64,000 nucleotides of DNA from Sinorhizobium medicae (GTDB lineage: Bacteria > Pseudomonadota > Alphaproteobacteria > Rhizobiales > Rhizobiaceae): positions 124,001 through 188,000 of the forward strand of contig NZ_VITA01000006.1 in NCBI RefSeq assembly GCF_007827695.1. Reading direction: 5' to 3'. Within the stretch, counting starts at the first letter, position 1, and each line of letters opens with the position of its first letter. The position numbers were made by a program, and so were the translations under genes. A model generated the notes under the pieces. It was not told the DNA's origin. It did not search any database and saw only the letters and a program-made list of their open reading frames with translations. This document shows positions 1-64,000 of this stretch, one piece after another.

Positions 1-627
1 AGCCAGGCGATGGGGCGCGTCGGCGAGGTGGCGATCCGCACCTGGCAGACCGCCGACAAGATGAAGCGCCAGCGTGGGCGGCTCAAGGAGGAGAGCGGCG
101 GGAATGACAATTTCCGCGTCAAGCGCTACATCGCCAAATACACGATCAACCCGGCGATCGCCCATGGCCTCAGCCATGAGATCGGCTCTCTCGAAACCGG
201 CAAGCGCGCCGATCTCGTCCTGTGGAATCCGGCCTTCTTCGGCGTGAAGCCCGACATGGTGCTGCTGGGCGGAACGATCGCCGCAGCACCGATGGGGGAT
301 CCAAACGCCTCGATTCCCACTCCGCAGCCGGTCCATTATCGGCCAATGTTCGGCGCCTATGGAAAGAGCCGGACCAACTCCTCGGTCACTTTCGTTTCGC
401 AGGCCTCGCTCGATGCGGGGCTCGCCGGCAGGCTTGGCGTCGCCAAGGCGCTCGTTGCCGTCCAGAACACCCGCGGCGGCATCGGCAAGGCGTCGATGGT
501 CCACAACAGCCTCACGCCACATATCGAGGTCGACCCCGAAACCTACGAGGTTCGCGCCAACGGCGAGCTCCTCACCTGCGAGCCGGCGTCGGTACTGCCA
601 ATGGCGCAGCGCTATTTCTTGTTCTAG
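1..627 (+). CDS. ureC: Urease subunit alpha, C-terminal part (cut by window start)
   Basis: This is the last ~208 residues of the nickel enzyme that hydrolyses urea to ammonia and carbamate in the cytoplasm. The frame is open from the first base, so the gene begins outside the window. The segment carries the conserved C-terminal urease stretches [39 protein letters not shown] and a terminal PMAQRYFLF. The full family protein is about 570 residues. The nickel ligands, the carbamylated lysine and the mobile flap lie upstream and cannot be checked. The accessory genes ureE, ureF and ureG follow 1.9 kb downstream on the same strand, which supports the call. I am very sure of the family. Confidence 0.96.
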
Positions 628-648
628 ATTGTTGCCCCGGAACAGAGA

Positions 649-1320
649 ATGAAGCGTGCCTTCAGGTGGTTTTGCGGTTCCGTTCTATTCCTGGCGCTTG
701 CAGTGACGGGCGGAGCTCTGATCCCGTCGCCGCTCATGCCTGCCAATGCTTCCGCCGACACCGCGGGGCTACGGCGGATACTCGTCCTTTCCGGTCCCAT
801 ACACACCGACATCGCCATACCCTTGGACGATGACGTCCGGACAGAATTCGGGTTTCTCCGGGATGCGGGCATAGCCCTCCTGCATCCGGATGCTCGATGG
901 CTCATCTTTGGCTGGGGAGGGCGCTCATTCTATCTCGAAACTCCAACCTGGAGCGAGTTGAAGCCTTTGCCGGTCCTGAGAGCGCTTTCAGTCGATCTGT
1001 CTGTGCTGCACGTCGATGTCGCGGGCCCATTCGTCGAGCCGCAGGACGCAATTACCAGTTTCGACATCGATGATGATGGGTTCCGGCGATTGACGGAATA
1101 CATATCCGAAAGTTTCCGGCGGGAGGGTGGTGAGACCGTGCTGATCCCAGATATTTCGTACGGCCCGAACGACCGCTTCTTCGAGGCAAATGGCTACTTC
1201 AATGCCTTGCTCGGCTGCAATACATGGACAGCGGGAGCGCTCAGAAGCAGCGGTCTGCGGACAGGCATCTGGAATCCTTTGCCGGAGACGCTGGACTTTT
1301 CCCTTCGTCTCTACAATTGA
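649..1320 (+). CDS. DUF2459 / TIGR02117 family secreted or membrane-anchored protein
   Basis: A 223-residue protein that starts 21 bases after ureC. Residues 1-28 form a signal peptide or membrane anchor (FRWFCGSVLFLALAVTGG). The family hallmarks are visible: GPIHTDIAIP near residue 50, FGWGGRSFYLETPTW near 87, and a C-terminal YFNALLGCNTWTA with a conserved Cys. The biochemical role of the family is unknown; the conserved His and Cys suggest a possible hydrolase fold, which is inference. Its position directly behind ureC suggests co-transcription, but nothing in the sequence links it to urea metabolism. Confidence 0.8.
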   Translation: MKRAFRWFCGSVLFLALAVTGGALIPSPLMPANASADTAGLRRILVLSGPIHTDIAIPLDDDVRTEFGFLRDAGIALLHPDARWLIFGWGGRSFYLETPTWSELKPLPVLRALSVDLSVLHVDVAGPFVEPQDAITSFDIDDDGFRRLTEYISESFRREGGETVLIPDISYGPNDRFFEANGYFNALLGCNTWTAGALRSSGLRTGIWNPLPETLDFSLRLYN

Positions 1321-1507
1321 ACGTCCGCCAGACGCGCAGCCGGCCGAAAAAGCCATGCATAGCCCGCATGGCTGCCATGCGGAGGGCCTCGAATGATCGC
1401 TTTCATGCTGCGCTGCAGCGGAAATTTCGTTAGGAAGAGCACTCACTTTCCGCCGGTACGCCTTCCTCCCAAGACTGCGCGCCGGCTGCCACCTTTAGGA
1501 GATGATG

Positions 1508-2047
1508 ATGCTCGGCAGAAAAGTTCCCGCTGTAACCTTCCGCACCCGCGTCCGCGACGAGTCCGTCGGCGGTTCCAACCCGTTCCGCTGGCAGGACGTT
1601 ACCTCGGACGACTATTTTGCCGGCAAGCGCGTCGTGCTGTTTTCGCTCCCGGGTGCTTTCACACCGACCTGCTCGACCTACCAGCTGCCGGACTTCGAAA
1701 AGCTTAACTCCGAATTCCGGGCTCTCGGGATCGAGGAGATCTACTGCGTCTCCGTCAACGACGCTTTCGTCATGAACGCCTGGGGCAAATCGCAGGGCCT
1801 CGAGAACGTCAAGCTCATTCCGGACGGTTCGGGCGAGTTCACCCGCAAAATGGGCATGCTCGTCGCCAAGGATAATCTCGGCTTCGGCATGCGCTCCTGG
1901 CGCTACGCCGCTATCGTTAACAATGGCGTTGTCGAGCAGTGGTTCGAAGAGGAAGGCTACTCCGACAATTGCGACAGCGATCCCTACGGCGTCTCCTCGC
2001 CGCAGAACATCCTGGCGGCGCTGAAGTCCCGGAAACTCGCTGCCTGA
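1508..2047 (+). CDS. Peroxiredoxin, Prx5-like
   Basis: A 179-residue thioredoxin-fold peroxidase that would reduce hydrogen peroxide and organic hydroperoxides in the cytoplasm. The peroxidatic site PGAFTPTCST puts the catalytic Cys at position 55; further cysteines are at 80 and 155, the latter a possible resolving Cys as in atypical 2-Cys Prx5 proteins. No glutaredoxin domain is fused, unlike in some bacterial relatives. Three ATGs lie in a row (1502, 1505, 1508); AGGAG at 1497-1501 is best spaced from 1508. A 188-base leader precedes it and a strong terminator follows, so it is probably its own transcription unit inside the urease region. Confidence 0.92.
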   Translation: MLGRKVPAVTFRTRVRDESVGGSNPFRWQDVTSDDYFAGKRVVLFSLPGAFTPTCSTYQLPDFEKLNSEFRALGIEEIYCVSVNDAFVMNAWGKSQGLENVKLIPDGSGEFTRKMGMLVAKDNLGFGMRSWRYAAIVNNGVVEQWFEEEGYSDNCDSDPYGVSSPQNILAALKSRKLAA

Positions 2048-2068
2048 TTCCGATTTGCCGACATAGAC

Positions 2069-2145
2069 AAAGCCCTGGCACCGCAAGCAGGCTTCTGAAA
2101 ATCCACGCGATTTTCGCCTTCCTGCTGGTGCCGGGGCTTTTTCTT
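2069..2145 (+). terminator. Compound rho-independent terminator after the peroxiredoxin gene
   Basis: AAAGCCC and GGCACC on the left pair with GGTGCC and GGGCTTTTT on the right, with GCAGG/CCTGC inside. The inner loop holds a second hairpin, GAAAATC-CACGC-GATTTTC, at 2097-2115. The right arm runs into TTTTT. The structure ends peroxiredoxin transcription before the next gene. Confidence 0.8.
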
Positions 2146-2236
2146 GCTACAGTGAAGGCTTCGAAGAGGAAGCGGATGCGGGGGCGGGAACCGTGAACGC
2201 TTCGACGTTTCATTGGCAAGGGGAATGCAGAAATTT

Positions 2237-2533
2237 ATGGTTTACATCATTGCGTATCTGACGGCCCATACGGGCAAGGGCGGCGAGGTTGTGGCGCTTA
2301 CGAAATCGTTGATCGAGGCGACGCGAAGCGAGGCCGGATGCGTCAGCTATGAACTTTATCGCAAGCCTACCGATCCCGACGCACTGGTGTTCGTCGAAAC
2401 ATGGAAGGACAGGGCAGCGATCGACGCGCATTTTGCCGAACCGCATCTGAAGGCCTTCCAGACTGCCGCGGCGAGCCTGCTGGCGAGCGCACGCGTCGAA
2501 ATCGTGCATCCGGAAAAGGTCGAGGTGGTTTGA
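2237..2533 (+). CDS. Small antibiotic-biosynthesis-monooxygenase (ABM) domain protein
   Basis: A 98-residue single-domain ferredoxin-like dimeric alpha-beta barrel protein, the fold of quinol monooxygenases such as YgiN. Visible family features are the N-terminal strand [13 protein letters not shown], the central [28 protein letters not shown] and the helix AEPHLKAFQ. The true substrate cannot be told from sequence. In-frame starts exist at 2213 (TTG), 2225 and 2237; homologues usually begin at the VYIIAY strand, and AAGGGGA at 2218-2224 is usable only for 2237. The stop is one base before the ureE start, so it probably shares a transcript with ureEFG. Confidence 0.8.
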
Positions 2534-2534
2534 A

Positions 2535-2999
2535 GTGCCATATCGGTCGACCGAAGTCCTTACGCCCGGTCCTTCCGAAGAGGCGCCGCTGCATCGCGTG
2601 AACCTGACTCATGACCAGCGCCACTTGCGCCGTAAGCTCCTCCACCTCGAAAACGAAGACGTGGTGATGCTCGATCTCAAGGCGGCGGTGATGCTCGCCG
2701 ATGGCGACCTCCTGGTGCTCGAAGGCGGCGGCTATATCGAGGTAAAAGCGGCCACGGAGGAGCTTTACGACATCCGAGCGCGTAACCCGTTGCATCTCAT
2801 CGAGCTGGCCTGGCATCTGGGTAACCGGCACCTGCCGGCGGCGATTGAGGAGGGCCGGATCCTGATTGCTCGCGACCCGGTTATCCGCGCCATGCTCGAA
2901 GGCCTTGGCGCTACCGTCACGGAAGTGAACTTACCCTTCCACCCTCTACGCGGCGCCTATCACCAGCACGGCCACGGCGACCGTCACAGCCATGGCTGA
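2535..2999 (+). CDS. ureE: Urease accessory protein UreE (nickel metallochaperone)
   Basis: A 154-residue protein that delivers nickel to apo-urease within the UreDFG complex. It has the N-terminal peptide-binding domain ([15 protein letters not shown]), the metal-binding core [18 protein letters not shown] with its conserved histidine, and a short His-rich tail, [12 protein letters not shown], for extra nickel binding. The start used is GTG at 2535, one base after the stop of the preceding gene; no ATG fits upstream of the conserved region. The 3' end overlaps ureF by 8 bases, indicating translational coupling. Confidence 0.94.
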
Positions 3000-3663
3000 A
3001 CATGCCGATACGCAGGCGTTGCTGCGCCTCGTTACCTGGCTCTCGCCCGCCTTTCCCGTCGGCTCCTTCTCCTATTCCGGCGGATTGGAGCAGGCAATTC
3101 ACCAAGGATTGGTCACGAGCGCCGATGATTTGCGGCTTTGGTGCGAAACGCTCCTGGAGCGCGGCAACACCTGGAACGATGCGCTGCTTCTATCGGAAAG
3201 TTACCGAGCATACGGTGATGCCCAGCGGCTGATTGCGGTTTCGGAGCTTGCCGAGGCGCTTGCCGGATCGCGCGAACGGCATATGGAAACCATGCTCCTC
3301 GGCGAGGCTTTCCTGGCTGCCGCCGGACATTGGCCGCATCCGTCGCTCGCAGTCCTCGGAACAAAGGCTGCGTATCCGGTGTCCGTGGGGGCGGTTGCCG
3401 GAGCGCATCGTACCGGCCTCAAGCCGGCGCTCGCCGCCTTTCTCAATGCGACAGTATCGAACGCCGTTTCGGTCGCCATCCGCTGCGGCATTACCGGCCA
3501 GCGCGACGGCGTCGGCGTTCTTGCGCGCGTCGAGGACACGATCGGCGCGGTTGTTGCGCGCGCCGCGGCCGCCTCGCTTGAGGACCTGGGCGGCGCGACG
3601 TTCATTGCGGAAATTGCGTCACTGAAGCATGAAAACCTGCATTCGCGCCTGTTCCGCTCATAA
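2992..3663 (+). CDS. ureF: Urease accessory protein UreF
   Basis: A 223-residue, all-helical accessory protein that joins UreD and UreG on apo-urease and gates GTP-dependent nickel insertion. Diagnostic segments are [16 protein letters not shown]-like residues 13-28 (here [20 protein letters not shown]), [10 protein letters not shown], and a C-terminal [14 protein letters not shown]. The length is typical of the family. The start overlaps the ureE end, and its stop codon TAA shares a base with an upstream in-frame ATG of ureG, so the three genes form one tight translational unit. Confidence 0.95.
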
Positions 3664-3695
3664 TGCAGGAACAGATAGTCGAAAGGATAGAATTG

Positions 3696-4307
3696 ATGCC
3701 ATCTAAAAACGGTCCGCTTCGCGTTGGTATCGGTGGTCCGGTCGGCTCCGGTAAGACGGCGCTGACCGAAAAGCTCTGCAAGGCGATGCGGGAGAGATAT
3801 TCCCTCGCGGTCGTCACAAACGACATCTACACGAAAGAGGACGCAGAGGCGCTCGTCCGGATGCAGGCTTTGCCTTCGGAACGAATCGTCGGCGTCGAGA
3901 CCGGTGGATGCCCCCATACGGCCATTCGCGAGGACGCATCGATCAATCTTCAGGCAATTGCGGATCTGAACCGCCGGCTTCCCGAGCTGGACCTCGTCTT
4001 CATAGAATCCGGCGGCGATAATCTCGCGGCGACCTTCTCGCCCGATCTCGCCGATCTGACGATTTATGTGATCTCGGTTTGTCAGGGCGAGGAAATTCCG
4101 CGCAAGGGCGGACCGGGAATCACCAAGTCGGATCTATTGGTGATCAACAAAAAGGATCTCGCCCCCCATGTCGGCGCAGACCTCGAGATCATGGAAAGGG
4201 ATGCGGCGCGGATGCGCGGCGAGAAGCCCTTCGTGTTTTCCGACATGAAACGGGGCGATGGGGTGGAGCGGATCGTCGATTTCCTGATACTGCATGGTGG
4301 TCTCTAA
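3696..4307 (+). CDS. ureG: Urease accessory GTPase UreG
   Basis: A 203-residue SIMIBI-class GTPase that powers nickel transfer to urease. The P-loop GGPVGSGKT sits at residues 13-21. Further marks are [13 protein letters not shown], the metal-binding [16 protein letters not shown] (Cys-Pro-His), [19 protein letters not shown] and the base-recognition NKKDLAP. An ATG at 3663 in the same frame would overlap ureF, but AAAGGA at 3682-3687 lies 8 bases before the ATG at 3696, which also gives the usual family length. No further urease gene follows; the next gene is on the opposite strand. Confidence 0.96.
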
Positions 4308-4317
4308 GCCGCCTCGG

Positions 4318-5007
4318 TCAGAATCGCTCCAGTGCCTCTCTATCGCGGATTTCGATCAGGCGGCCCTTCACGATGACGCCCGACTGCCGCAGGGTCGAGA
4401 AGGCGCGCGAGAGCGCCTCCGGCGCAAGCCCGAGCTTGCCTGCCAGCACATTCTTTTGAAATGGAAGCCGGAAGGTGAAGGCCGGTGAGTCGCCCGGGCA
4501 CTGGCCGAGGATGTAGTTTGCGACACGCTGCGGTGCGGTCAGCAATCGATCCTCGGCAAGGCGCTTTTCCGTCATCTGCCCATGACGGCAGAGGAGTTCT
4601 AGGAGCGCCCACGCCACATCGGCCTCTTCGCGGACAAGCCGGCAAAGCCTCGGGCCGTCCAGCTTCGCGATAATGGACGGGTGCACGGCTTGCGCGTGTG
4701 CGGTTGCGCGCTGATCAAGGAAGACGGCCTTTTCGCCGAAAAGCGCGCCCCTGGGAAACACGGCGATGTCCGCCTCGCGCCCGCCCTTGCCGGTGCCGTA
4801 GAGACGCACGAGGCCGGAGACGACGAAGAAGACGTGCTCGATGGCGTCGCCCTGATGGAAAAGAACATCCTGCGCCTCGTGTCTTGAAATGGTGGCGCCT
4901 TCAAGAACAGCTTCGGCGGCGGGTGCCGGCAGGTTTGCGAAAAGACGCGAACCGAGAAGCACGGCCCTGTCGTTCGAAGTCAGTCGCGAGGTCTTCATTC
5001 CAGCCAT
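4318..5007 (-). CDS. Crp/Fnr-family transcriptional regulator
   Basis: A ~229-residue regulator with an N-terminal cyclic-nucleotide-binding-like beta roll (LFHQGDAIEHVFFVVSGLVRLYG, with FPRGALFGE), a dimer helix, and a C-terminal winged helix (NVLAGKLGLAPEALSRAFSTL). No Fnr-type Cys cluster is present at the N-terminus, so it should not bind a 4Fe-4S cluster that way; a DNR/NnrR-like nitric oxide sensor or another effector class is possible. In-frame starts lie at 5013 (TTG), 5007 and 4998. A perfect TTGA-N6-TCAA palindrome is 48 bases upstream, suggesting control by itself or by a FixK/Fnr protein. It ends 11 bases from ureG, tail to tail. Confidence 0.88.
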   Translation of the reverse strand: MAGMKTSRLTSNDRAVLLGSRLFANLPAPAAEAVLEGATISRHEAQDVLFHQGDAIEHVFFVVSGLVRLYGTGKGGREADIAVFPRGALFGEKAVFLDQRATAHAQAVHPSIIAKLDGPRLCRLVREEADVAWALLELLCRHGQMTEKRLAEDRLLTAPQRVANYILGQCPGDSPAFTFRLPFQKNVLAGKLGLAPEALSRAFSTLRQSGVIVKGRLIEIRDREALERF

Positions 5008-5054
5008 CCCCAATAAAGTCGAGGTGACGCTACGACTTCCGGACAGGTGGTGAG

Positions 5055-5068
5055 TTGACCTTGGTCAA
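5055..5068 (-). promoter_or_regulatory. FixK/Fnr-type box (TTGA-N6-TCAA) upstream of the Crp/Fnr gene
   Basis: TTGACCTTGGTCAA is a perfect palindrome that matches the Fnr/FixK anaerobox TTGA-N6-TCAA. It lies 48 bases before the ATG of the Crp/Fnr gene and outside any gene. The site is seen directly; which regulator binds it is inferred. Confidence 0.72.
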
Positions 5069-5082
5069 AAGCTCATGGAGAA

Positions 5083-5108
5083 AGCCCGCGCTCCAGGAAG
5101 CGCGGGCT
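5083..5108 (-). terminator. Rho-independent terminator of the RND operon
   Basis: AGCCCGCGCT and AGCGCGGGCT form a perfect 10-bp stem with a 6-base loop. Read on the minus strand it is followed by TTTC and lies 24 bases past the RND stop codon. Confidence 0.75.
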
Positions 5109-5131
5109 ATCTGCAACGAAGTCGGGAGACG

Positions 5132-8100
5132 TTATTCCGCAGCCAGCGCCGGATGGCTGATGACCTTCCGGTCGGATTTGCGGCGCTTCTCGTCTTCGAG
5201 CGCCTTCACGCGCTCTTCGAGGCTCTCGATTGTGCTGCCCTGTTCGGCGGCGAGCTTGCTCAGGGCCTCCTGATCAAGCGGCAGCTCCTCCTCGTCCTTC
5301 TTGCCGATGAAGCGGCCGAAGGTCCAGGCGAGGAGCCGCGACAGGTCGTCCATGATCAGGAAGAAGGAGGGCACGACGACAAGGCTCAGGACCGTCGAGA
5401 CGATGATGCCTCCGATGACGGCGATCGCCATTGGCGCACGGAAGGAACCGCCTTCGCCGACGCCGAGTGCCGAGGGGAGCATGCCCGCGGACATTGCGAT
5501 CGAGGTCATGACGATCGGACGCGCCCGCTTTCGGCCCGCCTCTATCATCGCAAGCGTCCGATCCATGCCGTGATGCATCATCTCGATTCCGAAGTCGACG
5601 AGCAGGATCGCGTTCTTGGTGACAATGCCCATCAGCATCAGAATGCCGATCAGAACCGGCATCGAAAGCGCGTTCTGCGTCAGGATCAGGGCTGCCGCCA
5701 CGCCGCCGATGGCGAGCGGCAGCGAGAACAGGATCGTGAAGGGCTGGATAACATCCTTGAACAAGAGGATGAGTACGACCAGCACCATCATCAGGCCGAG
5801 CAGCATGGCGTTGCCGAAGCTCTCCTGCATTTCCGCCTGCACCTCGGCATCGCCGCTTTCGAGGAATTGGACCGTTGCGGGGAGTTCCGCGTCGGCAGCG
5901 ATCTGTCGGAAGCGGGCTGATGCCGTGTCCAGAGCGACGCCGGCGGGGAGGTCGGCGCCGAGCTTGACGACGCGGTAACGGTCGTAACGCTTGATGGAAC
6001 TCGGCCCCTCCGCATAGTTGATGTCGGCGACGCTCGACAGCGGAACGGTGGCCCCGGATGCGGTCTGAACCTTGAGATTGCGGATCGCCGCGAGATCGGT
6101 ACGGAAGTCGCGGTTGAGTTGGACCCGGATCGGGATCAGACGTCCGTCGAGAGCGATCTTCGTCAACTGTGCGTCGATATCGCCGATCGTGGCGATGCGG
6201 ATCACCTCGGATATCTGCGCCGTGGTGATGCCCAGCCGGGACATCTGTTCGTCACGTGGCCGGATCTGCAGTTCCGGTCGGGGCAGCGCACCTTCCGGGC
6301 TTACATTGGCAAGCAACGGATCTCGGCGCAGGTCCGCTTCGAGAGTGGCAACGGCCTTATCGAGATCCGCCTCGTTGTTGGAGAGCAGGTTGAACGACAG
6401 GTCGCGCTCGCCTCGATCGTTGAGCTTGGTGACGCGAACGTCCGGAATCGACCGCAACCGGGCGAAGATTTCCCTCTCGATCGCGGATTGCGGTATGATC
6501 CGGCCCGCCGGGGGCAGTTTCGGAAGATACTCGCCGATGAGCGGCGTGCGGCCGATCACATCGTTGACGACCTTGTTGATCAGCGAATGGTCGAGCTTCC
6601 TGAGAAGCACCGTAACGGCGGCGCGCCTCAGTTCCAGGTCGCCCTTCGGCGATGCACCACCAAGCACGAAGACGTTCTCCACACCCTCGACATCCTTGAT
6701 GCGGTTATAAATCTCGGTCGTGGTCCGATCCGTATCGGCGAGCATCGCATCGGGCGGGAGCTCGATCGACAGGCTGACACGCGAACTGTCTTCCGGCGGC
6801 AGGAAGCTGCCCGGGACGAAGACGAGCAGCGCGATCACGGAACCGACCGAAAGCAGGATTGCCGCAAGCAGCGTGGAGTAGCGCGTATACCAGCGTTTCG
6901 TGGTGAAGCGCACGAGGCGCGTATACTGGCGCATCATGAAGCCTTCATCGTCATCATGCCCGCTCGCATCCGAAGGCTTCATCAGGTAGGCAGCCATGAC
7001 CGGCGTGATCAGCCGGGCGACGAGCAGTGAGAAGAACACCGAAACGGCGACCGTCAGGCCGAACTGGATGAAATATTGCCCTGGAATGCCCGGCATGAAG
7101 GACACGGGCACGAAGACGGCGATGATGGTGAAGGTGGTGGCGATCACCGCAAGGCCGATCTCGTCCGCGGCCTCTATCGCTGCGCGGTAGGGCGACTTGC
7201 CCATCCGGATGTGGCGCTCGATATTCTCGATCTCCACGATCGCATCGTCGACGAGAATACCCGTTGCGAGCGTCATCGCCAGAAAGCTGACGAGGTTCAG
7301 CGAAAAACCGAGCAGTTCCATCACCCAGAAGGTGGGGATGGCCGAGAGGGGCAATGCGACAGCCGAAATCAGGGTTGCGCGCCAATTGCGCAGGAACAGC
7401 ATAACGACGATGACGGCGAGAACCGCGCCTTCTATCAGCGTGTGGATCGCCGCCTCGTAGTTGCCGTAGGTGAAGTAGACCGAGTCGTCCACCATTTCGA
7501 TGGAGACGTCCGGATGCTTGGCGCGGATATCGTCCAGCGTCTTGGCGACCGTCTCCGCGACCGACACTTCGCTCGCGCCTTTGGCGCGGAAGACGGCGAA
7601 GGTGACGCCCGGCTGTCCGTTGAAGCGGGCGAACGACTTCGGCTCCTCATAGGTGTCGATCACCTTGCCGAGCTCCGACAGACGGACGAAGCGCCCGTTC
7701 GGCAGAGCAATCATCGTATCGGCGAGCGCTGTTACGTCTCGCGTGTCGCCCAAGGTTCGGATTGCCTGCTCGCTGCCGCCGACCTGACCGCGGCCCGAAC
7801 CAAGGTCCATATTCATCCGGCGAAGCTGAGCATTGACGTCGGCGGCGCTGATGCCAAAGGAATTCAGACGGTCTTCGTCGAGTTCGACCCGCACCTCGCG
7901 ATCGGAGCCGCCGTAGCGGTCGACGCGGCCGATGCCGGTCTGGCCCTGTATGGCACGCTTGATCGTGTCGTCGACGAACCAGGAGAGCTCCTCCAGGGTC
8001 ATGCCTGGCGACGAGACGGAAAATGTCTGGATCGCCTGGCCTTCGACGTCGACTTTGGAAACGATCGGCTCTTCGATCGAGGTCGGCAGGTCGCTTCGGA

Positions 8101-8443
8101 TACGGTCGATGGCATCCTTGACGTCCTGTACGGCCTGCGTGGTCGGAACCTCCATGCGGAAGATGACCGCAGTCGTCGAAATGCCGTCGGTGATCGTCGA
8201 CTCGATATGGTCGACGCCAGTGACGCCGGCGACCGCGTCCTCGATCTCCTTGGTGACCTGGGTTTCCAGCTCGGCGGGGGCAGCACCGCTCTGCGTGACG
8301 GCGATCGAAACGATCGGCACGTCGATGTTCGGGAAGCGGGTGATGGGCAGAGAATTGAACGACTGCCATCCCAGAACGACGAGCACGAAGAACGCCAGGA
8401 TCGGCGCGACCGGATTGCGGATAGACCAGGCGGAGAAATTCAT
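5132..8443 (-). CDS. RND-family multidrug efflux permease (AcrB/HAE1-like)
   Basis: A 1103-residue inner-membrane proton-driven exporter of the tripartite RND class. The N-terminal helix (PVAPILAFFVLVVLGWQSF), two large periplasmic loops, and twelve expected membrane segments are visible. TM4 carries the proton-relay signature GILVDDAIVEIENIERH near residue 400, and the second half repeats the fold (MGIVTKNAILLVDFG). Acidic loop residues typical of heavy-metal pumps are not obvious, so drug or lipid-like export is more likely. The last ~55 residues form a charged heptad-like tail (STIESLEERVKALEDEKRR), longer than in AcrB. It follows its adaptor gene by 15 bases and ends at a terminator. No outer-membrane channel gene is next to it. 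Confidence 0.93.
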   Translation of the reverse strand: MNFSAWSIRNPVAPILAFFVLVVLGWQSFNSLPITRFPNIDVPIVSIAVTQSGAAPAELETQVTKEIEDAVAGVTGVDHIESTITDGISTTAVIFRMEVPTTQAVQDVKDAIDRIRSDLPTSIEEPIVSKVDVEGQAIQTFSVSSPGMTLEELSWFVDDTIKRAIQGQTGIGRVDRYGGSDREVRVELDEDRLNSFGISAADVNAQLRRMNMDLGSGRGQVGGSEQAIRTLGDTRDVTALADTMIALPNGRFVRLSELGKVIDTYEEPKSFARFNGQPGVTFAVFRAKGASEVSVAETVAKTLDDIRAKHPDVSIEMVDDSVYFTYGNYEAAIHTLIEGAVLAVIVVMLFLRNWRATLISAVALPLSAIPTFWVMELLGFSLNLVSFLAMTLATGILVDDAIVEIENIERHIRMGKSPYRAAIEAADEIGLAVIATTFTIIAVFVPVSFMPGIPGQYFIQFGLTVAVSVFFSLLVARLITPVMAAYLMKPSDASGHDDDEGFMMRQYTRLVRFTTKRWYTRYSTLLAAILLSVGSVIALLVFVPGSFLPPEDSSRVSLSIELPPDAMLADTDRTTTEIYNRIKDVEGVENVFVLGGASPKGDLELRRAAVTVLLRKLDHSLINKVVNDVIGRTPLIGEYLPKLPPAGRIIPQSAIEREIFARLRSIPDVRVTKLNDRGERDLSFNLLSNNEADLDKAVATLEADLRRDPLLANVSPEGALPRPELQIRPRDEQMSRLGITTAQISEVIRIATIGDIDAQLTKIALDGRLIPIRVQLNRDFRTDLAAIRNLKVQTASGATVPLSSVADINYAEGPSSIKRYDRYRVVKLGADLPAGVALDTASARFRQIAADAELPATVQFLESGDAEVQAEMQESFGNAMLLGLMMVLVVLILLFKDVIQPFTILFSLPLAIGGVAAALILTQNALSMPVLIGILMLMGIVTKNAILLVDFGIEMMHHGMDRTLAMIEAGRKRARPIVMTSIAMSAGMLPSALGVGEGGSFRAPMAIAVIGGIIVSTVLSLVVVPSFFLIMDDLSRLLAWTFGRFIGKKDEEELPLDQEALSKLAAEQGSTIESLEERVKALEDEKRRKSDRKVISHPALAAE

Positions 8444-8458
8444 GGTCTCATGTTCCCG

Positions 8459-9646
8459 TCAGTTGGTTGCCGGCTCAGCGGATTCGACCGGATTGATGCG
8501 GTCGCCATCGCGCACATAGGCACCGGCCTTCGCCACCGCCTGCTCACCGGGCTTGATGCCGGAGAGAATCTCGATGAACTGTCCGTCCTGGATACCCGTT
8601 TCCACGGGTACCAGACGCACGATGCCATCTTCGACCTTGCGGACAATCGATTTGCCGTCTTCCGATGTAACGGCTGTTTGCGGCAAAACCACAGTCTGCT
8701 TCTGCTCCGCCACGATGACGGCGCTTGCGTACATGCCGGCGCGTGCCTTCGACGGATCGTTCAGGCTGATATGAACGGTGCCGAGCCGGGTCTGCGGGTC
8801 GACGGTCGGCGCGATCAGCCGAATCTTCCCGTCGATCGTGGTGGTGCTGCCGGCAAGCTTGACCGTCGCGGGCTGCCCCACGGCAAGCTTGATGACATCG
8901 GACTCGGCAATGTCGGCCGTCATCTCGATTTCTCCGTCGCGGATGATCGCGAACAACGGCTCGCCGCTGCCGCTGGCGATCGCACCGACCTTCGCGTTCT
9001 TCCGCGAGACAATGCCGCTGACCGGCGCCTTCACTGCGGTGCGGGCGAGGCGCAGGTCGACGTCGTCGATTTGCGTCTTTACCACCTTGATGTCTGCCGT
9101 TGCGACGCTCACCGACTGCTCCGCCGAGCGGACGCGTGCTCGCCCGGCCGCGGCAAGCGCTTTCAAGCGGTCGGCTTCGGCCGTCGAAACGGTACCATTT
9201 TCCGACAGCTGCACGGCACGGTTGGCGACACGCGTCGCCTCCTCCGAATTGGCCGTCACCTCGGCGAGCTGGGCGTGCAGTTGCGCGAGCGACGCCTCGG
9301 CCTTTGCAAGGTTGGCCTCGAGCTGGCTTCTCTGCAGGAGCAGCGCGTCCTGGTTGAGCGAGGCCATCGTGCTGCCTTCTTCCACGCGATCGCCGACGTC
9401 GACATCGAGCGACCGGATGGCAAGACCTTCGACCAGGGGAGAGACATAAATCTCGTCCACCGCCTCGATCGATCCGGTGGCGATGACGCGGTCGGTGATC
9501 GACCGTTCCCTCGCTTCGGTCACGACGATGGATGGCGGCGCCTGCTTTTGCTGCGGCTTGGCGGCCTCCTCGGCCGAAGCGCTCACAAGGGCGCAGATGA
9601 GAATCGCTGCACAAGCGCCGACGAGGGGCAGGATTTTCTGAGCCAT
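8459..9646 (-). CDS. RND efflux periplasmic adaptor subunit (membrane fusion protein)
   Basis: A ~395-residue HlyD/AcrA-type adaptor joining the RND pump to an outer-membrane channel. It has a signal peptide (MAQKILPLVGACAAILICAL), a lipoyl half-motif (VDVGDRVEEGSTMASLNQ), a helical hairpin near residues 80-160, a second lipoyl half (VKAPVSGIVSRKNAKVGA), then barrel and membrane-proximal domains (RLGTVHISLNDPSKARAGMYA). There is no lipobox Cys, so it is probably not a lipoprotein. The frame opens 23 codons earlier, but only the ATG at 9646 gives a proper signal peptide. It is the first gene of the two-gene efflux operon. Confidence 0.93.
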   Translation of the reverse strand: MAQKILPLVGACAAILICALVSASAEEAAKPQQKQAPPSIVVTEARERSITDRVIATGSIEAVDEIYVSPLVEGLAIRSLDVDVGDRVEEGSTMASLNQDALLLQRSQLEANLAKAEASLAQLHAQLAEVTANSEEATRVANRAVQLSENGTVSTAEADRLKALAAAGRARVRSAEQSVSVATADIKVVKTQIDDVDLRLARTAVKAPVSGIVSRKNAKVGAIASGSGEPLFAIIRDGEIEMTADIAESDVIKLAVGQPATVKLAGSTTTIDGKIRLIAPTVDPQTRLGTVHISLNDPSKARAGMYASAVIVAEQKQTVVLPQTAVTSEDGKSIVRKVEDGIVRLVPVETGIQDGQFIEILSGIKPGEQAVAKAGAYVRDGDRINPVESAEPATN

Positions 9647-10244
9647 ACGCCTGTTTTCCCGAAACTGAAGCAAACACGCCCGATCACGCCCAGCAGGGCA
9701 GATATCCGGCCGCAATCATGCTATTTCACCTACAGCGCCGCGCGTATTGTCTGACCGCAAAGCTCGCCGTAGCACTTTGAATGCAGCCCGGGGCAGCGGT
9801 TTCAAACCACGGGCACCGGGCGGGAAGAAAATTCCCTGATGGGCAACGCCAAAGAAATAGAGCTTCCTCCATACGCTTGCCCCTCAGTCAAACGTTCCGG
9901 CCTATGTAATCGCCGGAGCAAATGCTTACAAGAGCGGCGAAGCAATGGTGCCTCACTATTTCTACTGTCATGCGTCTGCGGACGCAATACAGGTGCAACC
10001 TGAAGGTTGTCTTAACAACGGCAGCGGCACCGCGCCGGTTTCGCCGTGCCCTTTTCGCTAACCCGTTGGGACCGTGCGTTTTTCGCCTAAGCGATTCTGG
10101 CCCGGGGTGCATTCTCCGATAATGGGGTTGCGACCTTTTGACCGGGGCGGGGCTGAAATTCCCCGCTGTCGCGGCACAACTTCGCGGGTAGGGAGCGCGC
10201 GGGCTGGATTGGGATGACCACGCGCTTCCTCTCTTCCCTGTGCC
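9647..10244. other. Intergenic region of ~600 bp without a recognisable gene
   Basis: No frame here shows a recognisable protein, and short open frames on both strands lack a ribosome site with family-like content. It holds a degenerate rhizobial palindrome at 9730-9780 and a GCGGGG-N8-CCCCGC hairpin at 10147-10166. The hairpin could help end the importer transcript (minus strand) although no T run follows. The promoter of the efflux operon must lie in its left part. A small RNA cannot be excluded. Confidence 0.5.
9730..9780 (-). repeat. Degenerate copy of a rhizobial intergenic palindrome
   Basis: It begins CTACAGCGCCG and ends GCCGTAGCACTTTGA, and matches the reverse complement of the better-preserved element at 61698-61748 over nearly its whole length, with several changes in the inner arms. 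The shared flank CACTTTGA shows that the match is more than a chance hairpin. Confidence 0.65.
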
Positions 10245-11237
10245 CTACTGGAGCGCTGCGTCCGTGATCTCGTGCGTCCAGGCGCCTTCCGGCTCCTTGG
10301 ATATGACGGGGTCGGAGCCGCCGGCGAGCAGCGACTGGACGGTGCGCTTGTAATCCGCCTCGTCGAGCGCGCCGTTGGAACCGGCGGTCAGCTTGGCGAC
10401 TTCGCCCATCATGCGCTTCTGGTGCTTTTCCGTCTGCGCGCCGGTGGAATCGTTTTCGAGTACGATATCGGCCGCCTCGTCCGGATTTTCCTCCGCATAT
10501 TTCCAGCCCTTCATCGAGGCGCGAACGAATTTCACCATTTTGTCCTTGAAAGCCTCGTCCTTGAGCTTGTCCTCCAGCACGTATAGACCGTCCTCCAGAG
10601 TTGCCACGCCCTGGTCCTCATATTGGAAGGTGACGAGGTCCTCCGGTTTGATCCCGGCATCGATGACCTGCCAATATTCGTTGTAAGTCATCGTCGAGAT
10701 GCAGGCGGCTTGCTTCTGAATCAGCGGATCGACGTTGAAACCTTGCTTCAGCACGGTCACGCCATCCGCCCCGCCATCCGTCGGGATCTTCAGATGGGCC
10801 ATCCAGGAGAGGAACGGATATTCATTGCCAAAGAACCAAACGCCGAGCGTTTTTCCCTTGAAGTCTTCGGGGCTCTTCACCCCGGATTCCTTCAGACAGG
10901 TGAGCATCATGCCGGATTTCTTGAAGGGCTGGGCGATATTGACGAGCGGCACGCCCTTCTCGCGCGTCGCGAGGGCCGAAGGCATCCAGTCGACGATCAC
11001 GTCGGCGCCGCCGCCGGCAATCACCTGTGCCGGTGCGATGTCGGGGCCGCCGGGCTTGATCTCGACGTCGAGGTCCTCTTCCTCGTAGAAGCCCTTGTCC
11101 TTCGCTACGTAATAGCCGGCGAACTGGGCCTGCGTCACCCACTTCAGTTGCAGGGTGACCTTGTCGGCGGCATTGGCATGGAAGGCGGCGAGCGAAAAGG
11201 CGCCCGCTGCCAGTAGAGATGCGAGTTTGTTCGTCAT
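10245..11237 (-). CDS. ABC transporter substrate-binding protein, NMT1/THI5-like
   Basis: A 330-residue periplasmic binding protein with a signal peptide ending near HANAADKV. The mature part begins with the NMT1 pattern VTLQLKWVTQAQFAGYYVAKD and KGFYEEEDLDVEI, then PGGPDIAPAQVIAGGGADV. Such proteins bind pyrimidine-like ligands (the thiamine precursor HMP), riboflavin or related rings. Here the neighbouring dihydropyrimidinase and N-carbamoyl hydrolase make a pyrimidine, hydantoin or ureido compound the likely cargo, which is inference. It is the last gene of a minus-strand ATPase-GNAT-permease-permease-binding protein run, 28 bases after the permease. Confidence 0.88.
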   Translation of the reverse strand: MTNKLASLLAAGAFSLAAFHANAADKVTLQLKWVTQAQFAGYYVAKDKGFYEEEDLDVEIKPGGPDIAPAQVIAGGGADVIVDWMPSALATREKGVPLVNIAQPFKKSGMMLTCLKESGVKSPEDFKGKTLGVWFFGNEYPFLSWMAHLKIPTDGGADGVTVLKQGFNVDPLIQKQAACISTMTYNEYWQVIDAGIKPEDLVTFQYEDQGVATLEDGLYVLEDKLKDEAFKDKMVKFVRASMKGWKYAEENPDEAADIVLENDSTGAQTEKHQKRMMGEVAKLTAGSNGALDEADYKRTVQSLLAGGSDPVISKEPEGAWTHEITDAALQ

Positions 11238-11265
11238 TTCAGTTCCCTCTTATCGTTGTTTCATG

Positions 11266-12135
11266 TCAGGCCCGGCCACTTCGGATGGACGGATGCCAGA
11301 AGGTGACGGCTCGCTCGGCAAGCGCGACGACCCCGTAAAAGGCCGAGCCAGCCACCGCCGCGACGGCGATTTCGGCCCAGACCATGTCGACATTCATGCG
11401 GCCCACTTCCGTGGAGATGCGGAAACCCATGCCGACGATGGGCGTTCCGAAGAACTCGGCCACGATCGCACCGATCAGGGCCAAGGTGGAGTTAATCTTG
11501 AGAGCGTTGAAAATGAAAGGCCAGGCGGCCGGCAAGCGGAGCTTGAGGAGCGTCTGCCACCAGGAAGCCGCGTAAGTCCGCATCAGGTCGCGCTCCATGT
11601 GACTCGCGGCTGCCAGGCCGGAAACGGTGTTCACCAGCATCGGGAAGAAGGTCATGATGACGACGACCGCGACCTTCGACGGCCAGTCGAAGCCGAACCA
11701 CATGACCATGATCGGGGCTACTCCGATGACGGGGAGGGCGGAGACGAAGTTGCCGAGCGGCAGAAGGCCCTTCTGCAGGAAGGGCGAACGGTCGATGAGG
11801 ATGGCGACGATGAAGCCGAGGCCGCAGCCGAGGGCGTAGCCGGTCAGCACGGATTTCAGGAAGGTCTGCCGGAAGTCCGCGGCCAGCGTCGGCAGCGAAT
11901 TTATCAGCCGCAGCCAGATCATCGATGGCGCCGGCAGCAGCACCGATGGAACGGCGAAGCCGCGGACGATGCCTTCCCAGAGCACGAGTATGGTGATGCC
12001 GAAGAGGAGCGGCACGGCGAGATGTGCCGCATTGTTCGCGACGTTGCTTGCGAACCGCTTTTGGACCAGCCATTGGTTGAGGGCCCAGGCCGCGAGCCAG
12101 AAGAGGATTGCGCCGGCGAGAGCGGCAAGGTTCAT
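11266..12135 (-). CDS. ABC transporter permease (BPD_transp_1)
   Basis: A 289-residue inner-membrane permease with about seven hydrophobic segments. Helices near residues 5-22, 40-60, 95-120 and 245-270 are clear. The cytoplasmic coupling loop around ERDLMRTYAASWWQTLLKLRLPAAWP carries the EAA-type signature of SsuC/TauC-class permeases. Its start overlaps the stop of the other permease by 4 bases, so the two are translationally coupled and probably form a heterodimer over the shared ATPase. Confidence 0.9.
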   Translation of the reverse strand: MNLAALAGAILFWLAAWALNQWLVQKRFASNVANNAAHLAVPLLFGITILVLWEGIVRGFAVPSVLLPAPSMIWLRLINSLPTLAADFRQTFLKSVLTGYALGCGLGFIVAILIDRSPFLQKGLLPLGNFVSALPVIGVAPIMVMWFGFDWPSKVAVVVIMTFFPMLVNTVSGLAAASHMERDLMRTYAASWWQTLLKLRLPAAWPFIFNALKINSTLALIGAIVAEFFGTPIVGMGFRISTEVGRMNVDMVWAEIAVAAVAGSAFYGVVALAERAVTFWHPSIRSGRA

Positions 12136-13016
12136 GGTTTTGCTCCCATGCGCTTCAGGACGGCCGTGTGCGCCAGACCGACGATCATGACGAGGATCGC
12201 GGCAAGGGCCGCGGCCATGAACAGCGCCGCCCAGATCTGCACGGTCTGGCCGTAATAAGAACCGGCGAGCAGGCGTGCGCCGAGTCCGGCGACCGCACCG
12301 GTCGGCAGTTCGCCGACGATCGCGCCGACGAGCGAGATCGCCACGGCAACTTTCAGCGAGGTGAAGAGATAGGGCATGGAAGAGGGCCAGCGCAATTTCC
12401 AGAATGTCTGGGCGGGCGAGGCGTTATAGGTGTGCATCAGGTCCAGCTGGATCGTCTCGGGGCTGCGCAGTCCCTTGACCATGCCGACCACCACCGGGAA
12501 AAACGAAAGGTAAGTGGAAATCAACGCTTTTGGCAGCAGGCCGGAAATGCCGATGGCGTTGAGCACCACGATGATCATCGGCGCGATTGCCAGGATCGGG
12601 ATCGTCTGGCTGGCGATCACCCAGGGCATCAGCGATCGGTCCATTGCCCGGTTGTGGACGATGCCGACGGCCAGCAGCACGCCGAGCGCGGCACCGATGC
12701 CGAATCCAAGCAGCGTGGCCGAAAGCGTGATCCAGGCGTGATAGACAAGGCTGCGCTTCGAGGTGATCGCCTTGTTGACGGTCGTATCCCAGATTTCGAC
12801 GATCACCTGATGGGGAGCGGGCAGCACCGGGCGTTCCTGAGCCATTGTGTTCCGGACGATCTGCGAGAAACCGATCTCGGTGCTGGCACGGCCGGCCGTG
12901 TCTCTTTCGAAGGGCGCGTTCAGATAGACGGCAGCCACGTACCAGACGGCAATCAAGAGCAGGACGACGGTGCCGATCGGAAGCAGCTTGTCTTTCAGGA
13001 AGCTTTCGTCGCGCAT
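12132..13016 (-). CDS. ABC transporter permease (BPD_transp_1)
   Basis: A ~294-residue permease that partners the one downstream. It has an N-terminal helix (LLPIGTVVLLLIAVWYVAAV), further helices around SLVYHAWITLSATLLGFGIGAALG and VIASQTIPILAIAPMII, and a coupling loop with LMHTYNASPAQTFWKLRWP. The frame is open 13 codons further, but the ATG at 13016 is two bases past the GNAT stop and fits homologue length. It belongs to the same NMT1-type importer. Confidence 0.9.
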   Translation of the reverse strand: MRDESFLKDKLLPIGTVVLLLIAVWYVAAVYLNAPFERDTAGRASTEIGFSQIVRNTMAQERPVLPAPHQVIVEIWDTTVNKAITSKRSLVYHAWITLSATLLGFGIGAALGVLLAVGIVHNRAMDRSLMPWVIASQTIPILAIAPMIIVVLNAIGISGLLPKALISTYLSFFPVVVGMVKGLRSPETIQLDLMHTYNASPAQTFWKLRWPSSMPYLFTSLKVAVAISLVGAIVGELPTGAVAGLGARLLAGSYYGQTVQIWAALFMAAALAAILVMIVGLAHTAVLKRMGAKP

Positions 13017-13018
13017 GA

Positions 13019-13504
13019 TCACGCCTCCCTTTCGCGCAAGGGGTCGGCGCGCCATCGATAGAGAATATCCGGCAGCCCCTCTTCATTGTCGCCATCGGTC
13101 CTGCGCACCGGGACGAAACCCTCGCGTTCATAGAAGCGCTGAGCGTCGCGATTGTTTTCGAACGTCCAAAGCTCGAGCCCGGTTTCTGCGCGCCTTTTGG
13201 CTTCGCGGATCAGAGCGGCGCCGATCCCAAGACCTCTGTAACGTTCGTCCAGATAGAGAGCAGTCACATGGCCGCCGCCAGACAGAGCGAGAAATCCCGC
13301 GATTTCGCCTCGACAGTCGGCGACGATGACCGGACCGCTCTCAAAGACGCTTTCCCGATAATGCCGCTCCACATCATCCTCAGGATGGACGCGGGGCATC
13401 CATGGCGTCGCGTCTATCCAGCGATTGAGAATGGCCGCGCATGCCGCCATATCGGCCGGGACGGCAACGCGACAGTGCACCTGTCCAGCGTCGCTATTCC
13501 TCAT
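13019..13504 (-). CDS. GNAT-family N-acetyltransferase
   Basis: A 161-residue GCN5-type acetyltransferase. The acetyl-CoA site shows as LYLDERYRGLGIGAALIREAK (R/Q-x-x-G-x-G/A pattern), preceded by GFLALSGGGHVTALYL and followed by the aromatic WTFENNRDAQRFYEREGF typical of the fold's last strands. Its substrate is unknown. It lies inside the importer operon, overlapping the ATPase stop by 11 bases and ending 2 bases before a permease start, so it is co-translated with the transporter. It might modify an imported amine or an intermediate of the pathway, which is speculation. Confidence 0.88.
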   Translation of the reverse strand: MRNSDAGQVHCRVAVPADMAACAAILNRWIDATPWMPRVHPEDDVERHYRESVFESGPVIVADCRGEIAGFLALSGGGHVTALYLDERYRGLGIGAALIREAKRRAETGLELWTFENNRDAQRFYEREGFVPVRRTDGDNEEGLPDILYRWRADPLREREA

Positions 13505-14285
13505 AGCTGTGCCCCGCTCTCAAGCCTTCGCGAACCCGATGCGCGATTTCCAGGAACTCCGGCGTTTCGCGGATGCCGAGTGGGCGTTCCCTCGGAAGCG
13601 TCGATTCGATCACGTCAGTGACGCGTCCCGGGCGGGGGCTCATGACGATGATCCTGGTCGAGAGGTAGACCGCCTCGGGAATGGAGTGCGTGACGAAACA
13701 GATGGTCTTGTTGGTACGCGCCCAAAGCTTCAGGAGCTGTTCGTTCAGGTGGTCGCGGACGATTTCGTCAAGCGCCCCGAAAGGCTCGTCCATCAGCAGG
13801 AGATCGGCATCGAAGGCGAGTGCCCGGGCGATCGACGCGCGCTGCTGCATACCGCCGGAAAGCTGCCAGGGATATTTCTTCCCGAAGCCTGAGAGATTGA
13901 CGAGCTCGAGCGTCCGCTCGATCCGTGCTTTTCGGTCCTCTCTCGAATAGCCCATGATCTCAAGGGGTAGTGCGATGTTGTTTTCGATGGTCCGCCACGG
14001 ATAAAGAGCGGCCGCCTGAAAGACATAGCCATAGGCGCGCCTCCGGCGCGCTTCCTCCGGCGTCATGCCGTTGACCGTTATGCTGCCGGCGGTCGGCTTT
14101 TCCAGATCGGCGATGACGCGCAGAAACGTCGTCTTGCCGCAGCCGGACGGGCCGATGAAGGAGACGAAGTCGCCCTTGGCCACGTCGAGGTCGACGCCGG
14201 TCAGAGCATTGACCGGACCGTCACTGGTCTCGAATGTCAGGCCGAGGTTCCGGGCCGAGACCACGGAGGCGGAATTGGATGTCAT
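13494..14285 (-). CDS. ABC transporter ATP-binding protein (SsuB/TauB-like)
   Basis: A ~263-residue ATPase that energises the NMT1-type importer. It has Walker A GPSGCGKTT near residue 47, the Q loop (YVFQAAALYPW), the signature LSGGMQQR, Walker B LLLMDEPFGALDE, and the switch His in FVTHSIPEA. The frame runs further upstream without a start to match; the ATG at 14285 begins the usual N-terminus (ASVVSARNLGLTFE). It is the first gene of the importer operon, divergent from the cupin gene. Confidence 0.92.
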   Translation of the reverse strand: MTSNSASVVSARNLGLTFETSDGPVNALTGVDLDVAKGDFVSFIGPSGCGKTTFLRVIADLEKPTAGSITVNGMTPEEARRRRAYGYVFQAAALYPWRTIENNIALPLEIMGYSREDRKARIERTLELVNLSGFGKKYPWQLSGGMQQRASIARALAFDADLLLMDEPFGALDEIVRDHLNEQLLKLWARTNKTICFVTHSIPEAVYLSTRIIVMSPRPGRVTDVIESTLPRERPLGIRETPEFLEIAHRVREGLRAGHSYEE

Positions 14286-14406
14286 GGGCGGATTCTCATT
14301 GTGGCGCGTCTGTGGCAGACTGCTATCCGGACCCGCAACATGCAATCGCGGATTTGCCGGCAATGGCGCCTCTTGCGGGTTTTTCAGCGTATTCTGGAGA
14401 ACGGTC

Positions 14407-14820
14407 ATGTCTCGATCACCCAATCCTGACTGTCGCGTGGTTCGCCCCGGGGTTGCCTTCGCCGGCAAGCAGGGGCTCGACTACTTCGAGGGGATCGCCG
14501 CGGAAACGGTCGGCTCCACCGGCATCTGCATGCATCTCGTGACCATGCCGCCCGGTGCGCGCGCCAGGGCGCATCTCCACGAGGCCCATGAGACCGCGAT
14601 TTATGTGCTGTCCGGAGAGGCGCACACCTGGTTCGGCGAGCAGCTCCAGGAGCAAGTGATCGTGAAGGCCGGAGATATGCTCTACATCCCCGCCGGCGTG
14701 CCGCACCTGCCGGCGAACCTCTCGGACGCCCCCTGCACGGCGGTGATCGCCCGGACGGATCCGAACGGGCGCGAGAGCGTCGTGCTGTTGCCGGAACTTG
14801 ACGAGCTGGTGTCCGCCTGA
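14407..14820 (+). CDS. Cupin-domain protein
   Basis: A 137-residue single cupin barrel. Motif 1 is HLHEAHETAIYVLSGEAHTW and motif 2 is GDMLYIPAGVPHLP; His 58, His 60, Glu 64 and His 102 (approximate) are the likely metal ligands. It could be a small-molecule isomerase, dioxygenase or binding protein; the sequence does not decide. It is divergent from the importer and convergent with the dihydropyrimidinase gene. That context suggests a role in handling a pyrimidine or ureido intermediate, but no more than that. Confidence 0.85.
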   Translation: MSRSPNPDCRVVRPGVAFAGKQGLDYFEGIAAETVGSTGICMHLVTMPPGARARAHLHEAHETAIYVLSGEAHTWFGEQLQEQVIVKAGDMLYIPAGVPHLPANLSDAPCTAVIARTDPNGRESVVLLPELDELVSA

Positions 14821-14871
14821 CGGGTCGCCGACGTATTTTTGTCTGATGGCATAGGGGTGCGGCATCTCGGT

Positions 14872-16326
14872 TCAGACGCCGCTTGCGGGGATGCCGCTGC
14901 GCTGTACTGCGCGAGGTGCCGTCACTTCCTTCCAGGTCGAAAGCGCGGTGCTGACAGCGGGGAAGGGGTCGCGCCGCACGAATTCGCCGTGGCCTTCCTG
15001 TGTCTTGACCGAACCCTCCTCGATAGAAACCACGCCACGCGACAGCGTGAAGCGCGGAAGACCGGTAACGGTCTTGCCTTCGAAGACGTTGTAGTCGATC
15101 GCCGATTGCTGCGTCTTCGCAGAGATCGTCTTCGACCGCTTCGGGTCCCACACGACGATGTCGGCATCGGCGCCGACGAGGATTGCACCCTTCTTCGGAT
15201 AGATGTTGAGGATCTTGGCGATGTTGGTCGAGGTGACCGCCACGAATTCGTTCATGGTGATGCGGCCAGTCGCGACGCCATGGGTCCAGAGCATCGGCAT
15301 GCGATCCTCCAGGCCGCCGGTGCCGTTCGGGATCCTGGTGAAATCGCCGACGCCGAAGCGTTTCTGCTCGGTCGTGAAGGCGCAATGATCGGTCGCGACC
15401 ACCTGCAGCGAACCGGAGGCGAGGCCCGCCCAGAGGCTGTCCTGATGCAGCTTGTTGCGGAAGGGCGGTGACATCACCCGACGTGCGGCGTGGTCCCAGT
15501 CCTTGTCGAAATACTCCGTCTCGTCGAGGGTCAGGTGCTGGATCAAGGGCTCGCCGAAGACGCGCATGCCCTTGGCGCGGGCGCGCCGGATGGCCTCATG
15601 CGACTGTTCGCAGGAGGTGTGCACGATGTAGACGGGACAGCCGGCCATGTCGGCGATCATGATCGCCCGGTTGGTGGCCTCGCCCTCGACTTCTGCCGGC
15701 CGCGAATAGGCATGCGCCTCGGGACCGGAATTTCCTTCCGCCAGCAGCTTCGCCTGCAACTGCGCAACCACGTCGCCGTTCTCGGCGTGAACCAGCGGCA
15801 GGGCGCCAAGTGCCGCGCAGCGCTGGAATGAGGAAAACATCTCGTCATCGTCCACCATCAGAGCGCCTTTATAAGCCATGAAGTGCTTGAAGGTGTTGAT
15901 GCCCTTCTCTTTGACGACGGACTCCATCTCGTTGAAGACCTGCTCGCTCCACCAGGTGATCGCCATGTGGAAGGAATAGTCGCAATTGGCGCGCGTCGAC
16001 TTGTTGTCCCACATCGTGAGCGCTTCGAGCAGCGACTGACCGGGCGAGGGGAGGGCGAAGTCGACGACCATCGTCGTGCCGCCGGCAAGCGCTGCCCGCG
16101 TCCCGCTTTCGAAATCGTCCGAGGAATAGGTGCCCATGAAGGGCATTTCGAGATGGGTGTGCGGATCGATGCCGCCCGGCATGACGTAGCAGCCGGTAGC
16201 GTCCAGTGTCTCGGCAGCCGATAGGTTCGGCCCGATCCCGACGATCCTGCCGCCCTCGATCTTCACGTCGGCCCTGTAGGTCAGGTCGGCCGTAACGATG
16301 GTTCCACCCTTTATGACAGTGCTCAT
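14872..16326 (-). CDS. hydA: Dihydropyrimidinase / D-hydantoinase
   Basis: A 484-residue cyclic amidohydrolase that opens the ring of dihydrouracil or dihydrothymine (and hydantoins) to N-carbamoyl beta-amino acids. The binuclear metal site is visible: His56-x-His58 in DPHTHLEMP, the carboxylated Lys147 in NTFKHFMAYKG, His180 in VHAENGD, a later His in VHTSCEQ, and Asp in VVATDHCAF. Length and C-terminal beta domain are typical. The next step of the pathway is encoded just upstream (the N-carbamoyl hydrolase), but a terminator lies between, so hydA has its own promoter in 16327-16460. Confidence 0.95.
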   Translation of the reverse strand: MSTVIKGGTIVTADLTYRADVKIEGGRIVGIGPNLSAAETLDATGCYVMPGGIDPHTHLEMPFMGTYSSDDFESGTRAALAGGTTMVVDFALPSPGQSLLEALTMWDNKSTRANCDYSFHMAITWWSEQVFNEMESVVKEKGINTFKHFMAYKGALMVDDDEMFSSFQRCAALGALPLVHAENGDVVAQLQAKLLAEGNSGPEAHAYSRPAEVEGEATNRAIMIADMAGCPVYIVHTSCEQSHEAIRRARAKGMRVFGEPLIQHLTLDETEYFDKDWDHAARRVMSPPFRNKLHQDSLWAGLASGSLQVVATDHCAFTTEQKRFGVGDFTRIPNGTGGLEDRMPMLWTHGVATGRITMNEFVAVTSTNIAKILNIYPKKGAILVGADADIVVWDPKRSKTISAKTQQSAIDYNVFEGKTVTGLPRFTLSRGVVSIEEGSVKTQEGHGEFVRRDPFPAVSTALSTWKEVTAPRAVQRSGIPASGV

Positions 16327-16462
16327 GGATTATGTTCCTCTGGATGATGCTTTCGGCGGCTGAGCCGCCTGCAGCGCCGCATGTCTCAGACGTGCAAAGG
16401 CGCTGCATCCTTTGAATTGCTGCATGCTTTGTCCATTGGCCGGTTACGATCAAAGGAGCATG

Positions 16463-16493
16463 CAGTAAAAAGGGCGGAACCACCGTTCCGCCC
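16463..16493 (-). terminator. Rho-independent terminator after the N-carbamoyl hydrolase gene
   Basis: GGGCGGAAC and GTTCCGCCC form a perfect 9-bp stem with a CACC/GGTG loop; the minus strand continues with TTTTTACT. It lies 7 bases past the stop codon, so it should separate this gene from hydA. Confidence 0.85.
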
Positions 16494-16500
16494 GCAAAAC

Positions 16501-17751
16501 TCATTCCACGACTTCCGCCGTCTCGAGGACGGCATGAAAGAGGACGTCCGCGCCGGCGGCCGCCCAATCCTTGGAGATGTCCTCCGCCTCGTTATGACTG
16601 AGCCCATCGACGCAGGGGCACATGATCATGGTGGTCGGCGCGACCTTCGCGGCCCAGCAGGCATCGTGGCCCGCGCCCGAGACGAGGTTCATGTGGCTGT
16701 AGCCGAGCTTCTCGGCGGCGCCGCGCACGGTTTCGACCAGCTTCGGATCGAAGGTGACGGGATCGAAGTGCCCGACCGCCTCGATCGAACAGCCAACCCC
16801 GAGCCGCTCGCAGATTTTGGGCGCTTCGGCTTCGATCCGGGCCCGCATGCGGTCGAGCTTGGTCTGGTCGGGCGAGCGGATATCGACCGTGAACACCACT
16901 TTGCCGGGCAGCACGTTGCGGGAATTTGGCGAAAAGAACATCTGGCCGACACCGCCGACAGCGCCCGGCTGGTTTTCCATCGCGACGGTCTGAACCATTT
17001 CGAGAATGCGCGCCATGGCAAGGCCCGCATTGACGCGCATCTCCATCGGCGTCGAGCCCGTATGCGCCTCCTTGCCCGTCAGCGTGAACTCCAGCCACCA
17101 GAGGCCCTGGCAGTGTGTGACGACGCCGATCTGCCTGTTCTCGGCCTCGAGAATCGGGCCTTGTTCGATGTGGTATTCGAAATAGGCGTGCATCTTGCGC
17201 GCGCCCACCTCTTCGTCGCCGGACCAGCCGATGCGCTTCAATTCGTCGCCGAAGCTCTTCCCTTCCGGGTCCTTTCGGGCATAGGCGTAATCAAGCGTGT
17301 GGACGCCGGCAAAGACGCCGGAGGCGAGCATGGCAGGCGCGAAGCGGGCGCCTTCCTCGTTGGTCCAGTTGGTCACGACGACCGGGTGCTTCGTCCTGAT
17401 CCCGAGGTCGTCCATCGTGCGTACGACTTCGAGACCGCTCAGAACGCCGAGCACACCGTCGAACTTGCCGCCCGTCGGCTGCGTGTCGAGGTGAGAGCCG
17501 ATATGGACGGGCAGCGCATCCGAATCGGTACCCGGGCGGGTCATGTACATGGTGCCCATCTTGTCGACACCCATGGAGAGCCCCGCCTTTTCGCACCAGG
17601 ACTGGAAAAGCCGGCGGCCTTCACCGTCCGCATCCGTCAAGGTCTGGCGGTTATTGCCGCCGGCAACGCCGGGGCCGATCTTCGCCATTTCCATCAACGA
17701 ATCCCACAGGCGATCGGCATTGACGCGCCTATTCTCGCCAGGTGCTGCCAT
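16501..17751 (-). CDS. M20-family N-carbamoyl-amino-acid hydrolase (beta-ureidopropionase type)
   Basis: A 416-residue zinc or manganese amidohydrolase that converts N-carbamoyl-beta-alanine to beta-alanine, CO2 and ammonia, or acts on N-carbamoyl L-amino acids. The metal site shows in GSHLDTQPTGGKFDGVLG (His, Asp) and NWTNEEGARFAP (tandem Glu), then HIEQGPILE and, near the end, SGAGHDACWAAKVAPTTM. The dimerisation insert near residues 210-330 is present. Adjacent hydA supplies its substrate. It is divergent from the TetR gene, with a RutR-like operator 130 bases before its start. Confidence 0.93.
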   Translation of the reverse strand: MAAPGENRRVNADRLWDSLMEMAKIGPGVAGGNNRQTLTDADGEGRRLFQSWCEKAGLSMGVDKMGTMYMTRPGTDSDALPVHIGSHLDTQPTGGKFDGVLGVLSGLEVVRTMDDLGIRTKHPVVVTNWTNEEGARFAPAMLASGVFAGVHTLDYAYARKDPEGKSFGDELKRIGWSGDEEVGARKMHAYFEYHIEQGPILEAENRQIGVVTHCQGLWWLEFTLTGKEAHTGSTPMEMRVNAGLAMARILEMVQTVAMENQPGAVGGVGQMFFSPNSRNVLPGKVVFTVDIRSPDQTKLDRMRARIEAEAPKICERLGVGCSIEAVGHFDPVTFDPKLVETVRGAAEKLGYSHMNLVSGAGHDACWAAKVAPTTMIMCPCVDGLSHNEAEDISKDWAAAGADVLFHAVLETAEVVE

Positions 17752-17880
17752 GGCGTTCTCCTCTTTTGCCGGCCGGTCCCTCCCCGGGGGATAGCCCTCT
17801 TGTTCCCTTCGGCCAAATCGCGAGCTTGTTTGTATGCCCTTCGATCGGGCGTTGCCTTTGTCAGCAATCTGCCTGATAAT

Positions 17881-17896
17881 TTGACCGGTTGGTAAA
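17881..17896. promoter_or_regulatory. RutR-like operator between the hydrolase and TetR genes
   Basis: TTGACCGGTTGGTAAA matches 12 of 14 defined positions of the E. coli RutR site TTGACCA-NN-TGGTCAA. It lies between the divergent N-carbamoyl hydrolase and TetR genes. A close relative occurs before preT at 25529-25544. Confidence 0.65.
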
Positions 17897-18029
17897 CATT
17901 ACAACTTCCGTGGCAGCACTCAAGCGGGAAAAATAAAAAACAGGAGTTGTTGCTTAAAAAACCGGCGGGTCCGTATTTTGGGCAAATTGCGCCGGACGTC
18001 ATGCGTCGGGGGTGTGGACAGGGGACGAA

Positions 18030-18671
18030 ATGGTACTTCCGAGAGCGGCTAGAACCCAGAGGCGCACGCGAATCCAGGAGGAGAAGGAGGAGCAGATTCT
18101 CGAGGCGGCGCTGGAGGTGTTTTCCGCAAACGGCTTTCGCGGTGCGACCGTCGATCAGATCGCCGAGGTGGCGGGCATGTCGAAGCCGAATCTGCTCTAT
18201 TATTTCCGCACCAAAGAGGCGATGCACCGGTCGCTGATCGACCGCGTCCTCGACACCTGGCTTGACCCTTTGCGCGCGTTCGATGCGGAAGGCAATCCGG
18301 TAGCCGAAATACGCAGTTATATCAGGCGAAAACTTGAGATGGCGCGGGACTTTCCGCGCGAAAGCCGGTTGTTCGCCAATGAGGTCCTGCAGGGCGCTCC
18401 GCATATCGTGGACGAGCTCAAGGGACCACTCAAGCAACTTGTGGACGAGAAGGCCGAAGTCATCCGCAGTTGGGCGAAGGCCGGCAAGATCGCGAAGTGC
18501 GATCCTTATCACCTGATCTTCGCTATTTGGTCGACGACCCAGCATTACGCCGATTTCGACGTTCAGGTGCGCGCCGTGCTGGGCCAGGAAAATGACGGCG
18601 AGGGGCGCTTTGAGGATGCGGCGCGCTTTCTGGAGGAACTGTTCGTCGGTGGGTTGCAGGTGCGTGAGTAG
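18030..18671 (+). CDS. TetR-family regulator, RutR-like
   Basis: A 213-residue repressor. The N-terminal helix-turn-helix is IQEEKEEQILEAALEVFSAN then VDQIAEVAGMSKPNLLYYF; the C-terminal ligand domain (FPRESRLFANEVLQGAPHI and IFAIWSTTQHYADF) resembles the RutR/YcdC class, which senses uracil and thymine. The ATG at 18030 is preferred over an upstream GTG at 18012. It is divergent from the N-carbamoyl hydrolase, and RutR-like operators lie in this intergenic region and before preT. It is therefore the likely controller of the pyrimidine genes here; the ligand is inferred from the family. Confidence 0.9.
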   Translation: MVLPRAARTQRRTRIQEEKEEQILEAALEVFSANGFRGATVDQIAEVAGMSKPNLLYYFRTKEAMHRSLIDRVLDTWLDPLRAFDAEGNPVAEIRSYIRRKLEMARDFPRESRLFANEVLQGAPHIVDELKGPLKQLVDEKAEVIRSWAKAGKIAKCDPYHLIFAIWSTTQHYADFDVQVRAVLGQENDGEGRFEDAARFLEELFVGGLQVRE

Positions 18672-18688
18672 CTTCGCTCGGGGATTCG

Positions 18689-18839
18689 CCCCTCATCCGG
18701 CTGCCACCGCCTTCTTCTTGTTTTTCGACGGGGAGAAGGGACTCGCGGACGGCCTTCATCTCTGTAGAGGGAGTTGGACGGCGCGGCATATCCCTTTGCC
18801 CCGCTTGCGGCGAGAAGGTGCCGGCAGGCGGATGAGAGG
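18689..18839. repeat. RIME-like rhizobial intergenic palindromic element
   Basis: The left end CCCCTCATCCGGCTGCC and the right end GGCAGGCGGATGAGAGG are inverted copies. Inner arms carry GGGGAGAAGG on the left and GGCGAGAAGGTGCC on the right. This is the layout of the palindromic elements common between rhizobial genes. It fills the gap between the convergent TetR and cyclase genes. Confidence 0.7.
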
Positions 18840-18843
18840 CCGG

Positions 18844-20520
18844 TCAGCTCGGTGACGGTAGCGAAAGCGAGAGCTGTGACGCGTCACCCACTATCCAGGT
18901 TTCCAGCGTCGCCTGGCGGCCGCGCAGACTGATTTCTAGGCGTCTATGGCCTTCAAAGGCAAGACCGGCGCGCTGGACCAGTTCGGCGGAAACCGCAAGC
19001 TCGGCGTCGTGCTCTTTTGCAAGGCCTTCCAGGCGGCTCGCGGTGTTGATGGTGTCGCCGACGGCGGTGAGCGACGTTGCCTGACCGTATCCCATTTCGC
19101 CGATGATCGCCGGGCCCGCATGCAGGCCGATGGCGAGCCTCAGTGGCTGGTCGAGCTCCCCTTCGAATGTCTGGTTCAGCGCGCGGATGCCCTGCGACAA
19201 TCGGGCAGCGGCCGAAAGTGCCTGCCGGCAGGCTTCCGGCAAGGGGGTCTTCAGACCAAAGATCGCGAGTGCCCCGTCGCCGATGAACTTGTCGATTACG
19301 CCGCCCGAACCTTCGACGGCTTCGCCGACGACTTCGAAGTAGCGGTTGAGCAGGAAGACGGTGTCGTAGGGCAGCCTGTGCTCGGCAATTCGGGTGAAGT
19401 CGCGCAGGTCGCAAAAGAGCACCGCCACGCGGCGCTCGCGGCCGCCGGCATTCTGGCGGGCGATCTGCGTCTTGACCCCAATACTATCGGTATTGAGGAT
19501 CGGTACGACGCTCACATTGTGAACGGGCCGGAACTGACAGGCGAGGCGTATGTTTTCGGGCGCGCCGATGCGGGTCAGCGTCGCGAGCTCCGCTGCTTCA
19601 GGTGCGGGCTGATTCTCGAGCCCCTGGGTGATCCGGACGCGGCAGGTCGAGCAGCGGCCGCGTCCGCCGCAGACCGAAACATGCGGAATGCCGGCTGCCC
19701 GGCTCGCCTCGAGCACGCTGAAGCCGAGGCTGACGGCAGCGACCCGCCCGTCCGGATAACGGATGCGGATGCGGCCACGCGCAGGCATGGCGCGCAGCGC
19801 CAGCGTTGCGCCGATGAGGGCTGCGAAGCCGCCGTAAAATGCGAGCCGGATGCTTTCGAGCACAGCGGGATCGGCCCTTTCCTGCGACGCGCCGGCATAG
19901 GCACGGTCGCCGTAACCTCCATGTTCGGCATAGTCCCGCTCGAGCGAACGCGCGCCGTTCACGAAGCCGAGAAGCGCAAAGATCGGCACCAGAAGCGCGA
20001 CGGTATAGAGCAGGGTCTCATATCGCGGAAACCATGCGCGGCCGCGCATCCAGAACCAGGCGCCAAGACAGGCATGGCCCCAGACGACGATCAGCGCCAG
20101 CGACTGCCGGGAGGCGTTGATCGAGCTTGACCACAGGGTTCGCAGAATTCCAGCATAATCCGGGTAAATGCCCGTAAGGAGCGGCTCCACGCGGGTGGCG
20201 ACCACGTGAGGGACGAGCAGAAACGGCAGGCTCAGGCCAAAGACGATCTTCAGGGCTTCTCCGGCAGGCATTCTGAATGTCTGCCGCCTATAGAGGCTGT
20301 CGAGCGCCATAAGGAAATGCAGGAGCAGCGCTCCGTAAAGCACGACGGTACCCGGTACGCTGTGCCAGACTGAGGTAAAAATCCGCCGCCCCACTTCCAT
20401 CGCGCCGATCGAGACGAGTCCAAGCGCATGATTTGAGAAGTGACAGAGCACGAATATGCCGAGCACAGCCCCGGAGATCAGGTGCATCTTCTTGCGCGTG
20501 CTGGCGGAGAGTATCGTCAA
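18844..20520 (-). CDS. Class III adenylate cyclase fused to a membrane domain and a 2Fe-2S ferredoxin domain
   Basis: A 558-residue three-part protein. Residues 1-245 hold about six membrane helices with several in-membrane histidines (27, 31, 68, 105, 149), reminiscent of the cytochrome b-like anchor of succinate dehydrogenase. Residues 248-340 form a ferredoxin domain with Cys284-x5-Cys290-x2-Cys293 and Cys328, the adrenodoxin-type spacing for a 2Fe-2S cluster. Residues 365-550 are a class III cyclase: metal aspartates 371 (FCDLRDFT) and 415 (FIGDGALAIFG), and Lys411 for adenine. It should make cAMP under redox or oxygen control, which is inference. Rhizobia carry many cyclases, but this domain order is distinctive. 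It stands alone between a TetR gene and a LysR gene. Confidence 0.9.
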   Translation of the reverse strand: MTILSASTRKKMHLISGAVLGIFVLCHFSNHALGLVSIGAMEVGRRIFTSVWHSVPGTVVLYGALLLHFLMALDSLYRRQTFRMPAGEALKIVFGLSLPFLLVPHVVATRVEPLLTGIYPDYAGILRTLWSSSINASRQSLALIVVWGHACLGAWFWMRGRAWFPRYETLLYTVALLVPIFALLGFVNGARSLERDYAEHGGYGDRAYAGASQERADPAVLESIRLAFYGGFAALIGATLALRAMPARGRIRIRYPDGRVAAVSLGFSVLEASRAAGIPHVSVCGGRGRCSTCRVRITQGLENQPAPEAAELATLTRIGAPENIRLACQFRPVHNVSVVPILNTDSIGVKTQIARQNAGGRERRVAVLFCDLRDFTRIAEHRLPYDTVFLLNRYFEVVGEAVEGSGGVIDKFIGDGALAIFGLKTPLPEACRQALSAAARLSQGIRALNQTFEGELDQPLRLAIGLHAGPAIIGEMGYGQATSLTAVGDTINTASRLEGLAKEHDAELAVSAELVQRAGLAFEGHRRLEISLRGRQATLETWIVGDASQLSLSLPSPS

Positions 20521-20678
20521 ATAATTTGCCTGGCTCTGGCGACCGCGGAGCGGCCCGCTTCGGTATCTTCCTTATCAACCAGATCACTGGTGCCGGCAAC
20601 TTACGTTTTTTGTACAAACTGTTTCGTTTCCGTGACTTGTGCGGAACGCGCTGCACATGCACATGCCCATGCAGGGAC

Positions 20679-21578
20679 CTACTCCATGATGCGCGGCAGC
20701 GCATTGGCCAGTTTATCGATCACCACCCGCAGTTTAGGCAGGACGTGTTGCGTTTGCGGCCAGACTGCATGGGCCTTGAAAATCAATCCGGGCCGGTCGG
20801 TCAGCACGCGGACGAGCTCGCCTTTCTGCACGCGCTCGCGCACGAGCCAGCAAGGCAGCCATGCAAGGCCGAAGCCCGCAGCGGCGGCATCGGCGATTGC
20901 TGCGAGATCGTCGAGTCTCAGCCGTGCCTGCGGCAATACGGCTTCCGCCGCCTTCCCCTCGGCGGGAAAGGTCCAGGATCGCGGTTCGCCTCCGCGGCAA
21001 TAGACGACCCCCTCATGTGCGGCGAGTTCCGCCACCTTTTTTGGCATGCCGCGCGCTTCGAGATAGGCCGGCGAGGCGCAGACCGTCATGCGCTGTTCCG
21101 CGACCGTGCGCATCATGAGGCCGGCGCCGTTGCCGAGCGGGGCGTTGCGGACGGCGAGATCGAAACCTTCGTCGAGGAGGTCGATGACGCGGTCGTTGAA
21201 GGAGAGATCGAACTCCAGATGCGGATGCGCCTGCAGCAGGTCGCGAAGCAATGGCGCCACGCATTGGCGTCCGAAGAGGACCGGCATCGAGATGCGAAGA
21301 CGACCGCGTATTTCGCGCCTCCCGGACTCGAGGAGGCTCTCGGCCGTTTTTATTTCACCGAGCGCCTTCTGGCAGCTCTCGTAGAAAAGCTGCCCTTCTT
21401 CAGTGAGGTTCTGAGTCCGTGTGGTGCGATTAAAAAGACGCACACCGAGCCTCTGTTCGAGCCTGGAAACCGTCTTGCCCACGGCCGACCGCGTAAGATT
21501 GAGTCGCGCGGCGGCAGCGGAAAAGCCGCCGGCGTCGGCGACCTCGACGAAGACCGAAATGCCTGTGAAGCGTTCCAT
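20679..21578 (-). CDS. LysR-family transcriptional regulator
   Basis: A 299-residue regulator with an N-terminal winged helix (FVEVADAGGFSAAAARLNLT and RSAVGKTVSRLEQRLGVRLF) and a two-lobe effector domain (LSFNDRVIDLLDEGFDLAVR, MMRTVAEQRMTVCASPAYL). It resembles the CrgA/YhcS class next to oxidoreductases. The frame runs 22 codons further, but the ATG at 21578 gives the standard start ERFTGISVF. It is divergent from the alcohol dehydrogenase-like gene, with a T-N11-A palindrome between them, so that gene is its likely target. Confidence 0.9.
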   Translation of the reverse strand: MERFTGISVFVEVADAGGFSAAAARLNLTRSAVGKTVSRLEQRLGVRLFNRTTRTQNLTEEGQLFYESCQKALGEIKTAESLLESGRREIRGRLRISMPVLFGRQCVAPLLRDLLQAHPHLEFDLSFNDRVIDLLDEGFDLAVRNAPLGNGAGLMMRTVAEQRMTVCASPAYLEARGMPKKVAELAAHEGVVYCRGGEPRSWTFPAEGKAAEAVLPQARLRLDDLAAIADAAAAGFGLAWLPCWLVRERVQKGELVRVLTDRPGLIFKAHAVWPQTQHVLPKLRVVIDKLANALPRIME

Positions 21579-21601
21579 GGATTGCGTCCTTTGAGGAACC
21601 A

Positions 21602-21616
21602 ATGATGGGAAATCAT
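21602..21616. promoter_or_regulatory. Candidate LysR binding palindrome
   Basis: ATGAT-GGGAA-ATCAT lies between the divergent LysR and oxidoreductase genes and fits the T-N11-A layout used by LysR-type regulators. Confidence 0.45.
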
Positions 21617-21682
21617 ACCGCAACTGGAGAGGCAAATTCAACACTATGCTCGCCCGACCGAAACAGATGGAAAGGAACGAGC

Positions 21683-22705
21683 ATGTCGAAATGGATGCAG
21701 GAATGGAGCACGGCGGCGGTGGGTCCGCACGATCTCAAGCTTGCTGAACGGCCGCTGCCGGAGGTCGGCGAGCACGATGTCCTCGTGCGGACGCTCGCCG
21801 TGTCGCTCAACTATCGCGACAAGCTGGTACTCGAGACCGGCATGGGGCTTGATCTCGCTTTTCCCTTCGTGCCGGCCTCCGACATGAGCGGAGTGGTCGA
21901 AGCGGTCGGCAAGAGCGTCACGCGTTTCCAGCCAGGCGATCGCGTGATCTCTACCTTCTCTCCCGGTTGGATCGATGGTTTAAGGCCGGGCAACGGCAGG
22001 ACGCCTGCCTATGCGACGCTTGGCGGCGCTTTTCCCGGCGTCATGTCGGAATATGTTGCCTTTCCGGAAGACTGGTTCGTGGCGGCTCCCAAAAGCCTTG
22101 ATGCCGCGGAGGCGAGCACCCTGCCATGCGCCGGGCTTACCGCCTGGTTTGCTCTTGTCGAAAGAGGGCACTTGAGAGCCGGAGACCGTGTCCTGGTGCA
22201 GGGGACAGGCGGAGTTGCGCTTTTCGGCCTGCAGATCGCCAAGGCAACCGGTGCCGAAGTCATCATCACCTCGAGCAGCGCGGAAAAGCTCGAACGGGCA
22301 CTGTCCCTTGGAGCCGATCACGGCATCAACCGTTCAAGCGAGGATTGGGTGGAGCGCCTATATCAGCTCACCGCGGACCATGGCGCGGATCACATTTTGG
22401 AGATCGCCGGCGGTGCAGGGCTCGGTCAGTCGCTGAGGGCTGTCGCGCCGGACGGGCGCATTTCGGTGATCGGCGTGCTCGAAGGCTTCGAGGTTTCCGG
22501 CCCTGTTGGGCCATTGCTTCTGAAGTCGCCGGTCGTGCAGGGCATCAGCGTCGGCCATCGCAGGGCACTCGAAGATCTGGTGGGCGCTGTCGAACGCTTG
22601 CGGCTGAAGCCCGTTATAGACAAACGCTACAAATTCGCAGAGTTTCCGGAGGCTCTCGCACATCTCGACCACGGCCCCTTCGGCAAGGTGGTGATAGAGT
22701 TCTGA
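21683..22705 (+). CDS. Zinc-independent MDR-family alcohol dehydrogenase / quinone oxidoreductase
   Basis: A 340-residue medium-chain reductase. The GroES-like N-terminal half contains LVRTLAVSLNYRDKLVLETG and FVPASDMSGVVEAVG; the NAD(P) site follows as VLVQGTGGVALFGLQIAKAT. The structural-zinc Cys cluster is absent and the catalytic Cys of zinc alcohol dehydrogenases is not in place, so a quinone or enone reductase activity is more likely than alcohol oxidation. AAGGA lies 8 bases before the ATG at 21683. It is divergent from the LysR gene and ends at a shared terminator facing preA. Confidence 0.88.
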   Translation: MSKWMQEWSTAAVGPHDLKLAERPLPEVGEHDVLVRTLAVSLNYRDKLVLETGMGLDLAFPFVPASDMSGVVEAVGKSVTRFQPGDRVISTFSPGWIDGLRPGNGRTPAYATLGGAFPGVMSEYVAFPEDWFVAAPKSLDAAEASTLPCAGLTAWFALVERGHLRAGDRVLVQGTGGVALFGLQIAKATGAEVIITSSSAEKLERALSLGADHGINRSSEDWVERLYQLTADHGADHILEIAGGAGLGQSLRAVAPDGRISVIGVLEGFEVSGPVGPLLLKSPVVQGISVGHRRALEDLVGAVERLRLKPVIDKRYKFAEFPEALAHLDHGPFGKVVIEF

Positions 22706-22721
22706 GACGACGGCAAGGGAA

Positions 22722-22748
22722 AAGGCCGCCGGCGATGCCGGCGGCCTT
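22722..22748. terminator. Bidirectional terminator between the oxidoreductase gene and preA
   Basis: AAGGCCGCCGGC and GCCGGCGGCCTT make a perfect 12-bp stem with a 3-base loop. On the minus strand TTTTCCC follows, so it ends preA well; on the plus strand it can end the oxidoreductase transcript. Confidence 0.8.
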
Positions 22749-22769
22749 CCCCTTGGCTTGAACAGGCTT

Positions 22770-24083
22770 TCACTCGGCGGCCTGGCGGGCCATCGGGTTG
22801 TTGGGATGGGTCGTCCAGTTGGCGTAGTTCGGGTCGACCGGTTTACCCGTGCGCCGGTCGAGCGTGCCGGCAGGCAACGTTTCCATGGTAATGCAGTTGT
22901 CGACCGGACAGACATTGACGCAGAGGTTGCAGCCGACGCATTCCTCCTCGATCACCTCGAAATGGCGAACGCCGTTGACCAACTGGGTGATGGCCTGATG
23001 CGACGTGTCCTCGCAGGCGATGTGACAGCGGCCGCATTTGATGCAGGCGTCCTGATCGATCTTCGCCTTGGTGATGTAGTTGAGGTTGAGATACTGCCAA
23101 TCCGTGACGTTGGGGACGGCGCGGCCACTGATGTCGTCCAGCGTGCGATGTCCCTTGGCGTCCATCCAGTCGGAAAGTCCGGTAATCATCTCCTGGACGA
23201 TCTTGAAGCCATAGGTCATCGCCGCCGTGCAGACCTGCACATTGCCGGCGCCGAGCGCCATGAATTCGGCCGCATCCCGCCAGGTGGTCACGCCGCCAAT
23301 GCCCGAAATCGGCAAGCCGTGGGTCTCCGTATCACGGGCGATCTCGGCGACCATGTTGAGCGCGATCGGCTTAACGGCCGGACCGCAATAACCGCCATGG
23401 CTGCCGCGGCCATCGATCGAGGGCTCCGGCGAGAAGGTGTCGAGATTGACCCCGGTGATCGAATTGATCGTGTTGATCAGCGACACCGCATCGGTGCCGC
23501 CGGCCCTGGCAGCGCGGGCTGGCTTGCGGATGTCGGTGATATTGGGCGTCAGCTTGGTGATGACGGGCATGCGCGTATATTGCTTGCACCAGCGCACGAC
23601 CATCTCGATATACTCAGGCACCTGGCCGACAGCCGAGCCCATGCCGCGCTCGGACATGCCGTGCGGACAGCCGAAATTGAGTTCGATACCGTCTGCGCCC
23701 GTCTCCTCGACCAGGGGCAGGATCGCCTTCCAGGCATTCTCCTCGCAAGGCACCATGATCGAAGCGATCAATGCCCGATCCGGCCAGTTCATCTTCACCT
23801 GCTTCATTTCGCGCAGGTTCACATAGAGATCGCGATCGGTGATAAGCTCGATATTGTTCAAGCCCAGCAGCCGCCGGTCGGCGCCCCAGATCGCGCCGTA
23901 GCGCGGCCCGTTGACGTTGACCACCGGCGGTCCCTCTTCGCCGAGCGTCTTCCAGACGACTCCGCCCCAGCCCGCCTTGAAGGCGCGCTCGACATTATAG
24001 GCTTTGTCCGTCGGCGGCGCCGAGGCGAGCCAGAATGGGTTGGGGGATTTGATGCCGACGAAATTGTTGCGAAGATCAGCCAT
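22770..24083 (-). CDS. preA: NAD-dependent dihydropyrimidine dehydrogenase, subunit PreA
   Basis: A 437-residue subunit that reduces uracil and thymine to their 5,6-dihydro forms, the first step of reductive pyrimidine degradation. The FMN TIM barrel spans ~1-320 (NPFWLASAPPTDKAYNVERA, ELNFGCPHGMSERGMG with the catalytic Cys, ISGIGGVTTWRDAAEFM). The C-terminal ferredoxin part binds two 4Fe-4S clusters: CIKCGRCHIAC and CVGCNLCVNVCP. It lies 30 bases behind preT, with which it forms the heterodimer. Length and motifs match the E. coli PreA class. Confidence 0.96.
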   Translation of the reverse strand: MADLRNNFVGIKSPNPFWLASAPPTDKAYNVERAFKAGWGGVVWKTLGEEGPPVVNVNGPRYGAIWGADRRLLGLNNIELITDRDLYVNLREMKQVKMNWPDRALIASIMVPCEENAWKAILPLVEETGADGIELNFGCPHGMSERGMGSAVGQVPEYIEMVVRWCKQYTRMPVITKLTPNITDIRKPARAARAGGTDAVSLINTINSITGVNLDTFSPEPSIDGRGSHGGYCGPAVKPIALNMVAEIARDTETHGLPISGIGGVTTWRDAAEFMALGAGNVQVCTAAMTYGFKIVQEMITGLSDWMDAKGHRTLDDISGRAVPNVTDWQYLNLNYITKAKIDQDACIKCGRCHIACEDTSHQAITQLVNGVRHFEVIEEECVGCNLCVNVCPVDNCITMETLPAGTLDRRTGKPVDPNYANWTTHPNNPMARQAAE

Positions 24084-24113
24084 TGTTCTCGTCCTCTCGA
24101 TCCATTTACGCGC

Positions 24114-25475
24114 TCAGGCAACGGCACTCGCCAGCGGTTGAGCCGCGGCGAAAGCCCGGTCGATCGATCCGGCCGCATCGCGTCCCATCGCAACGGCGGA
24201 AACGGTGAGATCCTCGCCGCCGAGCACGCAGTCGCCGCCGGCCCAGACCTTCTCCAGCGACGTGCGTCCTTCGGCATCGACGACGATGCGGCCGCTTTTC
24301 ATCCGAAGCGCGCCGAGGGCGGAGGCCTCGAAGGTCTGACCGATGGCCTTGAAGATCTGATCGGCGGCGAGGATGCCGGTCTCCCCGGTCGTCGTCAGCT
24401 TCCCGTTATCGAGCGTGGTGTAGTCGAGTTCGATGCCGGCGACCCTGCCGTCCTTGACCGCAATACGCTTCGGCTGCAGCCAGTGACGGATGGTGACGCC
24501 CTTGGACGCCGCGAGGTCCTGCTCGAATCCGGAGGCGTTCATATGCTCCTTGCCGCGGCGATAGCAGATCGTCACCTCCTCTGCGCCGAGCAGCTTTGCC
24601 TGCACGGCGGCATCGATCGCAGTCATGCCGCCGCCGAGCACCACGACGCGCCGGCCGACCGGAATGTCGGCCTTTGTCTTCGACTGGCGAAGTGCTGCGA
24701 TGAAATCGACGGCATCCTCTACGCCTTCGGCGTTCTCGCCTTCAATGCGAAGTGCGTTTACCCCTGCGAGGCCGAGGCCGAGAAAGACAGCGTCGAATTC
24801 GCCTGCCAGGTCGGCAAGAGAGAAGTCGCGGCCGAGCGCTTTGCCGTGACTGACCTCGATGCCGCCGATCGAAAGCACATAGTCGACTTCCTTCTGGGCG
24901 AAATCGTCGACCGCCTTATAGGCGGCAATGCCGTATTCGTTCAGGCCACCGGCCTTTTCGCGCGCATCGTAGATCACCACGTCATGGCCCTTCACGGCCA
25001 GCCGGTGCGCGCAGGCGAGCCCCGCGGGTCCGGCGCCAACGACCGCGACCCGGCGGCCGGTGCGGGCGGATCGCGTGTAGAACTGTTTGTTTTCCGTCAT
25101 CGCGATGTCGGAAGCATAGCGCTGCAGACGGCCGATTTCGACCGGCCGCTCCTCTGCCGTGTTGCGCACGCAGGCTTCTTCGCAGAGCGTTTCGGTGGGA
25201 CAGACGCGGGCGCACATTCCACCAAGTATGTTCTGATCGAAGATCGTCTTGGCCGAGCCGATGGGATTACCGGTCGCGATCTGCCGGATGAAGAGGGGGA
25301 TGTCTATGGCGGTGGGACAGGCCGTCATGCAGGGCGCGTCATGACAGAAGTAACAGCGATCCGCGGCGACCAGCGCCTCATGCCTGTCGAGAGGCGCGTG
25401 AAGGTCGGAAAAATTGGCTTCGTATTCGGCAAGCGGCAAGCGCCCGCCGAGAATCCCAGATTGAGTCGTTCCCAT
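24114..25475 (-). CDS. preT: NAD-dependent dihydropyrimidine dehydrogenase, subunit PreT
   Basis: A 453-residue FAD and iron-sulphur subunit that passes electrons from NAD(P)H to PreA. N-terminal Cys-rich segments (CYFCHDAPCMTACPTAIDIP and CARVCPTETLCEEACVR) hold two 4Fe-4S clusters. The FAD site is VAVVGAGPAGLACAHRLAV and the NAD site is VVVLGGGMTAIDAAVQA. The protein resembles the small subunit of glutamate synthase. It is first in the preT-preA operon and has a RutR-like operator 54 bases before its start; the SorC-type gene diverges from it. Confidence 0.95.
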   Translation of the reverse strand: MGTTQSGILGGRLPLAEYEANFSDLHAPLDRHEALVAADRCYFCHDAPCMTACPTAIDIPLFIRQIATGNPIGSAKTIFDQNILGGMCARVCPTETLCEEACVRNTAEERPVEIGRLQRYASDIAMTENKQFYTRSARTGRRVAVVGAGPAGLACAHRLAVKGHDVVIYDAREKAGGLNEYGIAAYKAVDDFAQKEVDYVLSIGGIEVSHGKALGRDFSLADLAGEFDAVFLGLGLAGVNALRIEGENAEGVEDAVDFIAALRQSKTKADIPVGRRVVVLGGGMTAIDAAVQAKLLGAEEVTICYRRGKEHMNASGFEQDLAASKGVTIRHWLQPKRIAVKDGRVAGIELDYTTLDNGKLTTTGETGILAADQIFKAIGQTFEASALGALRMKSGRIVVDAEGRTSLEKVWAGGDCVLGGEDLTVSAVAMGRDAAGSIDRAFAAAQPLASAVA

Positions 25476-25528
25476 TTTTGGCTCCCAATGTTTTCTCAGG
25501 ATGAAGGAACGGTAACACGCTTTATTTT

Positions 25529-25544
25529 TTTATCAAACGGTAAA
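25529..25544 (-). promoter_or_regulatory. RutR-like operator before preT
   Basis: On the minus strand TTTACCGTTTGATAAA shares 13 of 16 positions with the site at 17881-17896. It lies 54 bases before the preT ATG, next to an AT-rich stretch suited to a promoter. Confidence 0.55.
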
Positions 25545-25674
25545 AGTTTCTTCCCGGTGGGCGCAAAGCCCGGGAAAATCCGACCTTGCCGAAGGTATTT
25601 AAGCCCGATTGCACCTCCCGTTTGACAGCGCACCGGAAATGGTGGCAGCAAATCAAGGGGAAGGGAGGCGGTCG

Positions 25675-26628
25675 ATGGCACGCAAGGCGGAAGGCAACAA
25701 CAGGCTCGACGATGCGGCCCGTGCGGGCTGGCTCTATTACGTCGCCGGCCGGACGCAGGACGAGATAGCGTCTGTCATGGGGATTTCGCGACAATCGGCG
25801 CAACGGCTCGTCTCGCTTGCCATGGCCGAGCGGCTGATCAAGGTACGTCTGGACCATCCGATCGCCGCCTGCCTGGAAATGGCTGCGCGTCTTAAGGAGA
25901 AATACGACCTCAGACATGTCGACGTCGTACCGAGCGACCCCGGTTCCCAATCGTCGACCGTCGGCATCGCCGAGGCGGCAGCGGCGGAAATCGAGCGCTG
26001 GCTGAAATCGACCGACCCGGTGGTGCTGGCGATCGGCACGGGCCGGACGCTGAAGGCGACGATCGATCAACTGCCTTCGATGGAATGCCCCCAGCACCGC
26101 ATCGTTTCCCTTACCGGCAACATCCGGCTCGACGGCTCCGCAGCCTATTATAACGTCATCTTCAGCATGGCGGACACGATCAAGGCACGGCACTTCCCGA
26201 TGCCTTTGCCCGTTCTCGTCTCCTCACCGGAAGAACGGAAGGTCCTGCACAAGCAGAGCCTGGTGCAAATCGCCCTGGAGCTCGGCGCCGAGGCTGACGC
26301 CGCCTTCGTGGGCGTCGGCGAACTCGGGCTCGACGCGCCGCTTTGCGAAGATGGTTTCCTGGCGCGCGACGAGATGAACAGGTTGATGGCCGCGGGCGCT
26401 GCCGGCGAAATCTGCGGCTGGATGTTCGACCACGAAGGCGTGCTTCTTCAAGACAGCATCAATGAGCGTGTCGCCTCCGTTCCCCTGCCGCCGCGCGACC
26501 GCGCCTCGGTCATCGGCATCGCCAAAGGCAGGCGCAAATACGGGGCCTTGCGCGCCGCACTCCAAGGCAGGATCATCAACGGTCTCGTCACCGACGAGGC
26601 TACGGCCGATTATCTGCTCCGAGTCTGA
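25675..26628 (+). CDS. SorC/DeoR-type sugar-responsive transcriptional regulator
   Basis: A 317-residue regulator of the SorC family: an N-terminal helix-turn-helix (RTQDEIASVMGISRQSAQRL) and a large sugar-phosphate-isomerase-like effector domain (VLAIGTGRTLKATIDQLP, ADAAFVGVGELGLDAPL, AAGAAGEICGWMFDHEG). GGGAGG lies 7 bases before the ATG at 25675; the open frame upstream lacks a good ribosome site. It precedes the smo operon by 160 bases in the same direction and is its likely regulator, with a sugar or sugar phosphate as effector. The other side is divergent from preT. Confidence 0.9.
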   Translation: MARKAEGNNRLDDAARAGWLYYVAGRTQDEIASVMGISRQSAQRLVSLAMAERLIKVRLDHPIAACLEMAARLKEKYDLRHVDVVPSDPGSQSSTVGIAEAAAAEIERWLKSTDPVVLAIGTGRTLKATIDQLPSMECPQHRIVSLTGNIRLDGSAAYYNVIFSMADTIKARHFPMPLPVLVSSPEERKVLHKQSLVQIALELGAEADAAFVGVGELGLDAPLCEDGFLARDEMNRLMAAGAAGEICGWMFDHEGVLLQDSINERVASVPLPPRDRASVIGIAKGRRKYGALRAALQGRIINGLVTDEATADYLLRV

Positions 26629-26734
26629 GCCTGCCTTTTCCGGTCTCCCTTAAAAAATGCATAGCTAAAACACCTTCTTAGCCGTTGCCCCGCATCGGGG
26701 TGAAAATTGCGGATTGACATTTAGGGTCATTCGG

Positions 26735-26748
26735 TGAGTAATTGCTCA
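26735..26748 (+). promoter_or_regulatory. Candidate operator of the smo operon
   Basis: TGAGTAATTGCTCA is a near-perfect palindrome (12 of 14 bases) with a second ATGCTCATT half-site 11 bases downstream. TTGACA at 26714-26719 could be a -35 element. It is the obvious site for the SorC-type regulator encoded just upstream. Confidence 0.5.
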
Positions 26749-26787
26749 CGAGCGAGGCAAATGCTCATTTCTTCTGGGAGGAAGTCG

Positions 26788-28113
26788 ATGAACTTGAGAA
26801 CTTTCCTGCTGGGCACGTGCTCGGCAGCCGCACTGGCCGGCTTGACTCACGCGGGCTGGGCCCAAGCGGAGACCCTGACCATTGCCACCGTGAACAATGG
26901 CGACATGATCCGGATGCAGAAGCTGACGGACGATTTCACGTCGAAGAACCCGGACATCCAACTCGAGTGGGTCACTCTTGAGGAAAACGTCCTGCGCCAG
27001 CGCGTCACGACGGACATTGCGACCAAGGGCGGTCAGTACGACATCATGACGATCGGCACCTATGAAGTGCCGATCTGGGCGAAACAGGGCTGGCTCCTGC
27101 CTCTGGACAATCTCGGCCCCGAATACGACGTAGACGACCTTCTGCCGGCGATCCGCAGCGGCCTGACCATCGATGGCAAGCTTTATGCCGCGCCCTTCTA
27201 CGGCGAAAGCTCGATGGTCATGTATCGCAAGGACCTGTTCGAGAAGGCGGGTCTCACCATGCCCGATGCGCCGACCTGGGAATTCGTTGCCGAAGCGGCT
27301 CGCAAGATCACCGACAAGAGCAACGAGATCTACGGCATCTGCCTTCGCGGAAAGGCTGGATGGGGCGAGAACATGGCCTTCCTGACGGCCACGGCAAACG
27401 CCTTTGGCGCCCGCTGGTTCGATGAGAACTGGAAGCCGCAATTCGATCAGCCGGAGTGGAAGAACGCTCTCGACTTCTACGTCAAGCTGATGAATGACGC
27501 CGGCCCCCCCGGTGCCTCGTCCAACGGCTTCAACGAAAACCTGTCGCTGTTCCAGACCGGCAAGTGCGGGATGTGGATCGACGCGACCGTCGCCGCCTCC
27601 TTCGTCACAAATCCGAAGGAGTCGACTGTCGCCGACAAGGTTGGTTTCGCGCTCGCTCCCGATACCGGCCTCGGAAAGCGCGGCAACTGGCTCTGGGCCT
27701 GGAACCTCGCGGTTCCGGCGGGCACGCAGAAGGCCGAAGCGGCGCAGAAGTTCATCGCCTGGGCAACGGGCAAGGAATATCTGAATCTGGTTGCCGAGAA
27801 GGAGGGCTGGGCGAATGTTCCTCCCGGCACCCGCATCTCTCTCTATGAGAACCCGGAATACCAGAAGGCGGCGCCCTTCGCGAAGATGACGCTGGACTCG
27901 ATCAATGCGGCCGACCCGAAGAACCCGGCGGTGAAGCCGGTGCCATATGTCGGCGTTCAGTTCGTGGCGATCCCGGAATTCCAGGGCCTCGGCACGGCGG
28001 TCGGGCAGGTATTCTCGGCAGCTTTGGCCGGCCAGATGAGCGTCGACCAGGCACTCGCGAGCGCACAGCAGCTGTCGACCCGCGAAATGACCAAGGCCGG
28101 CTACATCAAGTGA
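26788..28113 (+). CDS. smoE: Sorbitol/mannitol ABC transporter substrate-binding protein
   Basis: A 441-residue periplasmic binding protein of the CUT1 family. The signal peptide is FLLGTCSAAALAGLTHAGWAQA, cut near residue 27. The mature protein shows the solute-binding hallmark ENVLRQRVTTDIATKGGQYDI, then PLPLDNLGPEY-like and MVMYRKDLFEKAGLTMPDAP segments. The start at 26788 follows GGGAGGAAG. It heads the smoEFGK operon; smoS and mtlK downstream identify D-sorbitol, D-mannitol and D-arabitol as the expected cargo. A long hairpin between it and smoF probably keeps the binding protein mRNA in excess. Confidence 0.94.
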   Translation: MNLRTFLLGTCSAAALAGLTHAGWAQAETLTIATVNNGDMIRMQKLTDDFTSKNPDIQLEWVTLEENVLRQRVTTDIATKGGQYDIMTIGTYEVPIWAKQGWLLPLDNLGPEYDVDDLLPAIRSGLTIDGKLYAAPFYGESSMVMYRKDLFEKAGLTMPDAPTWEFVAEAARKITDKSNEIYGICLRGKAGWGENMAFLTATANAFGARWFDENWKPQFDQPEWKNALDFYVKLMNDAGPPGASSNGFNENLSLFQTGKCGMWIDATVAASFVTNPKESTVADKVGFALAPDTGLGKRGNWLWAWNLAVPAGTQKAEAAQKFIAWATGKEYLNLVAEKEGWANVPPGTRISLYENPEYQKAAPFAKMTLDSINAADPKNPAVKPVPYVGVQFVAIPEFQGLGTAVGQVFSAALAGQMSVDQALASAQQLSTREMTKAGYIK

Positions 28114-28165
28114 GCTCCCAAGGAGCCGGGGCTCCCGCTGGAAACAGCTGCCCTCCGGCTACCTC

Positions 28166-28219
28166 CAGAGCGGGACGGGGAAAGGGGCCATACCTGCCTT
28201 CGATCCGCGTTCCGCTCTG
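28166..28219 (+). promoter_or_regulatory. Intercistronic hairpin between smoE and smoF
   Basis: CAGAGCGGGACG pairs with CGTTCCGCTCTG (11 of 12, plus a G-T pair) around a 30-base loop. A smaller GGAGC-CGGG-GCTCC hairpin sits at 28122-28135. No T run follows, so partial termination or 3' mRNA protection of smoE is more likely than a full stop. Confidence 0.55.
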
Positions 28220-28305
28220 ACTTTTCCGATTTAATCGGCTGCGCGTTTGGAACGGCGATGCGTGTGCCTTTCTCCGAACCGCGTCGACTTCACACGGGGG
28301 ACGCC

Positions 28306-29178
28306 ATGGCGACCTTGCACACCCGCTCCGCTGCGCGCCTGATGATCGCGCCTTCGGTGCTTCTGCTTCTGGCCTGGATGATCGTGCCACTGGCCATGAC
28401 GCTTTATTTCTCGCTGCTGCGCTACAATCTGCTGATGCCGGGAATGGAGGAGTTCGCAGGGCTCACCAACTACACCTATTTTCTGACCGACCCGGCCTTC
28501 TTCCAGGCGATCTTCAACACGCTCGCGATCGTTCTCGGCGTGCTCTTCATTACCGTGGTGGGCGGTACCGCACTGGCCCTTCTTCTCGACCAGCCGATGT
28601 TCGGTCAGGGAATCGTGCGCATCCTGGTGATCGCTCCTTTCCTGATCATGCCGACGGTGGCGGCGCTGGTGTGGAAGAACATGTTCATGAATCCCGTGAA
28701 CGGGCTCTTTGCCTGGCTTGCCAAGCTCCTGGGATTGCAGCCCTTCGATTTCCTCGCCAATGCGCCACTGCTTTCGATCATCCTGATCGTTGCCTGGCAA
28801 TGGCTGCCTTTTGCCACGCTCATTCTGCTGACGGCATTGCAGTCACTCGACGAGGAGCAAAAGGAGGCAGCGCAGATGGACGGTGCCGGCGCCGTGAGCC
28901 GCTTCATCTACCTCGTCCTGCCGCATCTCTCCCGTGCGATCACGGTGGTCATCCTGATCCAGACGATCTTTCTGCTGTCGGTCTTCGCCGAAATTCTCGT
29001 CACCACCAATGGCGGTCCGGGTACGCAGAGCACGAACCTGACATTCCTCGTCTACGCCCAGGCTCTTCTGCAGTTCGATGTGGGCGGCGCCTCGGCGGGC
29101 GGGATCATCGCGGTCATTCTCGCCAATATCGTCGCATTCTTCCTGATGCGCATGATCGGCAAGACGCTGGAGGCCTGA
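28306..29178 (+). CDS. smoF: Sorbitol/mannitol ABC transporter permease
   Basis: A 290-residue CUT1-type permease (MalF-like). Six hydrophobic helices are clear, the first LMIAPSVLLLLAWMIVPLAM. The EAA coupling loop is EEQKEAAQMDGAGAVSRFIY. The frame opens earlier at 28258, but the ATG at 28306 after GGGGG matches the family start. It partners smoG, whose ATG follows its stop by 5 bases. Confidence 0.92.
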   Translation: MATLHTRSAARLMIAPSVLLLLAWMIVPLAMTLYFSLLRYNLLMPGMEEFAGLTNYTYFLTDPAFFQAIFNTLAIVLGVLFITVVGGTALALLLDQPMFGQGIVRILVIAPFLIMPTVAALVWKNMFMNPVNGLFAWLAKLLGLQPFDFLANAPLLSIILIVAWQWLPFATLILLTALQSLDEEQKEAAQMDGAGAVSRFIYLVLPHLSRAITVVILIQTIFLLSVFAEILVTTNGGPGTQSTNLTFLVYAQALLQFDVGGASAGGIIAVILANIVAFFLMRMIGKTLEA

Positions 29179-29183
29179 TAGTC

Positions 29184-30014
29184 ATGGCACGCAATGTTTC
29201 CACCGGGCGGAAGCTCATTACCACCGTGGTGGCCTGGACGATCGGAATCCTCATCTTTTTCCCGATCCTCTGGACATTCCTGACGAGCTTCAAGACGGAA
29301 GCCCAGGCGATTGCTTCGCCGCCGGTCTTCCTCTTCTTCGACTGGACGACCGAAAACTATGCCGAGGTGCAGAGCCGGTCGGACTATCTGAAGCACTTCA
29401 TGAATTCGGTGATCGTTTCCTTCGGCTCGACGCTGCTGGGCCTGCTGATCGCGATCCCCTCGGCCTGGGCGATGGCATTCTCGCCGACGAAGCGCACCAA
29501 GGACGTGCTGATGTGGATGCTCTCCACAAAGATGATGCCGCCCGTCGGCGTGCTGGTGCCGATGTATCTGATATTCCGCAACTGGGGCCTGCTCGACACA
29601 CGGACGGGATTGGTGATCGTGCTGACGCTGATCAATCTGCCGATCATCATCTGGATGCTCTACACCTATTTCAAGGAGATTCCGGGAGAAATCCTCGAAG
29701 CGGCGCGTATGGACGGCGCATCGCTCTCCAAGGAGATCATCTATGTGCTGACGCCGATGGCGATCCCGGGGATCGCCTCGACGCTGCTCCTCAACATCAT
29801 CCTTGCCTGGAACGAGGCGTTCTGGACCCTGAACCTGAGTGCTGCGAAGGCGGCACCGCTCACCGCCTTCATCGCCTCCTATTCGAGCCCTGAAGGACTC
29901 TTCTATGCGAAGCTCTCGGCGGCCTCGACGATGGCGATCGCCCCCATCCTCATTCTCGGCTGGTTCTCGCAAAAACAGCTCGTACGCGGTCTCACTTTCG
30001 GCGCGGTCAAATAG
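29184..30014 (+). CDS. smoG: Sorbitol/mannitol ABC transporter permease
   Basis: A 276-residue MalG-like permease with six hydrophobic helices, starting GRKLITTVVAWTIGILIFFP. The coupling loop is GEILEAARMDGASLSKEI, the usual EAA-x3-G layout. The protein ends TFGAVK, and its last codons lie in a 17-bp perfect tandem duplication that runs past the stop. It forms the membrane channel with smoF. Confidence 0.92.
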   Translation: MARNVSTGRKLITTVVAWTIGILIFFPILWTFLTSFKTEAQAIASPPVFLFFDWTTENYAEVQSRSDYLKHFMNSVIVSFGSTLLGLLIAIPSAWAMAFSPTKRTKDVLMWMLSTKMMPPVGVLVPMYLIFRNWGLLDTRTGLVIVLTLINLPIIIWMLYTYFKEIPGEILEAARMDGASLSKEIIYVLTPMAIPGIASTLLLNIILAWNEAFWTLNLSAAKAAPLTAFIASYSSPEGLFYAKLSAASTMAIAPILILGWFSQKQLVRGLTFGAVK

Positions 30015-30037
30015 GGGCGGCGGTCAAATAGGGGCGG
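30004..30037 (+). repeat. 17-bp perfect tandem duplication over the smoG stop codon
   Basis: CGGTCAAATAGGGGCGG occurs twice head to tail at 30004-30020 and 30021-30037. The first copy contains the smoG stop TAG; the second lies in the spacer before smoK. A third, partial CGGTTCAATTAAGGG follows. Confidence 0.9.
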
Positions 30038-30061
30038 CGCGGTTCAATTAAGGGTAACACC

Positions 30062-31059
<998 letters not shown>

Positions 31060-31063
<4 letters not shown>

Positions 31064-31833
31064 AACGTCTCGAAGGCAAGAGTGCGCTGATCACCGGATC
31101 GGCCCGGGGAATTGGCCGCGCTTTCGCAGAGGCCTATGTGCGCGAGGGTGCCATGGTCGCGATCGCCGATATCAATATCGAGCGTGCAAGGCAGGCTGCG
31201 GCGGAAATCGGAGCGGCGGCCTATGCGGTCGAAATGGACGTGACCCGGCAGGACGCCATCGATGCGGCGATCGCGCAGACTGTCGGACATGCCGGTGGGC
31301 TCGATATCCTCGTCAACAATGCGGCGCTCTTCGATCTGGCTCCCATCGCGGACATAACCCGCGAGAGCTATGACAAGCTGTTCTCGATCAATGTCGCCGG
31401 AACGCTCTTCACGCTGCAGGCTGCCGCCAGGCAGATGATCGCGCAGGGCAGGGGTGGAAAGATCATCAACATGGCGAGCCAGGCCGGCCGGCGCGGGGAG
31501 GCTCTGGTGGCTATCTACTGCGCTACCAAGGCGGCAGTCATCAGCCTCACGCAGTCGGCCGGACTGGATCTCATCAGGCACCGCATCAACGTCAATGCCA
31601 TCGCTCCGGGGGTCGTCGACGGCGAGCACTGGGAGGGCGTCGACGCGCTGTTCGCAAGGTATGAAAACCGTCCGCGCGGCGAGAAGAAGCGGCTGGTCGG
31701 CGAGGCCGTGCCCTACGGGCGCATGGGAACGGCGGAGGACCTGACCGGCATGGCGATCTTTCTCGCCTCGTCCGAAAGCGACTACGTTGTCGCTCAGACC
31801 TACAACGTCGACGGCGGCAACTGGATGAGCTGA
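31060..31833 (+). CDS. smoS: Sorbitol dehydrogenase (short-chain dehydrogenase)
   Basis: A 257-residue SDR that oxidises D-sorbitol to D-fructose, and in relatives galactitol to tagatose, with NAD. The cofactor site is [20 protein letters not shown]; the NNAA motif is [12 protein letters not shown]; catalytic Ser at [12 protein letters not shown] and Tyr-x3-Lys in [11 protein letters not shown]. An Asp after the second strand (IADINIERA) favours NAD. Position in smoEFGK-smoS-mtlK strongly supports the substrate. Confidence 0.93.
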
Positions 31834-31861
31834 GACGCGGGTTCTCGAAAGGAACAACAGG

Positions 31862-33346
31862 ATGACGACCAAACTCTCGCTTGCCACGCTCGATGCGGTC
31901 AGGGCCAAGGCTGGCATTCCGAATTATGGCCGGCACGATCTCAGGGCCGGCATCGTTCATTTCGGCGTCGGAAACTTTCATCGCGCCCATCAGGCGGTTT
32001 ATCTCGACGATCTCTTCAACATGGGACGCGACCGGGATTGGGCGATTATCGGCGCGGGTGTCCTTCCATCGGACAGGATCATGCGCGACAAGCTCGAGGC
32101 GCAGGACTTCCTGACGACGGTGGTGGAGCAGGACAACAACCGGACGGGCGCACATGTCACGGGGGCCATGATCGCTTATCTCGAGCCGGGTGACGTGCCG
32201 GCGATCGTGGCGCAACTCGCGAGCCCCTTAATCCGCATCGTTTCCTTGACCATCACCGAAGGCGGCTATTTCATCGATCCAGCTTCCGGGGTCTTCGACC
32301 CTGCCCATCCGGCTATCGCCGAGGATGCGCGAAACCCACTGGCGCCGAAAACCGTCTTCGGTCTTATCCTTGCCGGGCTCGCCGAACGGAGAGCCAAGGG
32401 CATTCCGCCGTTTACGATCATGTCCTGCGACAACATCCCCGGAAACGGCGAAGTCACCCACGCTGCCGTTTCCGGCCTTGCGCGCCTGTCGGATCCTGGC
32501 TTCGCGGATTGGATCGACGCCAATGTCGCCTTTCCCAATGGCATGGTCGATCGCATCACGCCTGCAACCGGCACGCGCGAGATCGGCATCGTTGCGTCGG
32601 AATACGGGATCGACGATGCCTGGCCGGTCTTCTGCGAGGAGTTCAAGCAATGGGTGCTGGAGGACCGCTTCCCGCAGGGTCGCCCGGCGCTCGAAGAGGT
32701 CGGCGTGCAGTTCGTCCCCGATGTGGCGCCGTACGAGCACATGAAGATACGCATTCTCAACGGCGGCCATGCTGCCATCGCCTATCCGGCGGCATTGCTC
32801 GACATACACTTCGTCCATGAGGCGATGGCGGAACCGCTGATCCGCGCTTTCCTGGAGAAACTGGAGCATGAAGAGATCATCCCCGTCATTCCGCCGGTTC
32901 CGGACACGGATCTGAGGGAGTATTACAAGCTCATCGAAACGCGTTTTTCAAACCCGAAGATCGGTGACACGGTTGCTCGGCTGGCGCAGGACGGATCGAA
33001 CCGGCAGCCGAAATTCATCCTGCCATCGACGGCGGACCGCCTGCGCCGCGGCGACGACGTCGTCGGTCTGTCGCTGGTCTCGGCGCTGTGGTGCCGCTAC
33101 CTCGCCGGAAAATCCGACAGCGGCAGGGAGATCCTGTTCAACGACCCAAATTCGGACCGGCTGCATGCCGCTGCGCTTTTGGCAAAGGACGACCCCATGG
33201 AATTCCTCGCGCTTTCCGATATTTTCGGCGATGTCGCGCAATCCGATCTTTTCCGTCGCCGATTTTCCCACGCCTTGAAAACACTTTGGGAAAAAGGTAC
33301 GCGCCAAACGCTCCAGGTCTATCTGGACGGAAAGCTCGGGGAATGA
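31862..33346 (+). CDS. mtlK: Mannitol 2-dehydrogenase
   Basis: A 494-residue polyol-specific long-chain dehydrogenase that oxidises D-mannitol to D-fructose and D-arabitol to D-xylulose with NAD. The N-terminal Rossmann part contains IVHFGVGNFHRAHQAVYLDD; the catalytic Lys-x4-Asn-x2-His is in HMKIRILNGGHAAIAYP, as in Pseudomonas mannitol dehydrogenase. No quaternary zinc site is expected in this family. AAAGGAAC precedes the ATG. The stop overlaps the start of the HAD gene by 4 bases. Confidence 0.95.
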   Translation: MTTKLSLATLDAVRAKAGIPNYGRHDLRAGIVHFGVGNFHRAHQAVYLDDLFNMGRDRDWAIIGAGVLPSDRIMRDKLEAQDFLTTVVEQDNNRTGAHVTGAMIAYLEPGDVPAIVAQLASPLIRIVSLTITEGGYFIDPASGVFDPAHPAIAEDARNPLAPKTVFGLILAGLAERRAKGIPPFTIMSCDNIPGNGEVTHAAVSGLARLSDPGFADWIDANVAFPNGMVDRITPATGTREIGIVASEYGIDDAWPVFCEEFKQWVLEDRFPQGRPALEEVGVQFVPDVAPYEHMKIRILNGGHAAIAYPAALLDIHFVHEAMAEPLIRAFLEKLEHEEIIPVIPPVPDTDLREYYKLIETRFSNPKIGDTVARLAQDGSNRQPKFILPSTADRLRRGDDVVGLSLVSALWCRYLAGKSDSGREILFNDPNSDRLHAAALLAKDDPMEFLALSDIFGDVAQSDLFRRRFSHALKTLWEKGTRQTLQVYLDGKLGE

Positions 33347-34017
33347 CGATGGCGGGGAGCACCTCGAAGCTGGTGATTTTCGATTGTGATGGCGTGTTGG
33401 TGGACAGCGAGCCGATTTCGCTTGAGGTTCTTGTGGAAGCGCTGGCGGCCGCCGGCGTTGCGATGACGACGGAGGAGGCGAGCGAGCGCTTCCTTGGCCG
33501 CAGCCTCAAGACCATGTCGGCCATCCTGCATGAAGAACACGGGCTTGCGACCGACGAGGCTTTTCTCGAGGGGATGCGGACCCGGCTCTATGCGCGCTTT
33601 CGCGAGGAATTGAGGCCCGTCGCCGGCATACGCGAGGCGGTCGAACGGCTGGGGACCGCCCATTGTGTGGCTTCGTCGAGCCAGCCTGAGCGCATTCGTC
33701 TTTCGCTGACGGTGACGGGGCTCATCGATCTTTTTGAGCCAAGTATTTTCAGCGCCAGCATGGTGTCACGCGGCAAGCCGGCGCCCGACCTTTTCCTGCA
33801 TGCAAGTGCCGAGATGGGGTACGATCCGTCCGACTGCGTCGTCGTCGAAGACAGCCCGGCGGGCATCGAGGCCGCAAAGGCCGCGGGCATGCGGGTCTTC
33901 GCATTTGCGGGGGCCAGCCATGCGCGAAACGAGCGTCATCGGCGGGTGCTTGCCAGTCTTGACCCCGACGTGCTGTTTGACGACATGCATGAATTGATAC
34001 AGTTTGTGCGGCAATAG
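33343..34017 (+). CDS. HAD-superfamily phosphatase/phosphoglucomutase-like hydrolase
   Basis: A 224-residue subclass-I HAD protein. Motif I is FDCDGVLVDSE with the nucleophile Asp; motif II is ASSSQPER; motif III is GKPAPDLFLHA; motif IV is VVVEDSPAGIEAAKAAG. The helical cap after motif I matches beta-phosphoglucomutase and sugar-phosphate phosphatases. The start overlaps the mtlK stop (ATGA), so it is the last gene of the smo operon. It may dephosphorylate a sugar phosphate formed by side reactions of polyol catabolism; the substrate is unknown. Confidence 0.88.
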   Translation: MTMAGSTSKLVIFDCDGVLVDSEPISLEVLVEALAAAGVAMTTEEASERFLGRSLKTMSAILHEEHGLATDEAFLEGMRTRLYARFREELRPVAGIREAVERLGTAHCVASSSQPERIRLSLTVTGLIDLFEPSIFSASMVSRGKPAPDLFLHASAEMGYDPSDCVVVEDSPAGIEAAKAAGMRVFAFAGASHARNERHRRVLASLDPDVLFDDMHELIQFVRQ

Positions 34018-34126
34018 AACACTTGCGGGAAAGAATGCTTGCGGGAAAAACGTGTGACGGTTTTCCGGTCGCACCGTTTCTTCGGCGGCAATTCATCACC
34101 TTTTTTCGGGACGGGGGCATCCATTG

Positions 34127-35713
34127 ATGCGCGAATATGTCGTGGCGGTCGATATCGGAACCGGCAGCGCCCGCGCGGGCGTGTTCGACGGGCGAGGCAG
34201 GCTTCTGGCGCGAGCCGACCAACCGATTGCGATGAATCGCCCGGAAGAAAACCACGCCGAGCACGATTCCGAGGACATCTGGGCGGCGGTCTGCGGCGCG
34301 GTCAGATCGGCGCGCGAGAAGGCGGCGGTGCCGGCGGAGAGCGTCGCTGCGATCGGCTTCGACGCCACCTGTTCGCTCGTCGTGCGCGATCGTGACGGCG
34401 CGCCGCTCTCGGTCAATCGTCAGGGGGAGGCGCGCTGGGACACGATCGTCTGGCTCGACCACAGGGCGCTGGCAGAAGCCGATTTCTGCACGGCGACCAG
34501 GCATCAAGTTCTCGATCATTCGGGAAAGGTGATGTCGCCCGAGATGGAAATGCCGAAGCTGATGTGGCTGAAGCGCAACCTTCCGCACCAATGGGAAAAA
34601 GCAGGCTATTTCTTTGATCTGGCGGACTACATGTCTTGGCGGGCGACCGGAAGTCCAGCCCGCTCGCGCTGTACTTTGACTGCCAAATGGAACTATCTCG
34701 CCCATGAGAAACGCGGCTGGCAGCAGGATTACCTGGAGCAGATCGGCCTTGAGGACCTGCTCGCGCGCGGCGGCCTGCCCGAAGAGACGCTGCCGGTGGA
34801 ACGTGCCGTCGGACGCCTGAATGCCAGCGCGGCGGAAGAACTCGGGCTCGACGCGGAATGCCGGGTGGCGCCCGGGCTGATCGACGCCTATGCCGGGGCA
34901 CTCGGCGTGCTCGGCGGCTTTGCGGGCGACAAGGCCAAGCTCGAACGCCAGCTGGCACTGATCGGCGGGACCTCGAGTTGCATCGTCGCCTTCTCCAAGG
35001 ACATGAAGCCCGGCTTCGGCATGTGGGGCCCCTATTTCGAGGCGGTATTGCCCGGGCTCTGGCTCATCGAGGGCGGCCAGTCGGCGACAGGCGCGCTGCT
35101 CGATCATATTGTGCGGCTGCACGGAGGCGGGCTGCCCCCTACGACTGAAACCCATGCGAAGATCATCGAGCGCGTACAGGAATTGCGGGCGCTCCATGGG
35201 GGCCCCGGTTTTGCCGATCGTCTTCACGTGCTCCCGGATTTTCACGGCAATCGTTCGCCCCTTGCCGACCCGCATGCTCTCGGCGTGATCAGCGGACTGG
35301 CGCTCGACTCTTCTTTCGATGCGCTGTGCCGCCTGTATTGGCGGACATGCGTAGCGATCGCACTCGGGATTCGCCACATCCTGGAGATGATGAAGGAAGT
35401 GGGCTACGAACTCGACACGCTGCATGTGACCGGCGGGCATGTCCGCAACTCCCTGCTGATGGAGCTCTATTGCGACGTCACCGGTTGCCGTGTGGTGGCA
35501 CCCGAGACTCCCGATGCCGTTCTGCTCGGCACGGCAATGACGGCGGCAGTGGCCGGCAAGCTCTATCCTGATCTCGCCAGCGCCGGACCCGCAATGTCGT
35601 CGGCCGGAAAGGAGCGGCTGCCCGATGCGACGCGCCGCAGGGATTACGATCGCGACTATCGGCGGTTCCTCGCGCTTTATCGACATCGCGAGGAGCTGGA
35701 GTCGATAGAATAA
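34127..35713 (+). CDS. FGGY-family pentulose kinase (D-ribulokinase type)
   Basis: A 528-residue FGGY kinase. The N-terminal phosphate-binding strand is YVVAVDIGTGSARAGVFD, and the C-terminal ATPase domain includes LALIGGTSSCIVAFSKDM and HVTGGHVRNSLLMELYCDV. It resembles the YDR109C/FGGY group (TIGR01315), which phosphorylates D-ribulose, more than classical XylB. With mtlK able to turn arabitol into xylulose, and ribitol into ribulose in some relatives, a role in pentitol use is plausible. It lies 109 bases behind the HAD gene; a TTG one codon upstream is possible, but the ATG at 34127 is preferred. Confidence 0.87.
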   Translation: MREYVVAVDIGTGSARAGVFDGRGRLLARADQPIAMNRPEENHAEHDSEDIWAAVCGAVRSAREKAAVPAESVAAIGFDATCSLVVRDRDGAPLSVNRQGEARWDTIVWLDHRALAEADFCTATRHQVLDHSGKVMSPEMEMPKLMWLKRNLPHQWEKAGYFFDLADYMSWRATGSPARSRCTLTAKWNYLAHEKRGWQQDYLEQIGLEDLLARGGLPEETLPVERAVGRLNASAAEELGLDAECRVAPGLIDAYAGALGVLGGFAGDKAKLERQLALIGGTSSCIVAFSKDMKPGFGMWGPYFEAVLPGLWLIEGGQSATGALLDHIVRLHGGGLPPTTETHAKIIERVQELRALHGGPGFADRLHVLPDFHGNRSPLADPHALGVISGLALDSSFDALCRLYWRTCVAIALGIRHILEMMKEVGYELDTLHVTGGHVRNSLLMELYCDVTGCRVVAPETPDAVLLGTAMTAAVAGKLYPDLASAGPAMSSAGKERLPDATRRRDYDRDYRRFLALYRHREELESIE

Positions 35714-35969
35714 CGTGATCGGCGAAGGTCGCCGTTTATCTGCGAATTGTCTCTGACAATCTATGGAACCTTTTTTCGGCTCGCGCATTTTGGCGATAAC
35801 CGGACGGTGACGCACATCGCCCCCAATGTGTGTCGGAGGCATACCGCCGGTTGCCAACTCACAATCCCCCTCAGTGAGTTGCCTAAGCTCAGCCAGTGCC
35901 CTTCCCTCGGCACTGGCTGTCTTGCGTTCGGGGCTGGTTACCGAACTGCCCCCTTCAATTCCGGGCAAG

Positions 35970-36865
35970 CTACTTAGATCGGTATCGGAAGGCTTCGACG
36001 AAAGCGGAGAACGCAGGCGAGGGATTTCGCCGGCTGGGATAATAGAGATGATAGCCCTGGAAGGTCGGGCACCAGTCCGCGAGGACCTCCTGAAGTTGAC
36101 CACTCTCAAGGTTTGGCTGGACAAGATCTTTCGGGGCATAAGCCAACCCTATGCCATCGAGGGCCGCATCGAGCGCCGGCTCGATATTGTTCAGGGTCAG
36201 TTGGCCATCCACCCGGACGCTGAATTCGTGTGCGTCTTTGTTGAACTCCCAGGCATATATCGCGCCCAACGTTGGCAGCCGCAGGTTGATGCACTTGTGG
36301 TTGGTCAGTTCCTGGGGCTGCTCGGCGTGGAATGACGCCCGAAATAATCGGGTGAGCCGACCACGGCATAGCGGACATCGGGACCGATCCTAACTGCCAC
36401 CATGTCGCGCGCGATTGCCTCGCCAAGCCGAACGCCGGCATCAAACTGGCGCTCGACGATATTCGTAAAACCGTTGTCGGCAATGAGTTCCACCTTGATG
36501 TCCGGGTAGTCGCGCAGAAACGCTGGCAATCTGGGGCGAAATACCATGCCGATGGCGTCATCGGGGCACACGATGCGGATGTGGCCCGCGGGCTTGTCCC
36601 GAAGGGCACTGATCGCGCTGATTTCGGCGGCAATGCTCTCGAAATGAGGTTCGATGCACTCCACAAGGCGCTCGCCGGCCGCCGTGGGTGCGACGTCGCG
36701 GGTGGTGCGGGAGAGGAGACGGATGCCAAGCCGTTCCTCCAGCGCCCTGACCGTATGACTGAGGGCCGATCGGGTGACGCCCAACTTGGCGGCCGCTCGC
36801 GTAAAACTCCGTTCCCGAGCGACTTCGAGGAATGCTCGCATCTCACTGAACTCGTCGCGCGACAT
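35970..36865 (-). pseudogene. LysR-family regulator, frameshifted
   Basis: The first 182 residues read as a normal LysR protein (helix-turn-helix SFTRAAAKLGVTRSALSHTV, effector lobe VELIADNGFTNIVERQFDAG). The frame ends at a TGA just after DYFGRHSTP. In the next frame the expected sequence continues at once (QPQELTNHKCINLRLPTLGA, then AIYAWEFNKDAHEFSVRVDG) and runs to 35970. A single-base loss, or two-base gain, near 36317-36325 explains this. The whole would be ~298 residues. A truncated MFS gene diverges from it, so the pair looks like a dead regulator-exporter unit. Confidence 0.85.
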
Positions 36866-36867
36866 TG

Positions 36868-36882
36868 GTGAATCCCATTCAC
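36868..36882. promoter_or_regulatory. Perfect palindrome between the LysR and MFS remnants
   Basis: GTGAAT-CCC-ATTCAC lies 3 bases outside the LysR start codon and before the MFS gene. It is a likely LysR binding site left from the working locus. Confidence 0.5.
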
Positions 36883-36960
36883 TACAACATGCAGATTATA
36901 GCTTCTAGTCTGCCAAGGCCAGTCTGGCTATCTAGTCCCGAAGTGAATTGGAGGCACAAC

Positions 36961-37335
36961 ATGGCAATCGAAGTGGCACAGGATGACACCCTTTCGGCCG
37001 AACGGGCGGTGACCCCGTGGGCTGCGGTCACCTGCCTCTCGCTCCTGACCTTTCTCCTGGTCGGATTGGAGTTCATGCCGGTGAGCCTTCTGACGCCGAT
37101 TGCCCGGGACCTGGCGATCACGGAACGTCAGGCCGGACAGGCGATTGCCGTGTCGGGGCTCTTTGCCGTAATCACCAGCCTTTTCGGCAACACCCTCTTG
37201 GCCAAGGTCGATCGGAGAACGGTCGTGTTGTTCTATACGGCGGTGCTGCCGCTTCGAGTTTGGCTGCGGCCCTCGCTCCCACGACATCAACGAAATCCTG
37301 TTCCGACCGACCGGCCAGCCGGTTTGAGGTGGTGA
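36961..37335 (+). pseudogene. MFS transporter, 3'-truncated
   Basis: A perfect GGAGG precedes the ATG at 36961. The first ~97 residues are a normal MFS N-terminus: two hydrophobic helices (AAVTCLSLLTFLLVGLEFMP, AGQAIAVSGLFAVITSLFG) and the helix 2-3 motif AKVDRRTVVLFYTAVL. After that the family sequence stops and the frame runs ~27 unrelated residues to a stop. About three quarters of the ~400-residue transporter is missing. Another frame over 37250-37334 reads GPRSHDINEILFRPTGQPV and then stops, as if it were the tail of a different gene joined by a deletion. Confidence 0.8.
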
Positions 37336-37469
37336 ACATGACATCGCTGCCGTTCACCGCCCCGTATTGCCGGAACTGCGCTAGCCGCCGCGGTTATGCT
37401 AATTGCCGCCCAAGCGCAGAAAGCTTCGGAAGATTCGACTTCACTCCCACCAGTAAGAGAAGGATGCAC

Positions 37470-37913
37470 ATGAAGACCGAGCTCCAGTTCGCGATGTTTG
37501 CCTTGGCCCTCGCTGTTTCAGGCCCCGCCCTCGCGCAAGACAACAAGGCGTCCATCGTTGGTGCATGGCGAATGACGTCCCTGCAGTTCACGAATTCGGA
37601 AGGCAGTTTGGCCGAGGTGCCGTACTCCGGCCAGGTCATCTTCTCTCAGAGCGGTTCGCTCTCGGTTCAGGCAATGGACCCGGATCCCGCCGCAAAACCG
37701 ACCACCTACACGGCGAACGGCTATGAAGCCTATTATGGTCCGGTCGAGATCGATGAGGCAAAAAATACCTTCACCATTACGGTTGAGTCGTCTTTGGTGC
37801 GCGACCTCATTGGCCAGAAATTGGTGCGAAAATTCCAAGTAACCGAAGATCAGCTTGTTATCCTGCCAGCCGATCCCAGTGAAGGTTGGCGCGTCACATA
37901 CGAACGGTTTTGA
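37470..37913 (+). CDS. Secreted lipocalin-like domain protein
   Basis: A 147-residue protein with a signal peptide (FAMFALALAVSGPALAQD). The mature part is the lipocalin-like domain: IVGAWRMTSLQF, GQVIFSQSGSLSVQAM, YYGPVEIDEAKNTFTITVES, and a final WRVTYERF. Members are thought to bind small hydrophobic molecules, or are of unknown function. AGAAGGA precedes the ATG at 37470 by 5-6 bases; another ATG lies at 37464. It sits just behind the decayed LysR-MFS unit and shares no obvious operon with a live gene. Confidence 0.8.
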   Translation: MKTELQFAMFALALAVSGPALAQDNKASIVGAWRMTSLQFTNSEGSLAEVPYSGQVIFSQSGSLSVQAMDPDPAAKPTTYTANGYEAYYGPVEIDEAKNTFTITVESSLVRDLIGQKLVRKFQVTEDQLVILPADPSEGWRVTYERF

Positions 37914-37996
37914 TGGATATCGTCCCCGCAAGGCGGGGCCCATCGTTGACAAACCATGATATGGCGGTTCCTGCCATGGGCCGATCACCGATCGCA

Positions 37997-38030
37997 GTCA
38001 TGCTGTCCGTGAGGCGACGGGCAGCATGAC
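37997..38030. terminator. Hairpin between the lipocalin and rsiB1 genes
   Basis: GTCATGCTGTCCGT pairs with ACGGGCAGCATGAC (14 bp with one G-T pair) around GAGGCG. A smaller CCCCGC-AAG-GCGGGG hairpin sits at 37924-37938 just past the lipocalin stop. The convergent genes on both sides suggest shared termination. No long T run is present. Confidence 0.55.
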
Positions 38031-38087
38031 CTGTTCTAGCTTCGTTCTCCCTCAGCGTTGTTTAGCGGGAAACGCTACGCCCTCGAC

Positions 38088-38882
38088 TCAGGCCGCAGCC
38101 TTGGTCGTTTCGTTGAAGAACAATGCCTGACTGATCAGCGCCTTCACCATTTCCGGATTGAATGGCTTGGTGACGAGGAATGTGGGCTCGGGACGTTCAC
38201 CCGTCAGCAGACGCTCGGGGAATGCGGTGATGAAAATTACCGGAACGGCCGCCGTTTGCAGGATTTCGTTGACCGCGTCGATTCCCGAGCTGCCGTCGGC
38301 GAGTTGGATGTCCGCGAGTACCATGTTCGGCTTGGTCGCCTCGTAGAGGGCAACGGCTTCGTCTTTTGTTCGGGCGATCCCCGTCACAGTGTGGCCGAGG
38401 CTTTCGACCATTTGCTCGATGTCGATCGCGATCAGCGGTTCGTCTTCGATGATCATGATATCGGTGGCGACCTGGCGCGAAATTTCCTGGGAAGCTCGGT
38501 CGAGAAGGGAAGCAAGTTTCGCGGCATCTACGTCGAGGACCTCGGCGGCTTCCTGTGGGGTAAATCCCTCGACCGATACAAGCAGGAAGGCCTGACGGGC
38601 GAGAGGCGAGACGGCGGCGAGGTTGACCGACGCACGCTGCTCCCAGGCAAAGGGCGACACCGGCTCCGGCACCATGACGGACGACGAGCCGAACATGGAT
38701 GTGAAGAGACGGAACAAGGCTACCCTGTCGCTGCTTGCTTCCGGAAAGATTGAGGTATCGGCGATGAGCGCCTCGAGCACGGCCGCGACATAGGCGTCTC
38801 CGGAGGTCTGAGAGCCGGTCAGCGCGCGGGAATAGCGGCGTAGGTAAGGAAGAAATGGAGCGATTCGGGTGGACAATGTCAT
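38088..38882 (-). CDS. rsiB1: PhyR-type general stress response anti-anti-sigma response regulator
   Basis: A 264-residue PhyR protein. Residues 1-135 form the sigma-like domain that binds NepR (VSPLARQAFLLVSVEGFTPQ), and 140-255 form the receiver: acidic pair Glu146-Asp147, phosphorylation site Asp191 (LADIQLADG), Lys239 (TKPF). When phosphorylated it should sequester NepR and free the EcfG sigma factor. It is divergent from nepR-rpoE2 and has its own GGAAC-N16-CGTT promoter. The symbol follows the S. meliloti name of this locus. Confidence 0.95.
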   Translation of the reverse strand: MTLSTRIAPFLPYLRRYSRALTGSQTSGDAYVAAVLEALIADTSIFPEASSDRVALFRLFTSMFGSSSVMVPEPVSPFAWEQRASVNLAAVSPLARQAFLLVSVEGFTPQEAAEVLDVDAAKLASLLDRASQEISRQVATDIMIIEDEPLIAIDIEQMVESLGHTVTGIARTKDEAVALYEATKPNMVLADIQLADGSSGIDAVNEILQTAAVPVIFITAFPERLLTGERPEPTFLVTKPFNPEMVKALISQALFFNETTKAAA

Positions 38883-38923
38883 GCAAGGACTCCCTCAATC
38901 CAGGCTAAAAGGATCGTGGCGGA

Positions 38924-38948
38924 AACGTTCCGGCGAAAAAAAGGTTCC
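38924..38948 (-). promoter_or_regulatory. EcfG/RpoE2 promoter of rsiB1
   Basis: On the minus strand GGAAC (38948-38944) and CGTT (38927-38924) are 16 bases apart, the consensus of EcfG-type sigma factors. It lies 42 bases before the rsiB1 start. Confidence 0.82.
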
Positions 38949-38953
38949 GCTGT

Positions 38954-38979
38954 GGAACATTTCAAATTTTCCCGGCGTT
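38954..38979 (+). promoter_or_regulatory. EcfG/RpoE2 promoter of nepR-rpoE2
   Basis: GGAAC (38954-38958) and CGTT (38976-38979) are 17 bases apart. This gives autoregulation of the sigma factor operon. Confidence 0.85.
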
Positions 38980-39043
38980 ATGGAGCAGGCGAACTTTCAA
39001 GGGCGACATTGCAACAATGAGATATACGACAGGGGCAGGGCGG

Positions 39044-39211
39044 ATGATCGGTAAAAATCCGTCCTCTGACGATCCAAATGCGCAGATTGCTGTTAAGCTG
39101 AAGGCCCTCTTTCAGTCAGTGCAGGAGGAAGCGATACCGGCACGCTTTCTCGATCTACTGGAAAAGCTGGAAGCCGCGGAACAGCGATCGACTCTGCAGG
39201 GCAAGGAGTAA
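39044..39211 (+). CDS. rsiA1: NepR-type anti-sigma factor
   Basis: A 55-residue anti-sigma factor (64 if the ATG at 39017 is used). The NepR core is IAVKLKALFQSVQEEAIPAR followed by FLDLLEKLEAAE, the helices that clamp EcfG and are swapped onto PhyR. AGGGGCAGGG lies just before the ATG at 39044, while the upstream ATG lacks a good ribosome site. It is first in the operon with rpoE2, 7 bases apart. Confidence 0.92.
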   Translation: MIGKNPSSDDPNAQIAVKLKALFQSVQEEAIPARFLDLLEKLEAAEQRSTLQGKE

Positions 39212-39218
39212 GCGCCGG

Positions 39219-39773
39219 ATGTCATCCGAAAATCAAGAGTTCAAGCGTGAGATGCTTGCCGCGCTGCCGAGCCTGCGCGCCTTCGCAATGTCGCTGATCG
39301 GACGGCACGACCGCGCCGATGACCTCGTGCAGGACACGATTATGAAGGCCTGGGCGAAGCAGGACCATTTTCAGATCGGCACCAATATGAAGGCGTGGCT
39401 ATTCACGATCCTGCGCAACGAGCTTTACAGCCAGATGCGCAAGCGTGGGCGTGAGGTGCAGGACAGCGACGGTCATTTGACGGAAACGCTTGCCCATCAC
39501 CCGGAGCAGTACGGCTCGCTCGATCTGCAGGATTTCCGCCGCGCGCTCGACCAGTTGCCGCCTGACCAGCGCGAAGCGATCATTCTTGTAGGGGCCTCGG
39601 GCTTTTCCTATGAGGAGGCGGCCACGATCTGCGGCTGTGCTCTTGGAACGATCAAGAGCCGCGTCAACCGGGCGCGCCAGCGGCTGCAGGAAATTCTCCA
39701 GGTCAGAGGAGAAAACGATTATGGGCCGGACGAGACTTCAGCACCCATTACTTCGCGCGCCTTCGTTTCCTGA
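39219..39773 (+). CDS. rpoE2: EcfG-type general stress sigma factor RpoE2
   Basis: A 184-residue ECF sigma factor of the EcfG group. Region 2 is DDLVQDTIMKAWAKQDHF with NMKAWLFTILRNELYSQMRK; region 4 is LPPDQREAIILVGASGFSYE then CGCALGTIKSRVNRARQRL. It directs the general stress response of alphaproteobacteria (desiccation, heat, starvation). NepR holds it inactive; PhyR releases it. AAGGAG lies 10 bases before the ATG. A GGGCC-CGCCT-GGCCC hairpin at 39776-39790 follows the stop. Confidence 0.96.
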   Translation: MSSENQEFKREMLAALPSLRAFAMSLIGRHDRADDLVQDTIMKAWAKQDHFQIGTNMKAWLFTILRNELYSQMRKRGREVQDSDGHLTETLAHHPEQYGSLDLQDFRRALDQLPPDQREAIILVGASGFSYEEAATICGCALGTIKSRVNRARQRLQEILQVRGENDYGPDETSAPITSRAFVS

Positions 39774-40018
39774 TTGGGCCCGCCTGGCCCATAAAGCGGC
39801 TGTCATGCGGTAAAGGGGTGCCGGATCATACCTGGCGCCGCAGGCGGTAGTTCGAATAATAAATCGGAGATTTCGCCGGCGCCGCGCGCGAACTGCTGAG
39901 CGTAGTCGCCATATTGCTCCAATTTGCTGTATGTTTTCATCATTGGACCGGCTCCGATCGACGAAAGCACACGGCGGAGCTCAATTTGGGTGCCTGTGCG
40001 AGTTGGAGTTCAGGCCGG

Positions 40019-41521
40019 ATGCATGAAAAGACAGAGGCGATGCTCCCAGCCGTAGCGCAGGTGCTCGATGCGCCGGAACGGCTCGGCGTTCTTCAGGCCG
40101 CGGTGCCGGACATGTCGATCCCAGACGGGGATTTCGACGGGCTTGCGGGGCTTGCGGCCAGCCTTTTCGATGCGCCGGTCGCCCTCATCACCCTCGTGGA
40201 CCACGAATGGCAGTGGTTCAAGGCTTCCGTCGGCACGGCGGAAACGCGGCTGCACGTTCGTGAGTCGTTCTGCGTCCATACGATCGCAGAAGGCGACGGC
40301 GCCTTTGTCGTGCTCGATGCCTCTCGCCACCCGGCGTTCAGACAGCGTCGGGCGGTCGCCGGCCCGCCCTCCGTGCGCTTCTATGCGGGCGCCCCGATCA
40401 TTCTGGACGGGCAGGCGATAGGAACAGTCGCGGTCGTCGACGTCGCTCCCCGTTTCGAGATATCCGTCAAGCAGCAAGGCGAGCTGCAGCGCATCGCAGG
40501 CGTCGCCGCCTCGCTGTTCAAACTGAAGGACGAAACACGCCGGCGTGCGCTCAAGGAGGCCGCGCTTTCCCGCGAAGAGCAGCGGCTTGCCATGGCGCTC
40601 GATGCGGCCAATGTCGGCAGCTGGCTCTGGGACATTCGGGCCGGCACGGTTTCGGGCAACGGCGCAATGATGCGCATGTTCGGCCTTCCGCCAGAACGCA
40701 CCGTTGGCGCCAAGGCCATATTTTCCGCCATCCATCCCGACGATCGCATGCCGACCTTCTCGAAACTTCGCCAGGCGATGGCTGCCAATGAGGAATATGA
40801 CGGCATGTTTCGCATCGGCACCAATGGAAGGTGGCTGCTTGGCCGCGGCCGTGTGCACGACCGCGACAGCAAGGGTGCACCCTTGAGCTTTCTCGGCATG
40901 ACGATCGATGTTTCGGAGCAGCAGGCGTCGGTGAACCGCACGCGGCTGCTGCTGAAGGAACTGAACCACCGGGTCAAGAACACGCTGGCAATGCTCCAGT
41001 CACTCGCCCGCCAGACGCTTCGCCAGACGAGCGACCCGGCCGAATTCATGACCGCCTTCGCCGGCAGGCTTCAGGCGATCTCCGAGGCGCATGGGCTCCT
41101 TTCCGATTACGAATGGGGCACGATCCACCTGTCCGAACTGATTTCGAAACAGTTGCTGCCCTATGTCAGCGATTACTCCCAACAGATCGAATTGCACAAG
41201 GATGAGATCCTGCTTGGTCCGGACCAGGCCGTGGGGCTCGGGCTGGTTCTGCACGAACTGGCGACCAATGCCGTAAAATACGGCGCTCTCTCGCTGCCGA
41301 CGGGAAAAATCGTGCTGACGGCCCGCCGCTTAATCGAGGACGGAGAATCCGTGTTGCATCTGACCTGGACTGAAGTGGGCGGCCCCCCGATTCGCGAGCC
41401 GCGCCGCCGCGGTTTCGGATCTATCCTGATCGAACGCAGCCTCGACAAGATCATCGGCAGCTCGGTCAAGGTAGAATATCTGCCGGCGGGAGTCACCGCG
41501 TTGATCCGGCTGCCGCTTTGA
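40019..41521 (+). CDS. rsiC: HWE-family sensor histidine kinase with GAF and PAS domains
   Basis: A ~500-residue cytoplasmic kinase without membrane helices. An N-terminal GAF domain (~20-165; LAASLFDAPVALITLVDHEW, RESFCVHTI) and a PAS domain (~185-300; ALDAANVGSWLWDIRAGTVS) precede an HWE kinase: phospho-acceptor His ~316 in LKELNHRVKNTLAML, N box VLHELATNAVKYGALS, and the WTE motif. HWE and HisKA2 kinases feed PhyR, so it probably phosphorylates RsiB1. The ATG at 40019 gives a proper GAF start; the frame is open 35 codons further. The symbol follows the S. meliloti locus. Confidence 0.9.
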   Translation: MHEKTEAMLPAVAQVLDAPERLGVLQAAVPDMSIPDGDFDGLAGLAASLFDAPVALITLVDHEWQWFKASVGTAETRLHVRESFCVHTIAEGDGAFVVLDASRHPAFRQRRAVAGPPSVRFYAGAPIILDGQAIGTVAVVDVAPRFEISVKQQGELQRIAGVAASLFKLKDETRRRALKEAALSREEQRLAMALDAANVGSWLWDIRAGTVSGNGAMMRMFGLPPERTVGAKAIFSAIHPDDRMPTFSKLRQAMAANEEYDGMFRIGTNGRWLLGRGRVHDRDSKGAPLSFLGMTIDVSEQQASVNRTRLLLKELNHRVKNTLAMLQSLARQTLRQTSDPAEFMTAFAGRLQAISEAHGLLSDYEWGTIHLSELISKQLLPYVSDYSQQIELHKDEILLGPDQAVGLGLVLHELATNAVKYGALSLPTGKIVLTARRLIEDGESVLHLTWTEVGGPPIREPRRRGFGSILIERSLDKIIGSSVKVEYLPAGVTALIRLPL

Positions 41522-41605
41522 TCGAGTTCGGTTGAATTGCGGTTATCCGGCTGCCGGAACCTTCTCTCCGCAAGCAGGGCAAAGGTGCATGCTGGCAGCT
41601 CCGAA

Positions 41606-42037
41606 CTATCCGTCATCGCCGCGTTTACGCCCTCGGCTGAGTCCGAAAAGCGCAGCCACGGCAATGCCCGTTGCAGCGCCCAGCAGGGGCTGTTTGCGCA
41701 GAATGCTTGTCACGGCAACGAGGGCGAGATTCGTTCGCATTGCCGAACGCCGCCGGCGCTCGTCGGCAAGGCGCCGGTCGCGGGCGTTAAGCCCCGCCAT
41801 CACGCCGATGACGGCCAGAGCGGTCACCACCAGGGCGGCGGTGACCATCAGCGCGGCGGCGACCGGCGAATAGTGTTCGGAGAGTAACAGGGCAATGGCG
41901 ATCAGTGCGAAGACATAGGCGGTGCCGAGAAGCACGGCGATGATGGCCCACAGGATGACGTTGCGCTTATAGCGCGAAGCCGCCGCGGCAGCGTCGAACG
42001 CAAGCAGCGCCGACAGGACGGTCCCGAGTGTCCCCAT
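41606..42037 (-). CDS. Small membrane protein with putative phage-holin/YqjE-like helices
   Basis: A ~143-residue protein with two clear hydrophobic helices (VILWAIIAVLLGTAYVFALI and VAAALMVTAALVVTALAVIG), a basic linker (RDRRLADERRRRSAM), and a third short helix near the end (GAATGIAVAALFGL). AAGGGGAG lies 7 bases before the ATG at 42037. It follows the DUF883-like gene by 42 bases. Such pairs occur as stress-induced envelope proteins (ElaB/YqjD with YqjE) in other proteobacteria; that parallel is an inference from topology. Confidence 0.7.
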   Translation of the reverse strand: MGTLGTVLSALLAFDAAAAASRYKRNVILWAIIAVLLGTAYVFALIAIALLLSEHYSPVAAALMVTAALVVTALAVIGVMAGLNARDRRLADERRRRSAMRTNLALVAVTSILRKQPLLGAATGIAVAALFGLSRGRKRGDDG

Positions 42038-42079
42038 AAAATAACTCCCCTTCATACCCGGTCAGCGCAGTGCCTGGCC

Positions 42080-42442
42080 TTATCGGCGCAGCAAGGCGGC
42101 TGCGATGAGGCCGATAACGGCTGCGGTACCGAGAGTCGCAAGAGGATGCTCGCGTATCGTCCGACGGACCTCCCTTTCCGTATCCGCATAGCGGCCGCGC
42201 AAGTCGGAGAGCATCTGCTCGCCGCTTTCCAACAGGCCCTGCAGATCGGTTTCGGCCTGGTCACGGGCGCCACGCGCTTTGGCTTTTGCGTCACGCGAAG
42301 CTGCCGCCCCGCGATCGGCAAGCACGGCCATGAGCTGCGCGATGTCTTCGCGAATTTCGTTGAGTTGTTCCTCCACGGATGGATCGATCGCGCTTCCGTT
42401 GCGCTTGCGGCTGCCCGAACCTGAGAACATGCCTGTCGCCAT
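42080..42442 (-). CDS. DUF883 / ElaB-YqjD-like protein
   Basis: A 120-residue protein: a charged coiled-coil-like region (VEEQLNEIREDIAQLMAVLA), a second helix (LESGEQMLSDLRGRYADTER), then a single C-terminal hydrophobic segment, HPLATLGTAAVIGLIAAALL, with RR at the end. This is the layout of tail-anchored ribosome-binding ElaB/YqjD proteins. GGGAG precedes the ATG at 42442. It lies downstream of a candidate EcfG promoter and next to the stress sigma factor cluster. Confidence 0.75.
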   Translation of the reverse strand: MATGMFSGSGSRKRNGSAIDPSVEEQLNEIREDIAQLMAVLADRGAAASRDAKAKARGARDQAETDLQGLLESGEQMLSDLRGRYADTEREVRRTIREHPLATLGTAAVIGLIAAALLRR

Positions 42443-42567
42443 CTGTCTTCTCCCTCGCTGGTGCGCCGGCGCGAGACGGCCGGCAGGTGATGGGTCATGC
42501 GAGTCGGCTGACGGAGGCACGCTCCCGACCCGCCGGCCGGGGCGGTATATGCGCCGGCATCGGGATC

Positions 42568-42592
42568 AACGCATGAGGGAGGAATTTGTTTC
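42568..42592 (-). promoter_or_regulatory. Candidate EcfG promoter with one mismatch
   Basis: On the minus strand GAAAC (42592-42588), 16 bases, then CGTT (42571-42568). The -35 differs from GGAAC at one base. It lies 126 bases before the DUF883-like gene. Confidence 0.35.
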
Positions 42593-42638
42593 GCTAAATC
42601 CTGACGTTGCCGGGTCGAGGCCCTTGCCGGGCAGGATC

Positions 42639-43427
42639 TCAGATCGCGGCGGACTGCGGCAGCACGAAGGGGATGTCGTGTGCCGGGGCGACACTCACGC
42701 GCATTCGGCAGCCGAACACCGCTTCCATGGTCTCGTCGGTCAGAACATCTTTCGGCGCTCCGCGCGCCCGGATGCGGCCGGCTTTCATCATTATGATCTG
42801 ATCGGCAAACATCGATGTAAGGTTAAGGTCGTGCATCACTGCAATGACACCACCGCCTTCGGCGCAGAACTGGCGTGCCAGCCGCATGATCGTGAGCTGG
42901 TGGCGGATGTCGAGGCTCGATACCGGCTCATCGAGCAGGAGATAGCGCGGCTCGCCGCCGGCAACGGGGGCCGATATCTGGCAGAGGACGCGTGCGAGCT
43001 GGACCCGCTGTTGTTCTCCGCCCGATAGCTCCTGATAGAAGCGCCCGGAAAACCCTGCAAGATCGACCGCCTCGAGCGCCTCGTCGGCAATCCTGTCGTG
43101 GGCGGAGGCTTCGCCGCTATTCGCCATCAGGCCGAGGCGTACGATTTCGCGGACGGTGAACGGGAAGGAGATGACCATCGATTGCGGCAGAACGCCGCGT
43201 TGCAGCGCAAGCTCCCATGGTTTGAGTCCTGCGAGGTCACGACCGTTGATGGTGACCTTCCCGGCCGAAGGCGTGAGCTCGCCCGAGATCGCCTTCAAAG
43301 TTGTGGTCTTTCCCGACCCGTTCGGGCCGACGATCGCCGTCATGGCTCCGGGAGCGGCGTCGAAGGAGATGCCGTGGAGGACCTGCCTTCCCGCAAGGCG
43401 GACGGAAATGTCGAATGCTCTGATCAT
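42639..43427 (-). CDS. hmuV: Haemin ABC transporter ATP-binding protein
   Basis: A 262-residue FecE-type ATPase for haem import across the inner membrane. Walker A is GPNGSGKTTTLKAI, the signature LSGGEQQRVQLARVL, Walker B YLLLDEPVSSLDI, and the switch His in AVMHDLNL. The ATG at 43427 gives the normal start of the fold; the frame is open beyond. It is last in the minus-strand hmuPSTUV run, 8 bases behind hmuU. Confidence 0.94.
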   Translation of the reverse strand: MIRAFDISVRLAGRQVLHGISFDAAPGAMTAIVGPNGSGKTTTLKAISGELTPSAGKVTINGRDLAGLKPWELALQRGVLPQSMVISFPFTVREIVRLGLMANSGEASAHDRIADEALEAVDLAGFSGRFYQELSGGEQQRVQLARVLCQISAPVAGGEPRYLLLDEPVSSLDIRHQLTIMRLARQFCAEGGGVIAVMHDLNLTSMFADQIIMMKAGRIRARGAPKDVLTDETMEAVFGCRMRVSVAPAHDIPFVLPQSAAI

Positions 43428-43435
43428 GGCTGCAG

Positions 43436-44569
43436 TCAAAGTCCTATATTCGATCGGCCCCGCAGCAGGACCCATAGGAAGAACGGCGCTCCGACGAAGG
43501 CGGTGATGATGCCGATCGGCAGTTCCGCCGGCGACACGATGGTGCGGGCGAGCATGTCGGCGAAGATCAGCAACGTGCCTCCAAGGAGGGCGGATGCCGG
43601 CAGCAGGTAGCGATGATCCGGGCCGATCACCAGCCGCAGGAGATGCGGAACGACGATGCCGACGAAGCCGATGCCGCCGCTGACCGCAACCGAGGCGCCG
43701 GTCGCTCCGGCGACGCTGAAGACGGCGATGTTTTTCAGGCGCTGCACCGGGATGCCCATGTGGTACGCCGCGGCTTCGCCGAGGGTGATGGCGTTTAGGC
43801 CGCGTGCCAGGAACGGGACGACTGCCAGCGACACGAGGATGATCGGTCCGGCGGCGGCGATCTTGGTCCAATTGGCGCCCGCCAGCGATCCAAGACCCCA
43901 GAAGGTGAGATCGCGCAATTGTTTGTCGTCGGCGATGAAGACGAGCACCCCGGTGACCGCGCCGGCAAGCGCACCGAGGGCGATGCCGGCAAGCAGCATC
44001 GTTGCGACCGATGTCTGGCCGCCGCGGGTCGCGATCCGGTAAAGCAGCAGCGTCGTGGCAAGCCCGCCCAGAAAGGCGCCGAAGGGGAGGGCATAGAAGC
44101 CCAGAACCGCGAACAGCGGGCCGAAGGCGACGTCGCCGAGCACGATCAGCAGCACCGCGCCGAGGCTTGCGCCGGAGGAGACGCCGACGAGGCCGGGATC
44201 GGCCAGCGGATTGCGGAAGAGGCCCTGCATTACCACGCCCGACACTGCGAGCGATGCGCCGACGAGCATCCCGAGCACGGCGCGGGGCAGGCGGATATCG
44301 AGGATGATGATGCGGTCGCGTGCGCTCATCGCCTGATCGGCCTCGCCGGTGAGCCATCGAAGGATATTGGCAAGCGAGGCGTCCGCTGCGCCGGTGGTGA
44401 TGGAGGTCATGAACGTCGCCACCGCAAGCAGAGTCAGGACGACGATCAGGCAGCGCGCCAGGCCTGCCCGGTCCCCGCTGCGCCAGTCGCGGACGACGCG
44501 AGCTGCGAAAGCGGGCTTGCGCATCGGACTTTCCATGACCCCGTTGCCCATGGCCTTACTGGGAGACAT
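43436..44569 (-). CDS. hmuU: Haemin ABC transporter permease
   Basis: A ~377-residue FecCD/BtuC-type permease with about ten membrane helices. Family marks are RLPRAVLGMLVGASLAVSGV, QGLFRNPLADPGLVGVSSGA and, late, GFVGIVVPHLLRLVIGPDHR. The start is ambiguous: 44569 overlaps hmuT by 14 bases and has a fair ribosome site; 44551 falls after the hmuT stop. It imports haem handed over by HmuT. Confidence 0.93.
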   Translation of the reverse strand: MSPSKAMGNGVMESPMRKPAFAARVVRDWRSGDRAGLARCLIVVLTLLAVATFMTSITTGAADASLANILRWLTGEADQAMSARDRIIILDIRLPRAVLGMLVGASLAVSGVVMQGLFRNPLADPGLVGVSSGASLGAVLLIVLGDVAFGPLFAVLGFYALPFGAFLGGLATTLLLYRIATRGGQTSVATMLLAGIALGALAGAVTGVLVFIADDKQLRDLTFWGLGSLAGANWTKIAAAGPIILVSLAVVPFLARGLNAITLGEAAAYHMGIPVQRLKNIAVFSVAGATGASVAVSGGIGFVGIVVPHLLRLVIGPDHRYLLPASALLGGTLLIFADMLARTIVSPAELPIGIITAFVGAPFFLWVLLRGRSNIGL

Positions 44570-45506
44570 TGGTCTTCTTTCCGTAGATCGCGGCATTCAA
44601 TTCGCGGATCGCGCCTGCCGTGCGAGGGCCGAAACCGAGCAGATGCAGTCCGTCCATGCGGATCAGGGCCTTGTTCTTCGCCGCTGGCGTCAGGCTGAGC
44701 GCCGGAAGGCCGAAGAGATCGTCGGACCCGGCGGCGTGGCTTCCGCCTCGGTTCATCATCAGGATCACGTCGGGCTTGGCCTCGATGACCGCTTCTTCGG
44801 TCAGCGCCTTGTAGCCGGGGAAGGTGCCTGCGGCGTTTACCGCGCCGGCAAGCTCAATGATGCCCGCGGCGGCGGTGCCCGTACCGGAAGCGAGAATCTT
44901 GCCTCCTTGCGTGCTCAAAATGAAGAGGACGCGTTTTCGCTCGCCTGCCGGACGAGCAGCGCTTTCCGACATGGCGACGGCAAGATCCTTCTCTACGGAT
45001 GCTGCAAGCGTCTCGGCCTTTTCCCGCACGCCGAGGAAGGCTCCGACCGCGCGGATCTTATTGACGATACCGTCGCTGTCATATGTCTCGGGGACGCTGG
45101 TGAAGGGAATGTTCGCTTCTTTCAGCACGGCCAGCGCTTCCGGCGGACCGCTGCCCTCGACCGCGACGATCGCCGTCGGGTTGACGGAGAGGATGCCCTC
45201 GGGAGCCAGTTGCCGCATGTAGCCGACATCCGGCAGTTTCGTTGCGGCTGGCGGATAGGTGCTGGTGGAATCGCGGCCGACGAGGCGGTTCTCCTCGCCG
45301 AGCGCGTAGATGATTTCGGTGATAGCCCCGCCCACCGAGACGACGCGGGAGGCATCCGGCTTTTCGAGCACTTCGGCCATGGCCGGGCGCAGGAACGGCG
45401 GGGCCCCGGGCGCCAGCGAGGGCAGCACGAAGGGAGCCGACAGCGCGAAAGCCGCCAATGCCATTTCCCAACGCCGAAGTCGGCGGATAGAGGAGCCGTT
45501 CATCAT
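44556..45506 (-). CDS. hmuT: Haemin ABC transporter substrate-binding protein
   Basis: A ~316-residue periplasmic haem-binding protein with a hydrophobic signal region (MALAAFALSAPFVLPSLAPG). Class III binding-protein features are RVVSVGGAITEIIYALGEE, GYMRQLAPEGILSVNPTAIV and a C-terminal LHLLGFGPRTAGAIREL. The haem-ligand Tyr is likely in PETYDSDG. Starts GTG 45509, ATG 45506 and ATG 45503 compete; AAGGA suits the last two. It follows hmuS by ~136 bases that include a rhizobial palindrome. Confidence 0.92.
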   Translation of the reverse strand: MMNGSSIRRLRRWEMALAAFALSAPFVLPSLAPGAPPFLRPAMAEVLEKPDASRVVSVGGAITEIIYALGEENRLVGRDSTSTYPPAATKLPDVGYMRQLAPEGILSVNPTAIVAVEGSGPPEALAVLKEANIPFTSVPETYDSDGIVNKIRAVGAFLGVREKAETLAASVEKDLAVAMSESAARPAGERKRVLFILSTQGGKILASGTGTAAAGIIELAGAVNAAGTFPGYKALTEEAVIEAKPDVILMMNRGGSHAAGSDDLFGLPALSLTPAAKNKALIRMDGLHLLGFGPRTAGAIRELNAAIYGKKTNVSQ

Positions 45507-45525
45507 CACTTCCTTTGGATCCGGA

Positions 45526-45563
45526 GCGGGATGAAAAGCATGCGGTTTCCGCCCGCATCCCGC
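45526..45563. repeat. Rhizobial intergenic palindrome between hmuS and hmuT
   Basis: GCGGGATG pairs with CATCCCGC, and GCGG-TTT-CCGC sits inside. The sequence (GGGATGCGGGCGGAAACCGC on the minus strand) is of the kind seen in many Sinorhizobium intergenic regions, recalled rather than searched. Confidence 0.6.
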
Positions 45564-45642
45564 CCTATCTCGTTGTAACCAATCACGCTCGCGATTGCGG
45601 ACCTATCGTCATGGGGAAGCCGCCCACCGACGGGCGGAGCCA

Positions 45643-46710
45643 TCAGGCCGCGACGACGGTCTTCAGACGCGGCAGTCCCTCGGCCAGGCTGCGCCATTCG
45701 GCCCTTTCCGAGGACCCTTCCTTCCGCTTTCCGAAGAACTGAATGATCATCTCGCCCTTGGCGTCGAGCCCCTCGACGGATGTCACATGTCCGTCCGCCG
45801 TCGGCTTGCGCACGGCCCACAGTTCGGTGATGTGGTCGGTGCGCAGATGCAGATGGAAGGTTTCGTCCATGACGTTCAGCCACGGCCCCATCGTCCCGAT
45901 CTTCACGACCGGACCGGAGTGGATCTGGATGACCCCGCGATTGCCTACGAAGCACATGATCGGCAGCGCCGTTTCTGCGGCACTGCGCATCATCGTTTCG
46001 ACGCTGGCGGTGTCGAGGCGCCAGGCGAAGTCGTCGCCGATCGAATGCAGCGCCCGGCGCCGACCGACCTTGAGCTTTCTCAACATGCCCGGGAACTGAT
46101 GCGTGTCGGTGAGCTTCGACCAGCGATCGCGCAGCTCTGCCGTATCGACCGAGTCATCGGTCACGTCGTCGTTTGCAGGCGCGCCTGGATCGGCAATGAA
46201 GTCTTGCGATTGGTCGTCAAGGCGAAGGTCTTCAACAAGCTTCTCGTAGGCCGCGAGATGCGATGCAGGGCGCAAGTGGACCTTGTGCACCGCGTTGCCC
46301 CATTTGTCGAAAAACTGCAGGCTGCGGCGAACCTCCCCCTTGGCATCGGTTTTTGTAACGGCGAAGCCGTGTTCCCAGGCGCCAGGGAAGACGCGCAGGT
46401 CGATTTCGGACCCAAGTACCAGCGTCGCGGCGTGCCCCTGCTTTACGTTCTCGTAGAGTCCGACCTTTTCGTGGACGGCGCTTTCATTGCGGGTCAGCGC
46501 AAGGACCTCGCCCAGTTCTTCGGCGCGTTCAAGGAAGCGGTTGGCGCTGGATTCGATTCGGATGGCGGTGAGACCGCATTCGGCAGCGACCAGCGCTGCC
46601 TCCGAAATGCCGAGCTGCGCAGCAATGTCGCGCTCGCGAAGCTTGGGGTTTTCAGCGCGATAGGCACGGATTTCAGCAGGGGTGGGGCGCATGCTCTCAG
46701 TCATCGTCAT
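45643..46710 (-). CDS. hmuS: Haemin-degrading / haem-trafficking protein HmuS
   Basis: A 355-residue cytoplasmic protein of the HemS/ChuS family, which receives imported haem and in some members cleaves it. The two tandem HemS repeats are visible; the haem-ligand region is near GRRRALHSIGDDFAWRLD, and INCFVGN-like MCFVGNRGVIQIHSGPVVK occurs in the second half, with LNVMDETFHLHLR next to it. It lies 4 bases behind hmuP. Together with HmuTUV it forms the haem route after a TonB-dependent receptor, which is not in this window. Confidence 0.94.
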   Translation of the reverse strand: MTMTESMRPTPAEIRAYRAENPKLRERDIAAQLGISEAALVAAECGLTAIRIESSANRFLERAEELGEVLALTRNESAVHEKVGLYENVKQGHAATLVLGSEIDLRVFPGAWEHGFAVTKTDAKGEVRRSLQFFDKWGNAVHKVHLRPASHLAAYEKLVEDLRLDDQSQDFIADPGAPANDDVTDDSVDTAELRDRWSKLTDTHQFPGMLRKLKVGRRRALHSIGDDFAWRLDTASVETMMRSAAETALPIMCFVGNRGVIQIHSGPVVKIGTMGPWLNVMDETFHLHLRTDHITELWAVRKPTADGHVTSVEGLDAKGEMIIQFFGKRKEGSSERAEWRSLAEGLPRLKTVVAA

Positions 46711-46714
46711 CTCG

Positions 46715-46963
46715 CTATTTGTTCAGAATCAGCTTGCCCTGGCGGGTGATCTTCATCCGGTAGATCGCTCCGTCGTGGGAAATAAGAATCTCGCTCTGGC
46801 CACGGAAAAGGTCGCGGCTCTCGACGATCCGTTGGGTGCGGTCGACGGGTGCCGCCGCCTGCGGGGATCGTTCGCTGTCGGTGTCGTTCGGTATCACGGT
46901 TCTGCCGGTTCGCAAGCCGCAGACGAGGCTGCCGCCGCGTCCATTGAGCCTGCCTTTATTCAT
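46715..46963 (-). CDS. hmuP: Haemin uptake protein HmuP
   Basis: An 82-residue protein with the HmuP core at its C-terminus: RDLFRGQSEILISHDGAIYR then MKITRQGKLILNK. HmuP proteins co-activate the haem receptor gene under iron limitation in rhizobia. Relatives are about 60 residues; a GTG at 46897 would give exactly 60, while the ATG at 46963 has no ribosome site and lies only 9 bases from an IRO box. The true start may therefore be the GTG. It is first in the hmuPSTUV run. Confidence 0.88.
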   Translation of the reverse strand: MNKGRLNGRGGSLVCGLRTGRTVIPNDTDSERSPQAAAPVDRTQRIVESRDLFRGQSEILISHDGAIYRMKITRQGKLILNK

Positions 46964-46972
46964 TTAGTATCT

Positions 46973-46987
46973 TGACTTCATTACTCA
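46973..46987. promoter_or_regulatory. IRO box (RirA-type site) before hmuP
   Basis: TGACTTCATTACTCA fits the RirA iron-responsive operator TGA-N9-TCA. It lies between divergent hmuP and the secreted-protein/tonB genes in AT-rich DNA, so it may repress both directions when iron is plentiful. Confidence 0.7.
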
Positions 46988-47089
46988 TATTTCTTTATGG
47001 ACGCAATACCGGATTGTTGCGGTCAAGTTAGGAATCGCGCGGTTGCGCCTCCCGGGCCGGCCGGCGCGCGGACAGCGAGTGGTGTTACG

Positions 47090-47524
47090 ATGAATTACTT
47101 TTCCCGTTTCGCTTTTGCGGCCTTTGCGGCTCTCTTCGCGGCAGGGGCAGCGGGAGCGCAGAATGCTGCCCCGCCCGCAGGCCTTTCGATTGAGCTCAAC
47201 GAAATCGCGCCATCGGAAAAGGGGTGCAAGCTGACCTTCGTCGCCGGTAATGCGCTTACCCGGTCGCTTTCGAAAGTGTCGTTTGAATTCGTCCTCTTCG
47301 ATAAAAAGGGTTTGGTCGAGCGCATGGCTGTCCTCGACTTCAGGGACCTTCCCGCCGGCAAGACGAAAGTCAGGCAGTTCGATCTGGCGGGAACGAAGTG
47401 TGATGCGGTACAGAGCCTGCTGATCAACGATGCTCCGGCCTGCATCGGCGAAGGCGTCGACAAGGGCGCCTGCATGACGGGCTTGAAGACCGGATCGAAA
47501 TCGGACGTCGAACTCAAGGGCTGA
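47090..47524 (+). CDS. Secreted Cys-containing hypothetical protein next to tonB
   Basis: A 144-residue protein with a signal peptide (RFAFAAFAALFAAGAAGAQN). The mature part has four cysteines (GCKL, TKCD, PACIG, GACM), enough for two disulphides, and a beta-rich middle (FEFVLFDKKGLVERMAVLDF). I do not recognise a named family with certainty; similar proteins sit before tonB in other rhizobia as far as I recall. It is 53 bases before tonB, in the same direction, so it is probably co-transcribed and involved in the TonB system or periplasmic iron handling. Confidence 0.75.
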   Translation: MNYFSRFAFAAFAALFAAGAAGAQNAAPPAGLSIELNEIAPSEKGCKLTFVAGNALTRSLSKVSFEFVLFDKKGLVERMAVLDFRDLPAGKTKVRQFDLAGTKCDAVQSLLINDAPACIGEGVDKGACMTGLKTGSKSDVELKG

Positions 47525-47577
47525 GCTCGAAAGGCTGACGTCCGCGTCCCGGAAAGCGCCGGCGGAAGGCAAGTCAA

Positions 47578-48504
47578 ATGAAGCACATGGTGAAATGGGC
47601 AGCCGCGATCGGCCTTTCCCTGCTGGCGCATGCCGGCGGGGCGATGTTCCTTGCGCCCGAGAACGAGAAGGAGGAAGTGCTCGTCGCGGGCGGTTCGTCC
47701 GTCGAAGTGTCGCTGCTCGGGAATGCCTTCGAAGACACGGTTCAGGCAGGTGATCCCTCCGACGTGGTGGAGCCGACTGAAGAGACGCCCGAGGAACTTA
47801 CGCCGACCGAGGCCGAGGCGACGGAAGAGGTGGTCGAAGCCGTGGAGCCTGCGCCGACCGAAGCTGTCTCGGCACAGCCGTCCGAGATGACGCCGACGGA
47901 AGCGGACGTGATCCTTCCAGCCGAAGAAGTACCGGTGACCAAGGCCGATGACGCTGCGGTGATCGCCAGCGTGGCTCCGGTCGAGACCGTCATTCCGGAA
48001 GAGAAACCCGAACTGCCAAAAGTCGTACAGCCGGAGGTCGAGAAGCCGGAACCAAAGAAGGAGCCGGTAAAGAAAAAGAAGGTCGCGCGAAAAAAGGCGG
48101 GAGATGGCGGCAAGCAGGCGAAAACGCAGAACAAGGGCAAAAGCGATGGTGTAGAAAATGCCAGGGCGGCGGCTGCCAGCGGAGAAAAACGGGGTGGGTC
48201 GCAGGAAATCGGCAATGCCGCCGTGTCGAATTATCCCGGCAAGGTACGAAGGAAGCTCACCCGCGCCATACGCTATCCCTCGGCCGCCAAGCGACAGGGA
48301 CTGCGCGGCGTCGCTCATGTCAGTTTTACTGTAACTTCCGGTGGTGGGGTGGCAAGTGTCGGGATCACGAAGAGCGCTGGTTCGCCCGTCCTCGATCAGG
48401 CGGCGTTGGAAACAGTACGTCGAGCTGCACCATTCCCAGCCATCCCAGCCGGTGCGGGCCGCGACAGATGGGAGTTCAACATTCCGGTGGCATTCACTCG
48501 GTGA
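47578..48504 (+). CDS. tonB: TonB energy-transducing protein
   Basis: A 308-residue TonB. An N-terminal membrane helix (KWAAAIGLSLLAHAGGAMF) is followed by a long acidic then Lys-Pro-rich spacer across the periplasm (EKPEPKKEPVKKKKVARKKA) and the C-terminal TonB fold (RRKLTRAIRYPSAAKRQGLR, VLDQAALETVRRAAPFPAIP). It transmits proton-motive force from ExbBD to outer-membrane receptors such as the haem receptor. exbB and exbD are not nearby. The hmu operon diverges from it, with an IRO box between. Confidence 0.92.
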   Translation: MKHMVKWAAAIGLSLLAHAGGAMFLAPENEKEEVLVAGGSSVEVSLLGNAFEDTVQAGDPSDVVEPTEETPEELTPTEAEATEEVVEAVEPAPTEAVSAQPSEMTPTEADVILPAEEVPVTKADDAAVIASVAPVETVIPEEKPELPKVVQPEVEKPEPKKEPVKKKKVARKKAGDGGKQAKTQNKGKSDGVENARAAAASGEKRGGSQEIGNAAVSNYPGKVRRKLTRAIRYPSAAKRQGLRGVAHVSFTVTSGGGVASVGITKSAGSPVLDQAALETVRRAAPFPAIPAGAGRDRWEFNIPVAFTR

Positions 48505-48827
48505 ATTGCCGCTGTAAGGTCCGCCTGTGCCAACTGGCGCAAGCGATAAGGCGGCCTTGAATGATTTGAGATCGCGATGCGAGGGTGCCGGTACCTTCGC
48601 CTGGAACCCTGAGGCCAGTCCGCACGCGCCTCGCGGCGTATGCTGGTTTGTCGACAGGCGTCGATCATTGTGGCGTCAAAAATATGATGAAATCACTCAT
48701 GTTTATACTTTACTACTTCTATCAAGTTTAATAGGTTGCAGCCGTCACGCAACCGTTCGGTGTGTGTCAATTCTGATTGGCGATTGTCGGCGAGGCCGAC
48801 GTTCGCGGAGCGAGACGGAGACGACGG
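48505..48827. other. Intergenic region of 323 bp with an IRO box
   Basis: No gene is supported here. The right half is AT-rich and carries the IRO box at 48685-48699 followed by TATACT at 48704, which could be a -10 element. The left half has small GC hairpins after tonB (CCAACTGGCG region) that may end its transcript. Confidence 0.5.
48685..48699 (+). promoter_or_regulatory. IRO box (RirA-type site) before the DUF2325 gene
   Basis: TGATGAAATCACTCA fits TGA-N9-TCA and shares the ACTCA end with the box before hmuP. It lies 129 bases before the DUF2325 start, beside a candidate -10. Confidence 0.65.
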
Positions 48828-49253
48828 ATGCGCGGCAAGCGGCACCAGAATGCAGGCAAGGGCGGCAAGGGCAAAGCAAGGGGTGCGGCGAACGCGCCGC
48901 AAGCGAATGCCGGCCAGGATGCGGGCAAGGTGACGCTCGAGGGCCGCAGCTTTCTCTATGTGGGCGGCCGCGACTGCCAGGTGGCGCATCTGCGCCAGAT
49001 CGCCAGTTCCTACGGTGCGGAACTCATCCACCACGACGGCGGTTTACGAGAGGCGGTATCGCGCATCGATCGTGTGCTGCCCTCGGTCGACTGCGTGTTC
49101 TGCCCTATCGACTGTATCAGCCATGATGCGTGCCTTCGCGTGAAGACGGGCTGCAAGAAGTGGGGCAAGGCCTTCGTGCCCTTGCGCAACGGCTCGAAGT
49201 CGAGCCTCGAGCGGGCGCTTCAGGACCTGACAGGCAACGGCAACGAGAACTGA
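48828..49253 (+). CDS. DUF2325 domain protein
   Basis: A 141-residue protein. Residues 1-45 are a low-complexity Gly-Lys-Ala-Asn-rich leader (GKGGKGKARGAANAPQANAG). The rest is DUF2325: a Rossmann-like start FLYVGGRDCQVAHLRQIASS, HHDGGLREAVSRI, then VFCPIDCISHDACLRVKTGC. Cysteines and histidines at fixed places suggest a metal or nucleotide site; function is unknown. GGAG lies 7 bases before the ATG. An IRO box upstream and a haem oxygenase downstream in the same direction point to an iron-responsive operon. Confidence 0.85.
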   Translation: MRGKRHQNAGKGGKGKARGAANAPQANAGQDAGKVTLEGRSFLYVGGRDCQVAHLRQIASSYGAELIHHDGGLREAVSRIDRVLPSVDCVFCPIDCISHDACLRVKTGCKKWGKAFVPLRNGSKSSLERALQDLTGNGNEN

Positions 49254-49312
49254 TCCTTTGATGAGCGGTGGCAGGCGTCTTTTCCGCCGGGCCCTCGCAA
49301 GGAGTATTGCGG

Positions 49313-49603
49313 ATGTATGACGAAGGTCCCGATCAGATGACCATGATAGGCCTCCATAAGCTTGCCTCCCAATTCGGCGACGGCCTGGTTCCCGAACTGT
49401 ACGAGCTTCTGACAAACAGGGCGCGCATGCTGGAGGAAAACGCGAACGTGACCGAGTTTCCCGCCTGGCAGGCGCGTCCGCCGGCGAGGGATCCGCTCGG
49501 CCTTGCGTCGTCCGGCGAGGGAGCTATCCTGCCGTTTCCGCGATCGATCGCCCAGCCGGACCCGGAAACGGCAGGCTCCGAAGTGAAGGTACAGGAAAGC
49601 TAA
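49313..49603 (+). CDS. Hypothetical protein in the DUF2325-haem oxygenase operon
   Basis: A 96-residue protein I do not recognise. The N-terminal half is helical (MTMIGLHKLASQFGDGLVPE, LYELLTNRARMLEENA); the C-terminal half is Pro- and Ala-rich and probably disordered (ARPPARDPLGLASSGEGAIL). It has no Cys, signal or membrane segment. AAGGAG lies 8 bases before the ATG at 49313, and only 4 bases separate its stop from hmuQ. Tight spacing suggests a partner or regulator of the haem oxygenase. Confidence 0.75.
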   Translation: MYDEGPDQMTMIGLHKLASQFGDGLVPELYELLTNRARMLEENANVTEFPAWQARPPARDPLGLASSGEGAILPFPRSIAQPDPETAGSEVKVQES

Positions 49604-49607
49604 CGAC

Positions 49608-49922
49608 ATGTATTTCGCCATGAACCGCTTCCATGTCGCAGCCGGTCAGGAGGAGGCCTTCGAGGCGGTCTGGAAGGCGCGCGACTCGTCTCTCTCGGAG
49701 ATGCCCGACTTCATCGAATTTCATCTGCTGCGCGGCGACAGCGTACCGGACGAAGGCTACACGCCTTTTATCTCCAAATCGGTCTGGAAGACAAAGGATG
49801 CTTTTGTCGCCTGGACAAAATCGGACAATTTCCGGGCAGCGCATCGAAACGCGGGAGACAACAAGGCGATGTATCTCGGCCCGCCGAAATTTGAAGGCTA
49901 TACAGTCGTCGAGGGCGCCTGA
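49608..49922 (+). CDS. hmuQ: IsdG-type haem-degrading monooxygenase (HmuQ)
   Basis: A 104-residue ABM-fold haem oxygenase that opens cytosolic haem to release iron. The IsdG triad is in place: Asn6, Trp69 and His79 (S. aureus IsdG Asn7, Trp67, His77, with the same 10-residue Trp-His spacing). Family segments are NRFHVAAGQEEAFEAVW and SVWKTKDAFVAWTKSDNFR. It is the third gene of an operon behind DUF2325 and an unknown gene, and neighbours the hmu uptake genes, which fits a role in using imported haem. Confidence 0.9.
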   Translation: MYFAMNRFHVAAGQEEAFEAVWKARDSSLSEMPDFIEFHLLRGDSVPDEGYTPFISKSVWKTKDAFVAWTKSDNFRAAHRNAGDNKAMYLGPPKFEGYTVVEGA

Positions 49923-50013
49923 TCTACGCATCCAGTCTCACCAGGCGGAGTCACCGAGAAACGGCGTGCTCTCTGCCCTAAGAAGCAAAATGCGATGTGA
50001 TTAGCGGACCACT

Positions 50014-50382
50014 TCAATCGCTCTTTCGCGGCAGGAATGCCCCAAGCGCGACAACAAGCCAGCCGGCCATCATCGTCACGCCCCCGATCGGCGCCGACAT
50101 TGGGAAGAGGCCGTTGCCCGAGAAATGGCGCATGGTGAGATCCGCCGCGAAGAGTGCCGTGCCCGCAGCCAGAAGCAAGGTGGCGATGGCGGCCGTACGG
50201 AAATGCGCCCATCCGGCATAAAGCGCGAGGAGCGCCGGCGCGTGCGCCAGGCACATGGCCGACGCACCGCCGAGAAGCCGCGGATCCGTGCCATGCGAAG
50301 CCGCGGCGGCACTCGCGACTCCGAACAGGCCCATGAGGCCGGCGACGAAAAGCATGGTCGAGCGCAGTCCTCTGTTCGACAT
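50014..50382 (-). CDS. DUF423 family small membrane protein
   Basis: A 122-residue protein with four hydrophobic helices: MLFVAGLMGLFGVASAAAAS, AHAPALLALYAGWA, AAIATLLLAAGTALFAADLT and GGVTMMAGWLVVALGAF. This is the DUF423 (YgdD) layout with conserved ASHG. Function is unknown. The ATG at 50382 lies 5 bases behind the truncated haemoglobin gene; the open frame extends back into it. The two are co-transcribed on the minus strand. Confidence 0.82.
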   Translation of the reverse strand: MSNRGLRSTMLFVAGLMGLFGVASAAAASHGTDPRLLGGASAMCLAHAPALLALYAGWAHFRTAAIATLLLAAGTALFAADLTMRHFSGNGLFPMSAPIGGVTMMAGWLVVALGAFLPRKSD

Positions 50383-50387
50383 CAAGG

Positions 50388-50780
50388 CTATTCCTTGTTC
50401 TGCATGTGATCGGCGAGGCGGGTGATAGGCTCGAGGATGATCCCCCTGAGGTCGGGGTCGAGGACAGTTTCCTCGAGCGCACGGGTAAAGCAGAGAAGCC
50501 ACTCATCGCGCTCGGCGGGCCCGATCCCGGCGATGAAGTGCCGGCGGCGCAGCATCGGATGGCCTCGCTTTTGCACATAGATCGGCGGCCCGCCGAGCCA
50601 GCCGGTCAGATATTCGTAGAACTTTTCCTCACTGCCGGTCAGATCCGGCGGATGGATGGCGCGGCAGCGCGCCGCCTCCGGCAGACTGTCCATCAACGCG
50701 TAGAAGCGCTGCGTCAGCGCGCGGACGATGGGGTCGCCACCGATCGCCTCATATAGCGTCGTCGTTTTCGGTTCCGTCAT
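50388..50780 (-). CDS. Group II truncated haemoglobin
   Basis: A 130-residue 2-over-2 globin. It starts TTTLYEAIGGDPIVRALTQR and has GWLGGPPIYVQKRGHPMLRR with the proximal His81 in the RRRHF stretch, and the group II Trp at G8 (Trp94, DEWLLCF). Such proteins bind O2, NO or peroxide and are often tied to low oxygen or nitrosative stress. GAGGAA lies 7 bases before the ATG at 50780. It leads a two-gene unit with DUF423, divergent from the TetR-SMR pair. Confidence 0.9.
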   Translation of the reverse strand: MTEPKTTTLYEAIGGDPIVRALTQRFYALMDSLPEAARCRAIHPPDLTGSEEKFYEYLTGWLGGPPIYVQKRGHPMLRRRHFIAGIGPAERDEWLLCFTRALEETVLDPDLRGIILEPITRLADHMQNKE

Positions 50781-50891
50781 GGTCATATTCCTCGATCGAG
50801 ATCTGGTACAGCGCGCGACAGGGGCGGGCAATGGCGTGCCATTCTCTCGCTTGCGGCTTTTCGGCGCGGCTCTGACGAAATTGTTTGACAA

Positions 50892-50905
50892 ACCGTCCAG
50901 ACGGT
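50892..50905. promoter_or_regulatory. TetR operator palindrome ACCGTC-CA-GACGGT
   Basis: Perfect 6-bp arms lie 13 bases before the TetR start, overlapping a TTGACA (50885-50890). This layout is typical of a TetR repressor that controls itself and the efflux gene behind it. Confidence 0.72.
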
Positions 50906-50918
50906 ATGTTTATGAAGC

Positions 50919-51479
50919 ATGACAAACGCCCATTCCAGGAAGAAGCAACCGCAGCGCGTCCGCCGGCAATTGCTGGAGGTCGCAGCTCGGCTGTCACTCG
51001 AGCAGGGAATCGCCGCCTTGACCCTCGATGCCGTGTCGCACGCAGCCGGTGTCAGCAAGGGTGGGCTGTTGCACCATTTCCCGAACAAGTCGGCCCTGCT
51101 CGACGGGCTCTTCGATGATCTCGTTGCGCGCTTCGATAATGCAATCGATGAGGCGATGGCGAGGGACGAAATCGAAAAAGGACGCTTCACGCGCGCCTAT
51201 CTCGGCGTCTGTTTCGCACTCGATGCGGAGGCCGAGGCGCAAGGCTGGCAGGTGCTGACCATCGCGCTCCTTGCTGAACCGCATTTGAAAGCTCGCTGGC
51301 GCGAATGGGTGGCGCGCCGTACGGCGGAATTCGCCGCCACGGACGGTTCGGCCAATTGCCTGCTCGCCCGTTTCGCCGCCGATGGGATCTGGCTGGCGGA
51401 TCTGATGGGCAGCCATGACATCGATCGTCCGACGCGGGCGATACTGCTTCAGAGGCTCAACGCGCTTTCGCTGGAGTGA
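50919..51479 (+). CDS. TetR-family repressor of the SMR efflux gene
   Basis: A 186-residue regulator: N-terminal helix-turn-helix (VRRQLLEVAARLSLEQG and LDAVSHAAGVSKGGLLHHFP) and a C-terminal domain (LARFAADGIWLADLMGSHDI) of the TetR_C_37-like kind. A perfect palindrome sits directly upstream. The SMR gene follows 43 bases after its stop, so the two form a repressor-pump operon that responds to a cationic drug. Confidence 0.9.
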   Translation: MTNAHSRKKQPQRVRRQLLEVAARLSLEQGIAALTLDAVSHAAGVSKGGLLHHFPNKSALLDGLFDDLVARFDNAIDEAMARDEIEKGRFTRAYLGVCFALDAEAEAQGWQVLTIALLAEPHLKARWREWVARRTAEFAATDGSANCLLARFAADGIWLADLMGSHDIDRPTRAILLQRLNALSLE

Positions 51480-51522
51480 AGGGCGAAGCTTTCCATCTGC
51501 AATCTCAATCGGAGACGTTCCC

Positions 51523-51864
51523 GTGAACCCCGCTACGCTCTACACCGTTCTGGTGATCGCAATCGTCTTCGAAGTCCTCGGCACCTCGGCCATGCAGGCG
51601 GCGCAACACTTCACGCGGCTGACGCCCACCTTGCTCATGGTGTTCTGCTATGCCGTCGCCTTCTTCTTCCTGTCCTATGCGCTCCGCTACATCCCCGTCG
51701 GGATCGCCTATGCGCTCTGGAGCGGCCTCGGAATCGTGCTGATTTCGATTGCGGGCTACGTCGTCTTCGGCCAGAAGCTCGATCTGCCGGCGGTGCTCGG
51801 ACTGGCGCTCATCATTGCCGGGGTGCTGGTGCTCAACCTCTTCTCCAAGTCGACGTTCCATTGA
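51523..51864 (+). CDS. Small multidrug resistance (SMR/EmrE-like) exporter
   Basis: A 113-residue four-helix proton antiporter for quaternary cations. Helix 1 is LYTVLVIAIVFEVLGTSAM with the essential Glu17; helix 2-3 holds ALRYIPVGIAYALWSGLGIV; helix 4 is VLGLALIIAGVLVLNLF. The length matches EmrE. The start is GTG at 51523, with GGAG 8 bases before it; no ATG gives the right N-terminus. Confidence 0.93.
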   Translation: MNPATLYTVLVIAIVFEVLGTSAMQAAQHFTRLTPTLLMVFCYAVAFFFLSYALRYIPVGIAYALWSGLGIVLISIAGYVVFGQKLDLPAVLGLALIIAGVLVLNLFSKSTFH

Positions 51865-52058
51865 ACGCCTCGCGCCCTCCGCATTTCTGCGCGCGGCGGA
51901 AGTCTCCCTGCAATTTTTCACTACAGCCTGTCCACGGATGTTCCCGGATATTCATTGAAATGCGCGGCGCGCTTCAATAGCATCGCGCTTCCTCTCGTCC
52001 GGACGGGACGAGGCGACATCCATTCCGATCCCCTTGATATACGAAGGAAAACTTGGGA

Positions 52059-53114
52059 ATGCAGGCGGTTTTCGACGGCCACAACGATGTACTTTTGCGC
52101 CTCTGGCAGCATGCGCGCGGCGGTGCCGATCCGGTCGTGGAGTTTCTGGAGGGCACGGACAAGGGCCACATCGATGCAGGGCGCGCCAAGGCGGGAGGGC
52201 TTTCAGGCGGACTTTGTGCGATTTACGTTCCATCCGGCGATCTCGTACTCAAGACACCGGATGAGAATGGCCATTACGCGACGCCTATGGCGGCGCCGCT
52301 CGACCACCTGCCATCGCTCGCAACCGCCATGGAACTTGCCGATATTGCAATCAAGCTCGACCGTGCCGGCGCCTGGCGGCTTTGTCGTTCCGTTGGCGAG
52401 ATACGTGCGGCGATGGCGGTCGAGGTGTTCGCTGCCGTCCTGCACATGGAGGGCTGCGAGGCGATCGGACCCGATCTTGCCGCGCTCGAGACGTTCCACG
52501 CCGCGGGGCTTCGTTCACTGGGTCCCGTTTGGAGCCGTCACAACGTGTTCGGTCACGGCGTTCCCTTCGCCTATCCGATGTCGCCTGACACGGGTCCAGG
52601 CCTGACAGAAGCCGGCTTCGAGCTCGTGCGCGCCTGCAATCGGCTCGGCATTCTGATCGATCTGGCTCACATCACGGAGCAAGGCTTCTGGGACGTCGCC
52701 AAGACGACCGACCAACCGCTGGTCGCCAGCCACTCCAATGCTCATGCGCTGACGCCCGTCGCGCGCAATTTGACCGACAGGCAGCTCGATGCGATCAGAG
52801 AGAGCCGCGGGCTCGTCGGCCTCAATTACGCGACGACGATGCTGCGCCCGGACGGGCAGGAAAACGCGTCGACCCTGCTTTCCGACATGGTGCGCCATGT
52901 CGACTATCTCGTCGAGCGCCTTGGCGTCGATTGCGTGGCACTTGGATCGGACTTCGACGGCGCGACCATCCCGGAGGAAATTGCCGACGCCGCGGGAAAT
53001 CAGAAGCTCGTTGCCGCGCTGATGGACGCCGGATATGGTGACGCCGAACTGGCGAAAATATGCCGGGAGAACTGGTTGAGAGTTCTGGGACAGGCCTGGC
53101 ACGAGCCCGCCTGA
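52059..53114 (+). CDS. Membrane dipeptidase-like peptidase (M19)
   Basis: A 351-residue zinc dipeptidase of the renal dipeptidase family. Metal ligands show in FDGHNDVLLR (His-x-Asp), LHMEGCEAIG (Glu), IDLAHITEQGFWDV, SHSNAHAL, and ALGSDFDGATIP. It would cleave dipeptides, including D-containing ones. No signal peptide is present, so it probably works in the cytoplasm. It precedes the peptide importer by 47 bases in the same direction, which links hydrolysis to dipeptide uptake. The ATG at 52059 is used; a TTG lies two codons upstream. Confidence 0.92.
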   Translation: MQAVFDGHNDVLLRLWQHARGGADPVVEFLEGTDKGHIDAGRAKAGGLSGGLCAIYVPSGDLVLKTPDENGHYATPMAAPLDHLPSLATAMELADIAIKLDRAGAWRLCRSVGEIRAAMAVEVFAAVLHMEGCEAIGPDLAALETFHAAGLRSLGPVWSRHNVFGHGVPFAYPMSPDTGPGLTEAGFELVRACNRLGILIDLAHITEQGFWDVAKTTDQPLVASHSNAHALTPVARNLTDRQLDAIRESRGLVGLNYATTMLRPDGQENASTLLSDMVRHVDYLVERLGVDCVALGSDFDGATIPEEIADAAGNQKLVAALMDAGYGDAELAKICRENWLRVLGQAWHEPA

Positions 53115-53161
53115 TCATCATGAAGAAGAGCCCGAGAAGGGTTAAAAGAGGGAAGCGCAAT

Positions 53162-54802
53162 ATGATGCACAAGCTCAATGGACGTTTTCGAATTCTCGCC
53201 GCCTCGGCGGCCCTCGCCATGGCGATGGGCGCGGCTCAGCCGGCCTTCGCGGAAACGCCGAAGGACACGCTGGTCGAGGGTTTCGCATTCGACGACATCA
53301 TCACCATGGATCCCGGCGAAGCCTTCGAGCTTTCGACCGCCGAGATGACGAGCAATACCTACAGCCTGCTCGTGAGGCTCGATCTCAACGATACCTCCAA
53401 GGTCGTAGGCGATCTTGCGGAAAGCTGGACGGTCTCGGATGACGGCCTGACCTATACGTTCAAGCTCAAGCCGGGAATGAAATTCGCATCCGGCAATCCG
53501 ATCACCGCCGAGGACGTCGCCTATTCGTTCGAACGTGCCGTCAAGCTCGACAAGAGCCCGGCCTTCATCCTCACCCAGTTCGGCCTTACCGGGGACAATG
53601 TCACGGAAAAGGCGAAGGCCGCCGACCCGGAGACCTTTGTTTTCACGGTCGACCAGCCCTACGCGCCGAGTTTCGTCTTGAACTGTCTGACCGCGACGGT
53701 TGCTTCCGTAGTCGACAAGAAGCTCGTGCTCGAACATGTGAAATCCGTGTCGCCGAGCGACGAGTACAAGTATGACAACGACTTCGGCAATGAGTGGCTG
53801 AAGACCGGTTATGCCGGTTCCGGTCCGTTCAAGCTGCGCGAGTGGCGCGCCAATGAAGTCGTGGTGCTGGAACGCAACGACAATTATTATGGCGAACCGG
53901 CGAAACTCGCCCGCGTCATCTACCGTCACATGAAGGAAAGCTCGGGTCAGCGGCTCGCGCTTGAAGCCGGCGACATCGATGTCGCGCGCAACCTCGAGCC
54001 CGGCGACTACGACGCAGTCGGCAAGAATGCCGATCTGGCGACGGCCAGCGCCCCGAAGGGAACGGTCTACTATATCAGCCTCAATCAGAAGAACGAAAAG
54101 CTCGCAAAACCCGAGGTACAGCAGGCGTTCAAGTATCTTGTCGATTACGACGCGATTGGCTCGACCCTGATCAAGGGCATCGGCGAGATTCACCAGAGCT
54201 TCCTGCCGAAGGGTGTGCTGGGTGCCGTCGACGAGAACCCCTACACCTTCGACGTAGCCAAGGCGAAGGAACTGCTGGCGAAGGCCGGCTATCCGGACGG
54301 CTTCACCGTTACGATGGATGTGCGTAATACCCAGCCGGTCACCGGCATTGCCGAATCCTTCCAGCAGACGCTGGGGCAGGCGGGCGTGAAGCTCGAAATT
54401 ATTCCAGGAGACGGCAAGCAGACCCTGACCAAGTACCGCGCCCGCAATCACGACATGTATATCGGCCAGTGGGGCATGGATTATTTCGATCCGCACTCCA
54501 ATGCCGATACCTTCACCAACAATCCGGACAATTCCGACGAAGGCACGAACAAGACGCTCGCCTGGCGCAACGCCTGGGACGTTCCGGAACTCAGCAAGAA
54601 GACCAAGGACGCGCTCCTCGAACGCGACAGCACAAAGCGCGCCGAGATCTACAAGGAGCTGCAGAAAACGGTGCTCGAGGACAGTCCTTTCGTCGTCATC
54701 TTCCAGCAGACAGAGGTCGCCGGGTTGCGCGGCATTGTCGAGGGCTTCAAGCTCGGGCCGAGCTTCGACACCAACTACGTCTGGAACGTCTCCAAGGAAT
54801 AG
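53162..54802 (+). CDS. Peptide ABC transporter substrate-binding protein (DppA-like)
   Basis: A 546-residue periplasmic binding protein of SBP family 5. The signal peptide (FRILAASAALAMAMGAAQPAFA) lacks a lipobox. Family marks are LVEGFAFDDIITMDPGEAFE, LAESWTVSDDGLTYTFKLKP, ITAEDVAYSFERAVKL and RYRARNHDMYIGQWGMDYFD-like residues near 430. The ligand is probably a di- or oligopeptide, given the peptidase gene just before it. GAGGGAAG precedes the ATG at 53162. Confidence 0.92.
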   Translation: MMHKLNGRFRILAASAALAMAMGAAQPAFAETPKDTLVEGFAFDDIITMDPGEAFELSTAEMTSNTYSLLVRLDLNDTSKVVGDLAESWTVSDDGLTYTFKLKPGMKFASGNPITAEDVAYSFERAVKLDKSPAFILTQFGLTGDNVTEKAKAADPETFVFTVDQPYAPSFVLNCLTATVASVVDKKLVLEHVKSVSPSDEYKYDNDFGNEWLKTGYAGSGPFKLREWRANEVVVLERNDNYYGEPAKLARVIYRHMKESSGQRLALEAGDIDVARNLEPGDYDAVGKNADLATASAPKGTVYYISLNQKNEKLAKPEVQQAFKYLVDYDAIGSTLIKGIGEIHQSFLPKGVLGAVDENPYTFDVAKAKELLAKAGYPDGFTVTMDVRNTQPVTGIAESFQQTLGQAGVKLEIIPGDGKQTLTKYRARNHDMYIGQWGMDYFDPHSNADTFTNNPDNSDEGTNKTLAWRNAWDVPELSKKTKDALLERDSTKRAEIYKELQKTVLEDSPFVVIFQQTEVAGLRGIVEGFKLGPSFDTNYVWNVSKE

Positions 54803-54819
54803 TCGAAAGGACCGTTCCC

Positions 54820-55887
54820 TTGAGCATCATCGGAACAGAACCAATGAGCGGGCGCCGGCGCGCCCGTTCCCGGAAGGCGTTTGTCGCCGCGCTGCAGTTT
54901 CTCGTCGTCGTGGCAACCACCTATCTCGGCCTTCTCGCCGTCACCTTTTTCATCGGCCGCGTCATCCCGATCGATCCGGTGCTTGCCGTGCTCGGCGACC
55001 GCGCGCCGAATCATGTCGTCGAGCGCACACGTGAGGCGATGGGTCTCAACCTGCCTCTCTACCAGCAGTTCTTCATCTACTGCCGGCAAGCATTCACCGG
55101 CGATTTCGGGACTTCGGTGCTGACCACGAACCCGGTCATGGCGGACATACGCCGCGTCTTTCCGGCGACCATGGAACTCGCGACGCTTGGAACGCTGATC
55201 GGTGCATTCATCGGCGTGCCTCTCGGCGTTCTCGCCGCTGTCAAACGCGGCAGTATCGTCGACCAGATCGTTCGCGTCATCGGCCTCGTCGGCTATTCCG
55301 TGCCGATCTTCTGGCTGGCACTCCTGGCGCTGCTGGTCTTCTATGCCCGGCTTCAATGGGTCGCCTATCCCGGCCGCATCGACATCGTCTACGAATACAG
55401 CTTCACGCCCGCCACCGGTTTCTACCTCCTCGACTCGGCCTGGCAGGGGCAATGGGACGTTTTCCGCGACGTCTTCCGCCACATCATCCTGCCGGCCTCG
55501 CTGCTCGGTTACTTTTCGCTCGCCTATATCAGCCGCATGACCCGCAGCTTTATGCTGAACGAGCTGCAGCAGGAATATATCGTCGCGGCACGCGCCAAAG
55601 GCCTTTCGGAGGCGCGAATCATCTGGTCTCATGCGCTACGCAACGCAGCGGTGCCGCTGGTGACGGTGATCGCCTTGTCCTATGCCGGTCTCCTCGAAGG
55701 GTCGGTTCTGACCGAGACGGTGTTCGCCTGGCCGGGGCTCGGCCTCTACATCACCAATTCGTTGCAGAATGCCGATATGAACGCCGTTCTCGGCGGCACG
55801 ATCATCATCGGATCGGTCTTCATCGGCATCAACCTCCTGTCCGATCTTCTCTACCGGACGCTGGACCCGAGGACGCGCGCCCGATGA
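54820..55887 (+). CDS. Peptide ABC transporter permease (DppB-like)
   Basis: A ~355-residue DppB-type permease. The first helix is QFLVVVATTYLGLLAVTFFI, followed by the periplasmic family segment RVIPIDPVLAVLGDRAP; the coupling loop is EYIVAARAKGLSEARIIW. AAAGGA lies 8 bases before a TTG at 54820; an ATG at 54844 has a weaker site, so the start is uncertain by 8 codons. Its stop overlaps the next permease by 4 bases. Confidence 0.9.
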   Translation: MSIIGTEPMSGRRRARSRKAFVAALQFLVVVATTYLGLLAVTFFIGRVIPIDPVLAVLGDRAPNHVVERTREAMGLNLPLYQQFFIYCRQAFTGDFGTSVLTTNPVMADIRRVFPATMELATLGTLIGAFIGVPLGVLAAVKRGSIVDQIVRVIGLVGYSVPIFWLALLALLVFYARLQWVAYPGRIDIVYEYSFTPATGFYLLDSAWQGQWDVFRDVFRHIILPASLLGYFSLAYISRMTRSFMLNELQQEYIVAARAKGLSEARIIWSHALRNAAVPLVTVIALSYAGLLEGSVLTETVFAWPGLGLYITNSLQNADMNAVLGGTIIIGSVFIGINLLSDLLYRTLDPRTRAR

Positions 55888-56843
55888 GTCTTGCCCCCGT
55901 AACACGCCCCCCCGAAACACCCCCCGAAACACGCCCGATGTCGCGGCGCGAATGGCTGCTTTCCGACCGCCCCCAGTCGCGGACCCAGGCCCGGCTCGGC
56001 CGCGCCTATATGACCTGGCGGCGCTTCTCCGCCAACCGGCTTGCGGTGCTCGGCCTGTGCATTCTGCTGGCGCTGATCTTCGTTGCCATCTTTGCCGATG
56101 CACTGGCGCCCTATAATCCGGTCATCGGAAATCTTGCCGGCGCGCGGCTTCTTCCACCCGGCAGCGAAGGCTACCTGCTCGGCACGGATGATCAGGGCCG
56201 TGATATTTTGTCCCGGCTGATCCACGGCTCGCGGCTGACGCTCCTCGTCGTCCTGCTCGTCGCAATCATCGCGGCTCCGGTCGGGCTGATCGTCGGCGCC
56301 GTCGCGGGCTATGCCGGCGGTTGGATCGACGCGGTCCTCATGCGCATCACCGATATCTTCCTCGCCTTTCCGAAACTCGTCCTGGCGCTCGCCTTCGTCG
56401 CGGCGCTCGGGCCGGGGATCGAGAATGCTGTCATCGCGATCGCCATCACCTCCTGGCCGCCCTATGCGCGCATCGCACGGGCCGAAACGCTGACGGTTCG
56501 CCATTCCGATTATATCGCCGCGGTGCGGCTGATGGGAGCATCGCCCCTGCGCATTATCTTCCGCCATGTCATGCCGATGTGCATGTCGTCGCTCATCGTA
56601 CGCGTGACGCTCGACATGGCCGGCATCATCCTGACGGCGGCGGGACTCGGCTTCCTCGGTCTCGGCGCCCAGCCGCCGCTGCCGGAATGGGGCGCCATGA
56701 TCGCCTCCGGCCGGCGCTTCATCCTTGATCAATGGTGGGTTGCGACCATGCCCGGGATCGCCATTCTGATCGTAAGCCTCGGCTTCAACCTGCTCGGAGA
56801 CGGCCTGCGCGACGCGCTGGATCCGCGGGAGAGCGGCCAATGA
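55884..56843 (+). CDS. Peptide ABC transporter permease (DppC-like)
   Basis: A 319-residue DppC-type permease. The N-terminal tail has a short Pro-Glu-Thr repeat (RPPETPPETRP) from a repeated CCCGAAACA in the DNA. Helix 1 is AVLGLCILLALIFVAIFADA, then LGTDDQGRDILSRLIHGSR typical of the family, and the coupling loop DYIAAVRLMGASPLRIIFRH. Both ends overlap neighbours by 4 bases (ATGA). Confidence 0.92.
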   Translation: MSLAPVTRPPETPPETRPMSRREWLLSDRPQSRTQARLGRAYMTWRRFSANRLAVLGLCILLALIFVAIFADALAPYNPVIGNLAGARLLPPGSEGYLLGTDDQGRDILSRLIHGSRLTLLVVLLVAIIAAPVGLIVGAVAGYAGGWIDAVLMRITDIFLAFPKLVLALAFVAALGPGIENAVIAIAITSWPPYARIARAETLTVRHSDYIAAVRLMGASPLRIIFRHVMPMCMSSLIVRVTLDMAGIILTAAGLGFLGLGAQPPLPEWGAMIASGRRFILDQWWVATMPGIAILIVSLGFNLLGDGLRDALDPRESGQ

Positions 56844-57673
56844 GTCCGCTTCTGACTGTCGAGGATCTCCGGGTGCGGTTCCCGACACGCACCGGTGTCG
56901 TGGAGGCGGTGCGCGGCGTTTCCTTTACGCTGGGGCGCGAGCGCCTGGGCATCGTCGGTGAAAGCGGCTCCGGTAAATCGCAGACGGGCCGCGCCATCAT
57001 GGGACTGACCCCGCCGCACGCGGAAGTAACGGCGAAGCGGCTCGCCTTCGAAGGGATCGATCTTCTTTCAGCCTCCCCGAAACGCCGGCGGGACTTGCGC
57101 GGCAAGCGCATCGCCATGATATTGCAGGATCCGAAATATTCATTGAATCCGGTGATGAGCATCGGACGGCAGATCGTCGAGACGTTGAAGCGACACGAGA
57201 AGATCGGCCGTGCGGAGGCGCGGGAGAGGGCGCTCGAAATGCTTGCGGCGGTGCAGATCCGTGATGCTTCCCGCGTCTTCGATCTTTATCCGCACGAGGT
57301 GTCGGGCGGAATGGGGCAACGGGCGATGATCGCTATGATGCTCGTTGCCGGACCGGAACTCCTGATCGCGGACGAGCCGACCTCGGCGCTCGACGTGACG
57401 GTTCAGCTCGAGGTGCTGTCAATCCTCGACCGGCTGGTGGCGGAGCGCGGCATGGGACTGATTTTCGTCTCGCATGACCTGCGCCTCGTTTCGTCCTTCT
57501 GCGACCGCGTTCTCGTGATGTATGCGGGAAAGATCGTCGAGGAGATCGCCGCATCGGAGCTCGGCAAGGCAAAGCACCCCTATACCCAGGGTCTGCTGAA
57601 CTGCATGCCGGTGATCGGGGCGGATCGTCATCCATTGCCGGTGCTCGACCGCAAGCCGGAGTGGGCACTATGA
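56840..57673 (+). CDS. Peptide ABC transporter ATP-binding protein (DppD-like)
   Basis: A 277-residue ATPase. Walker A is GESGSGKSQTGRAIMG, the signature VSGGMGQRAMIAMML, Walker B LLIADEPTSALDV and the switch IFVSHDLRLV. The C-terminal oligopeptide/dipeptide extension (KHPYTQGLLNCMPVIGADRH) lacks the full Cys cluster of some DppD proteins but has one Cys. It overlaps both neighbours by 4 bases. Confidence 0.93.
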   Translation: MSPLLTVEDLRVRFPTRTGVVEAVRGVSFTLGRERLGIVGESGSGKSQTGRAIMGLTPPHAEVTAKRLAFEGIDLLSASPKRRRDLRGKRIAMILQDPKYSLNPVMSIGRQIVETLKRHEKIGRAEARERALEMLAAVQIRDASRVFDLYPHEVSGGMGQRAMIAMMLVAGPELLIADEPTSALDVTVQLEVLSILDRLVAERGMGLIFVSHDLRLVSSFCDRVLVMYAGKIVEEIAASELGKAKHPYTQGLLNCMPVIGADRHPLPVLDRKPEWAL

Positions 57674-58437
57674 CCGAGGCCGTATCCGTCGAAAATCTGA
57701 GCGTCGTCTTCGACGAGTTCAAAGCACTCGATGCCGTCAGCGTGGATGTAGGGAAGGGGAAATCCTTCGGGCTCGTCGGCGAGTCCGGCTCGGGAAAGTC
57801 CACCCTGTTGCGCGCCGTCGCCGGCCTCACTGGCGCAAGCAAAGGCGCGATCCGCGTTTCGGGCCGCGAGGTTCGTGGGACGCGTCGTGACAAGGCCTTT
57901 TATCGGGCGGTGCAAATGGTGTTCCAGGATCCTTACGGTTCGCTGCATCCGCGCCAGACGGTCGACCGGCAGCTGATGGAGCCTCTGGCGATCCACGGTA
58001 TCGGCGACAGCGAGCGCCGCATCCTGAAGGCCCTGGACGAGGTGGGCCTTGGTTCAAGTTTCCGCTTCCGCTATCCGCATCAGCTCTCCGGCGGACAGCG
58101 CCAGCGCATCGCGATCGCACGCGCGCTTATCCTGGAGCCCTCGATCCTGCTCCTGGACGAGCCGACCTCGGCGCTCGATGCGTCCGTGCAGGCGGAAGTG
58201 CTCAACCTCCTCGAAGAGGTGCGGCGCGACCGCGGCCTGACCTTCATCATGGTGAGCCACGATCTCGGCGTCGTCACCCATATGTGCGAACGGCTGGCCG
58301 TCATGCAGAACGGCCGCGTGGTGGAGCGGCTTACCTCGGCGGATCTGGTGGCCGGGCGTATCGCGGAGGCGTATACGCGCAATCTCATGGTCGCGAGCAA
58401 AGGGTTCAGGCGGGAAGCGGTGGCGCAAAGCGGGTAG
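57670..58437 (+). CDS. Peptide ABC transporter ATP-binding protein (DppF-like)
   Basis: A 255-residue ATPase, the second of the pair. Walker A is GESGSGKSTLLRAVAG, the Q loop VFQDPYGSLHPRQTV, the signature [15 protein letters not shown], Walker B ILLLDEPTSALDA and the switch MVSHDLGVV. It lacks the usual long C-terminal extension and is shorter than DppF (~330). It is the last gene of the operon and is followed at once by a 19-bp hairpin. Confidence 0.92.
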   Translation: MTEAVSVENLSVVFDEFKALDAVSVDVGKGKSFGLVGESGSGKSTLLRAVAGLTGASKGAIRVSGREVRGTRRDKAFYRAVQMVFQDPYGSLHPRQTVDRQLMEPLAIHGIGDSERRILKALDEVGLGSSFRFRYPHQLSGGQRQRIAIARALILEPSILLLDEPTSALDASVQAEVLNLLEEVRRDRGLTFIMVSHDLGVVTHMCERLAVMQNGRVVERLTSADLVAGRIAEAYTRNLMVASKGFRREAVAQSG

Positions 58438-58479
58438 GGCAATACCCCCTCTGCCCTGCCGGGCAGAGGGGGTATTGCC
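58438..58479. terminator. 19-bp perfect hairpin between the peptide importer and kdgK
   Basis: GGCAATACCCCCTCTGCCC and its exact complement flank a TGCC loop, starting on the base after the dppF-like stop and ending 7 bases from the kdgK stop. Convergent genes on both sides suggest a bidirectional terminator; no T run is present. Confidence 0.75.
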
Positions 58480-58486
58480 GCCATCC

Positions 58487-59419
58487 TCACGCGAATTGCG
58501 CGCTACCCGCCGGCAGCTTGTCCCGTCCGATCAGCGCCCCATGATGCCCGATCACCGCCGCGGCGACTCGGGCGGCGAACGCCGCGGCGGCCGCCGGACT
58601 GTCGCCGCTGGCAAGACGGGCGAGGAAGGAGCCGTTGAAGCTGTCGCCGGCGCTTGTCGTGTCGACGACGGCGGAAACCTGCGAGGCGGGAACATGAACG
58701 CGCTCATCTCCGGCGAAGCTCAGCGCCACGCGGTTCGCTCCGTCTTTGACAACGACGTTTTCGGCGCCCAGTGACCGATAGCGTTCGATCGTCGCTTCGA
58801 CGGATGCGTCGCCGAAATGCGTCGCCTCGTCGTCATAGCTGGGCATAACCATGGTTGCGGACCGCGCACCGGCTTCGATCGTCGCGCGCATCCGAGCGGC
58901 GTCGTCCCAAAGGCGCGGGCGGATGTTCGGGTCGAAGACCACGTTCCTGCCGCCAGCCTTTGCCCGCCGAAGCTCGGCCAGCAATGTCTCTGCTGCTAGG
59001 GGCGAGAGGATCGCCAGCGTAATCCCGGAGAAAAATACGACGTTCACCGCCTCGATTGCCGCCCGGAGCCGGTCGGGGTCGTCGGCGAGCAATTTCGCCG
59101 CCGAGGCCGAGCGCCAATAGGAGAAGCTGCGCTCGCCGTCCTTGAGATGGATCATGTAAAGACCGGGCATCCGCCCTTCGATCTTTCGGATGTGAGAGGT
59201 GCCCACGCCGGTGCTTTCGATGAAGGTCAGGAGTTCCTGCGACACGATATCGGTTCCGACGGCCGTAAAATAATCGACCGTCCAGTCCGCCGGCAGGAAG
59301 AGGCGCGCGTAATAGGCTGTATTGAAGCTATCGCCTGCATAGCCTTTCCGCAGCATGCCGCCTTCCGCCTGCATGAGCTCCACCATGCACTCGCCAATCG
59401 AAAGCATCTTCCCTGCCAT
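58487..59419 (-). CDS. kdgK: 2-dehydro-3-deoxygluconokinase
   Basis: A 310-residue PfkB/ribokinase-fold sugar kinase that makes KDPG from 2-keto-3-deoxygluconate for the Entner-Doudoroff route. N-terminal marks are MLSIGECMVELMQAEGGMLR and GYAGDSFNTAYYARLF; the anion-hole and catalytic Asp lie in DTTSAGDSFNGSFLARL. RPRLWDDAARMR and PSYDDEATHFGD are KdgK-like. It faces the peptide importer and diverges from the GH13 gene. Confidence 0.92.
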   Translation of the reverse strand: MAGKMLSIGECMVELMQAEGGMLRKGYAGDSFNTAYYARLFLPADWTVDYFTAVGTDIVSQELLTFIESTGVGTSHIRKIEGRMPGLYMIHLKDGERSFSYWRSASAAKLLADDPDRLRAAIEAVNVVFFSGITLAILSPLAAETLLAELRRAKAGGRNVVFDPNIRPRLWDDAARMRATIEAGARSATMVMPSYDDEATHFGDASVEATIERYRSLGAENVVVKDGANRVALSFAGDERVHVPASQVSAVVDTTSAGDSFNGSFLARLASGDSPAAAAAFAARVAAAVIGHHGALIGRDKLPAGSAQFA

Positions 59420-59553
59420 TCACTCCTCCCATTTTTGCTGATCCGAATTAAGCCGATGTCGCCGAGCGAGCAAGCGAATGTTGGGGGCGGCGTTTACTCG
59501 AAGCGGCGGTGAAGATAAATCTGAATTGCTGAACCAAACACGGAGACCTGCGC

Positions 59554-61197
59554 ATGGCGGCCCCATCGGAATCGGATGACAACTGGTGGCGCGGAGCGGT
59601 CATCTATCAGGTCTATCCGCGATCTTTCCAGGACACCGACGGCGACGGAATGGGTGACCTTCGCGGCGTTACCCGGCGGCTTCCGCATATCGCCTCGCTC
59701 GGTGTCGATGCCATCTGGCTCTCGCCTTTCTTCACCTCGCCCCAAGCGGACATGGGCTATGACGTTTCGGATTATTGCGACGTCGATCCGATGTTCGGCA
59801 CGCTCGACGATTTCGACGAGATGATGGCGGAAGCCCATCGGCTGGGACTCAAGGTGATTATCGACCAGGTGATCTCGCACACATCCGACCGGCATCCCTG
59901 GTTCATGGAGAGCCGTTCGAGCAGGACGAATGCCAAGGCGGACTGGTATGTATGGGCCGACCCGAAACCGGACGGCACGGCGCCGAACAACTGGCTTTCA
60001 ATCTTCGGCGGCCCGGGCTGGGAGTGGGATGGGGTCCGCAGGCAATATTACCTGCACAATTTCCTTTCGTCGCAGCCCGATCTCAATTTCCATAACCCTG
60101 AAGTTCAGGAAGCTGTGCTGGCGACGGTCCGCTTCTGGCTGGACCGAGGCGTGGACGGTTTCAGGCTCGATACGGCGAACTTCTATTTCCACGATCGGCT
60201 TTTGCGGGACAACCCGCCGCTGGTGCCGGATCCGGACGCGACGAGCCGCGACGCGCCAGAGGTCAATCCTTACGGCATGCAGAACCACCTCTATGACAAG
60301 ACGCAGCCGGAAAACATCGATTTCCTGCGCCGGTTCCGGGCGCTGCTCGATGAATATGGCGGCCGCGCGACGGTGGGCGAAATCGGCGACGGATCACGCT
60401 CGCTGCAGACGGTTGCCGCCTATACGAGTGGCGGCGACAAGCTGCACATGTGCTACACATTCGACCTGCTCGGACCGGAATTCACCGCGCGTCACATCCG
60501 CCGCTGCGTTGAGAGTTTCCAGGCAACGGTGGCCGACGGCTGGGTCTGCTGGGCCTTTTCCAATCACGACGTCATGCGCCATGTCAGCCGCTTTGCGTTG
60601 CGCGAGGCCGACCGTGCGCGCGTGGCGAAGCTCGCGATTTCGTTGCTGGCCACTCTGCGGGGCACCATCTGCCTTTACCAGGGGGAGGAATTGGGATTGC
60701 CGGAAGCCGACCTTGCCTTCGAAGAACTGCGCGATCCATACGGAATCCGCTTCTGGCCCGCCTTTGCCGGACGCGACGGATGCCGGACGCCGATGGTATG
60801 GGGAAGTGAACTGAAGAATGCCGGCTTTTCCGACGGCGTTCCCTGGCTGCCGGTGCGCGAAGGGCACCGGACGCTGGCGGTGGACGCGCAGGATGGTGTC
60901 GAGGGTTCCGTGCTCGAGCACTATCGAGACACCCTTGAATTCCGCCGGAGGCGGCCGGCGCTCGTCGATGGAGACATGGCGTTCCTCGGCACCAACCAGG
61001 ATATTCTGGTCTTCACGCGGGAGAAAGACGGCGATCGGCTGCTGTTCGTCTTCAACCTGACGCCGGAACCGCAGACGTTTCAGCTTCCGGCAACGCTCGT
61101 GGCCGAGCCGCTGCCGATGCCCGGATTCGCGCCGCCTTTCGCGGACAATGCGATCACGCTTGCTGCGCTCGACGTTTTCTGCGGCAGGCTGCGTTAG
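59554..61197 (+). CDS. GH13 alpha-glucosidase (oligo-1,6/AglA type)
   Basis: A 547-residue retaining glycoside hydrolase of the GH13 alpha-amylase superfamily. Conserved regions are WWRGAVIYQVYPRSFQD, LGLKVIIDQVISHTSDRHPW, GFRLDTANFYFHD with nucleophile Asp206, ATVGEIGD with acid/base Glu276, and SNHDVMRH with Asp339. It should release glucose from sucrose, maltose, trehalose or isomaltose-type sugars; AglA in S. meliloti acts on several alpha-glucosides. No signal peptide is present, so the substrates are imported. It diverges from kdgK. Confidence 0.92.
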   Translation: MAAPSESDDNWWRGAVIYQVYPRSFQDTDGDGMGDLRGVTRRLPHIASLGVDAIWLSPFFTSPQADMGYDVSDYCDVDPMFGTLDDFDEMMAEAHRLGLKVIIDQVISHTSDRHPWFMESRSSRTNAKADWYVWADPKPDGTAPNNWLSIFGGPGWEWDGVRRQYYLHNFLSSQPDLNFHNPEVQEAVLATVRFWLDRGVDGFRLDTANFYFHDRLLRDNPPLVPDPDATSRDAPEVNPYGMQNHLYDKTQPENIDFLRRFRALLDEYGGRATVGEIGDGSRSLQTVAAYTSGGDKLHMCYTFDLLGPEFTARHIRRCVESFQATVADGWVCWAFSNHDVMRHVSRFALREADRARVAKLAISLLATLRGTICLYQGEELGLPEADLAFEELRDPYGIRFWPAFAGRDGCRTPMVWGSELKNAGFSDGVPWLPVREGHRTLAVDAQDGVEGSVLEHYRDTLEFRRRRPALVDGDMAFLGTNQDILVFTREKDGDRLLFVFNLTPEPQTFQLPATLVAEPLPMPGFAPPFADNAITLAALDVFCGRLR

Positions 61198-61220
61198 GTC
61201 ATCAGGTCAGGCTCTGTCGT

Positions 61221-61397
61221 GCGGGCTTTCATGCTCTGAAACACGATCAGGTTGGGCGCATTGCGGTTCGGGTCTCTCGAAACTGGCGGATCACCTTTTC
61301 TTGGGAAGGTGAGAACGCCACGAATGTTGAAATGAAGGACTACCATGGCAACCGATACGCAGCGCCATCCATCCATCGGGCCTGCCCATCCGGGTGA
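61221..61397 (+). pseudogene. HigB-type toxin remnant, 5' part missing
   Basis: One frame (codons in phase with 61257) reads GFHALKHDQVGRIAVRVSRN then WRITFSWEGENATNVEMKDY, then H. This matches the C-terminal half of HigB/RelE-family killer proteins, which usually end in DYH just before higA. Here no start codon or N-terminal half exists; the glucosidase gene ends 24 bases before the match. The expected stop after DYH is lost and the frame runs on to 61397 inside higA. Its place directly before higA supports the call. Confidence 0.65.
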
Positions 61398-61728
61398 GAT
61401 GCTGGGTGAGATCATGATACCCGCCACTGGCAGGAGCAAGGCGGAGATCGCACGCCGGCTCGGCGTCTCCCGGTCTACCCTCTACGATATTCTGAACCAG
61501 AAGCAGCCGGTGACTCCTGCAATTGCAGTGCGTCTGGGTAAGCTTTTTGGAGATGGGCCCGGCATCAGGATGCAGGCGGCTTACGACACATGGCACGCTG
61601 GCGTGAGATCGACGTCAGCGGCATTGAGACCTTGGGTCGACCTACTGCATGTTTCCTTTAATCGGATCCGATTGAAGGACAAAAACATGCAGCAGATCAA
61701 AGTGCTACAGCGGCCTTTGTGCGTCTGA
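61345..61728 (+). CDS. HigA-type antitoxin, C-terminus altered
   Basis: The first ~80 residues are a HigA helix-turn-helix antitoxin: HPGEMLGEIMIPATGRSKAE, IARRLGVSRSTLYDILNQKQ, then VTPAIAVRLGKLFGDGPGIR and AAYDTWHAG. HigA normally ends soon after with a tail like REIDVSGI, which is present here but in another frame (61601-61626). A one-base loss near 61596-61603 would explain this, leaving a ~40-residue out-of-frame tail to 61728. DNA binding may survive; the partner toxin is a remnant. Confidence 0.75.
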   Translation: MATDTQRHPSIGPAHPGEMLGEIMIPATGRSKAEIARRLGVSRSTLYDILNQKQPVTPAIAVRLGKLFGDGPGIRMQAAYDTWHAGVRSTSAALRPWVDLLHVSFNRIRLKDKNMQQIKVLQRPLCV

Positions 61729-61828
61729 TAAGACGCACGGCGCTGTAGAGCATTTCCGCTTTTCTCCGTATCGCGGAAACTCTGCAGCCCCTTGTTTGGC
61801 GCAATTCCGGACGGAAAAGCGCTTCGCA
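61690..61828 (+). repeat. Rhizobial intergenic palindrome cluster
   Basis: CTACAGCG (61705-61712) pairs with CGCTGTAG (61741-61748), and GTGCGTCT-GATA-AGACGCAC (61719-61738) forms the inner stem, a cruciform-like unit. It is followed by GCAATTCCGGACGGAAAAGC (61800-61819), of a kind I know from many Sinorhizobium intergenic regions. A degenerate copy of the first unit lies inverted at 9730-9780. Confidence 0.75.
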
Positions 61829-61863
61829 TCCCGCGCGAGATTGCTGCGCCCCTTCCTCTAACT

Positions 61864-63561
61864 TCACCCGATCAGCATAAATCTGTCCACATCCACGAGC
61901 CCGCGATCCGAAATCTTCAGGTGGGGGATCACCGGCAACGGCAGGAAGGCGAGTTGCAGGAATGGTTCTTCCAGCGTGGCACCGAGGGCGAAGGCGGCCT
62001 GACGCAGATGGTGAAGCGTATCCCGGACGCTCTCATAGGGTTCGAGACTCATGAGGCCGGCGACGGGCAGGGCGATCTCGCCAGTGACTTTGCCATCCTC
62101 GACGACGACGAAGCCGCCCTTGATTTCGCTTAATCGGTTGACTGCGAGCGCCATGTCTTCGTCGCCGGCCCCCACGACGCAGATGTTGTGGCTGTCATGG
62201 CCGACCGTGGACGCTATCGCACCCTTCTTGAGGCCGAAGCCCTGGACGAAGCCGTTGGCATGATTGCCGTTGACGCCGTGGCGCTCGATCACGGCGACCT
62301 TGATGATGTCACGGTCGAGATCGACACCCGTTTGATTGCCTTCGGCGGGTAGCCGGTAGCGGCGGTGTTCGGTGATGATCTTGCCGGGCAGAACGCCCAG
62401 AACCGGGGTCTCTCCTTCGTTGTAGGGGAGACCGAAATCGGCTGCCCGGACCTTGCGTGCCTTGACGCTGTCGAGCCCCACCGGCTCTACCGGCCGGCGT
62501 TCTGCGAAGAGAGCATCCGTGACGCGCCGTCCGGCGGAAAAGACGATTCCCGCCCTGCAGTCTTCCAGGCTGTCGATAACGACGAGGTCGGCGCGCCAGC
62601 CCGGAGCGACGAGGCCGCGATCGCGAAGGCCGAAGGCGCGTGCGGCTGAAATCGAAGCGGCGCGATAGATGGCGAGCGGCTCGACGCCGGCCGCGATTGC
62701 GGTGCGGATCATGTGATCGAGGTGGCCCTGTTCGGCAATGTCGAGCGGGTTGCGGTCGTCCGTGCAGAGCGCCAGATAGGGTGAGAGCCGCTCGGTGATG
62801 AGAGGCATAAGCGCTTGCAAATCCTTCGAGACGGAACCTTCGCGCACAAGGATGTGCATGCCCTTGCGTATTTTCTCGAGTGCTTCCCCCGCGCTTGTGC
62901 ATTCATGATCTGTGCGGATTCCGGTCGCGAGATAACCGTTCAGTTCCTTTCCGCGAAGGAGGGGGGCATGGCCGTCGATATGCCCATCCTGGAAGGCATC
63001 GAGTTTTGCAAGGCAAATCGGATCCTTGTTGACGACACCCGGAAAATTCATGAACTCGGCAAGCCCGATCACCTTCGGGTGGTTGCGAAAGGGGATAAGG
63101 CGCTCCACCGGTAGGTCGGCGCCCGAGGTTTCGAGATGCGTAGCCGGCACGCAGGAGGAGAGTTGGACGCGGATGTCCATGATCGTCTCCATGGCCGAAT
63201 CCAGGAAATACTGGATGCCTTCGGTGCCGAGCACATTGGCGATCTCGTGCGGATCGCAGATCGCAGTGGTGACACCAAGCGGCAGCACGCAGCGGTCGAA
63301 CTCGTGCGGCGTCACCAGCGACGATTCGATGTGGAGATGCGTATCGATGAAGCCCGGCACGATGACGCGGCCGGTGACGTCGATCTCCTCGCGGCCCTGA
63401 TAGTCGCCGCAGGTGCCGACGATACGCCCACCCGAGATGGCGATGTCGGAGGCAACGAGTTCCCCCGTGACGAGATCGAAGAACCGCCCGCCCTTGAGCA
63501 CGATTTCCGCCGGCCCGCGGCCCACGCCCTGATCTATGAGACGCTCCAGCGCTTCGGACAT
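61864..63561 (-). CDS. ade: Adenine deaminase
   Basis: A 565-residue amidohydrolase that turns adenine into hypoxanthine and ammonia for purine salvage or use as nitrogen. Metal ligands appear in [57 protein letters not shown] and ALCTDDRNP; the C-terminal half carries [20 protein letters not shown]. Length fits the bacterial AdeC class. It lies 86 bases past the start side of the aminotransferase gene on the same strand. Confidence 0.95.
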
Positions 63562-63598
63562 CTATGCACCTCGCACTTGATCCTGATCATGACAATAA

Positions 63599-63624
63599 CC
63601 CTCTCCCCGCGGTCGGGGAAAGGG
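63599..63624. repeat. Short REP-like palindrome
   Basis: CCCTCTCCCCG-CGGT-CGGGGAAAGGG has a 5-bp CG core and outer CCC/GGG pairing. It lies between ade and the aminotransferase gene and may end the latter's transcript. Confidence 0.4.
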
Positions 63625-63647
63625 CCTCGCACATGGCAGGAAACGCT

Positions 63648-64000
63648 TCAGATATTGTTCTTCAGCACGTCGCGTAGCTTGTCGAAAAGCTCGTCGATCT
63701 GCTGTTTTTCGATGATCAGCGGCGGTGACAGCGCAATGATGTCGCCTGTGGTGCGGATCAGAAGGCCCTTCTCATAGGCCTTCAGGAAAGCGGAAAAGGC
63801 GCGCTTCGTCGGCTCTCCGGCGATCGGCTCGAGCTCGATCGCGCCGATCAGTCCGATATTGCGGATGTCGATGACATGGGGGCAGTCCTTCAGCGCGTGC
63901 AACGCCTCCTCCCAATAGGAAGCAAGCTCGGCGGCGCGCGTCAGAAGGCCTTCCTCCTTGTAGGTGTCCAGCGTTCCGAGTGCTGCTGCCGAGGCGATCG
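63648..64000 (-). CDS. Class III aminotransferase, C-terminal part (cut by window end)
   Basis: The last ~117 residues of a PLP-dependent class III aminotransferase; the 5' part is outside the window. Visible C-terminal marks are HVIDIRNIGLIGAIELEP, KAYEKGLLIRTTGDIIALSP, and PPLIIEKQQIDELFDKLRDV. This pattern fits the omega-amino acid-pyruvate or aspartate aminotransferase family. Such enzymes can take beta-alanine, the end product of uracil degradation, but it is far from the pyrimidine genes. The PLP lysine lies outside. Confidence 0.85.
   Translation of the reverse strand, partial: IASAAALGTLDTYKEEGLLTRAAELASYWEEALHALKDCPHVIDIRNIGLIGAIELEPIAGEPTKRAFSAFLKAYEKGLLIRTTGDIIALSPPLIIEKQQIDELFDKLRDVLKNNI

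Follow-up and report, generated by a model that had tools for sequence, protein, structure and literature searches.

The closest described system to the gene studied here is the adenylate cyclase CyaC (SMc01818) of Sinorhizobium meliloti. The passages of Klein et al. (2023, PMC10463352) used here report that its six-helix domain binds two haem-b, that it carries a [2Fe-2S] cluster, and that its cyclase activity responds to the redox state of ubiquinone. They also report that CyaC directly binds the TetR regulator CycR (SMc01819) and binds Clr in a nucleotide-dependent manner, and that CycR binds both CyaC and cAMP-Clr; the target genes of CycR are called unknown there. In addition, the part of the literature used for the Escherichia coli regulator RutR names W77, Y97, W167, Q171, and Q179 as its uracil contacts (PMC10891134), and a cited passage describes its binding site as a palindrome of about 16 bp.

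The window, that is, the whole stretch of 64,000 nucleotides of Sinorhizobium medicae DNA that was analysed, contains cyaC at 18844..20520 on the minus strand. The open reading frame encodes 558 amino acids from a TTG start and confirmed these coordinates and this strand. The start codon is unproven, because the frame stays open for 17 codons further upstream and an alternative ATG is present at codon 12. The related-loci search with cyaC kept 74 distinct loci, and the best named locus, the copy of S. meliloti 4H41, showed 91% identity over residues 1-554. The window gene is the ortholog of S. meliloti CyaC, a fusion of a di-haem membrane domain, a 2Fe-2S domain, and a class III adenylate cyclase, as seen from the reading frame, this identity, and the Pfam domains. 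A preliminary description of this DNA had proposed a redox- or quinone-gated source of cAMP, which is supported by the quinone-responsive activity reported for the 91% identical ortholog in the published passages. The layout and the interpretation of CyaC are correct but already in print, and the window gene confirms the known path by which the respiratory quinone pool acts on cAMP in root-nodule bacteria.

For the conservation analysis, 78 matching loci gave 59 full-length CyaC copies, window copy included, that were aligned; the 19 dropped were two frame-broken copies (L037 and L062) and 17 that matched only from residue 281 or later. The Fer2 domain (PF00111) lies between the membrane part and the cyclase at residues 267-332 (19525..19722, minus strand), with an E-value of 7.6e-8, over the Pfam cut-off. 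Its cluster motif is C284-x5-C290-x2-C293...C328, and each of the four cysteines was found in 59/59 copies, which bears out the earlier claim of a 2Fe-2S domain with the motif Cys-x5-Cys-x2-Cys...Cys. The Guanylate_cyc domain (PF00211, E = 4.6e-16, also over the cut-off) covers residues 363-543 (18892..19434, minus strand), and the fold matches there are cyclases. D371, K411, and D415 are all present in the window protein. Among the aligned copies, D371 and K411 were kept in 59/59 and D415 in 58/59, while D489, N492, and R496 were invariant; these six residues have catalytic roles in class III enzymes. The intact class III cyclase that had been claimed from Asp371, Asp415, and Lys411 was thus borne out as well. 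The class III cyclase family is matched 22 times in the genome of the window, and CyaC is one among many possible cAMP sources in this genome.

The preliminary description had also listed about six membrane helices with buried histidines at positions 27, 31, 68, 105, and 149, and had inferred haem binding from this pattern. Four of the five histidines stood: H27, H68, H105, and H149 were each present in 59/59 copies, whereas H31 was kept in 57/59. Furthermore, the four histidines and the four cluster cysteines were found in 20/20 relatives without a fused cyclase (18 cyclase-less and 2 with a separate cyclase frame), among which only the two split loci keep H31. Because they are conserved in the CyaC copies and in the cyclase-less relatives, unlike H31, we regard His27, His68, His105, and His149 as candidate haem ligands. 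His31 was rejected, being lost in 2/59 CyaC copies and in 18/18 cyclase-less relatives, and is probably not a haem ligand. The haem-binding inference fits the remaining four residues and the two haem-b published for the S. meliloti ortholog, but it does not extend to His31. In the work of Wissig et al. from 2019, CyaC histidine mutants reportedly lose haem and activity.

The six-helix membrane domain (residues 1-250; 19771..20520, minus strand) was defined from a model, a fold search, and this conservation. With the full-length model, the best 50 of 664 Foldseek matches were all cyclases (e.g. 1wc3), and residues 1-250 were therefore modelled separately. The resulting model was helical with a mean pLDDT of 87, and the four candidate histidines lie on four separate long helices (6-35, 55-78, 86-116, and 133-158). 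The best fold match in the PDB was chain C of 1e7p, Wolinella quinol:fumarate reductase, with a probability of 1.00, a TM-score of 0.53, and an rmsd of 5.7, and with an E-value of 0.098, which is weak. This chain is the di-haem membrane subunit. The comparison with succinate dehydrogenase-type subunits, which had been suggested earlier, thus gave a top fold of this type, though with a weak E-value. The sequence profile of the membrane domain had no match among PDB sequences up to E 10. Meanwhile, no sdh or frd gene was found among the seven window neighbours tested. The seven comprise genes of pyrimidine catabolism, regulator genes, and a dehydrogenase gene, and they do not form a cluster of flavoprotein and Fe-S enzyme subunits.

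The CyaC alignment was searched against 199 family genomes and 385 class genomes. Among 171 module loci examined, the membrane/2Fe-2S module is fused to a cyclase in one frame at 139, is cyclase-less at 30, and is split from the cyclase at 2. The two split loci (L132 and L133), where the cyclase is in an adjacent overlapping frame, stand outside both counts and may be a real split or a frameshift. Two others (L260 and L261) were left uncounted: they stop at or close to the end of a contig, and neither a cyclase nor MscS was seen. L262 and L263 are cyclase fusions truncated by their contig ends. A plasmid record, H15 (L219), one of 40 listed out of 158, is also a cyclase fusion. In five further loci (L134-L138), the 2Fe-2S domain is joined directly to the cyclase without a recognised membrane part.

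These counts bear on the question of whether the membrane/2Fe-2S part is a sensor at all. It might be a quinol:acceptor redox enzyme, with the cyclase regulated in some other way, and the ferredoxin domain does resemble electron carriers and NqrF, and the module also exists as a separate protein without cyclase. However, module and cyclase share one frame at 139 of the 171 loci, and the published activity of CyaC tracks the quinone redox state (PMC10463352, passages used here). We therefore consider a redox enzyme very improbable and keep the reading of a sensor.

The stand-alone module proteins have about 370-440 residues and end after the ferredoxin domain. For example, in the pair at L114:4971-8434, the cyclase-less membrane/2Fe-2S gene is directly followed by a gene of the MscS channel family. 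An MscS-family gene follows the module in 18/18 cyclase-less loci from the first genome searches. A profile was built from five of the module-neighbour channels, and the neighbours tested with Pfam (six genes in five loci) were all confirmed as MscS-family: all three Pfam MscS domains were found in those of L114, L120, L122 (two genes), and L131, and one of the three in that of L128. The first tally gave MscS in 22 of the 30 cyclase-less loci. Seven of the eight misses (L223-L229) arose because their 1.5 kb flanks were too short for the conserved part of the channel; with 5 kb flanks, MscS was found in all seven. In total, MscS stands next to the cyclase-less module in 29/29 loci counted (18 + 3 + 7 + 1, the last three numbers coming from additional genomes), which span four families (f1, f25, f63, and f278). 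The eighth miss, L188:1423-3021 (= L239:4923-6521), holds a module frame of 533 amino acids with an unclassified C-terminus in place of the cyclase and no Pfam match there; no MscS was found within about 4.5-5 kb, and this locus is outside the count of 29.

The cyclase-fused loci served as controls. MscS was found in 0 of the 139 fused loci, many of which have only about 1.5 kb flanks. Because the flanks are short in most of them, a fair comparison is with the 60 CyaC loci L009-L068 and 20 diverse fused loci. The former (5 kb flanks in most, shorter ones in some) contained no MscS. The latter, with 5 kb flanks, had no adjacent MscS; in one of these (L251), a weak MscS match lies at a distance of over 3 kb.

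The phylogenetic tree of the module comprised 69 sequences (28 channel-linked, 38 fused, and 3 other), with L231 left out as an incomplete sequence. All 28 channel-linked modules were on one branch with a support of 0.998. Thus, the pairing is one ancestral association that has long been kept, not 29 independent events. A single clade and a single ancestral event are also what would be expected if the module stood beside MscS by inherited gene order only, without functional coupling. Against this, the linkage survives in all 29 loci counted and in four families at a mean column identity of the stand-alone module of 48% (18 sequences). Moreover, the junctions are tight: in 13 of the 17 read (of 29) there is a possible 4-base overlap of stop and start, and in 2 of the 17 a 1-base overlap; of the remaining junctions, that of L114 is a 2-base gap and that of L120 has several start options. 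The channels themselves point the same way. When the L114 channel was searched against the 199 genomes, with at most five candidates per genome scored, there were 14 near-full-length matches of at least 50% identity (query included), and all 14 are beside a module gene. The next match (E = 3.5e-93) covered only part of the channel, and the other longer matches had 33-37% identity; two further module-linked channels, in genomes G103 and G088, are more divergent. Inherited order without coupling is consequently unlikely in our judgement.

The association of module and channel suggests a redox-coupled channel, in which the module would gate MscS according to its redox state. Among the matches listed, no title or abstract opening described haem, a ferredoxin, or quinone as the partner of an MscS channel. 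The sister family of the redox module paired with an MscS channel is thus new here as far as the literature searched goes. If functional, the pairing would be a way to couple respiration to channel opening, for which we found no description.

In the window, cyaC sits within a cluster for reductive pyrimidine catabolism. The cycR ortholog (SMc01819 type) at 18012..18671 on the plus strand encodes a RutR-like TetR regulator and is convergent with cyaC. On the other side of a predicted RutR-like palindromic operator (17881..17896, no strand assigned), found by pattern matching, follows an amaB-like gene for an amidase of the hydantoinase/carbamoylase family (16501..17751, minus strand; NF006769, 703 bits, above cut-off), which is a candidate beta-ureidopropionase, and then the dihydropyrimidinase gene hydA (14872..16326, minus strand; TIGR02033, 611 bits, above cut-off). 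Beyond cyaC lie genes for a LysR-family regulator (20679..21644, minus strand) and for a protein of the zinc-type alcohol dehydrogenase / quinone oxidoreductase family (21602..22705, plus strand), both with matches below cut-offs. They are followed by the gene of the dihydropyrimidine dehydrogenase subunit PreA (22770..24083, minus strand; NF006183, 742 bits, above cut-off) and by that of a PreT-like subunit (24114..25475, minus strand), which was named from its adjacency to preA and its similarity to the glutamate synthase small subunit, its matches being below cut-offs. The recurring gene order is preT-preA-(adh-lysR)-cyaC-cycR-amaB-hydA, where adh and lysR are included in most Sinorhizobium/Ensifer loci and absent from most Rhizobium/Pararhizobium loci.

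Of the 60 CyaC loci, 55 have a cycR homolog with at least 80% identity no further than about 2 kb from cyaC, in some cases at 1 to 1.7 kb; it was missing in L060, L061, L065, L066, and L068. In another 79 module loci, most of them with 1.5 kb flanks, the only RutR found was the window's own copy. Thus, the linkage of cyaC and cycR seems to be local to some of the Rhizobiaceae.

CycR matched the E. coli RutR structures in the PDB with an E-value of 2.5e-61 and is 49% identical to E. coli RutR over 203 residues. It was rejected as a member of the curated RutR family, since it scored below both model cut-offs (TIGR03613, E = 1.2e-72, 244 of 368 bits; NF011584, 227.7 of 230 bits), and it is therefore called RutR-like here. 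All five uracil-contact residues are kept in the window CycR. They are also kept wherever covered in the CyaC-linked CycR copies (54 or 55 of 55, one copy being uncovered at two positions) and in 29/29 further RutR loci.

For the operator, an assumed RutR consensus served as the reference. The palindrome in the gap between amaB and cycR has at most two mismatches to it in 68 of 75 loci, many of them close relatives, and at most three in 74 of 75, the exception being L204. In the shuffle control of this operator, on average 1.5% of the shuffles equalled the observed match. With up to three mismatches allowed, the pattern matched 5 times across the window, where 1.25 matches were expected. In the 6.5 Mb genome, the exact 16-mer has a single occurrence; at up to two mismatches there were two further places, and a reversed control pattern likewise gave two.

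The question is then whether CycR belongs with cyaC or with the pyrimidine genes. CycR might be a dedicated partner of CyaC, so that its likeness to RutR and its position would be incidental; direct binding of the two proteins is reported in the passages used (PMC10463352), and a cycR homolog lies near cyaC in 55 of 60 loci, as given above. The wider distribution argues otherwise. RutR matches were found in 83 genomes of a 101-genome family sample, and the best 30 loci were read, own copy included: an amaB-like gene adjoins in 22, of which just 6 also show cyaC in their 1.5 kb flank; in at least one further genome (G011), cyaC lies 2.5 kb from the RutR locus. In addition, the uracil contacts and the operator are retained in loci whose flank lacks cyaC. 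We thus regard a dedicated partnership with merely incidental RutR likeness as improbable. It appears that the regulator goes with the pyrimidine genes and that cyaC is the variable neighbour.

Taken with the uracil contacts, the pyrimidine cluster, and the conserved operator, CycR is likely RutR-like in function, with uracil as its probable ligand and the pyrimidine genes as its putative targets. A RutR-like, likely uracil-sensing CycR with a defined operator is new here: no paper linking CycR to RutR was found in the literature searched, and the passages of Klein et al. (2023, PMC10463352) used here mention neither RutR, uracil, nor pyrimidine. Given the likeness to RutR and a conserved operator with a single exact occurrence in the genome, the target genes of CycR are directly testable. 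For this extension and for the module-MscS partnership alike, the evidence comes from sequence, and the functions are proposed from it.

The mechanism may be pictured as follows. Quinone or quinol would exchange electrons with the two haem-b of the membrane domain, which, by analogy with the di-haem architecture of fumarate reductase, may be held by His27/His105 and His68/His149. The redox state of the haems, probably via the membrane-adjacent 2Fe-2S domain, would determine how active the dimeric class III cyclase is; the electron path through the cluster is our inference. The cAMP would then act through Clr. CyaC would also bind CycR, a putative RutR-type regulator that would respond to uracil and control the neighbouring genes for reductive pyrimidine degradation, and the complex of both could join respiratory redox state, cAMP, and pyrimidine status. 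We are highly confident that the best explanation as a whole is a CyaC ortholog with a cyclase set by quinone redox state, next to a CycR that would be a RutR-type, uracil-responsive regulator of pyrimidine genes. Tentatively, and with slightly more doubt than trust, we propose a wider reading in which the module may be a portable quinone-redox receptor. In the sister clade it would form an obligate, translationally coupled pair with its own MscS subfamily and gate or tune the channel by redox state, and in the window CyaC-CycR would connect pyrimidine degradation under uracil control with quinone redox state and cAMP.

Compared with the known systems, the window CyaC has its domains, ligands, catalytic residues, and gene neighbourhood in common with S. 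meliloti CyaC, and no difference of kind was found between them. The membrane part is of the same fold class as the di-haem-b SQR/QFR membrane subunit (1e7p chain C; sdhC b558 family), and both have one histidine on each of four long helices. At the sequence level, TIGR02046 of the sdhC b558 family matched the stand-alone relative L114 with an E-value of 5.7e-4, far below the cut-off and with no stretch passing alone. Unlike that subunit, the membrane part of CyaC and its relatives is joined either to a ferredoxin domain and a cyclase in one protein or has a channel as its partner. Meanwhile, CycR shares 49% identity, the five uracil-contact residues, and the operator with E. coli RutR, but it scores below the curated cut-offs, is flanked by genes of the reductive pyrimidine pathway, and is reported, in the passages used, to bind CyaC and cAMP-Clr (PMC10463352). 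Finally, the module-linked channels have the Pfam MscS domains in common with MscS-family mechanosensitive channels; unlike MscS channels in general, the 14 close matches of their subfamily in the 199 genomes all stand beside a module gene.
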